35,409 nt of DNA. Origin: Kangiellaceae bacterium (lineage in GTDB: Bacteria > Pseudomonadota > Gammaproteobacteria > Enterobacterales > Kangiellaceae). Below are positions 1 to 35,409 of the stretch, in pieces. Position 1 is the first letter of the stretch. Each line of letters begins with the position of its first letter. The position numbers and the translations under genes were made by a program. Location of the stretch: contig JAPHTP010000110.1 in assembly GCA_026196875.1 (NCBI GenBank), positions 1 to 35,409 of the forward strand, given 5' to 3'. The notes under the pieces were generated by a model. It had not been told where the DNA came from. It saw only the letters and a program-made list of their open reading frames with translations, and did not search any database.

Positions 1-109
1 GCATTCGTCACGCCTCGTTTGACAGAATCTTGACCAAACAGTAGTAGTTGGCGAAAGATCAACACGCCCTAATAATTAGACTAATAGCCATAAGGCCGAT
101 GAACTTTCT

Positions 110-1660
110 ATGACTGATAAAGATACTTTAGTTTTTGCTGACGAAGAAGACGGATTAAATGAAGTAAGCGTTCCACCCAAACACGCGAAACACTGGCATC
201 TGTTGGTTGTAGATGACGAGCCAGAAGTCCATCAAGTAACTCGACTGGCTTTGAAAAGCTTTGAGTTTCAAGGCCAACTATTGACGATTGATTCAGCTTT
301 TTCTGCTAAACACGCTAAGCAACTACTTGAAGAACATCAGTATGCAGTTATCTTACTCGATGTTGTTATGGAAACTGATCATGCAGGCTTGGAATTAGTT
401 AAATGGATTAGAGATGTGCATCAAGACCAGCACGTGCGAATTATCCTACGCACCGGCCAACCTGGACAGGCACCAGAAAAGGACGTCATTAAAAACTACG
501 ATATTAATGACTACAAAGAAAAAACAGAATTAACAGCCAATAAGCTATTCACCTTAATGTATTCCAGCTTACGCTCCTACCGAGACATTATGTCAATCCA
601 TAAAAACAAGCTTGGCCTTGAAGGAATTATTAAAGGTACTGGAAAAATATTTGCCCAACACTCCATGCGAGAGTTAACTCAAGGCGCTTTAGAACAATTA
701 ACCGCCCTATTACAGGTTAGTGAAGGCGCTATTTATGGAGAACTTGAAGGCATCGCAGCTACTTTGGTTGGCGAAGATAATCATATATTGGCTGCGACCG
801 GAAGGTTCAGCCCTTTTATTTCTTCTCACATCGAAGATGCAGTTAATAATGAAACTAGAGCAGAAATCATGGAGCAAATCCACTCCGGTAAAAATCATTT
901 CGGCAATAACCACTTTGTAGGAGTTTATGATTCACATTTAAAACGACAGAACGTGCTCTACCTTGAAGGCTTACCCAAGTTATCCCAATTAGATAAGCAC
1001 CTTTTGCAGATATTTTGTAATCATATTGGTATCGCGTTTGATAACATCAGTATGTTTGAGGAAATTGAAACAACCCAATCTGAAATTGTTTATCGCTTAA
1101 GTGAAGCAGTGGAAAGCCGTTCCAAAGAAACAAGTTTCCACGTTAAGAGAATGGCTGAAATATGCCGTGTTCTAGCAGAAAAACTCAATATGGAAGAGCG
1201 AGAACTTGAAGTTATCTACTATGCGGCGCCTCTGCATGATATTGGTAAAATCGCGATCCCAGACTCAATCTTAAATAAACCGGGTAAGCTAACTGATGAA
1301 GAATGGGAAATTATGAAAAATCACGCCCAAATTGGACGCGATATTTTAGGCAATTCCCAACTTGAAGTCCTCAATATAGGGGCTCAAATTGCAGGACAAC
1401 ATCATGAAAGATGGGATGGCCAAGGCTACCCTGAAGGCTTAAAAGGCGAGGAAATTTCTATTTTTGCTCGTATCGCTGCTTTGGCTGATGTATTTGACGC
1501 ACTTTATAATAAGCGTTGCTATAAAGATGCTTGGCCTGTTGAAAAAATAGTTGATTTACTCAAACGAGAAAGTGGTAAACATTTTGATCCGCATTTGACT
1601 GAGCTATTACTTGGTAACCTTGATGAATTTATTGAAATTCAAAATAAATACCCTGATTAA
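110..1660 (+). CDS. Response regulator with DUF3369 and HD-GYP (c-di-GMP phosphodiesterase) domains
   Basis: 516 aa. A receiver domain (about residues 28-150) has its phospho-acceptor Asp84 in LLDVVMETD; about 175-320 matches the DUF3369 linker that often joins REC to HD-GYP; residues about 340-510 are HD-GYP. The metal/catalytic signature is complete: HD at 376-377 (PLHDIGK), HHE at 431-433, GYP at 439-441. The family hydrolyses c-di-GMP in the cytoplasm, so phosphorylation probably gates the phosphodiesterase; activity is inferred. No partner kinase is adjacent, so the input is unknown. The ATG at 110 has only a weak upstream AAGG. A four-codon reading frame (99-113) ends across this start (ATGA overlap). 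The gene stands alone; the next gene begins after 248 bp. A second, shorter REC-HD-GYP protein lies at 16778-17836 on the other strand. Confidence 0.93.
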   Translation: MTDKDTLVFADEEDGLNEVSVPPKHAKHWHLLVVDDEPEVHQVTRLALKSFEFQGQLLTIDSAFSAKHAKQLLEEHQYAVILLDVVMETDHAGLELVKWIRDVHQDQHVRIILRTGQPGQAPEKDVIKNYDINDYKEKTELTANKLFTLMYSSLRSYRDIMSIHKNKLGLEGIIKGTGKIFAQHSMRELTQGALEQLTALLQVSEGAIYGELEGIAATLVGEDNHILAATGRFSPFISSHIEDAVNNETRAEIMEQIHSGKNHFGNNHFVGVYDSHLKRQNVLYLEGLPKLSQLDKHLLQIFCNHIGIAFDNISMFEEIETTQSEIVYRLSEAVESRSKETSFHVKRMAEICRVLAEKLNMEERELEVIYYAAPLHDIGKIAIPDSILNKPGKLTDEEWEIMKNHAQIGRDILGNSQLEVLNIGAQIAGQHHERWDGQGYPEGLKGEEISIFARIAALADVFDALYNKRCYKDAWPVEKIVDLLKRESGKHFDPHLTELLLGNLDEFIEIQNKYPD

Positions 1661-1761
1661 TCTGTCAGGTTAACACTGCCTTCTAAACATCCTTTGATTC
1701 GATTAGCCATTATCAATGACTTTTATTCTTAACCACGGCTTCCTGTTAGCTATTTATCTCC

Positions 1762-1781
1762 CTTTATTTTCTAAAATAAAG
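1762..1781 (+). terminator. AT-rich hairpin downstream of the HD-GYP gene
   Basis: Perfect 9-bp arms CTTTATTTT/AAAATAAAG are separated by two bases. The stem is nearly all A-T and no clear U-tract follows, so this is a weak terminator candidate about 100 bp after the stop codon. Confidence 0.25.
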
Positions 1782-1841
1782 TCTCTGTAAATTCAATAAG
1801 TTAGTTCTCTCAACCAAAAAACAACTGGATCACTACTTAAT

Positions 1842-1869
1842 TTAATGCTACTTATATAAGTAGCATTAA
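1842..1869. promoter_or_regulatory. Perfect 28-bp palindrome, candidate operator of the imuA-imuB-dnaE2 cassette
   Basis: The half-site TTAATGCTACTTAT is followed directly by its exact reverse complement, with no spacer. Its end is 39 bp upstream of the imuA start and just upstream of a possible -10 (TATAGA, 1888-1893). imuA cassettes are normally LexA-repressed; the usual gammaproteobacterial box CTGT-N8-ACAG is not present between 1661 and 1908, so this palindrome is the best operator candidate. There is no U-tract, which argues against a terminator. Identity of the binding protein is unknown. Confidence 0.5.
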
Positions 1870-1908
1870 TTTCCTAACGATCATTAATATAGAGTAATTA
1901 GTCGTTTT

Positions 1909-2715
1909 ATGTCATCCGCAGCCATCACCCAGCTATTGCAAAACAACAGTATTTGGCAAGCCTCACAAAAAAGTGTGCGTCGCCCTGCCTTAAGTACCGG
2001 CTATGCTTCTTTGGATAAACAACTTCATTACAGAGGTTGGCCCAAAGGTGCAGTTACTGAATTGCTACTGCCCCGTAATGGTATCGGCGAAATTCGCCTG
2101 GTTTGCCCTCTACTTGCCAAATTAAGCTCACAAACAGGCTATATTTGCTGGATTAATCCACCTTTTCGCCCTTATGCTCCAGCACTTAGTCATCAGCAAA
2201 TTGATCTAACTAAACTCATTATTATTCGTGCTAAATCCACTCAAGATACTATCTGGGCCGCACAACAAGCGATGGCATCGAAAGCTTGTTCAGCAGCTTT
2301 AATATGGCTACCTAAAAAAACATTAACCAATGAAATGCGCAAATTAACGTTGGCAGCTAAAAATGGAAATTGCTGGGGGTTCGTATTACGAGATCAGATT
2401 TTACAACAACAATCTTCAGCTGCAGCCTTGCGTATTGTGATGCAAAACAAGCAAGCGCAACAAAACCTGTCCATCATAAAACAACCAGGTGGTTGGAGCG
2501 GTCAACAAGTTAAGCTTAATTTATTTCCGGAGCGTGCTTATTGGAATGCTACACCAGTTAACCAATGGCCAGTTTATAACACAAGCAATCAACCAAAAGA
2601 CAACCAACAATTATCACTCAAAGGCAACTCAAACAAACTCATTACTGAGCATAAGCCTCTAAGCTTTGCTAAAACAACACTTGTTGAAGCAGCATCGACA
2701 CCCTCTCTACATTAA
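1909..2715 (+). CDS. imuA: Translesion synthesis accessory protein ImuA
   Basis: 268 aa, a RecA/SulA-like protein of the ImuA family, which works with ImuB and DnaE2 as a damage-induced mutagenic polymerase complex. The N-terminal region (STGYASLDKQL...GWPKGAVTELL, about residues 29-53) is the family hallmark. The RecA Walker A loop is degenerate (LPRNGIGEIRL), as expected for ImuA, so ATPase activity is doubtful. The C-terminal tail from about residue 215 is Q/N/K-rich and holds QQLSLK at 233-238, resembling a weak sliding-clamp-binding motif. No clear Shine-Dalgarno precedes the ATG. First gene of imuA-imuB-dnaE2; 18 bp separate it from imuB. Assignment is strong because of both sequence and context. 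Confidence 0.9.
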   Translation: MSSAAITQLLQNNSIWQASQKSVRRPALSTGYASLDKQLHYRGWPKGAVTELLLPRNGIGEIRLVCPLLAKLSSQTGYICWINPPFRPYAPALSHQQIDLTKLIIIRAKSTQDTIWAAQQAMASKACSAALIWLPKKTLTNEMRKLTLAAKNGNCWGFVLRDQILQQQSSAAALRIVMQNKQAQQNLSIIKQPGGWSGQQVKLNLFPERAYWNATPVNQWPVYNTSNQPKDNQQLSLKGNSNKLITEHKPLSFAKTTLVEAASTPSLH

Positions 2716-2733
2716 TTTTGCTGGTGTGTTGCT

Positions 2734-4371
2734 ATGTGGTTATCTATTCGTCTTCCCCAGTTGCCTCTTGAATCTGTACTTGTCAACGTAAACAACCAAC
2801 AAAAAATAACTTATTCCGATAAAAGTATTCACTCAAATAAAACCACTCACTCAGGCAAAATAGCCAATTCAAATGAAAAGCTATCACCTGCTTGCGCAAT
2901 AATAGAAGATAATTTGGTTTATTGTTTAAATCAGGAAGCTCATCAACGAGGGGTTAGAATTGGCCAAAACGTTACCAGCGCATTTGCTTTTTGTGATCAC
3001 TTACAGTTAATTGAAAGAAATAAATATCAAGAAGCTCAGCAGTTACAAAACCTAGCTATTTTACTTTATCAAGTTTCATCTTCAATAAAAATTCAGCAAC
3101 CTCAATGGCGTGAAAACTTATCTATTCAACAGGCTTTACTCTCCTTAGAAATTGGTCGGAGCTTACAACTTTATCGAGGAATTAATAATTTAATTGATGT
3201 TGTTAGTCTGTTATTGATTGAAGAGCCAGTCGAGTTCCAATTAGGCATTGGTCATAGCGAAAAGAGTGCGCGCTTATTATCACACTACCCTTTGGCAAGC
3301 TCACTGCAATCAATTCCTAGTATTGAAGCAAAAGAGTTAGATAATAATCCCCAAGCAAAAATCGACTTTGAACTAGTTAATAAGCAGCTAGAAAAAATAC
3401 CCGTTGAGTTAATGGAGATCGATTATAAATCTATCGAAAAGATTCAGTCGGTTGGTTTCAAAACTATTGGAGAGCTAGCCCATCTCCCTGAGAGTGCAAT
3501 CAGAAAACGTTTTGGGGTTGATACTTATCGCTATCTTATGCAACTTTTTGCCAAATTAGCAGATCCTGAGGACTACTTTGTGCCACCAGAAAGTTTTTAC
3601 CAGAAAGTAGAATTTATTGACGTAGTTCATCATCGCCAGGGTCTGTTATTTCCAATCAAAAGACTAACTCAGCAGCTCTGCCAATTTTTGCGATTAAAGC
3701 AGAAAAGTTGCCAAAGTCTTTATTGGGAGTTATTTGACTCAGAAAAAAACACTATTGGTTTCGAAATACTTATTTCTGAAAGCCTAATAGACTCCAAAGT
3801 TTATATTGAACTAACTCAGCTAAACTTAGAACGCTATACCTTGCATGCCCCTATCGAAGCTATAGCTCTTACTGCAAATAAATTAAATGAGCTAACCAGT
3901 GAAAGCAAAAGTCTATTTGAAGATAGTGGAGACTTTAAACAAGATAATCATTTTATCCATAAAATCCGAGCCAAACTTGGCAATAACAGTTGTTATCAAA
4001 TAGCTCAACGACAAGAACATGTTCCTGAACTTGCCTCAAGCTATTCAATGGAAATAAACGACTCTAGACTTGTTCAAGAAGCAAGTCATCATAAATATAT
4101 TTCCTTATCGCTCGCCTTAGATATTAATCAACAAACCTCTCGGCCAGCTTGGCTATTTGAGAAGCCAAAACCAATTCAGTTTAACCAAAGAAAATTATTA
4201 TGGAAAGGAGAACTACAAATCATTTCCAGCCAAGAAAAAATTACCAGTTATTGGTGGAAGAAAAATGTAGCTAGAGATTATTTTTTAGCCGAGCATCAAG
4301 ATGGAACAATTTACTGGGTGTTTTTTGATCAAGAGAAAAGGCAATGGTTTTTACATGGGATTTATGGGTGA
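2734..4371 (+). CDS. imuB: Y-family polymerase-like mutasome protein ImuB
   Basis: 545 aa. The start MWLSIRLPQLPLE replaces the metal-binding Asp motif of active Y-family polymerases, as is characteristic of ImuB; the protein is expected to be a catalytically dead scaffold linking DnaE2, ImuA and the beta clamp. The helix-hairpin-helix-like region (KIQSVGFKTIGELAHLPESA, about 240-260) and the C-terminal block ending YWVFFDQEKRQWFLHGIYG are typical. The region where ImuB usually carries its clamp motif (QxDLF) reads SKSLFED here, lacking the Gln. An unusual polar insert (residues about 25-50, rich in S/K/N) follows the first strand. It begins 18 bp after imuA and ends 13 bp before dnaE2, so the three genes are probably one transcript. 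Confidence 0.92.
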   Translation: MWLSIRLPQLPLESVLVNVNNQQKITYSDKSIHSNKTTHSGKIANSNEKLSPACAIIEDNLVYCLNQEAHQRGVRIGQNVTSAFAFCDHLQLIERNKYQEAQQLQNLAILLYQVSSSIKIQQPQWRENLSIQQALLSLEIGRSLQLYRGINNLIDVVSLLLIEEPVEFQLGIGHSEKSARLLSHYPLASSLQSIPSIEAKELDNNPQAKIDFELVNKQLEKIPVELMEIDYKSIEKIQSVGFKTIGELAHLPESAIRKRFGVDTYRYLMQLFAKLADPEDYFVPPESFYQKVEFIDVVHHRQGLLFPIKRLTQQLCQFLRLKQKSCQSLYWELFDSEKNTIGFEILISESLIDSKVYIELTQLNLERYTLHAPIEAIALTANKLNELTSESKSLFEDSGDFKQDNHFIHKIRAKLGNNSCYQIAQRQEHVPELASSYSMEINDSRLVQEASHHKYISLSLALDINQQTSRPAWLFEKPKPIQFNQRKLLWKGELQIISSQEKITSYWWKKNVARDYFLAEHQDGTIYWVFFDQEKRQWFLHGIYG

Positions 4372-4384
4372 TAGGAAATCCTAA

Positions 4385-7300
4385 ATGCAATTCTACGAAC
4401 TCAACACAACTACCAATTTCACTTTTTTAACTGGAGCCTCTCATCCTGAAGAGCTGGTTAGTCAAGCAATACAACTTGGCTATGCGGGCATTGCTATTAC
4501 CGATGAATGCACTCTTGCCGGAATTGTCCGAGCCCATATAGCTGCCAAGAGATATAACGAGGAAGAAACTCCTGATAGGCCATTCGAAATTATTATCGGC
4601 TCTCGTTTTAAAGTCGACTGGCAATCTACAAAGGACATGGAAGTTATTCTGCTTTGTCCGTGTAAAGAAGCTTATGCCGAGCTTTCAACTCTAATCACCC
4701 TAGCCAGGCGCCGCTCTGAAAAAGGAAACTATCAAGTTAAAATAAGAGAGCTCTGTCAACTTATTAAATTTTGCTTGTGTATCTGGTTGCCTGTCCACGA
4801 AAATACTGAAAAAAACACACCATCGCTTAATTTCAAAACTAGTTTTGAACAACTGAAAGAACTAAAAAGTGCTTTTTATAAAAAGTTGTGGGTCGGATAT
4901 CCACGACTTCTAAAAGCTTATGACTACCAACTTTATCTTGAATGTGTTGAATTAGCTCAACATCTTTCACTTCCCTTAGTTGCGCAAGGCCAAGTTTTAA
5001 TGCATTGTAAAAAAAGAATAAAACTTCAACACTGCGTTACTGCAATAAAAAAAAATAAAACAGTACAAGCATTAGGAAAGCAATTAATCAGTAATGCCGA
5101 ACAATATCTAAGACCATTAAAACAGTTAAAAGAGCTCTACCCTAAAAGCCTGCTGGCAGAAACTAATACGATAGCTAAGCTTTGCCACTTCTCATTAGAA
5201 GAATTGTGCTATCAATACCCCGATGAAGTACTCCCTCCCAACATATCTGCTTCTGAATATTTACGATACCTCTGCTTTGAAGGGGCAAAAAAACGCTGGT
5301 CAAAAGGAATCAAAAAAGAAACATTAAAACAATTAAACCATGAATTAGCTATCATAAAGAAGCTTCACTATGAACATTATTTTTTAACCGTCTATGACAT
5401 TGTCAAATTCGCAAGAGAGCAAAAAATCCTCTGCCAAGGGCGAGGTTCTGCGGCTAACTCTCTGGCCTGTTATTGCTTGTTTATTACCGAAGTAAGCCCC
5501 GAGCAAAGCAGCCTGTTATTTGAGCGCTTCATATCACAAGAAAGAGATGAGCCGCCTGATATTGATGTAGACTTTGAGCATCAAAGACGTGAAGAAGTCA
5601 TTCAATATATTTATAAAAAATATTCCAGAGAACATGCAGCATTGACTGCAACGGTTATTACCTACCGTTTAAAAAGTGCAATTCGAGATGTAGGGAAGGC
5701 GCTAGGAATTGAAAAATCGATACTTGAACACTTGAGTAAATCTCTTGCCTGGTGGGATAAATTTGATAATCTGAAAAACTACCTAAAGGAAATTAACCTC
5801 TCGATAGATAGCTTGCTGATCAAAACATTTTTCGAATTAGTCATTAGTATCTTGCGGTTCCCACGTCATTTATCACAACATGTTGGTGGTTTTATTATTA
5901 CTCACCGCCCCATATCAACCTTAGTTCCCGTTGAAAACGCAAGCATGCCGGATAGAACGGTTATACAGTGGGATAAATATGACATTGAAGCACTTGGGTT
6001 ACTAAAAGTTGATGTGCTTGGTTTGGGCATGCTAACCATGATTAGAAAATGTTTGGAGATTACCTCAACTTACTCTTCAGTTGCTCAGCTTTCAGATATA
6101 AAAAAAGAAGATAAATCAACTTACGATATGATCTGCAGGGGCGATACTATTGGTATTTTCCAGATTGAGTCTCGAGCGCAAATGAGTATGCTTCCTCGGC
6201 TTCGCCCTGAGAAATTTTATGATCTGGTCATACAAATTGCGATTGTTCGCCCCGGACCAATTCAGGGCAAAATGGTGCACCCCTTCTTAAAACGACGCAA
6301 CGGAGAAGAGGAAACAGTTTATTATGATAATAAAATCGAAAAAGTGCTAAAGCGAACTTTAGGCGTTCCTATTTTCCAGGAACAAGTGATTCAACTTGCC
6401 ATGGTTGCAGCAGGGTTTAGCGGCGGAGAAGCCGATCAACTCAGGCGAGCAATGGCCACCTGGGGACGCAACGGCGATCTTTATCAATTTAAAAAGAAAT
6501 TAATCAATGGAATGCTCGCAAATGAGTATCCTCAGGAGTTTGCAGAACGACTTTTTGAACAAATGAAAGGTTTTGGTAGTTATGGCTTTCCTGAGTCACA
6601 TTCAGCCAGCTTTGCAATTTTAGCTTACTTCTCTGCTTGGCTAAAACGACATCATGGTGCAGCTTTTTTTTGTGCTCTATTAAATAGTCAACCAATGGGG
6701 TTTTACTCCCCTTCCCAATTAGTTCAGGATGCTGTGCGCCATAAGTTAGAAATACTCCCTGTCGATATTGATTATAGTTTATGGGATTCGCATATTTTAG
6801 TCGATTCAAATAAAATCAATTGTATCAACAACATACCGTATCAAATTAGATTAGGTATGCATCTGGTAAAATGCTTTAATCAAAATGCTGCTGAAAGAAT
6901 CATTCAACAGAGAAAACTGAAAGTTTTCAGAAGCATAAAAGATCTAGTTTATCGCACCAAACTCAACGCAATAGAAAAAGACGCCTTGGTACGAGCAAAT
7001 GCATTCCCTAGATTAGCCCAAAACCGCTACCATGCCCAATGGCAATCGCTAGCAATCGAAGAGGAAAAGCCACTACTACATCAATTAGATACTAGTGAAT
7101 ACGCTTCCCCCTCTATCACTGAGCTTAACTTATCTACGCCAACAGTCGTTGAAGATATGGTAGCCGATTATAAAGCCACTGGATTAACTTTAAATAAACA
7201 TCCTATGGCTATTATGCGCGATAATCATTGGGTTGAAACATGCAAACGTGCCGTTCAACTCAAACAAATGCGCCAGGGACAATTTGTAAAAATTGCCGGC

Positions 7301-7561
7301 GTGGTAACTTGTAAACAAAAGCCAGGGACCGCCTCAGGAGTTTTGTTTTTAACCTTGGAAGATGAGACAGGTAATATAAATGTTATCGTATGGCGGAATA
7401 CGCTAGAAAAATTCAAAAAAGCAATTTTAACCAGCCGTCTTTTACTCATTAAAGGAGTAATCGAAAGAGAAAGAAAGGTAGTCCACGTGGTTGCCGGGCA
7501 TATCAAAGATATTAGTGACAGGCTCCCAGCTTTTCGGCGGCACTCAAGAGACTTTCATTAA
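4385..7561 (+). CDS. dnaE2: Error-prone DNA polymerase DnaE2 (Pol III alpha-like)
   Basis: 1058 aa, close to the family's usual length. Order: PHP domain (about 1-290), polymerase palm/fingers (about 300-800), HhH region, and a C-terminal OB fold (about 960-1040). Catalytic carboxylates are present: Asp392 and Asp394 in PPDIDVDFE and Asp543 in KVDVLGLG. The PHP N-terminus reads ELNTTTNFTFLTGASHPEEL, with no His pair in the first metal motif, so it is unlikely to proofread. The protein performs mutagenic bypass synthesis with ImuA/ImuB. The start ATG at 4385 follows a weak GGAAA element 13 bp after imuB. The gene ends convergent with phaB, with a REP-like pair between them. Confidence 0.95.
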   Translation: MQFYELNTTTNFTFLTGASHPEELVSQAIQLGYAGIAITDECTLAGIVRAHIAAKRYNEEETPDRPFEIIIGSRFKVDWQSTKDMEVILLCPCKEAYAELSTLITLARRRSEKGNYQVKIRELCQLIKFCLCIWLPVHENTEKNTPSLNFKTSFEQLKELKSAFYKKLWVGYPRLLKAYDYQLYLECVELAQHLSLPLVAQGQVLMHCKKRIKLQHCVTAIKKNKTVQALGKQLISNAEQYLRPLKQLKELYPKSLLAETNTIAKLCHFSLEELCYQYPDEVLPPNISASEYLRYLCFEGAKKRWSKGIKKETLKQLNHELAIIKKLHYEHYFLTVYDIVKFAREQKILCQGRGSAANSLACYCLFITEVSPEQSSLLFERFISQERDEPPDIDVDFEHQRREEVIQYIYKKYSREHAALTATVITYRLKSAIRDVGKALGIEKSILEHLSKSLAWWDKFDNLKNYLKEINLSIDSLLIKTFFELVISILRFPRHLSQHVGGFIITHRPISTLVPVENASMPDRTVIQWDKYDIEALGLLKVDVLGLGMLTMIRKCLEITSTYSSVAQLSDIKKEDKSTYDMICRGDTIGIFQIESRAQMSMLPRLRPEKFYDLVIQIAIVRPGPIQGKMVHPFLKRRNGEEETVYYDNKIEKVLKRTLGVPIFQEQVIQLAMVAAGFSGGEADQLRRAMATWGRNGDLYQFKKKLINGMLANEYPQEFAERLFEQMKGFGSYGFPESHSASFAILAYFSAWLKRHHGAAFFCALLNSQPMGFYSPSQLVQDAVRHKLEILPVDIDYSLWDSHILVDSNKINCINNIPYQIRLGMHLVKCFNQNAAERIIQQRKLKVFRSIKDLVYRTKLNAIEKDALVRANAFPRLAQNRYHAQWQSLAIEEEKPLLHQLDTSEYASPSITELNLSTPTVVEDMVADYKATGLTLNKHPMAIMRDNHWVETCKRAVQLKQMRQGQFVKIAGVVTCKQKPGTASGVLFLTLEDETGNINVIVWRNTLEKFKKAILTSRLLLIKGVIERERKVVHVVAGHIKDISDRLPAFRRHSRDFH

Positions 7562-7585
7562 AAAGTGATGAGTACTCATATATAA

Positions 7586-7712
7586 GTTCTTGTAGGAGCG
7601 AATTTTTTACAGGGACGTAAGATATGCGGACCATGCAGGAGCAATATCCCGTTAGTCACAATTCTCAAAAAACTCATCATCGCTTAGCGGTTAAAACCGC
7701 TCCTACAAGAAC
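7586..7712. repeat. REP-like inverted pair (BIME-like) between dnaE2 and phaB
   Basis: Perfect 15-bp outer arms, GTTCTTGTAGGAGCG at 7586-7600 and its reverse complement at 7698-7712, enclose about 97 bp. Each arm contains GTAGGAGCG, the GTAG-type head common to REP elements. The right copy also folds as a hairpin GCGG-TTAAAA-CCGC (7687-7700). Such pairs are typically mobilised by RAYT transposases encoded elsewhere and can act as bidirectional transcription stops; here the pair sits exactly between two convergent genes. Confidence 0.6.
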
Positions 7713-7782
7713 ACTATTCCTCCTTTAGTACTAATAACTATTTCGCACTGACAGCAACTTAAATAGTAACTTAAATAGCAAC

Positions 7783-8529
7783 TCAATAAGTATGTTGCCC
7801 ACCATTAATAGAAAGATTAGAGCCGGTAACATAACCTGCCTCATCTGCAACAAGAAAGGAAACCGCATATGCAATTTCTTCTGGCTCAGCAAAACGACCA
7901 ACGGGAACTTCTTTTAGAATCTCCTGCTGAACATCTTCCGGGACCGCTTTTATCATTTTGGTTGCAACATATCCGGGAGAAATAGTATTAACAGTAATAC
8001 CTTTACGTGCTAGCTCAAATGCCAAAGACTTAGTAAAACCATGCATACCAGCTTTCGCAGCTGCGTAGTTAGTCTGACCGAAACGTCCTCGCTGCCCATT
8101 AACCGAAGAAATATTGATTATCCTGCCAAATCCTTTCTCCACCATATCAGGTACAACTCTCTGAGTAATATTAAAAACTCCTGTCAGATTAGTATCAATA
8201 ACTGACTGCCATTGTTCAGCGCTCATTTTTTTGAAGCTAGAGTCTGCAGCAATACCAGCATTATTAATCAATACTTCAATTAGTCCTTTCGTTTCTCTTA
8301 TATCAAGATAACTGCGCAAGCAACACTCAGGGTCTTTTAAATCTGCATAACTAATATCAATTTCATATCCTGCGTCTAACTGATCTTGCTTCCATGCCTT
8401 GGCCTTATCGTGATTGTTGCCACTATAATAACCAGCAACAACACTAAATCCCTCCTCTGCCAACCTTCTACAAATAGCCGTACCAATGCCACCAGTACCA
8501 CCGGTAACTAACGCAACTCGAGCTGTCAT
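7783..8529 (-). CDS. phaB: Acetoacetyl-CoA reductase (SDR family)
   Basis: 248 aa short-chain dehydrogenase. The cofactor loop TGGTGGIG is at residues 9-16, NNAG at 89-92, and the catalytic set Asn114, Ser142, Tyr155, Lys159 is intact. The stretch NGQRGRFGQTNYAAAKAGMH and the C-terminal INGGQHTY are the PhaB/FabG-like acetoacetyl-CoA reductase signatures, so the expected reaction is NADPH reduction of acetoacetyl-CoA to (R)-3-hydroxybutyryl-CoA for polyhydroxyalkanoate synthesis. No phaC, phaA or phasin is beside it, so the physiological role is inferred only from sequence; a FabG-like role remains possible. AGGAG lies 7 nt before the ATG. A candidate promoter is immediately upstream. Confidence 0.88.
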   Translation of the reverse strand: MTARVALVTGGTGGIGTAICRRLAEEGFSVVAGYYSGNNHDKAKAWKQDQLDAGYEIDISYADLKDPECCLRSYLDIRETKGLIEVLINNAGIAADSSFKKMSAEQWQSVIDTNLTGVFNITQRVVPDMVEKGFGRIINISSVNGQRGRFGQTNYAAAKAGMHGFTKSLAFELARKGITVNTISPGYVATKMIKAVPEDVQQEILKEVPVGRFAEPEEIAYAVSFLVADEAGYVTGSNLSINGGQHTY

Positions 8530-8554
8530 TTTTATCTCCTAATTGAATCAGCTT

Positions 8555-8584
8555 TATATAAAACTGCTCAAAAAATTTGAACAA
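8555..8584 (-). promoter_or_regulatory. Candidate phaB promoter overlapping an imperfect palindrome
   Basis: On the minus strand TTGTTC (8579-8584) and TATATA (8555-8560) are 18 bp apart. A 19-bp near-palindrome, TGCTCAAA-AAA-TTTGAACA (8565-8583, one mismatch between arms), covers the -35 and spacer and could be an operator. This is motif inspection only. Confidence 0.35.
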
Positions 8585-8717
8585 TCAGATCGAATATAAA
8601 AACATTTTATGGCAAAAAAATTTCAGAATTTCGAAAAGTTTGAGATAGGGTAAACAGGTCATAAAAGTGTATTTTTTAACCTGCTTTTTAGGTCTGGATT
8701 TTGCAGTTAGGAAACGA

Positions 8718-9593
8718 CTATTTAAGCAGTAGTAAAATATCAGTCTGCTGTTGGTTAATCGCAACCTCTGGATAAAAACTCTTACGTTCAAATACCATCG
8801 GAAAATCAGCTAATTCAAAGTCATCATTGTTCAGACAGTACTGGTATAACTCTTCAACTTTTCTGCCAAGGCTTATCTCATCGCCCAAATGAGAATAAAC
8901 AATGTAGCTTCCTTCTGGTAAGGTTACACAATAGTAGCCATTCTCTAACGGGATATTGCTACGATTAACTTCGGACGCTAAACCAAATTGAAAGTCAGTA
9001 TCAGGGGTGGTTCTTGGATCGCAATAAACTAAGTTAAATGTTCTAAATCGGCTGGGATGCAGTCTATTTTTTTTACGCCACACGATGAACTCACTTATAG
9101 ACTCGGGCAATAAACGCTGCGCCCCAACATGCCGATATTCAATTAAATTCACGGGCTCAACTTGCATTACTTTAAAATCAAATAATGTCTCTTCCATTTT
9201 ATTCTCCTGTAATAAACTATTATTGAATTGTTGTATCCAGGTAGAATCGCTTAAGACAGAGATAGAATTCGGCTCATTCCTAAATTGGCGTGGTGAAATT
9301 CCAAAAGTCGATTTAAATCTTCGACTAAAAGCTTCGTGACTAGAGAATCCAGCCTCCAATGCTACATCTAGAACACTTAATTGCTTTCGAAATACCAATT
9401 GGTAACAGCTTCTATGCATTCTAGCATTAGTTACCAACTCGCCTAAGTTAATCCCAAAACGAGCATTAAACAAACGATGCAAATGATATCTAGAAACACC
9501 AGCCATTCTCGACACCGTATCAAGAGACAGGTCTTTATCAAGATTATCTAAGCAATAGTCTTTAATTTTATCTAGCCGATAGATTGACTTCAT
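8718..9593 (-). CDS. AraC-family transcriptional regulator with GyrI-like effector domain
   Basis: 291 aa from the ATG at 9593. Two helix-turn-helix motifs of the AraC DNA-binding domain lie in the N-terminal third (about residues 5-105; DTVSRMAGVSRYHLHRLF and VALEAGFSSHEAFSRRFKS). From about residue 140 to the end is a GyrI-like small-molecule-binding domain (FKVMQVEPVNLIEYRHVG to the C-terminus). This order, HTH first then GyrI-like, is that of Rob/SoxS-type relatives that respond to drugs or small ligands. An in-frame TTG at 9632, with AGGG 8-9 nt upstream, would add 13 residues; the ATG at 9593 matches the usual family N-terminus better, but its AGGAG is distant (15 nt). Its target is unknown; phaB, 188 bp downstream on the same strand, is the nearest candidate. 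Confidence 0.85.
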   Translation of the reverse strand: MKSIYRLDKIKDYCLDNLDKDLSLDTVSRMAGVSRYHLHRLFNARFGINLGELVTNARMHRSCYQLVFRKQLSVLDVALEAGFSSHEAFSRRFKSTFGISPRQFRNEPNSISVLSDSTWIQQFNNSLLQENKMEETLFDFKVMQVEPVNLIEYRHVGAQRLLPESISEFIVWRKKNRLHPSRFRTFNLVYCDPRTTPDTDFQFGLASEVNRSNIPLENGYYCVTLPEGSYIVYSHLGDEISLGRKVEELYQYCLNNDDFELADFPMVFERKSFYPEVAINQQQTDILLLLK

Positions 9594-9731
9594 ATGTAGT
9601 AGCGTAAACTCCTGGGCAGCAGCAGAATACAAATAGCCCTAAATAAAAACTTGATGATTATTGCTTTTTTGTGAATTTAAGAAAAGAAATTAACGAAATC
9701 AGCTGGTAAGCTTTAATTATCAAGACAAATC

Positions 9732-9974
9732 TTACTTATCAAGAATAGTTGAAAGCTCTGAAGAACATCTATCAACGAACTTGTTATATTGACCCAAAGT
9801 TAAAAACAATCGGTGAGTTTTAGGATCCGATTGGCGACCTTTATTGAGATTTTCACGTTGTTCATACCCACATCTGGTCAATTTCAGACTCGCTAAATCG
9901 ATCTCAATAAAATACCTTGTGTCTTTTTCCTTATTCTTTTCTTTATTCTTTTCTTTATTTTCTGACTTAGACAT
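9732..9974 (-). CDS. Small hypothetical protein with NKEK repeats, last gene of the ubiUV operon
   Basis: 80 aa, not recognised. Residues 5-17 are a charged low-complexity stretch of three NKEK-type units, encoded by a 12-bp tandem repeat. The rest (about 19-80) looks like a small globular domain: TRYFIEIDLASLKL, then RCGYEQRENLNKGRQ and a helical tail. Only one cysteine pair (Cys35, Cys70) stands out; there is no signal peptide or membrane segment. It begins 37 bp after ubiV on the same strand with no visible terminator between, so it is probably co-transcribed with the chorismate mutase-ubiU-ubiV genes. Codon use and the absence of a competing frame support a real gene, but function is unknown. 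Confidence 0.6.
   Translation of the reverse strand: MSKSENKEKNKEKNKEKDTRYFIEIDLASLKLTRCGYEQRENLNKGRQSDPKTHRLFLTLGQYNKFVDRCSSELSTILDK
9931..9954. repeat. 12-bp tandem repeat inside the small ORF
   Basis: Two exact copies of TTATTCTTTTCT (9931-9942, 9943-9954) with degenerate copies on each side. On the coding (minus) strand each unit encodes four residues (NKEK), so copy-number change would keep the frame and only alter the length of the charged N-terminus. Confidence 0.7.
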
Positions 9975-10011
9975 TGGATCGACTCAGCATTTTATTTACA
10001 TAGGCTCAATC

Positions 10012-10926
10012 TTACTCAACAAAGTTCATTCCTTCAATTTGATTCCAATACCCGTTACAGAATAGATAATCGTTTTTGAGACCTTTTAATTGATGGCAAA
10101 CAGACTCATCGCTATCCCCTTTTATCTGGTCCGAAAATTGGTTTATCACATTTATTGTATCTTCATAGCCCACCGGAGAAATCCTTGCAACAGATACTTT
10201 TTTCTCGGCTAACTCACTTAATTGAGACAAAAGATTGGTAACTTTGGAAGACTGGGTCTGGATCCCATTTATTTGAGCAAAAGTATCCCCTTCTTGAGTT
10301 TTAACATGAATGCCCTGCTCATAGTCCAAGCACTTAAATTGGCAATCATCTTTAGCCAAACGATGGTGTCTGGCGGTAAAACAACGAGCCGAATAAGCTA
10401 AAGGCATCCTGCCAAACACTTGATATTCAATTTCTATTTCATCGGTACTTACATCACTTGTTAATGAATTTAAATCGTCTTTACCTAATTCTACAGGTAC
10501 TACCCAGCGCTTCATTCCTAAATTTTTAAACCGATTAAAGCTCGTTAAGTTATACAGATTGACTGCGCTGCCAACAACAAAAGGTAATCTATTTTCACTC
10601 AAAAGATAAACCGCAGCCATATCATTGGCTTCAACTAAGAAATCTTGTTGGGAACAGATCTTGTTCATATATTTAAATTCAGAAGCTGCTTCAATTAAGG
10701 TCATAGTAGAAAGCACAACCTGCTTTCCCTTAGAAGACAAGTGTGAGGCAATGTCCAACCAATCTTCAAATTTCATTTCTCGCCTTTTAGAGCAGACAGT
10801 TTCCCCTAAATAAATGATATCTATATTGGTACTTGCTATATCATGGTAGAAATCAAAATATTTTTGTTTTTGCCAAAAGTATGGATTTGCTGCTAACGAT
10901 AACTTCATTTTCTTAACTTGCGCCAT
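10012..10926 (-). CDS. ubiV: O2-independent ubiquinone biosynthesis protein UbiV (U32 family, [4Fe-4S])
   Basis: 304 aa from the ATG at 10926. Strong match to E. coli UbiV: IIYLGETVCSKRR, VVLSTMTLIEAASE, PVELGKDDL, RMPLAYSARCFTARHH, and the C-terminal CNGYWNQIEGM. The four cluster ligands are present (Cys45, Cys182, Cys195, Cys199). With UbiU it forms the complex that hydroxylates the ubiquinone ring without oxygen, using prephenate as oxygen donor in E. coli. The start lies 1 nt beyond the ubiU stop codon with GGAG 11 nt upstream, which suggests translational coupling; an upstream in-frame start at 10989 would overlap ubiU by 62 nt and is less likely. ATG 10908 is a shorter alternative that matches the E. 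coli N-terminus. Confidence 0.93.
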   Translation of the reverse strand: MAQVKKMKLSLAANPYFWQKQKYFDFYHDIASTNIDIIYLGETVCSKRREMKFEDWLDIASHLSSKGKQVVLSTMTLIEAASEFKYMNKICSQQDFLVEANDMAAVYLLSENRLPFVVGSAVNLYNLTSFNRFKNLGMKRWVVPVELGKDDLNSLTSDVSTDEIEIEYQVFGRMPLAYSARCFTARHHRLAKDDCQFKCLDYEQGIHVKTQEGDTFAQINGIQTQSSKVTNLLSQLSELAEKKVSVARISPVGYEDTINVINQFSDQIKGDSDESVCHQLKGLKNDYLFCNGYWNQIEGMNFVE

Positions 10927-10927
10927 A

Positions 10928-11917
10928 CTATTGCCAGCTCCGTTCATAAGCGCCAATAGTAGTTTGCGCGCCTTCAGCAAACTCAGCAAGTTGCTCTATT
11001 TGCTTGGGATCGACTCTTTGCTGTCTTATAGCAACATCATCAATTGCCTTACGCCACTGTTTTGTTACCGAAGCAATGTAGGCGGGACTTCTTTGGCGAC
11101 CTTCTACTTTAATGGCCGCAACACCGGCCTTTTTCAATTCAGGGAGAATACCCATGGTGTTTAAACTGGTAGGCTCTTCTAATGCGTGTTCTACCTTCCC
11201 TTCCACTTCAAATCGCCCTTTACAGAGGGTTGGATAACCGGCAGTTTCATCTTCCGTGAAGCGATCGATTAGCAAGTTATTTAGTCTTGATTCTAAAATA
11301 CTTCCTTTATCTTCCCATTTAACGTAGGCAGCCGGTGAACACACGCCTTGAGTATTCGGTGACTCTCCTGTCATATAAGAAGACAAGTAACATCGTCCTT
11401 CGGCCATAATACACAAACTTCCAAAACCAAATACTTCAATTTCCAACGGAGCATTTTTAGCTAGATATTCAACTTGCCGTAAAGATAGTACCCTAGGTAA
11501 CACAGCTCTTCTTATTTGAAACTCTCGATGATAAAACTTGAGTGCTCCCAGATTAGTTGCAGAAGCCTGCACAGAAAGATGTATAGGAAATTCGGAGTGT
11601 TTATTACGGATGTAGTCCATTACCCCGATGTCCGCAACGATTAGGGTATCAATACCCAACCCAATTGCGCTATCCACTGAATATGCCCAACGCTCCCATT
11701 TCGTCTGACGTGGGTAAGTATTAATAGCACAATAGACCTTACACTTATGCTGATGGGCATAATCAATTGCTTTCTTAATATCATCTTCAGAAAAGTTTAG
11801 GCCAGCAAAATGCCTTGCATTCGTTTCATTTTTGAGGCCTATGTAAACAGCGTTCGCGCCATTATCAACGGCCTTAATTAACGATTGATAATTCCCTGCC
11901 GGGCATACCAGCTCCAC
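10928..11917 (-). CDS. ubiU: O2-independent ubiquinone biosynthesis protein UbiU (U32 family, [4Fe-4S])
   Basis: 329 aa. The N-terminus MELVCPAGNYQSL and the cluster ligands Cys169, Cys176, Cys193 and Cys232 fall at the same residue numbers as in E. coli UbiU. The U32 signature is followed by the VEGRQRS block near residue 273. UbiU-UbiV is a soluble heterodimer for anaerobic ring hydroxylation in ubiquinone synthesis. The third E. coli partner, ubiT, is not in this window. The gene starts 2 nt after the stop of the chorismate mutase gene and ends 1 nt before ubiV, so all three are tightly coupled. Confidence 0.95.
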   Translation of the reverse strand: MELVCPAGNYQSLIKAVDNGANAVYIGLKNETNARHFAGLNFSEDDIKKAIDYAHQHKCKVYCAINTYPRQTKWERWAYSVDSAIGLGIDTLIVADIGVMDYIRNKHSEFPIHLSVQASATNLGALKFYHREFQIRRAVLPRVLSLRQVEYLAKNAPLEIEVFGFGSLCIMAEGRCYLSSYMTGESPNTQGVCSPAAYVKWEDKGSILESRLNNLLIDRFTEDETAGYPTLCKGRFEVEGKVEHALEEPTSLNTMGILPELKKAGVAAIKVEGRQRSPAYIASVTKQWRKAIDDVAIRQQRVDPKQIEQLAEFAEGAQTTIGAYERSWQ

Positions 11918-11919
11918 GG

Positions 11920-12225
11920 CTACTCCTCATGTTCGGAACGGTACAGTAGTTGTTGATTGAGGCCTGCACGCATAATCGCGTGAAAAATATTCGCTAGATC
12001 CACCGCTTGGTACTTGGTCGGATTGTTGGAAGTTTTCTCTTCTAAAATCCGTTTTTCTCTATTTCCGTCGTAAATAGGAAGTTGATTTTGACACTTAATT
12101 TCAGCGATCTCCTGAACACAAAGTGAGCGCTGCCTAAGTAATTCAATGAGTTGCTTGTCAATCTTATCTATATTACTTCGAATTTTATTGAGTTTCGCTA
12201 TAGATTCAGAGTTTTGTTCAGCCAT
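11920..12225 (-). CDS. AroQ-type chorismate mutase, first gene of the ubiUV operon
   Basis: 101 aa, all-helical stand-alone AroQ domain. Aligned by eye to the E. coli P-protein mutase domain, the active-site residues map as Arg16 (R11), Arg33 (R28), Lys44 (K39), Asp53 (D48), Arg56 (R51) and Gln91 (Q88); the Ser84 position appears to be Ala87. The expected reaction is chorismate to prephenate in the cytosol. Isochorismate pyruvate-lyases (PchB) share this fold, so a lyase-like activity is an alternative. Only 2 nt separate it from ubiU. Prephenate is the oxygen donor reported for E. coli UbiUV hydroxylation, so a co-expressed mutase would supply the co-substrate; this link is inference. The start has no strong ribosome-binding site. 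Confidence 0.88.
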   Translation of the reverse strand: MAEQNSESIAKLNKIRSNIDKIDKQLIELLRQRSLCVQEIAEIKCQNQLPIYDGNREKRILEEKTSNNPTKYQAVDLANIFHAIMRAGLNQQLLYRSEHEE

Positions 12226-12245
12226 ACTTAACCGTAATTTTAAAG

Positions 12246-12294
12246 AGGAGTTATTCTATGAGTTGAAGCTATACAAACTTTTGACTTGAGTCAA
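12246..12294 (-). promoter_or_regulatory. FNR/Anr-type class II promoter of the chorismate mutase-ubiU-ubiV operon
   Basis: TTGAC-TTGA-GTCAA (12281-12294) has perfect inverted 5-bp arms with a 4-bp spacer, one base per arm from the FNR consensus TTGAT-N4-ATCAA. On the minus strand a -10 element TAGAAT lies at 12258-12253, giving a predicted start near 12246. The box is then centred at -41.5, the standard class II activator position, and no good -35 hexamer is needed. The 5' leader would be about 20 nt. E. coli ubiUV is FNR-activated, which agrees with this reading. Confidence 0.65.
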
Positions 12295-12411
12295 TCTCAT
12301 TCAAAATGCAGTGTGATTAGTTTGATATAATGGTCAAAAGATGAACAAGTTCAGATTGATAGTGATTTTAGAGGAACTAACTCGGCAGCCTTTATTTTCG
12401 AAATGTAAAAA

Positions 12412-15400
12412 TCATGATTCAGATATATCTTTTAAACTTGATAGTAAATTCTGAATTAACTTAATATCGAATGAAGAAACCGCTTGTTCAAGCTTTTGAG
12501 CTATGTTTTCTAACGCTTGGTCACTTTCTAGTTTTGCTATCTCATCAAGCGTAACTGCAAACTCCCCTATTTCGCTAATGTTATTTGACTTAGTAAGCCT
12601 ATTCAAAACATCAGAATATTCACTTCTTAATTTTAGCTTGGTGAGCTTTGCAACATGAGCAACTTCAGTCAATTCTATCTCATCTGGAGCAGATTTAATG
12701 TCTTGAAAAGGTAGGTGTTTCTTAAGCTCGCTGATTAAGTCTTTTCTAAGTACCGGTTTTCTTAAATAACCTAGGAAGTTTTCTCGCCGACGCTTTTCAT
12801 AATCATCCCTCATTACGGATGCCGTCAGCGCGACAATTTTCATTTGCGGTTGTTCTTTCTTAATAATCTCAGAAGCTTGATATCCATCCATTTCAGGCAT
12901 CCGAATATCCATGACTATTAAATCGGGAGAATTTTCTCTAGCTTTCTCAACCGCTTCTTTTCCATTACAAGCTTCCTCAATCTCAATGTTGAGTTCTCTA
13001 AATATTTCTTTAAGCAAATTTCTATTGTCACTTATATCGTCGACTATCAAGACTTTAGCTCCAAGAAAATCTGCTTTCTGTACTTCCGCCACAGTGTTAG
13101 ATACTAAGTTTGAATCACTTATGCTCGCCACTTCTACATCGTCAAAAATTAAGGCAAATCGGCTTCCTTTTCCAACATCACTTTCAACCAGAATTTCTCC
13201 TCCCATAAGTTCTGTTAGTCTTCGGCTAATTGTTAAGCCTAAACCAGTCCCACCGAACTTCCTAACACTCTGACCTTCCTGTTGTTTAAAACTTTCAAAA
13301 ATTGAATTGATTTCTGCTTTTGCAATTCCTATCCCGGAATCCTCTACTTCTATTCTTAATGCAATAGATTGACTACTCAATTCTTGGCTAGTAACTGCTG
13401 CTCGTAATACCACACCGCCCTTGTCAGTAAATTTAACCGCATTACCCACCAAATTAAATAAAACCTGCCTTATTCTTACTCCATCCAGTAATAACACGCC
13501 TGGAATATTCTCATCAACTTCTAACTTTAAATCTAAATCCTTTCCCTTAATTGTCATAGTGAATACATTGGCGATATCTTCCAGAATATCAACCAAATCA
13601 ACTGGCTTTTTAACAATATTTAGCTTACCTGCTTCAATTTTTGATAAGTCAAGAATATCGTTAATCAGCATTAACAAATTATTTCCAGCAGAACGTATAG
13701 TTTTAACAAACCCACTTAGTTTATCGCCTTTGACTTGCTCTTGAAGTAGCTCGGTAAAACCAATAATCGCATTCATTGGAGTTCTGATCTCATGACTCAT
13801 ATTGGCTAAGAATTCAGACTTTGCCTTATTTGCAAGCTCTGCAGCTTCTTTGGCTTCTTGAAGCTCATACTCCATTTTAACTCTATCATCCATATCAACA
13901 ATAATATTGAGCTCGGCTTCTTTCTGTCTGAAATTTACTGGTAATATCGATACCAGTCCTTTAAACGATTCACCATTGGCTCTGAAAATTGTCGATATAT
14001 TTTCGCTCGATGACTCCTTAACTAAACCGTGGGCCAAGTGATTATTCTTGTTTCTGTCTGATTGCTCATAAAACTGCAAAGTATTGACACTTTCTATATT
14101 TTCGCTATCAATCTGGAGTGCATATAAGGCCGAGGGATTTGCCATTAGCAAGCTATTATCAAGTGGATCGGAAACGAAAATGGCGATCGGAATTCTATCG
14201 ATTAATGTAGATAAGTTCTGCTCACTTTGTCTAAGCGACTCCTGAATTCTAGAGCGAAGATCTACCTCTGCTTTTAATTTTCTATTTGAATAGAGGATTA
14301 ATGCCAAGATCAATAGCGAAGCAATACTGACAATTATCAACATACGATAATCTGTTTTAACCAGAAATCCTTTCTTACCCCATTTTGATATGTATGCCTG
14401 CTTTTCTCGTGTGCTTACATTTGCTAGCACTTTATTAATAATCGAAACAAACTGTTTATTTTTGTCAGTTAATACGAAAGTCAAAGATGTAGTAAACTCT
14501 GTTCTTCCAACCACCTTTAGATTATCGTAGCCATTTACATTTATTTGGTAATTGGCTAAGGGAAGTAAGCAAATAACGATATCTGTTTCGCCATTCGACA
14601 ACTTACGAAGACCATCATTAGTGGTAGTTACTAAGTCGAATTCTTTATTAGGGTAAAGTCGTTGTAATTCGATACTGGCTTGATAATCTCTTAATAAAGT
14701 AATTCTCTTATCTATTACCTGTGAAATATCATCCACATAACCTTCTATGTCTTTGGCAACCATAACAAAAGGAGTGCTTAAATATTTATTACTTCTTACA
14801 ACAGGAAAGTCATACCTAAAAGTTGAAGATGCGGAAGAGAAGTCGATCTTTTCTTCTTGCAATAATTCGATAGTTTCATCCCACGAAGAAGTGTTTACTA
14901 CTTCTACCTTAATACTCAACATCTCTTCTATCATCTCGACAAATTCGGAAACAATTCCGATGTAATTTCCTTTACTGTCGACACCTTCAAATGGAAGCCA
15001 GTCGGGGTCACCGGCGAAAACAAGCTTATTATTCCTACCGAGCCATCTAACTTCATCAACAGTCAGCTTTATTTGCTTACTGATTAATTCACTCGGCAAT
15101 ATATTCCACTTTTTTAGTAGCGCTTCTTTTTCCACATTGGTTACAGAAGCAATACCAAGATTTATAATTCCCAATAATTGAGGGATTTCTTTACGCACTG
15201 CAATGTGGATTGGATTTACAGCATCACCTTCAAGCCCTTTAAATGCGACAATATCTGTGATTTGTTGTCGCATCAGGATGTAGCTGATCACTTCATAAGA
15301 GTCGAATAGAAGATCCGCCTTTCTACTATTAACCAGGTCGACTCCCTCTTGAATTCTCTTAACATAGATTATCTCTAAGTTTGGATAGAGTTCCCTGATT

Positions 15401-16770
15401 TTCTCCGCCAAGCCATAACCCTCAGTTAATACTAGAGTTAACCCGCCAAAGTCCGTGTAATCAGTTAGTTCTAGGCTCTTGTGGTAAAAAAAACGATTCT
15501 GTGAGCGATAATAAGGAAGGGAAAAGTCGAGTTTTTTCTCTCTTTCTTTGTTGCGGTAAGCAGCAATTAAAATATCATTTTTCTGATCATAGACACTTTG
15601 CAGGGTTTCCTCCCAAAGTTTAGGCGTAAACTCAAACTTGAGCCCTGTTTTTCCCCCCACAAGTTCAATAAAATCTTTTGAAAACCCTTCATAATTATTA
15701 TTTTCATCTACAAATTCGAAAGGTTCCCAATCGGAATCACTTGCAACTTTAACTATCGGATTTTTGTTTACCCACTCTATTTGTTGCTGATTCAATGCTA
15801 CTTGTAACAAAGTCGCTTCAAAAACGAAATCTCTATCTATCTTTGCCGAATCGGACAGTCCCATTCGGACATAGTCTTCCGCAACTTTTTTAAGCCGGTC
15901 AAAATCAATTGAACCGAGCTGAACAAAATCGGCAATTATATAATCTCTAGTTGCATTAGCTTCGAACTTTAGATGCTCGTACGAGAGATTAGGCGTATAT
16001 TTGGCTCTAATAATCTCTATTAGTTCATCTGGATTTTTTAATGCGTAATCCCAGCCTTTTAGGACCGCACGCTTTACTTTCTCCACCCTTAGCGGATTTT
16101 TCTCAACCTCATGTTTTGTTGTAAACAAGTTATCGCCATAAAAATCCACGCCATAGTTTTGCGGATTAATTATATTGAACTCAACTCCCATTTGTTTAAA
16201 CATGAAAGGTTGTGAAGTAGCATAAACTGAATAAACGTCAACCTCTCCATCTAAAAATTTCCCGCGCGTATTTTGATCAAATTTAACAACGTTAATTCCG
16301 TCAGTGCCGCCCAAGGTTTTTAGTAAGAGAGAGTTAAGTGAAGCGTCTCCACGATTGTCAGTGTTAAATGCAACCGTTTTACCTATCATTTCAAAAGGAC
16401 TAATAATACCCGAGGATTTATGGGATACGAAAACTAAAGGTGAACGTTGAAAAATCTGAGCCACCAAAACAACGGGATAACCGCTGGTATGATAGTTAAG
16501 CAAAGATATATCGGATACACCATACTCCGCATTCCCGTTGAGCACAGAGTCCATGTAATTCTTCCCAGGCTGCTTTTCGAGCAGCCTGACTTTAAGCCCT
16601 TCCTGTTCAAAAAATCCCTTTTCAATCGCTGCATAATAACCAGCGAATTGAAAGCTATGCATCCACTTAAATTGAATATTAATAGTTTCAAGAGAGTCAT
16701 CTTGCTCAGCCCTCAAACTAGGGGACAAGATTAAAAAAAGAGCCAATGATATAGAAACTAATTGCTTCAT
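12412..16770 (-). CDS. Giant hybrid sensor histidine kinase: NMT1-like + two SBP_bac_3 sensors, PAS, HisKA, HATPase, REC
   Basis: 1452 aa from the ATG at 16770. Order: signal peptide (1-21, cut near SLRAEQ); NMT1/THI5-like binding module (about 25-230, [20 protein letters not shown]); two amino-acid-type SBP_bac_3 modules (about 335-560 and 578-795, each starting with a DxDWxPFE motif); membrane segment (810-830); PAS (about 860-960); HisKA with His993 in [10 protein letters not shown]; HATPase with N, G1 (DSGIGIA) and G2 (GGTGLGL) boxes; receiver with Asp1288 in [11 protein letters not shown]; and a helical C-terminal region (1355-1452) that may be a degenerate Hpt-like output. The architecture is BvgS/EvgS-like with an added NMT1 sensor, so it probably binds a periplasmic amine or thiamine-precursor-like ligand. 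It follows the HD-GYP regulator by 7 bp. An in-frame TTG at 16785 overlaps that gene and is less likely. Confidence 0.92.
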
Positions 16771-16777
16771 TTTAGAT

Positions 16778-17836
16778 CTAAGCAATTTTAGCTATTTCAA
16801 TAAATTCAGGTAGGTGATCAGTGAATATTTCTACAAGGACGGGATCGAATTGAGTCTCAGAATGTTGTTTTACATATTCAACAGCTTCATCGATTCCCCA
16901 CGCTTCCTTGTAGCGCCTTTTATGGGTAAGTGCATCGAAAACATCAGCTAACGCCACTATGCGTCCGTAGATATGAATGTCGTTACCTTTAAGGCCTTTA
17001 GGGTAACCAGAACCATCCCATTTTTCGTGATGCTGAGTGGCAATTATTGACGCTGCTCGCAATAATTTTCGATGAGAATATTTGAGAAACTCCTCCGCTT
17101 TCTCGGCATGTGTTTTCATTATTGCAAATTCAGCTTCGGTCAGTTTACCGGGTTTATGGAGGATCTCCTTTGGTATTGCGATTTTGCCTATGTCGTGCAT
17201 TGGAGCGGCGTAGTAAACGATCATTTCATCTTCTTCACTCAATGACTCACTATAATGGGCCAACAACTTAGAGTGTTCCGCCACTCGCCGGATATGCTGC
17301 CCTGTTTCATCAGAAGTACTTTCCATCATTTCCATTAACGCATAGATCATTTCCTTCTGATTTTCTTCTAACTCTTGTTTTAGCCGTTGACTCTGAAGTT
17401 TTGTTTTAACTTCCAGTTGTTCATTAGCCTGCCTTAAGAGCTCTCTCGAGTGATAGAGGTCAACATGAGTTCTAACTCGGGCTAACAACTCTCCAGGTTG
17501 GAAAGGTTTGATTACATAATCGACTGCGCCTAACTCAAACGCTTTTTCAAGAGAATCAATATCAGATTTTGCAGTAAGAAAGATAATGGGAGTTTCTCTA
17601 TTTTTCTTCTTTTCTTTAATTTGTTTGCATACTTCGAAACCATCTAGCATTGGCATCATTACATCTAACAAAATCAGGTCAAATTTTTCATCTTCAATCA
17701 AATTAAGCGCTTTGATCCCATCAGTCGCAAATGAAAATTGATAATTTTCTTCTCGGAGAATATTCATGGCTAGTTGAATATTATCTGTGACATCATCAAC
17801 AATGAGGATCTTGATGTCCTGCGGTACGGTCAACAT
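16778..17836 (-). CDS. Response regulator with HD-GYP phosphodiesterase domain
   Basis: 352 aa from the ATG at 17836. Receiver (about 7-122) with Asp58 in [11 protein letters not shown] and the conserved Lys110 of VIKPF; a coiled linker rich in K/E/Q (about 130-165); HD-GYP (about 168-350) with HD at 214-215, HH at 269-270 and GYP at 277-279, all intact. Expected to be a phosphorylation-controlled c-di-GMP phosphodiesterase. It is transcribed first, 7 bp ahead of the hybrid kinase, making that kinase its likely partner. An AGGAG lies 12 nt before the ATG; the TTG at 17848 would abut the same AGGAG and is unlikely. It shares the HD-GYP core with the protein at 110-1660 but lacks DUF3369. Confidence 0.93.
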
Positions 17837-17903
17837 GGCTACTATCAACTCCTGAACTAGGATCTTTAAAAAGATAAAGACTCGCGCGATATTAATCTTA
17901 AGC

Positions 17904-17934
17904 CTAGTCTATGCGGCGAATTTTTCTAGTCTAT
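17904..17934. repeat. Direct repeats upstream of the HD-GYP/hybrid kinase unit
   Basis: CTAGTCTAT occurs at 17904-17912 and again at 17926-17934, exactly 22 bp apart (about two helical turns), 68-98 bp upstream of the HD-GYP start. Spacing on one face of the helix suggests a regulator site; no known consensus is matched. Confidence 0.35.
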
Positions 17935-17987
17935 TTGGCTCAACTATTGATAGTTCCTCACAATAAATCAAACTTAATTTCCAAACG

Positions 17988-18014
17988 AAAAAAAACCAGC
18001 CGAAGCTGGTTTTT
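17988..18014 (-). terminator. Rho-independent terminator of sucCD
   Basis: On the minus strand AAAAACCAGC-TTCG-GCTGG is followed by a run of eight T. The stem is ten perfect pairs closed by a stable TTCG tetraloop, 18 bp after the sucD stop. It separates the TCA genes from the signalling unit. Confidence 0.9.
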
Positions 18015-18031
18015 TTAACATATTCAAAAAG

Positions 18032-18904
18032 TTACCAACCGGTAATCTCTTTTAGCCCATCGCCGATATCAGCTAATGAGCGTACGGTTTTCACTCCAGC
18101 ATCTTCAAGTGCTGCAAATTTCTCGTCAGCAGTACCTTTACCACCAGAAATAATTGCACCAGCATGGCCCATACGTTTACCAGGAGGAGCTGTTACACCA
18201 GCAATGTAAGAAACCACTGGCTTAGTCACATTTGCTTTAATATAAGCAGCAGCTTCTTCTTCAGCAGTTCCACCAATTTCACCAATCATAACGATCGCTT
18301 CGGTTGCTGGGTCTTTTTCGAACATTTCTAGGACATCAATGAAGTTTGTACCTGGGATAGGGTCGCCACCAATACCGACACAAGTAGATTGGCCAAAACC
18401 AGCATCAGTTGTTTGCTTAACCGCTTCATAAGTCAAGGTACCGGAGCGAGACACGATACCAACTCTACCCGGCTTGTGGATGTGACCTGGCATAATACCA
18501 ATTTTACATTCACCAGGAGTAATTACCCCTGGGCAGTTAGGCCCGATTAAACGCACACCTAACTCATCACATCTAACTTTTGCGTCAAGCATATCCAATG
18601 TTGGGATACCTTCAGTAATACAAACGATTAACTTGATACCGGCATTGGCCGCTTCAAGAATAGAATCCTTACAAAAAGGTGCTGGCACATAAATTACAGA
18701 AGCTTCTGCGCCTGTTTCTTCAACTGCTTCAGCAACAGTATTGAAAACAGGAAGGCCTAAATGCGTTTGACCGCCTTTACCAGGTGTCACACCGCCAACC
18801 ATTTTTGTTCCGTACTCAATCGCCTGCTCTGAGTGAAAAGTTCCTTGTGAACCAGTAAATCCCTGGCAAATAACTTTTGTATTCTTATCGATTAAAACGC
18901 TCAT
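18032..18904 (-). CDS. sucD: Succinyl-CoA synthetase alpha subunit
   Basis: 290 aa, usual family length. N-terminal CoA-binding Rossmann domain ([10 protein letters not shown], residues 15-24), the GPNCPG loop at 121-126, and the phosphorylated active-site His247 in [10 protein letters not shown]. With SucC it converts succinyl-CoA, ADP (or GDP) and phosphate to succinate, CoA and ATP/GTP in the TCA cycle. It directly abuts sucC (no intervening base) and is followed by a strong terminator, so sucCD form a short unit. Confidence 0.98.
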
Positions 18905-20071
18905 TTATTTGCCCTCCGCTGCTGCAACAACATTCTCTGCTGCGTCTCTAAGGCTATTAGCAGCGATAATGTTTAAACCACTTTCAGCAAGTACTTTTTG
19001 GCCTAGCTCTGCGTTGTTACCTTCAAGTCGAACAACTACAGGGACTTCTACACCAACTTCTTCAACCGCACCGATGATACCTTCTGCAATAAGGTCACAT
19101 CGAACGATACCACCGAAGATATTCACTAATACGGCTTTTACATTGTCGTCAGTTAAGATAATTTTGAAAGCTTCAACAACGCGCTCTTTAGTTGCACCAC
19201 CGCCAACATCCAGGAAATTTGCTGGGCTACCGCCGTGAAGATTCACGATATCCATTGTTCCCATAGCCAGGCCTGCACCGTTAACCATACAGCCAATGCT
19301 TCCATCTAACGCTACATAGTTTAAGTCAAAAGAAGCGGCATGTGCTTCACGCTCATCTTCTTGACTTGGATCGTGCATCTCACGAAGTTGTGGATGGCGA
19401 TAAACGGCATTTCCGTCAATGTTGATTTTTGCATCTAGACAATGCAAATCACCATCTTCCTTGATAACCAATGGATTGATTTCAAGTAAAGCTAAGTCTA
19501 AGTCGTGGAACAATTTTGATAGTTGTAAAAAGATGTGCGTGAATTGCTTCACGTTCTTACCTTCCAAGCCCATCTTGAATGCTAGCTCACGGCCCTGATA
19601 AGGTTGCGCGCCAACTAGTGGGTCGATAATCGCTTTATGGATTTTCTCTGGCGTTTCTTCAGCAACTTTCTCGATTTCGACTCCACCTTCAGTTGAAGCC
19701 ATAAAAACTACGCGACGAGTTGAACGATCTACAACTGCGCCTAAGTAAAGCTCTTGTGCAATGTCAGTGCACTCTTCGATGAGAATTTTTGAAACAGGTT
19801 GGCCATTTTCATCCGTTTGGTAGGTTACTAAGTTTTTACCTAGCCATTGCTTGGCAAACTCTTTAACTTCTTCTTTGGTGTCAACAAGTTTTACACCGCC
19901 TGCTTTACCGCGGCCACCTGCGTGAACCTGCGCCTTAACTACCCATTTATCTACGCCAAGTTGCCCTGCAGCTTCGAATGCCGCTTTGGGGGAATCCACA
20001 GCGATACCGCTCGATACTGGCAGGCCGTATTCTTTGAATAATAGCTTACCCTGATACTCGTGTAAGTTCAT
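18905..20071 (-). CDS. sucC: Succinyl-CoA synthetase beta subunit
   Basis: 388 aa, same length as the E. coli protein. An ATP-grasp domain (about 1-240; [19 protein letters not shown], then [16 protein letters not shown]) precedes the CoA-ligase domain (about 245-385; [11 protein letters not shown] and [16 protein letters not shown]). Nucleotide- and succinate-binding subunit of the TCA-cycle synthetase. A GGA element precedes the ATG by 9-12 nt. It is separated from sdhB by 291 bp containing a terminator and a promoter; sucAB, often found here, are absent. Confidence 0.98.
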
Positions 20072-20157
20072 GATTTACTTTCCACTTTTGGTTGAAATTA
20101 AAGAGTTTATCTAAGACGTTTATCGAGTTAATCAAACGCCTTAAAAATTTGCGCGTA

Positions 20158-20186
20158 TTATAGTGATTTCACTCGCAAAAGACTAC
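20158..20186 (-). promoter_or_regulatory. Candidate sucCD promoter
   Basis: A consensus -10 TATAAT (20158-20163, minus strand) with a poor -35 (TAGTCT, 20181-20186) at 17 bp. Predicted start near 20151 gives a leader of about 80 nt before sucC. It supports sucCD being transcribed independently of sdh. Confidence 0.5.
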
Positions 20187-20252
20187 CCGCAGAGATCAAT
20201 GTTTAGGGTATAAGTTATACCAAAATCTAATTAATTCGGACTTTTAGGCAAG

Positions 20253-20290
20253 TAAAAACAAAAACAGCCTTTAACCTAAGTTAAAAGCTG
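20253..20290 (-). terminator. Rho-independent terminator of sdhCDAB
   Basis: Minus strand: CAGCTTTTAAC-TTAG-GTTAAAGGCTG, 11-bp stem with one U-G wobble, then TTTTTGTTTTT. It lies about 70 bp after sdhB. A second small hairpin (AATTTCTA/TAGAAATT, 20298-20322) precedes it. Confidence 0.85.
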
Positions 20291-20362
20291 CCTTAATAAT
20301 TTCTATCATTGTAGTAGAAATTAAGCGTTTCTACCTAAAAATCAAGCTATTACTCGACCAAT

Positions 20363-21070
20363 TTAAACGCCTTGTTGTAATAGCATTGAACGAATATGGC
20401 CTATCGCCTGAGTAGGATTCAATCCTTTTGGACAAACATCAACACAATTCATAATTCCGCGACAACGAAACACGCTGTATGCATCGTCTAAATCCGCCAA
20501 ACGAGATTGAGTTTCGGTATCACGGCTATCGATCAAGAATCGGTATGCCTGCAATAGACCTGATGGGCCAACGAACTTGTCTGGATTCCACCAAAATGAA
20601 GGACACGATGTGCTACAACACGCACAAAGAATACATTCGTATAATCCATCAAGCTTAGCTCGGTCTTTTGGAGATTGAAGATGTTCACGCGCTGGTGGCT
20701 CATCATTATTAATTAGGTAAGGCCGAACTTTCTCGTACTGACGGTAGAACTGGGCCATATCGACGACTAAGTCACGAATTACTGGCAATCCGGGTAACGG
20801 GCGAATAACGACTTTACTTCCCTTTAAATCGCTTAAAGGAGTAATACAGGCTAAGCCGTTCTTACCATTCATGTTAACACCGTCTGAGCCACACACACCT
20901 TCACGGCAACTACGGCGGAAAGATAAAGTTGGGTCTTGATCTTTTAATGCCAACAAGGCGTCAAGAACCATCATATCTGAGCCTTCTTCTATTTCTAGCT
21001 CATAGTCCTGCATGCGAGGTTTTTTATCAGTATCAGGATTGTAACGATAAATCGAAAATTTCATTTTCAT
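20363..21070 (-). CDS. sdhB: Succinate dehydrogenase iron-sulfur subunit
   Basis: 235 aa from the ATG at 21070. Near line-by-line match to E. coli SdhB: FSIYRYNPDTDKKPRMQDY at the start; the [2Fe-2S] ligands in SCREGVCGSDG and ACITPL; the [4Fe-4S]/[3Fe-4S] ligands in CILCACCSTSCPS, CRGIMNC and CVDVCPKGLNP. It passes electrons from SdhA flavin to ubiquinone. GGGGAAG sits 7 nt before this ATG; the frame extends upstream into sdhA but the longer start is unsupported. Last gene of sdhCDAB, 13 bp after sdhA. Confidence 0.97.
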   Translation of the reverse strand: MKMKFSIYRYNPDTDKKPRMQDYELEIEEGSDMMVLDALLALKDQDPTLSFRRSCREGVCGSDGVNMNGKNGLACITPLSDLKGSKVVIRPLPGLPVIRDLVVDMAQFYRQYEKVRPYLINNDEPPAREHLQSPKDRAKLDGLYECILCACCSTSCPSFWWNPDKFVGPSGLLQAYRFLIDSRDTETQSRLADLDDAYSVFRCRGIMNCVDVCPKGLNPTQAIGHIRSMLLQQGV

Positions 21071-21083
21071 CTGAATACTTCCC

Positions 21084-22847
21084 CTAGTATGTTCTTGCTT
21101 TCGGTGGGAAAGCATCTACTGTTACCGGACTCATGTTAACTGGACGCTTGTCCATCTCATTTGTCTCGGGATAGTAAAGAGTGTGAGTCAACCAATTCTC
21201 GTCATCACGTTCTGTGAAGTCTTCACGGCTGTGAGCGCCGCGACTTTCCTCTCGGAAATTTGCAGCTTTGGCCGTTGCACGAGCAGTAGCCATCAAGTTA
21301 TCTAACTCTAAACATTCAACACGCATAGTGTTAAAAGCTTTAGACTTGTCAGATAGCCCGGCAGTCTTAAGCCTTTCAGCTATTTTCTCAAGCTCAACCA
21401 TACCTTTAGCCATCAGCTCGCCGGTACGGAATACCCCAAAGTGATTTTGCATGACCTGTTGCATTTCTTTCCGGATTTGAACAGGATCTTCACCGCCTTC
21501 GCTGCTCTCCCATCGGTTATAACGAGCAAGAGTAGCATCAACATTGTCGTCGGTAAATTCGCCTTGCGGCATACCTTCGGCAAGCGCTGTTTCCAAGAAC
21601 ATTCCTGCAGCACGCCCAAACACTACTAGGTCAAGTAATGAATTACCACCAAGACGATTTGCACCATGTACGGATACACAAGCAATTTCACCTACAGCAT
21701 AAAGACCATCAACAACATATTCTTCTTTGCCAGGTTGTTTACCAATAACTTGGCCATACTTATTAGTTGGAATACCACCCATCATGTAGTGGCAAGTCGG
21801 AACAACCGGAATTGGGACTTCGACAGGATCTGCGTGTGCGAACGTACGAGAAAGTTCACAAATACCTGGTAATTTAGTCTCAAGAGTTTCAGCGCCAAGA
21901 TGATCGAGCTTCAACATTACATGATCACCATTTGGACCACATCCACGTCCTTCTAAGATTTCTTTAGTCATAGAGCGCGCAACAACATCACGACTTGCCA
22001 GATCTTTTGCGTTAGGAGCATACCGCTCCATAAAGCGTTCACCGTCTTTATTGATTAGGTATCCACCTTCACCGCGACAACCTTCAGTAACAAGTACACC
22101 CGCGCCCGCAATACCTGTAGGATGGAATTGCCACATTTCGATATCTTGGACAGGGATACCGGCTCTCAATGCCATTCCAACACCATCACCAGTATTGATT
22201 AATGCATTAGTAGTTGATTGGAAGATTCGTCCTGCGCCACCTGTAGCAAATACAGTTGCGCGTGATTTGAACAATGCAGTTTCACCAGTCTCAATTGACA
22301 TCGCAAAAACACCGCAGCATTGGCCTTCATCGTTCATTAATAAATCGATTGCATACCACTCATTAAAGAACTGAGTATTGGCTGCCAAGTTTTGCTGGTA
22401 CAAAGTATGCAAAAGTGCATGACCAGTCCGATCTGCTGCAGCTGCAGTACGCGCAGCTTGCTCGCCACCAAATTCTTTAGATTGGCCACCAAAAGGACGC
22501 TGATATATTTTGCCATTCTCTAATCGAGAGAAAGGAAGGCCCATGTGGTCTAGTTCTAAAATCGCATCAGGACCATTTTGGCACATATATTCGATCGCAT
22601 CTTGGTCGCCAATGTAATCCGAGCCCTTGACGGTATCGAACATATGCCAGCGCCAATCGTCATCGTGCGAATTACCCAGTGCTACGGTAATACCACCCTG
22701 CGCTGATACAGTATGTGATCGGGTCGGAAAAACTTTTGAAATTAATGCTACTTTTTGACCCGACTGTGCTAACTGCAACGACGCACGCATTCCTGCGCCA
22801 CCACCGCCGACGATTACCGCGTCAAACGTATAAACTGGAACACCCAT
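21084..22847 (-). CDS. sdhA: Succinate dehydrogenase flavoprotein subunit
   Basis: 587 aa, one shorter than E. coli. FAD-binding GGGGAGMRA at residues 14-22, the covalent FAD ligand His45 in [10 protein letters not shown], and the catalytic region [11 protein letters not shown]. Oxidises succinate to fumarate on the cytoplasmic face of the inner membrane complex II. The start codon directly follows the sdhD stop, with GGAG inside the sdhD 3' end serving as ribosome-binding site, so translation is probably coupled. Confidence 0.98.
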
Positions 22848-23195
22848 CTATACACTCCAAAGAATCTGAGCGCCCCAGATAAGGCACGCCAAACAAAATA
22901 AAATAACAAAAACCTGGAAAACCATGCGTAAACCAGTTGGTTTGATGTAGTCAGTAGAGACAATCCACATCCCGATCCAGGCGTGAAAGCAAATAGAAGC
23001 AATTGCTAATAAAGAAAAGATTTTGAACCATACTTGTCCAAATAAACTTCTCCACACGTTATACTCAATCGCATCCGCGCTAAACAAAAAACCGGTTAGA
23101 TAAATGACATACGCCGCTAAAACAACAGCCGTAACTCGCTGAATAATCCAGTCATGTAACCCGCTTCTACCTAAACTTGTTGCTGAAGTTACCAT
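22848..23195 (-). CDS. sdhD: Succinate dehydrogenase membrane anchor subunit SdhD
   Basis: 115 aa with three membrane helices (about 16-37, 53-76, 90-112). Heme b ligand His71 (CFHAWIGMW) and quinone-site Tyr83 (STDYIKP) fall at the same numbers as in E. coli SdhD. With SdhC it anchors complex II and forms the ubiquinone site. Its ATG lies within the last codons of sdhC (7-nt overlap). Confidence 0.95.
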   Translation of the reverse strand: MVTSATSLGRSGLHDWIIQRVTAVVLAAYVIYLTGFLFSADAIEYNVWRSLFGQVWFKIFSLLAIASICFHAWIGMWIVSTDYIKPTGLRMVFQVFVILFCLACLIWGAQILWSV

Positions 23196-23560
23196 ATCCA
23201 GACTCCTAATAAAGCAGCACTAACTACGCCTAAGACGATTACGCTATAAGCACCAAATCTTCCACCTTCAAGCGTTTCGCCTATTCCTGCGTCCATCATT
23301 AAATGACGGAGCCCGGCAATAATGTGATAAGCCAACATGGATAATATCGCCCAGCTAATAAACTTGACTATACCGCCAGACATAACAGACTTTACCTCAG
23401 CAAATCCTGCGGGAGTTAAGCTTAATTGAAGAGCCCACAAACACAGTGGAATTGAAAGAAACAAGAGCACGCCGGTAATTCGGTGAAGTATCGACGAAAT
23501 CGAAGTCACTGGAAACTTGATCGTTGCCAGATTCAGATTTACAGGTCTATTTTTGTTCAC
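23189..23560 (-). CDS. sdhC: Succinate dehydrogenase cytochrome b556 subunit SdhC
   Basis: 123 aa from a GTG at 23560. NKNRPVNLNLATIKFPVTSI matches the E. coli N-terminus (KKQRPVNLDL...), which is why I prefer this GTG; GAGAAGA lies 10 nt upstream. A TTG at 23623 would add 21 residues without family support. Three membrane helices; the heme b ligand is the His of AYHIIAGLRH. First gene of sdhCDAB, with a long leader of about 130 nt from the predicted promoter. Confidence 0.93.
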   Translation of the reverse strand: MNKNRPVNLNLATIKFPVTSISSILHRITGVLLFLSIPLCLWALQLSLTPAGFAEVKSVMSGGIVKFISWAILSMLAYHIIAGLRHLMMDAGIGETLEGGRFGAYSVIVLGVVSAALLGVWIW

Positions 23561-23689
23561 GATATCTATGTCTTCTCGATTGTGAAAGAGGAAATGATGG
23601 TTTCTTATTTTAAGCAGATTCAATAACTTCTGCTAAACTTTTAATTATAAGGAGCCCTATACCTTGGTATAATCTTGCGCCCCTTTTCG

Positions 23690-23725
23690 GGAGCGAATTA
23701 TATAAGTCTAAGCCACTGAATACAA
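23690..23725 (-). promoter_or_regulatory. sdhCDAB sigma-70 promoter
   Basis: Minus strand TTGTAT (23720-23725), 17-bp spacer, TATAAT (23697-23702); predicted start near 23690. The -10 is a perfect consensus. Confidence 0.65.
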
Positions 23726-23742
23726 TTGATTCTCCGTATTAA

Positions 23743-23756
23743 GTGATGTAAATCAA
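23743..23756. promoter_or_regulatory. CRP/FNR-family binding site candidate in the sdh-gltA region
   Basis: GTGAT-GTAA-ATCAA differs from the FNR consensus TTGAT-N4-ATCAA at one base. It is centred about 59.5 bp upstream of the predicted sdh start and about 89.5 bp upstream of the gltA start. In E. coli, FNR represses and CRP activates sdh; which protein binds here cannot be told from sequence. Confidence 0.4.
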
Positions 23757-23804
23757 AATTGACTATTTAATAATCGGTTTAGACTATTATCTATATGATT
23801 GTAA

Positions 23805-23832
23805 TTGACAAAATTCTTTCTCGCATTATAGT
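23805..23832 (+). promoter_or_regulatory. gltA sigma-70 promoter
   Basis: Consensus -35 TTGACA (23805-23810), 16-bp spacer, -10 TATAGT (23827-23832); predicted start near 23839, giving a leader of about 95 nt. Confidence 0.7.
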
Positions 23833-23934
23833 AGCGCGCTCAAACAAAAATAATTAATTTATCTCGAAATTGCGACTATTTGTACTTAAGTCGCCATAAA
23901 ATACAGGCAATTTGTAAATACAGGAGCTAACAAT

Positions 23935-25224
23935 ATGACGGATAAATCCGCCAAACTCACCTTACCTGGCGGCGAAGAACTCGAACTCGCCATGTACTCC
24001 CCCAGTGAAGGTAACGATGTTATCGACGTTTCAAGCCTTGTAAAAAGCGGAGTTTTCACCTACGACCCGGGTTTCATGTCTACCGCTTCCTGTGAATCGG
24101 AGATCACTTACATCGATGGTGGTAAAGGTGTTTTATTGTATCGCGGCTACCCAATCGACCAGCTAGCCGAAAAATGCGACTTCATGGAAGTTTCTTACCT
24201 ATTGTTAAACGGAAATCTTCCGAATGAAGAGGAAAAAGCGGACTTTATTGACCGAGTCAACAATCACACCATGGTACATGAACAATTAGCCATGTTTTTC
24301 CGAGGATTCAGAAGAGACGCGCACCCAATGGCCATTATGGTTGGGGTTGTCGGCGCACTTTCAGCGTTTTATCACGACTCTTTAGATATCAATGATCCGG
24401 TGCACAGAGAAAAGAGTGCTTTCCGCTTGATCGCAAAAGTTCCTACAATCGCTGCTATGTGTTATCGCTATTCAAATGGACATCCTTTCGTATATCCACG
24501 CAACGAGATGTCTTATGCTGAAAACTTCTTAAATCAGATGTTCAGCATGCCGTCTCACGACGAGAAGCCAGATCCTGTATTAGTAAAAGCAATGGACCGT
24601 ATTTTTACGCTTCATGCTGACCATGAGCAAAATTGCTCCACTTCCACAGTCCGTTTAGCCGGTTCGTCTGGTGCTAATCCATTTGCATGCATTGCGGCGG
24701 GTATCGCATCTTTATGGGGACCTGCACATGGCGGTGCAAATGAAGCCTGCTTAAATATGCTGAATGAAATTGGCGATGTAAGTAGAATTCCGGAATTTAT
24801 AGCACGTGCCAAAGATAAGAGTGATCCATTCCGCTTGATGGGATTCGGCCACCGCGTTTATAAGAACTTTGACCCACGAGCTAAAGTAATGCGCGAAAGT
24901 GCTCACGAAGTGCTGGCAGCAACTGGTAAACAAGATGATCCGATCCTTAAAGTGGCTATGGAGCTGGAAAAGATCGCCTTAGAAGACCCCTATTTCATTG
25001 AGAAAAAGCTATATCCTAATGTTGATTTCTATTCTGGGATCATTCTTCAAGCCATTGGTATTCCTACCAACATGTTTACAGTAATTTTTGCGTTAGCAAG
25101 AACCGTTGGCTGGGTATCTCAATGGTCAGAAATGATCGCTGAACCCACTCAGAAGATTGGCCGCCCTCGCCAGTTGTATACTGGGGCATCACAAAGAGAC
25201 GTTAAACCAATAGAACAGCGATAG
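23935..25224 (+). CDS. gltA: Citrate synthase (type II, hexameric family)
   Basis: 429 aa. Catalytic residues His265 (GPAHGG), His306 (GFGHRVYK) and Asp364 (NVDFYSG) sit within one or two residues of the E. coli numbers; [14 protein letters not shown] is at about 227-240. The N-terminal domain typical of NADH-sensitive gram-negative enzymes is present. Condenses acetyl-CoA and oxaloacetate to citrate. AGGAG is 8 nt before the ATG. Divergent from sdhCDAB, as in many gammaproteobacteria, and followed by a bidirectional terminator. Confidence 0.98.
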
Positions 25225-25257
25225 TATACAGCCCTGTTTTGCTATCATACTCTCAAG

Positions 25258-25287
25258 AAAAAAGGCTCCAATTGGAGCCTTTTTTTA
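25258..25287. terminator. Bidirectional terminator between gltA and the ATPase gene
   Basis: AAAGGCTCCAA and its exact complement TTGGAGCCTTT form a GC-centred perfect palindrome flanked by A-runs and seven T. It can stop both gltA (+) and the convergent exopolysaccharide unit (-). Confidence 0.9.
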
Positions 25288-25324
25288 AAACCAAGTTTAT
25301 TATTTTTCTAACTTAATTTAGCAC

Positions 25325-26338
25325 TTAAAGGTCATCAAAATTCAGAGAAACCTGGACTACTTTGCGCATAAATTCTCGCTCTTTTCTAAACTGCGCACGA
25401 ATATCTTCAAGCTCTTTTTCTAGATGGTGTACTCTGACTTCCAGCGCAGAAGCGTCAGAAGGTAGTGCCGCATCACGGGTAATAGAGGGTATTTTTGCTT
25501 TCGACGCGGCCTCTTTACCTGCATCGTTCTCTTCCGTAATTTCCGCAGTAACTATCTTAACGATTTCCCCATCTATGCGCGATTTTTCTTCCAAAAAGCC
25601 ATAAAGTAGCAACCTGTCACAGGTAGTATTAATCTTTCTTGGAACACCTTCAGAAAAATCATAAATTAATTGAAACGACTCAGCAGTGAAACTAGGAGAA
25701 TCTTTCCAGTCAACTTTTCTTAAGCGATGCTCTATATAGGCCTGGGTTTCTTCCACATCCAGGTGCGCGAGATGATACGAAGCTGTCACTCTCTGTCGAA
25801 CTTGTTCAAGTGCAGGATCCCTTAAGTGTTCGCGAAATTCAGACTGACCTAACAGGAAAATCTGCAGAAGGGTTCTGCCATCGTAATAAAGATTTGACAA
25901 CATGCGCAATTCTTCAAGTGTTTCAAAGGGCAAGTTCTGCGCTTCGTCAACGACCAGCATGCAACGCTTGCCTTCGCGGCTTCTGGCAATAAAAAAGTTT
26001 TCTAAATTTTTAAGTAGAGAAGACTTTTCGTTATCTTTATGTGCCAAGCCGAAAGTTGCGGCCACCATTCTTAATATATCTGTTGAATCCAGCTGTGTAT
26101 TAACGAGTTCAGCCGCAACAACATCATCTTTACCTTCCAATGAACCAAATAAAGTGCGTACCAAAGTACTTTTACCGGTACCGACGTCCCCAGTTACGAC
26201 AATAAACCCCTCTCCTTGGGAAAGGCCATACTTTAAATAGGCTAACGCCCTTTTATGAGTACTACTTCCAAAGAAGAAATAGGGATCTGGAGCTAACTGG
26301 AAGGGTTTGCCCGATAATTTATAGTAAGACTCGTACAT
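25325..26338 (-). CDS. ExeA-like AAA ATPase of the XrtA/PEP-CTERM-associated family
   Basis: 337 aa. The N-terminus MYESYYKLSGKPFQLAPDP is the hallmark of the XrtA-associated ATPase family found in PEP-CTERM/exosortase exopolysaccharide loci. Walker A GDVGTGKS is at 50-57 and Walker B MLVVDEAQN around Asp131-Glu132; the AAA lid follows to about 265. The C-terminal 60 residues end in a coiled coil (about 300-330, HLEKELEDIRAQFRKEREF). It likely energises or regulates polysaccharide export. It follows the sugar transferase by 36 bp. No exosortase, PEP-CTERM protein or polysaccharide polymerase is in the window, so its partner system is unknown; a general GspA/ExeA-like role is the alternative. 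Confidence 0.85.
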   Translation of the reverse strand: MYESYYKLSGKPFQLAPDPYFFFGSSTHKRALAYLKYGLSQGEGFIVVTGDVGTGKSTLVRTLFGSLEGKDDVVAAELVNTQLDSTDILRMVAATFGLAHKDNEKSSLLKNLENFFIARSREGKRCMLVVDEAQNLPFETLEELRMLSNLYYDGRTLLQIFLLGQSEFREHLRDPALEQVRQRVTASYHLAHLDVEETQAYIEHRLRKVDWKDSPSFTAESFQLIYDFSEGVPRKINTTCDRLLLYGFLEEKSRIDGEIVKIVTAEITEENDAGKEAASKAKIPSITRDAALPSDASALEVRVHHLEKELEDIRAQFRKEREFMRKVVQVSLNFDDL

Positions 26339-26374
26339 TGTATTCCCTTGTTCTTATCTCGATGGGAGGCTTTC

Positions 26375-27763
26375 TTACCTAGCCCCTTTTTGCCATAAAA
26401 TAACCTGTGCCGTTTGAGCCAATATCGTCAAATCAAGAAACACACTATAGTTTTTTATGTAATATAGATCATACTGCAATTTTTCTTTCGCGTCTTTTTC
26501 ATCATCACCATAAGGATAGCAAACTTGAGCCCAACCAGTTATTCCTGGCTTTACTCGATGACGCATTCGGTAATAGCTGATATTGTCAGCTAATTTTTCT
26601 ACAAATTCGGGTCTTTCTGGTCTAGGGCCGACAAAACTCATATCTCCCTTTAAAACATTCCACAATTGGGGCAATTCATCAAGCCGGGTCTTACGCATCA
26701 CCTTCCCAACCTTTGTTACTCGGGTATCATCTTTGCTAGCCCACTGAGCCCCTTGTTTTTCAGCATTAACGACCATACTCCTGAATTTATAAATAGTAAA
26801 ACTCTGTTCGTCTTGCCCGACCCTGATTTGACTATAAAATACGGGCTCATCCCAACCGCTTTCACGCTTTATGAGTAAAATTAATACAGGGTAAACAGGT
26901 GCAGTAATAAGCATCATAAAGATACTTAATAAGATATCCACAACGCGCTTAACTACTATCCGCGCATAATCCTGATTGAAACCCTCGATAAAAATAAATC
27001 GATTTGGATGGAGCGTATCAATCTGCAGGCGACCCGAGCGCTTCTCAAAAAAATCACTTATTTCAGTAACCTGGATTCCTTTCATCTTGCAATTAATTAT
27101 TTCATCCACCGGATAATTTTTGCGCTGCTCGTCCACGGCAACAATCAGCTCGTCAATACCATAGTCATTGACTAACTTTTCGAGCGATAATTCTGAACGA
27201 ATGATTTTCTCTTCTGGCACCTCATCTTTATCTCCCCTTAAGTGAAGATATCCAACTAAGGTCATTCCGCGCCAGTCACTTCTTCTTTTAAGTAACTCTA
27301 GCTGCGTTGCCATTTTGCCCGTGCCAATGACCATAACTCTGGAATTCATCAGACGAGTATCTACTAGTGAACGATAAATATATCTGGATATGATAATCGC
27401 AAAAAAGGCAAAGCTTAATGAAAGGGCAAAAACGCCTCTTCCAACAAACCAGGAAGGATTAATATAATAGAAACTGAATAAAGCGAATACCGCAAGAATA
27501 ACCGCAATTAACAACTTGATTACGGTTTGGCTGAAGTCTTCTCTCATACTTCGACTGTATAAGCCTACAGCCACCATTGAAAGGAAAACAGTTGTCCCAA
27601 AGACAACGGCTTTAGTGTGGAGTAATTGTGCAAACTCGTCACTTAGTCCTTCGGTAAATCGAACACTAACCCCGGCGTAGAATGCCCCTATGACAACTAC
27701 AAACTCCAACCCCGCGAGAATGGTTAAGCTTCTTGGAACATAATGACCAAAAATTCGACTCAT
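26375..27763 (-). CDS. Undecaprenyl-phosphate sugar phosphotransferase, XrtA/PEP-CTERM-associated type
   Basis: 462 aa. The N-terminus MSRIFGHYVPRSL plus four to five membrane helices (about 15-130), a CoA-binding-like Rossmann region (about 140-240, VMVIGTGKMA), another helix (about 275-300) and the cytoplasmic bacterial sugar transferase domain (about 270-460) with KFRSM, TRLDELPQLWNVL, SFVGPRPERPEF and KPGITGWAQV. It should transfer the first sugar phosphate onto undecaprenyl phosphate to begin exopolysaccharide assembly. The family is specifically the EpsB-type enzyme of XrtA loci. AAGGAAG lies 5 nt before the ATG. It is first in a two-gene unit with the ATPase. Confidence 0.9.
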   Translation of the reverse strand: MSRIFGHYVPRSLTILAGLEFVVVIGAFYAGVSVRFTEGLSDEFAQLLHTKAVVFGTTVFLSMVAVGLYSRSMREDFSQTVIKLLIAVILAVFALFSFYYINPSWFVGRGVFALSLSFAFFAIIISRYIYRSLVDTRLMNSRVMVIGTGKMATQLELLKRRSDWRGMTLVGYLHLRGDKDEVPEEKIIRSELSLEKLVNDYGIDELIVAVDEQRKNYPVDEIINCKMKGIQVTEISDFFEKRSGRLQIDTLHPNRFIFIEGFNQDYARIVVKRVVDILLSIFMMLITAPVYPVLILLIKRESGWDEPVFYSQIRVGQDEQSFTIYKFRSMVVNAEKQGAQWASKDDTRVTKVGKVMRKTRLDELPQLWNVLKGDMSFVGPRPERPEFVEKLADNISYYRMRHRVKPGITGWAQVCYPYGDDEKDAKEKLQYDLYYIKNYSVFLDLTILAQTAQVILWQKGAR

Positions 27764-28084
27764 TTAAGCTTCCTTGTAAATTCCCTATAACCTTTTATTC
27801 ATTAATCTACTTAGGCTTTTCAAATGAAGAACACCCTTCAACCAGCCTAGACCGTCAAAATACCGCTTTTATTAACGCAGCCTTGAAACAGAGGCCGAAT
27901 TATAATCGAGATACCAACAAATTTCATGTTAAAAATAAGTTAAAAAACAAAAGTTTAACAAATTTGCGACCAAATACTGAAAAAACAAAAGAATCTGATC
28001 CGAGTTGTATCAATTAGCTATTGGTTGGTAGATTTTGCAGGTGATACAATTAAGAAATTACTAATATAATAAGGACTCACACTA
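27764..28084. other. Divergent intergenic region between the sugar transferase and kynA
   Basis: 321 bp, AT-rich, with no convincing gene. TTGTATCA (28005-28012) and its complement TGATACAA (28042-28049) form spaced inverted arms ahead of kynA, and a weak promoter (TTGGTT 28021-28026, 18 bp, TACAAT 28045-28050) lies between and over them. A reading frame across this region (27733-28017) starts inside the opposite gene and is not supported. Confidence 0.4.
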
Positions 28085-29185
28085 ATGTGCGCGATGCAAA
28101 AAAATTCCAGGCCATGTTATTACGGGGAATACTTAGAGCTAGATAAGTTTCTTGACTCTCAGCACCCCGTGAGCGGCGAATATCAAGATGAAGAAGCGCA
28201 TGATGAACTTCTCTTTATTATCGTTCATCAAGCCTACGAACTATGGTTCAAACAAATCCTACACGAATTAAACTGGATTCATGGTACGTTCAATGCGCCT
28301 ACCTTGGATTCTAATCAGTACGGAAGGATCGTACAAAGATTGGATAGAGTTATTCAAATCCAGAAGTTGTTAAACCAACAGATCGGAATTTTGGAAACCA
28401 TGACCCCTCTGGACTTTCTTGATTTTCGTGATTATTTAGTGCCAGCGAGCGGATTTCAGAGCATTCAATTTAAAGAAATTGAAATCTTGCTCGGGCTAAA
28501 AATGAAATATCGAATTGGGTTTGACATTAAGTCTTTTTACAACCGCCTAAATGACAAAGACCGAGAACACCTGATGGAAATGGAATCTCAACCAAGTTTA
28601 TTTGATCAATTAGAAGCTTGGCTCGAGAGAATGCCTTTCCTTGAAAAAGAGAATTTCTCTTTTGTAGAGGCATACAAAACGGCAGTTGACTCCATGCTAA
28701 GCAATGACCTTGAAATCATTCAGAAAGTTGATTATTTATCGGATGGCGATAGAGACTTCCAAATTAAGGATTTAGAGAAGACTCGTCAGCAATTTGATGC
28801 ACTGTTCGATAAAGATACTTTTGACAAACTAACAGAGGAAGGACATTTCAGAATGTCTCAACGAGCAATGCTAGGGGCAGTATTTATTCACCTATACCGT
28901 GATGAACCCGCTTTCCAGCAACCCTACCAGTTGTTAGCCAAGTTAGTCGACATTGACGAAGAGTTCACCCAATGGCGCTATCGCCACACAATAATGGTAC
29001 ATAGAATGCTTGGCGCTAAAATCGGAACTGGCGGAAGCTCCGGGCATGACTACTTGAGACAAACAACGCAGAACAATCGTTTCTTCAAGGACTTGTTTAA
29101 TATGTCAACCTTCTTAATTCCTCGTTCGGCACTTCCAGTGTTACCAGAGGAAATAGTCAAATCAATGGGGCTTCGCTCAGAATAA
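28085..29185 (+). CDS. kynA: Tryptophan 2,3-dioxygenase
   Basis: 366 aa heme enzyme, mostly alpha-helical. The family blocks are present: FIIVHQAYELWFKQILHE (about 44-61), LDFLDFRDYLVPASGFQS, RYRHTIMVHRMLG with His301 as the likely heme ligand, and GTGGSSGHDYLRQT near 315-330. It oxidises L-tryptophan to N-formylkynurenine, the first step of kynurenine degradation. No kynureninase or formamidase is adjacent, so the rest of the pathway must be elsewhere. AAGGA is 9-10 nt before the ATG. Length is longer than the ~280-aa Xanthomonas type and nearer to animal-type TDO. Confidence 0.93.
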   Translation: MCAMQKNSRPCYYGEYLELDKFLDSQHPVSGEYQDEEAHDELLFIIVHQAYELWFKQILHELNWIHGTFNAPTLDSNQYGRIVQRLDRVIQIQKLLNQQIGILETMTPLDFLDFRDYLVPASGFQSIQFKEIEILLGLKMKYRIGFDIKSFYNRLNDKDREHLMEMESQPSLFDQLEAWLERMPFLEKENFSFVEAYKTAVDSMLSNDLEIIQKVDYLSDGDRDFQIKDLEKTRQQFDALFDKDTFDKLTEEGHFRMSQRAMLGAVFIHLYRDEPAFQQPYQLLAKLVDIDEEFTQWRYRHTIMVHRMLGAKIGTGGSSGHDYLRQTTQNNRFFKDLFNMSTFLIPRSALPVLPEEIVKSMGLRSE

Positions 29186-29206
29186 CCTTTAGTCTATCCT
29201 ATTACT

Positions 29207-29244
29207 AACTGATTGGCCGAAACTAAGCCTTCGGCCAATCAGTT
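29207..29244. terminator. 15-bp perfect hairpin at the convergent kynA/msrC ends
   Basis: Arms AACTGATTGGCCGAA and its complement flank an 8-base loop. The right arm lies inside the last codons of msrC, and the msrC stop codon is in the loop. The following T-rich stretch (CTTTCT) on the plus strand is poor, so termination efficiency is uncertain. Confidence 0.6.
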
Positions 29245-29696
29245 CTTTCTAACAGGGTCTTAACTAGTAGTTGTAGTCCTTCTCCATCAGCGTCATCAAA
29301 ACGCTTTAAGCTGGGGCTATCGATGTCCAGTACGCCTACTGTTTTATCGTCAATAATGATTGGGCAAACGACTTCAGATCGAGATCTTGCATCGCAAGCG
29401 ATGTGTCCACTGAATTGATCAACATCTTCCACGACAAGCGTCCGCTTTTCTTTTGCTGCGGTTCCACACACTCCTTTACCAAACGGAATATCGACGCAAG
29501 CGACATTTCCTTGAAATGGTCCTAACTTTAATTGTTCAGGTTTATCCGTTAAATAGAAGCCAACCCAATTAATATCTTCTAGACTCATATTCAAAAATGC
29601 ACTGAATTGACTCAGATTAGTGATCCAGTTGCTCTGTCCTTCTAACAAAGCGATTAATTGGTTGTTCAGTGATTGGTAAAAATCTGCTCTATTCAT
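29223..29696 (-). CDS. msrC: Free methionine-(R)-sulfoxide reductase (GAF domain)
   Basis: 157 aa from the ATG at 29696 (AGAGAG upstream; the frame extends further without support). Single GAF-fold enzyme. The cysteines Cys67, Cys77, Cys101 (GNVACVDIPFGKGVCGTA and HIACDA) match E. coli MsrC Cys84, Cys94, Cys118; an additional Cys111 is present. GVLDIDSPSLKRF is the family C-terminal block. It reduces free Met-(R)-sulfoxide with thioredoxin. Convergent with kynA and divergent from asnS; no operon partner. Confidence 0.93.
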   Translation of the reverse strand: MNRADFYQSLNNQLIALLEGQSNWITNLSQFSAFLNMSLEDINWVGFYLTDKPEQLKLGPFQGNVACVDIPFGKGVCGTAAKEKRTLVVEDVDQFSGHIACDARSRSEVVCPIIIDDKTVGVLDIDSPSLKRFDDADGEGLQLLVKTLLERTDWPKA

Positions 29697-29827
29697 GCTC
29701 TCTAAAATTGATTGTGACAAGTGATTTAGACAGGAGCTTACTGCAATTAAGAACAGAATAAAAATCACAAATCACCATCGATAGTCTTTTTTACTATCAG
29801 GCATAGCCCTTATTTATAAATTCTAGT

Positions 29828-29843
29828 AATTCTGTCCAGAATT
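29828..29843. repeat. Small perfect inverted repeat between msrC and asnS
   Basis: AATTCTG-TC-CAGAATT, 7-bp perfect arms with a 2-base centre, in the 241-bp divergent region and 95 bp upstream of asnS. Possibly an operator, but no matching consensus is known to me. Confidence 0.25.
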
Positions 29844-29937
29844 CCGCTGGAAGTCCTTGCCATTCAAGGTTAAGATTGCCGACCCAGATTTTAAAATACT
29901 GATTAAAACACTAAAAAAGAGGCTTGGAGTAAGCAAA

Positions 29938-31341
29938 ATGAGCAAACACTGGTCAATTTCAGACCTTCTTGATGGCAAGGCATCTGCAGATACCGAAGTT
30001 ACCGTAAAAGGTTGGGTTAGAACCCAGAGACCTTCGAAAGCGGGCTTTTCGTTTATAAATTTACACGATGGCTCTTGCTTTAATCCTATTCAAGTTATTG
30101 CTCCAGCTGAATTAGATAATTATGACTCTGATGTACTTAAAGCAACTACAGGTGCGTCATTGGTCGTAACCGGTCGGTTAGTAGCAAGTCAAGGCAAAGG
30201 GCAGTCTTTTGAAATCCAGGCAACGTCAATAGAAGTCTTGGGATTAGTAGACGATCCGGCTAGTTACCCTATTCAACCCAAACCACATACGATGGAATTT
30301 CTACGTACAGTGGCGCACTTGCGACCACGTACAAATGCGATTGGTGCGGTTACGCGGGTAAGAAACTGCCTAGCGCAAGCCATCCATCGTTTTATGCACG
30401 AAAAGCAATTTAACTGGATCCACACTCCGATTATTACCGCCAGTGACTGTGAAGGCGCCGGCGAAATGTTCAGAGTGAGTACGCTTGATCAAACTAACTT
30501 GCCGTTGACTGACAAGGGTGAAGTTGACTACAACCAAGATTTCTTTGGCAAAGAAGCATTCTTAACCGTTTCCGGACAACTCAACGTTGAAACCTACTGC
30601 ATGGCGATGTCGAAAGTTTATACTTTTGGCCCTACTTTCCGCGCGGAAAACTCAAATACAAGTCGCCATTTAGCTGAGTTTTGGATGGTAGAACCGGAAA
30701 TAGCATTTGCGGACTTACAAGACAATGCGGACTTGGCCGAAGAAATGTTGCAATACATCTGTAAAGCTGTTTTAGATGAGCGTGCGGATGATTTAGCTTT
30801 CTTCAATCAGAGAATTGATAAAACTGTTATCGAGCGCTTGGAGGCGATTGTTAACAACCAATTCGAACGCATGGATTACACCGATGCAATCAAAGTTCTT
30901 CAAACCAGTGGTAAGAAATTTGAGTACCCTGTTGAATGGGGAGTCGACTTGCAGTCCGAACACGAACGCTATTTGGCGGAAGAAAAAATTGGTCGTCCAG
31001 TAATACTGATGAACTATCCAAAAGATATCAAAGCCTTCTACATGCGTTTAAATGACGACGAAAAAACCGTTGCCGCTATGGATGTACTTGCCCCTGGTAT
31101 AGGCGAGATGATTGGTGGAAGCCAACGTGAAGAACGCCTGGACGTACTGGATAGAAGAATCGATGAGATGGACCTACCAAAAGAGCATTATTGGTGGTAT
31201 CGCGATTTACGCCGTTACGGCACAGTCCCGCATGCGGGTTTTGGATTAGGGTTTGAGCGAATGGTTGCTTACACGACCGGTATGCAAAATATTCGTGACG
31301 TTATTCCTTTCCCAAGAGCACCGGGTAGTGCAGAGTTCTAA
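29938..31341 (+). CDS. asnS: Asparaginyl-tRNA synthetase
   Basis: 467 aa, class II synthetase. N-terminal OB anticodon-binding fold (about 15-110, [19 protein letters not shown]), then the catalytic core with motif 2 ([20 protein letters not shown], about 226-245) and motif 3 near the C-terminus ([21 protein letters not shown]). It charges tRNA-Asn with asparagine. GGAG lies 8 nt before the ATG at 29938; an upstream in-frame ATG at 29857 would add 27 residues with no family support and no ribosome-binding site. Confidence 0.98.
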
Positions 31342-31369
31342 TTAACTCGCCATTTATCTTTATGCTTAG

Positions 31370-31393
31370 CCCGGTTTGTTTACTCAAACCGGG
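31370..31393. terminator. Hairpin at the convergent asnS/nitroreductase ends
   Basis: Perfect 9-bp arms CCCGGTTTG/CAAACCGGG with a 6-base loop. The right arm encodes the last residues of the nitroreductase, whose stop codon is in the loop. There is no U-tract on either strand. Confidence 0.5.
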
Positions 31394-31937
31394 TAACAAA
31401 ATCAGAAATAGAAAAAGGTTTAACTTTTCTCTTATCCCCTTCTTCAGTTCCTAGATAAACAAAGCCCGCAATTATTTCATCTTCTTCGAAATCTAATAAC
31501 TTCATTAAGTGATCATTAAACGCAATATCGCCAGTTCGCCACATAGCCCCTACGCCTTGAAAATGAGCTGCCATCAATAGATTTTGGACGCTGGCACCTG
31601 CCGAAAGTATCTGTTCTATGTGTGGAACTTTAGGATGCTCCTGCAAAACAACAGAAGCAACAATTAGCATTGGAGCTCTGAGCGGCTTTGACCTGATTTT
31701 CTCAATCTTTTCAGGCGACAATTCTTGCCCCGATAGTTGAGTCGCTCTAACAAATTTGTCGCCCAAGTCCTCTAGTGCTTGTTTTTCAAAAATACGATAG
31801 CGCCAAGGACGCAGCATGGCATGATCAGGAGCCCGAAGAGCCGCCTGAAACATCACATCCAGTTGCTCTGATGTTGGCCCAGGTGATTTTAATTTATTAT
31901 GAGATTTTCTAGATAAAAGGAGATCAATAGGTTGCAT
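31380..31937 (-). CDS. YdjA-like nitroreductase (FMN flavoprotein)
   Basis: 185 aa, minimal nitroreductase fold. Matches E. coli YdjA: MQPIDLLLSRKSHNKL at the start, RAPDHAMLRPWRY (about 35-47), SAGASVQNLLMAAHFQGVGA (about 112-131) and FVYLGT near the end. FMN-dependent reductase of uncertain natural substrate. Convergent with asnS; 33 bp after the GGDEF-EAL gene on the same strand, so possibly read from the same transcript. Confidence 0.88.
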   Translation of the reverse strand: MQPIDLLLSRKSHNKLKSPGPTSEQLDVMFQAALRAPDHAMLRPWRYRIFEKQALEDLGDKFVRATQLSGQELSPEKIEKIRSKPLRAPMLIVASVVLQEHPKVPHIEQILSAGASVQNLLMAAHFQGVGAMWRTGDIAFNDHLMKLLDFEEDEIIAGFVYLGTEEGDKRKVKPFSISDFVTRFE

Positions 31938-31970
31938 GTAAACTCAAATATTTTTAGATAAAGTCAAATG

Positions 31971-34900
31971 CTAACAATTATTTTTTAACCACTCAACAAA
32001 TTCCGAAAAAGGCATAGGTCTTGCTCTGAAATACCCTTGCATCAGGTCACAACCTTGGCCTGCTAACCAATCTTGTTGTGACTGTGTTTCAACCCCCTCA
32101 GCCAGTACTTCAAGATTCAATGAGTGACCTAAGTTGATTATGGCTTTTGCAATTGAGCGACTATCCTCATCAACTTCAATATCAGCAACAAAACTACGGT
32201 CAATCTTAATTTTATTAATTGGGAATCTCTTCAAGTAGTTTAATGAGGAATAACCAGTTCCAAAATCATCAATAGAAAGTTTAAAGCCAGCCTCTTTAAA
32301 GCTGTGCATAATACTAATGACCCTATCGATATCTTCCATTACAGCACTCTCTGTAATTTCACACTCTATTCGTTGCGGAGAAATCATTTTATGTTTTACG
32401 ATAGCACTCATACTTTCAAAAACATTCTCTCTTTTAAACTGGGCAGGCGAAATATTCACCGCAACAACCAGATCTTCAAACCCTTCGTTATCAAGATGGT
32501 TTATTTTTTCACAGACATCAGAAACCAACCAATGACCTATTTCATTAATCGAATTCGACTGCTCAGCTATCGGAATAAACTCCGCAGGTGAAATCATCCC
32601 CTTATCAGGATGTTTCCATCTAAGTAAAGCTTCGGCTCCAATCACCTTATCTGTATGTAAATGAACCAATGGCTGAAAATAAATTTCAAATTGTTCTTCT
32701 ACTAAAGCAACACCTATATCTTCTAGGATTTGCTTGCGTCTTTGAATTTCGTGATCCATTGCGTCAACAAAGAAACGGATCGAGTTCCTTCCCTCTTCTT
32801 TAGCTTGATACATTGCCATATCCGCATTTCTTAATAAGTTTTCACTAGTCTGCGAGTCGTCAGGATAAATTGTTACACCTATACTGCAGCCAACCTGGAA
32901 AGAGTTATCATCAATGTTAGTCGTTTGCGCTATAGCAGATCGAATCTTGGATGCAAACAGCATTGCACTTTCAGGCTTGGTAAAATTGGTCTGGATAACA
33001 CCAAACTCGTCACCTCCCAAACGAGAAACGGTATCCGATTCCCTTTTCTCGCTTATAATCCGTTTAGCAACGGCCTGTAGAAGTTTGTCTCCTACACCAT
33101 GTCCTAAGGTATCATTAATTATCTTAAAGTTGTCCAGATCAATTATCATAACTGCGACTAAAGTGTTGCTTCGTTTCGCCTGTTCAAGCGCAGTACTCAA
33201 TCTATCGTTGAACAAACTTCGATTAGGAAGACCGGTAAGCGGATCGTGTAACGCCTGGTGTCTTAATTTATATTCAGCTTCAATCCGCGTAGTGATATCA
33301 CGCATAAACATGGAGAAGAACCTTCCTTTCTCGGTTTGCCAAGAAGTCGCTGAAAACTCCGCAGTAAAAATGGTTCCATCTGATTTTAATACCTGAAGCT
33401 GCTGCATCGAAATATCCAAGGAGTCACATTTGTGCTCCATGTAATCTATAACTTGAGTCAGCTTTTTTTGAACTTCGCCTGGCATTAATAAACGTGAAAA
33501 TTTTCTATTAATAATGTCTGGTCTTTTGTATCCAAAGGTAACAGTAGCAGCAGGATTCCAATCGACAATTTTTCCATGATCGTCAACAGAAATAATTGCA
33601 TCCGGTGCGGTTTTTGCTATTGCCTTAAATCTATTTTCAGATACCCTACGCAATTTGTCCGAACGCTCATGCTTTTCCATTGCTATCGCCATCTTGCGAT
33701 TGCTATCCAGGAGTAATTTGGTTTTCTGGTTTATCTTACCGGCAACTTGGCCAAATTCATTGTTAAGCGACTCATCGAGCGGTCGTTCAGAGTCGGACGC
33801 AAGCTGCCCTACTAACTTCTTAAATGGTTTTACAATTGTAATGCCCACCTGCCAATAACCTAAAATAAAAGCCAGTATTACCACCCCTAATGAATAGCCA
33901 ATTATAGGTTGTAGTATATTGTCTACTTTTTGTTGAAATGAACTTTCCGGTGTGACTAGCACGAGCTTCCAAAATAATTCAGGGAAAAGAATTGTATGAA
34001 CAATAACACCTTCATTAAGCTGCTGGTCAAATGGTAAATTGTAAGGTTTAAAACCATCTTCAAATATTTTATTTTCAGTCTCGTTTTTAATTAGTAATGC
34101 AGCGGATAATAACGCTTGCTGCTCTCCTATTTGATAGCTATTGAACGAAAACGACTCAGCTAAAGCCAGAAGTTTTTCATTGTCTTTTTTGCTAACTTCT
34201 TTTATCAACCGCTTGTTGACTGACTCTAGTTGTTGGGCTATTGATGAAAAGCTTGGGTGTAGTTCAGCAAAACTATTTACGGATAACAGCTCTTGTGATT
34301 GAGCGCCCGTTAGATCAATTTCTTTTTTGGTGACTTCGAGCAAGTCAGGAAATGAAATAAAACGATTATTACGGTCAACGATGAAAGCGTATCCTTTAAA
34401 TAGTCTGCTCGTTGTATTAACTATCCCTGTTAGTTCACTTAGCTTAACGTCTATTGTTGCAACACCGGCAAACTCTAATGCTTTATTTTTCACTGGAATT
34501 GAGCAAGTAATCATCGCTTCAAGAGAAAATGGATCTTGATATGACTCGGACCAATAGCAGTTTTTACCAGGTTTTTGTTTTACCGGTACATACCATTCTT
34601 CGTTGTGATAACCATTACCTTCTAATGAATTATATTGATCCATGTAATGTAATTTACCGCTCTGGTTTTTTGCCCAGAAAAAACTCCGACGCTTCTTGGT
34701 TGGATCAAACTGATACTCTTCCGGCCAGATGCCTCCTCCAGCAACTAAAGGCGCGATATTTGAGTTTTCAATAATGTCAGGTATGGTTAATTTAAATAGA
34801 GATTCCTGTTTAGGTAGTGATTCTGAGACACTGGCAATTGCTTTAGTTAATGACTCTGTCGAGTTCGTTATTTTTTCGACATCTTTGACCAGTGACAGAG

Positions 34901-35114
34901 CTATTTGATTTATAGATTTTTCTTCAGCCGCAACAAGATAATCTTTGACCACCAAGATAATAATCGCATTTATACCGCTGATCGCTAATATTAAAATTAA
35001 AATAGCACGTATAGACAACTGATATTGAAGACTGTTAAACCAGCGAACTTTTTTATCCGATGATTTTGACTGAGTGGAATTTTCTTTTTTGTTATCGGTT
35101 GAATCTGTGTCCAT
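31971..35114 (-). CDS. dCache-PAS-GGDEF-EAL membrane sensor for c-di-GMP turnover
   Basis: 1047 aa. Cytoplasmic basic N-tail, membrane helix (36-56), periplasmic dCache-type sensor (about 57-400; the GGGIWPEEYQFDPTKK block is characteristic), second helix (403-425), HAMP-like linker, PAS (about 495-610), GGDEF (about 620-775) and EAL (about 790-1040). The cyclase motif GGDEF is intact at 700-704 (RLGGDEF). EAL at 828-830 (AEALLRW) with CEITES, DDFGTGYSS, KIKIDRSF and EGVET is also intact, so both synthesis and hydrolysis are possible; which dominates cannot be seen. The ATG has no strong ribosome-binding site. It is upstream of the nitroreductase by 33 bp. Confidence 0.93.
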   Translation of the reverse strand: MDTDSTDNKKENSTQSKSSDKKVRWFNSLQYQLSIRAILILILAISGINAIIILVVKDYLVAAEEKSINQIALSLVKDVEKITNSTESLTKAIASVSESLPKQESLFKLTIPDIIENSNIAPLVAGGGIWPEEYQFDPTKKRRSFFWAKNQSGKLHYMDQYNSLEGNGYHNEEWYVPVKQKPGKNCYWSESYQDPFSLEAMITCSIPVKNKALEFAGVATIDVKLSELTGIVNTTSRLFKGYAFIVDRNNRFISFPDLLEVTKKEIDLTGAQSQELLSVNSFAELHPSFSSIAQQLESVNKRLIKEVSKKDNEKLLALAESFSFNSYQIGEQQALLSAALLIKNETENKIFEDGFKPYNLPFDQQLNEGVIVHTILFPELFWKLVLVTPESSFQQKVDNILQPIIGYSLGVVILAFILGYWQVGITIVKPFKKLVGQLASDSERPLDESLNNEFGQVAGKINQKTKLLLDSNRKMAIAMEKHERSDKLRRVSENRFKAIAKTAPDAIISVDDHGKIVDWNPAATVTFGYKRPDIINRKFSRLLMPGEVQKKLTQVIDYMEHKCDSLDISMQQLQVLKSDGTIFTAEFSATSWQTEKGRFFSMFMRDITTRIEAEYKLRHQALHDPLTGLPNRSLFNDRLSTALEQAKRSNTLVAVMIIDLDNFKIINDTLGHGVGDKLLQAVAKRIISEKRESDTVSRLGGDEFGVIQTNFTKPESAMLFASKIRSAIAQTTNIDDNSFQVGCSIGVTIYPDDSQTSENLLRNADMAMYQAKEEGRNSIRFFVDAMDHEIQRRKQILEDIGVALVEEQFEIYFQPLVHLHTDKVIGAEALLRWKHPDKGMISPAEFIPIAEQSNSINEIGHWLVSDVCEKINHLDNEGFEDLVVAVNISPAQFKRENVFESMSAIVKHKMISPQRIECEITESAVMEDIDRVISIMHSFKEAGFKLSIDDFGTGYSSLNYLKRFPINKIKIDRSFVADIEVDEDSRSIAKAIINLGHSLNLEVLAEGVETQSQQDWLAGQGCDLMQGYFRARPMPFSEFVEWLKNNC

Positions 35115-35318
35115 TGTTCAAAACTTAAATCCCTAATAAATAATGCGGACTTACTGTTCAGCTTTTGGTTACATAGTTCGAACCCTAAGCTAATATCTAA
35201 GATAGTCAAATGACGACTAAATAGCAAAGTTCTACGCGGGCTATCCTACTGTTTATAAAACAGAAATTGCTGAAGTGCTAGGGAAATTTTAACAAGATTT
35301 CGAAATTTAAGACATAAA

Positions 35319-35343
35319 AAAACCCGGTTAAAAACCGGGTTTT
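35319..35343 (-). terminator. Terminator downstream of tRNA-Glu
   Basis: AAAACCCGG and CCGGGTTTT are exact complements with a 7-base loop, flanked by further A and T runs on both sides, so it can act in both directions. It is 6 bp beyond the CCA end of the tRNA on its transcribed (minus) strand. Confidence 0.85.
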
Positions 35344-35348
35344 CAATT

Positions 35349-35409
35349 TGGCGTCCCCTAGGGGGTTCGAACCCCTGTTACCGCCGTGAAAGGGCGGGGT
35401 CCTAGGCCA
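35349..35409 (-). tRNA. tRNA-Glu (anticodon UUC), partial at the window end
   Basis: Read on the minus strand, the 3' part of tRNA-Glu: encoded CCA at 35351-35349, acceptor strand GGGGAC with discriminator G, T arm with GGTTCGAACCC (canonical T loop), and the anticodon stem-loop around CCCTTTCACGG with anticodon TTC (35390-35388). It is nearly identical to E. coli tRNA-Glu from the D-arm onward. The 5' acceptor strand lies outside the window. Confidence 0.95.

Follow-up and report, generated by a model that had tools for sequence, protein, structure and literature searches.

A chorismate mutase gene behind a predicted FNR-type promoter at the head of a ubiUV operon in Kangiellaceae

Could a bacterium that carries UbiU and UbiV encode, in the same operon, its own supply of the prephenate that these proteins are reported to consume, and could low oxygen switch on both together? 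This question is raised by a stretch of 35,409 nucleotides from a Kangiellaceae bacterium (contig JAPHTP010000110.1, hereafter ‘the window’; its genome is denoted G000), in which an initial annotation had proposed an operon of a chorismate mutase (CM) gene, ubiU and ubiV under a class II FNR promoter. The available text of a 2024 review (PMC11574389, citing Ferizhendi et al., PNAS 2024) gives prephenate as the oxygen donor for UbiUV, and that of a study on TrhP and RlhA, two U32 proteins, reports that their products depend on prephenate in E. coli (PMC6599085); the donor step in the mechanism considered here rests on this review together with the dependence of TrhP on prephenate. The features of the locus are as follows.

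12281-12294, no strand assigned: FNR-type box TTGACTTGAGTCAA (TTGACTCAAGTCAA on the minus strand), the only exact match in the window
12253-12258, minus strand: predicted -10 element TAGAAT, 22 nt from the FNR-type box
12246, minus strand: predicted transcription start, derived from the -10 element, with the box centre at -41.5
11920-12225, minus strand: aroQ, stand-alone type II chorismate mutase of 101 aa (PF01817, 69 bits, cut-off 27; CM-domain alignment; matches to CM structures in the PDB)
10928-11917, minus strand: ubiU, with a GTG start 2 nt past the aroQ stop codon (NF047963, 529 bits, cut-off 440)
10012-10908, minus strand: ubiV, from its HMM-supported start (NF047965, 367 bits, cut-off 275)

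Promoter and gene order of the unit

Read along the minus strand, the unit runs from the FNR-type box and the -10 element through aroQ and ubiU to ubiV. The open reading frames together with the PF01817 and NF047963 profiles confirmed that a stand-alone AroQ chorismate mutase is the first gene and lies 2 nt from ubiU, and UbiU and UbiV, each above the cut-off of its model, are adjacent. ubiV most likely starts at 10908; the listed frame reaches 10989, and the NF047965 match begins at residue 29 of this long ORF. An 80-aa Lys/Glu-rich ORF that lies 37 nt past ubiV (9732-9974, minus strand) has no Pfam or NCBIfam match and was dropped as a candidate operon member; among the loci compared, it matched its own genome only. 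On the other side of the promoter, the window encodes a large hybrid sensor kinase (12412-17848, minus strand; 1457 aa, start uncertain), and the response regulator preceding it resembles, below the cut-off, a c-di-GMP phosphodiesterase of the NosR family. Past the kinase region come sucCD and sdh genes.

A 10/10 match to TTGAYNNNNRTCAA was observed once in the 35,409 bases, against 0.23 expected by an independent-base estimate. Since matches at two mismatches show no excess (17 observed, 18.8 expected), the perfect site alone stands out in the window. When the start is placed 7 nt past TAGAAT, the centre of the TTGAC-N4-GTCAA box falls at -41.5 relative to this predicted start, with 22 nt between box and TAGAAT, and the position given in the initial annotation proved exact. 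The assignment to class II FNR geometry, that is, a palindromic box near -41.5 plus a -10 element with no need of a -35, also held, and this arrangement is conserved in the family. The aroQ promoter is absent from the output of a generic sigma-70 scan, as expected where a class II box replaces the -35 element.

Within the family, a 10/10 FNR box precedes ubiU or aroQ-ubiU in 14 of 15 genomes (the exception is G019), while the sequence between box and -10 element varies from locus to locus. A -10 element matching in at least five of six positions at a gap of 21 or 22 nt follows about 1% of random positions; it was found at all 13 ubi boxes examined, as against 2 of 24 tests on other family boxes (12 boxes, read in both directions, in 467 kb of family DNA), a comparison in which the loci tested are relatives and the gap was fixed only after the box-to-(-10) spacings had been seen. 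As box and -10 gap are conserved across the family, we rejected a chance occurrence of the box, and as far as sequence can tell, the FNR class II promoter of aroQ-ubiUV is real.

Is FNR the protein that would act at this site? Half-sites of the TTGAC-N4-GTCAA type are read by several CRP/FNR-family members, and G000 encodes three proteins with a Crp-type helix, so that the activator might be another protein of this family (of the Dnr, Crp or NO-responsive type) and the signal something other than oxygen itself. However, the FNR cysteines occur in only one of the three proteins; the genome's own FNR (PRK11161, 344.7 bits, cut-off 228) keeps all four Cys positions when aligned to the FNR structure 5cvr, which we take to be the Aliivibrio protein. 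The family boxes, moreover, vary between TTGAT and TTGAC. Elsewhere, FNR has been demonstrated to activate ubiUV in E. coli, according to the available text of PMC10470549, and candidate FNR sites are predicted for 1362 of 1566 ubiTUV triplets of Pseudomonadota (87%), according to that of PMC11707229. We thus regard a different activator as very unlikely. UbiT, an SCP2 protein, is likewise encoded in G000, on another contig (C90) than ubiUV (NF047962, 99.8 bits, cut-off 46.9), and its gene has a 9/10 FNR box with a 20-nt gap to TCTAAT.

Linkage of aroQ to ubiU across the family

The named members of the family are Aliikangiella and Kangiella. Among 40 family genomes, 15 carry ubiV, all of them together with ubiU, and in 12 of these genomes aroQ is the gene immediately 5' of ubiU (G000, G002, G005, G018, G026, G029, G030, G031, G032, G034, G036 and G063), with a gap of 1-8 nt at the 11 loci measured. 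The same aroQ-ubiU-ubiV order, with a 2-nt gap, a 10/10 box and TATAAT, is present in the metagenome-assembled genome HyVt-500 (labelled Aeromonadales). The possibility that the link is confined to one genome was rejected on these grounds, and the neighbourhood suggested for comparison by the initial annotation is found in most ubiU-bearing relatives. By comparison, flanks of up to 1.5 kb on each side of ubiU contained no CM gene at any of 15 loci sampled from the order's other families.

The three remaining family genomes differ among themselves. G001 and G019 have no aroQ at ubiUV. In G003, aroQ is located on a separate contig behind a 9/10 box (gap 22, with a weak -10 element matching in 4/6 positions), and the ubiU unit has its own 10/10 box (gap 21).

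Co-occurrence can be followed within a Kangiella-like genus of 20 genomes. Eight of these carry ubiV, and all eight have aroQ before ubiU. Among the 12 without ubiV, six have a long-frame CM only and six have a further stand-alone CM, which in trees groups with the genus's second, unlinked CM and apart from the ubiU-linked AroQs (support 97/100 for three of the six). Hence, the ubiU-type aroQ is present in 8/8 genomes with ubiV versus 0/12 without, counts to which no formal probability can be attached, since the genomes are relatives and not independent. The second stand-alone CM, unlinked to ubiUV, lies some 4 kb away from the long-frame CM in seven genomes of this genus (e.g. L138, from G025, and L123), and the long-frame CM in L138 looks by eye like pheA.

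Such clustering could be historical, a chance placement of aroQ ahead of ubiU in an ancestor that persisted without a common function, for gene order persists among relatives and the exact aroQ-ubiU order is limited, HyVt-500 aside, to one family. Yet aroQ and ubiUV are jointly present or jointly absent in the Kangiella-like genus, the separated aroQ and ubiU units of G003 each have an FNR-type box, and other families have CM-family genes next to ubiT or ubiUV in differing arrangements (see below). A purely historical cluster therefore seems highly improbable to us. A functional link is the reading that we prefer: in a group of marine bacteria, the anaerobic ubiquinone operon is headed by an FNR-type box and by the gene of a small enzyme that should make prephenate.

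AroQ and its possible roles

The catalytic positions of AroQ are kept in alignment with CM domains (R16, R33, K44, D53, R56, E57 and Q92, which we take to correspond to R11, R28, K39, D48, R51, E52 and Q88 of the E. coli CM), and Q92 is invariant among eleven aligned AroQ proteins of the family. The view that AroQ has the catalytic residues of a mutase thus stands at all positions compared except the Ser84 equivalent, which is Gly88. The best PDB matches of the AroQ family profile (5gmu, 5j6f, 3nvt and 2d8d) come from the CM domains of AroA(G)/DAHPS-CM proteins, with which AroQ has in common the PF01817 fold family and the residues of the catalytic site; it differs from these proteins in standing alone and in its close coupling to ubiU. 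AroQ matched 20 NCBIfam models, all of them below the cut-off (the best was TIGR01805, with 58.4 bits against a cut-off of 71.2), and we thus assign the protein to no named subgroup.

In none of three trees do the ubiU-linked AroQs group as one clade, and the sequence trees thus lend no support to a single origin. As to a possible origin of AroQ as a split-off TyrA domain, two of the trees place AroQ apart from the CM domains of family TyrA, though on few columns and long branches. From the trees we omitted G019_C23 (wrong frame) and three partial rows from the order; one tree also lacked t_G100 and 19 of the 29 class CM rows, and another used only six PheA rows. Outside the family, the matches listed for 369 genomes, which did not display the weaker CM genes linked to ubiT, include one frame shorter than 170 aa, a 102-aa CM in G094 that by eye sits between serC- and tyrA-like genes.

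What else might a stand-alone mutase do in these bacteria? TyrA was searched with the model of the bifunctional CM/prephenate dehydrogenase (T-protein) as well as with PF02153, as the latter alone recovers only part of the T-protein. In G000, TyrA matches the T-protein model only from position 84, its CM domain having been lost, and in five genomes (G000, G002, G004, G005 and G006) the match starts at position 78-88 instead of 2-5. These five are among the six Aliikangiella-group genomes that have TyrA, and four of the five carry a ubiU-type aroQ; the fused CM-TyrA is kept in 13 other family genomes. In A. marina (G004), aroQ is present and both ubiU and ubiV are absent; the gene follows sucD- and GNAT-like genes (as judged by eye), and no match to TTGA-N6-TCAA was found in the 1.4 kb before it. 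In G000 itself, TyrA without its N-terminal CM domain is encoded between aroA- and aroC-like genes as judged by eye (C115; L145:6259-7227). A further CM is part of a CM-PDT-DAHPS fusion, a 704-aa frame made up of CM, prephenate dehydratase and a B. subtilis-type DAHP synthase (C70; L085:3283-5397), and a third CM match lies in a 222-aa frame, so that aroQ would not be the sole source of prephenate. CM frames of 694-716 aa were also found in five other family genomes.

The loss of the CM domain from TyrA and the aroQ of A. marina without ubiUV point to a second job for aroQ in Aliikangiella, where AroQ likely also feeds tyrosine synthesis. A stronger alternative is that tyrosine synthesis is the main task of AroQ, which would replace the lost domain of TyrA, and that aroQ sits in the ubiUV operon incidentally or for the sake of shared regulation only. 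G001 and G019, which have ubiUV without aroQ and retain CM-TyrA, fit this idea, as do the aroQ-bearing genomes with a CM-less TyrA and the aroQ kept by A. marina in the absence of ubiUV. However, no T-protein TyrA was matched in any of the 20 Kangiella-like genomes (a prephenate dehydrogenase match occurs in G033 only), yet aroQ tracks ubiUV throughout that genus; G018 has both CM-TyrA and aroQ-ubiU; and in G006, a genome that is 82% complete, TyrA is without its CM domain and no CM was found at all. A promoter with an FNR site only would, in addition, be a poor fit for an amino-acid gene needed under all conditions. The tyrosine job cannot explain the Kangiella-like genus or G018, and we consider it unlikely to be the principal role of AroQ. 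Conversely, an exclusive role with UbiUV is argued against by the three of 15 family ubiUV genomes without adjacent aroQ, by the A. marina aroQ without ubiUV and by the loss of the CM domain from TyrA.

We think it probable that an FNR-switched chorismate mutase supplies prephenate to UbiUV. At low oxygen, active FNR would bind at 12281-12294 and turn on aroQ-ubiU-ubiV from a class II promoter with its start near 12246. AroQ, made from the same transcription unit as UbiUV, would convert chorismate into prephenate, and UbiU-UbiV, together with the UbiT encoded elsewhere, would use prephenate as the oxygen donor for the O2-independent ring hydroxylation of ubiquinone precursors. In doing so, AroQ would compete with UbiC for chorismate. 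The box, its geometry, the gene order, the conservation in the family, the catalytic residues and the presence of FNR and UbiT are observed in the sequences, and from them we infer binding by FNR, a response to oxygen, CM activity and the use of AroQ-made prephenate by UbiUV. If this proposal is true, an FNR-switched, dedicated prephenate-making gene within the operon would give the donor independent support from genetics and would offer a clean test system.

CM-family genes near ubiTUV beyond the family and comparison with known systems

A wider draw from the class comprised 369 genomes, of which 92 have UbiU, 91 of them besides the window's genome. Flanks of up to ~9.5 kb on each side of ubiU were covered in 60 of the 91 and of up to 2.5 kb in the other 31, less at contig ends. 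A CM-family ORF was found near ubiU in six genomes (G210, G103, G243, G296, G349 and G100), the proteins of which all pass the PF01817 cut-off, and no CM was present within the flanks covered in the other 85. Like the three family genomes without adjacent aroQ and all 15 loci sampled from the order's other families, these 85 genomes show ubiU with no CM in the flanks covered, and the partnership with aroQ is therefore not required by ubiUV.

The arrangements in the six genomes differ from that in the window. Four of them (G103, G243, G296 and G349) have the CM gene and ubiT head-to-head, and an FNR box matching in 9/10 or 10/10 positions separates the two starts. The CM gene of G210 comes after ubiT, with the FNR box placed between ubiT and ubiU. 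The CM of G100 lacks the beginning of the domain, and the two stretches inspected there showed no FNR box. G103, G243 and G349 belong to one taxonomic order. Among 19 genomes of this order, 12 have a CM-family ORF beside ubiT (loci L335-L346), head-to-head in 11 and in the same direction in L346, and boxes near these loci match in 10/10 positions in eight cases and in 9/10 in four. The active-site Gln/Glu is replaced in 11 of these 12 ubiT-linked CMs, whereas R, R, K, R and E are kept in all 12, and two CMs of the order that are not linked to ubiT keep Gln. Of the three class hits outside this order, G210 has a gap at the catalytic Gln position; in G296, a Gln can be aligned there only if an insertion of 7 columns is bridged; and the CM of G100 keeps the Gln and lacks the first Arg. 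As the alignment is short at the C-terminus, the apparent loss of Gln/Glu from ubiT-linked CMs is provisional.

Two further loci may be described here. L262 (619-5714) contains a cluster resembling, by eye, ubiD-ubiX-ubiU-ubiV, accompanied by a head-to-head pair of ubiT and a CM-family gene; its FNR-like boxes are at positions 3549 and 1075. In L261 (1-999), a ubiT-linked CM-family gene directly precedes a gene that by eye is NorB-like (nitric oxide reductase).

We tentatively suggest, as a possibility that we hold with less than even confidence, that UbiTUV has a CM-family protein as a recurring accessory partner, in two forms: an intact mutase that would make prephenate on site, and a ubiT-side protein with an Arg/Lys pocket, mostly without Gln/Glu, that may bind, sense or pass prephenate to UbiUV. 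The Gln-less CM relatives beside ubiT would in that case hint at a prephenate-binding component of the UbiTUV pathway.

FNR control of ubiUV has already been published, and a CM gene in a ubiUV operon is apparently unreported, as we found no paper describing one. In the open-licence PMC literature, no report was found of a CM partner of UbiUV or UbiT or of a link between Aliikangiella and chorismate, and the available part of PMC6747719 has no mention of mutase, prephenate or fnr.

The nearest known system is the FNR-activated ubiUV and ubiT of E. coli, with which the Kangiellaceae locus has in common the ubiU-ubiV order, the upstream FNR-type site and the presence of UbiT and FNR in the genome. 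The E. coli promoter, as described in the available text of PMC10470549, has no aroQ, and its F1 site is TTGATTTAAGGCAG, whereas in the Kangiellaceae locus a perfectly palindromic site precedes aroQ. TrhP and RlhA are, like UbiUV, U32 proteins; according to the available text of PMC6599085, they act on RNA, and their prephenate comes from the CMs of PheA and TyrA, in contrast to the supply from a gene of the same operon that we propose for UbiUV.
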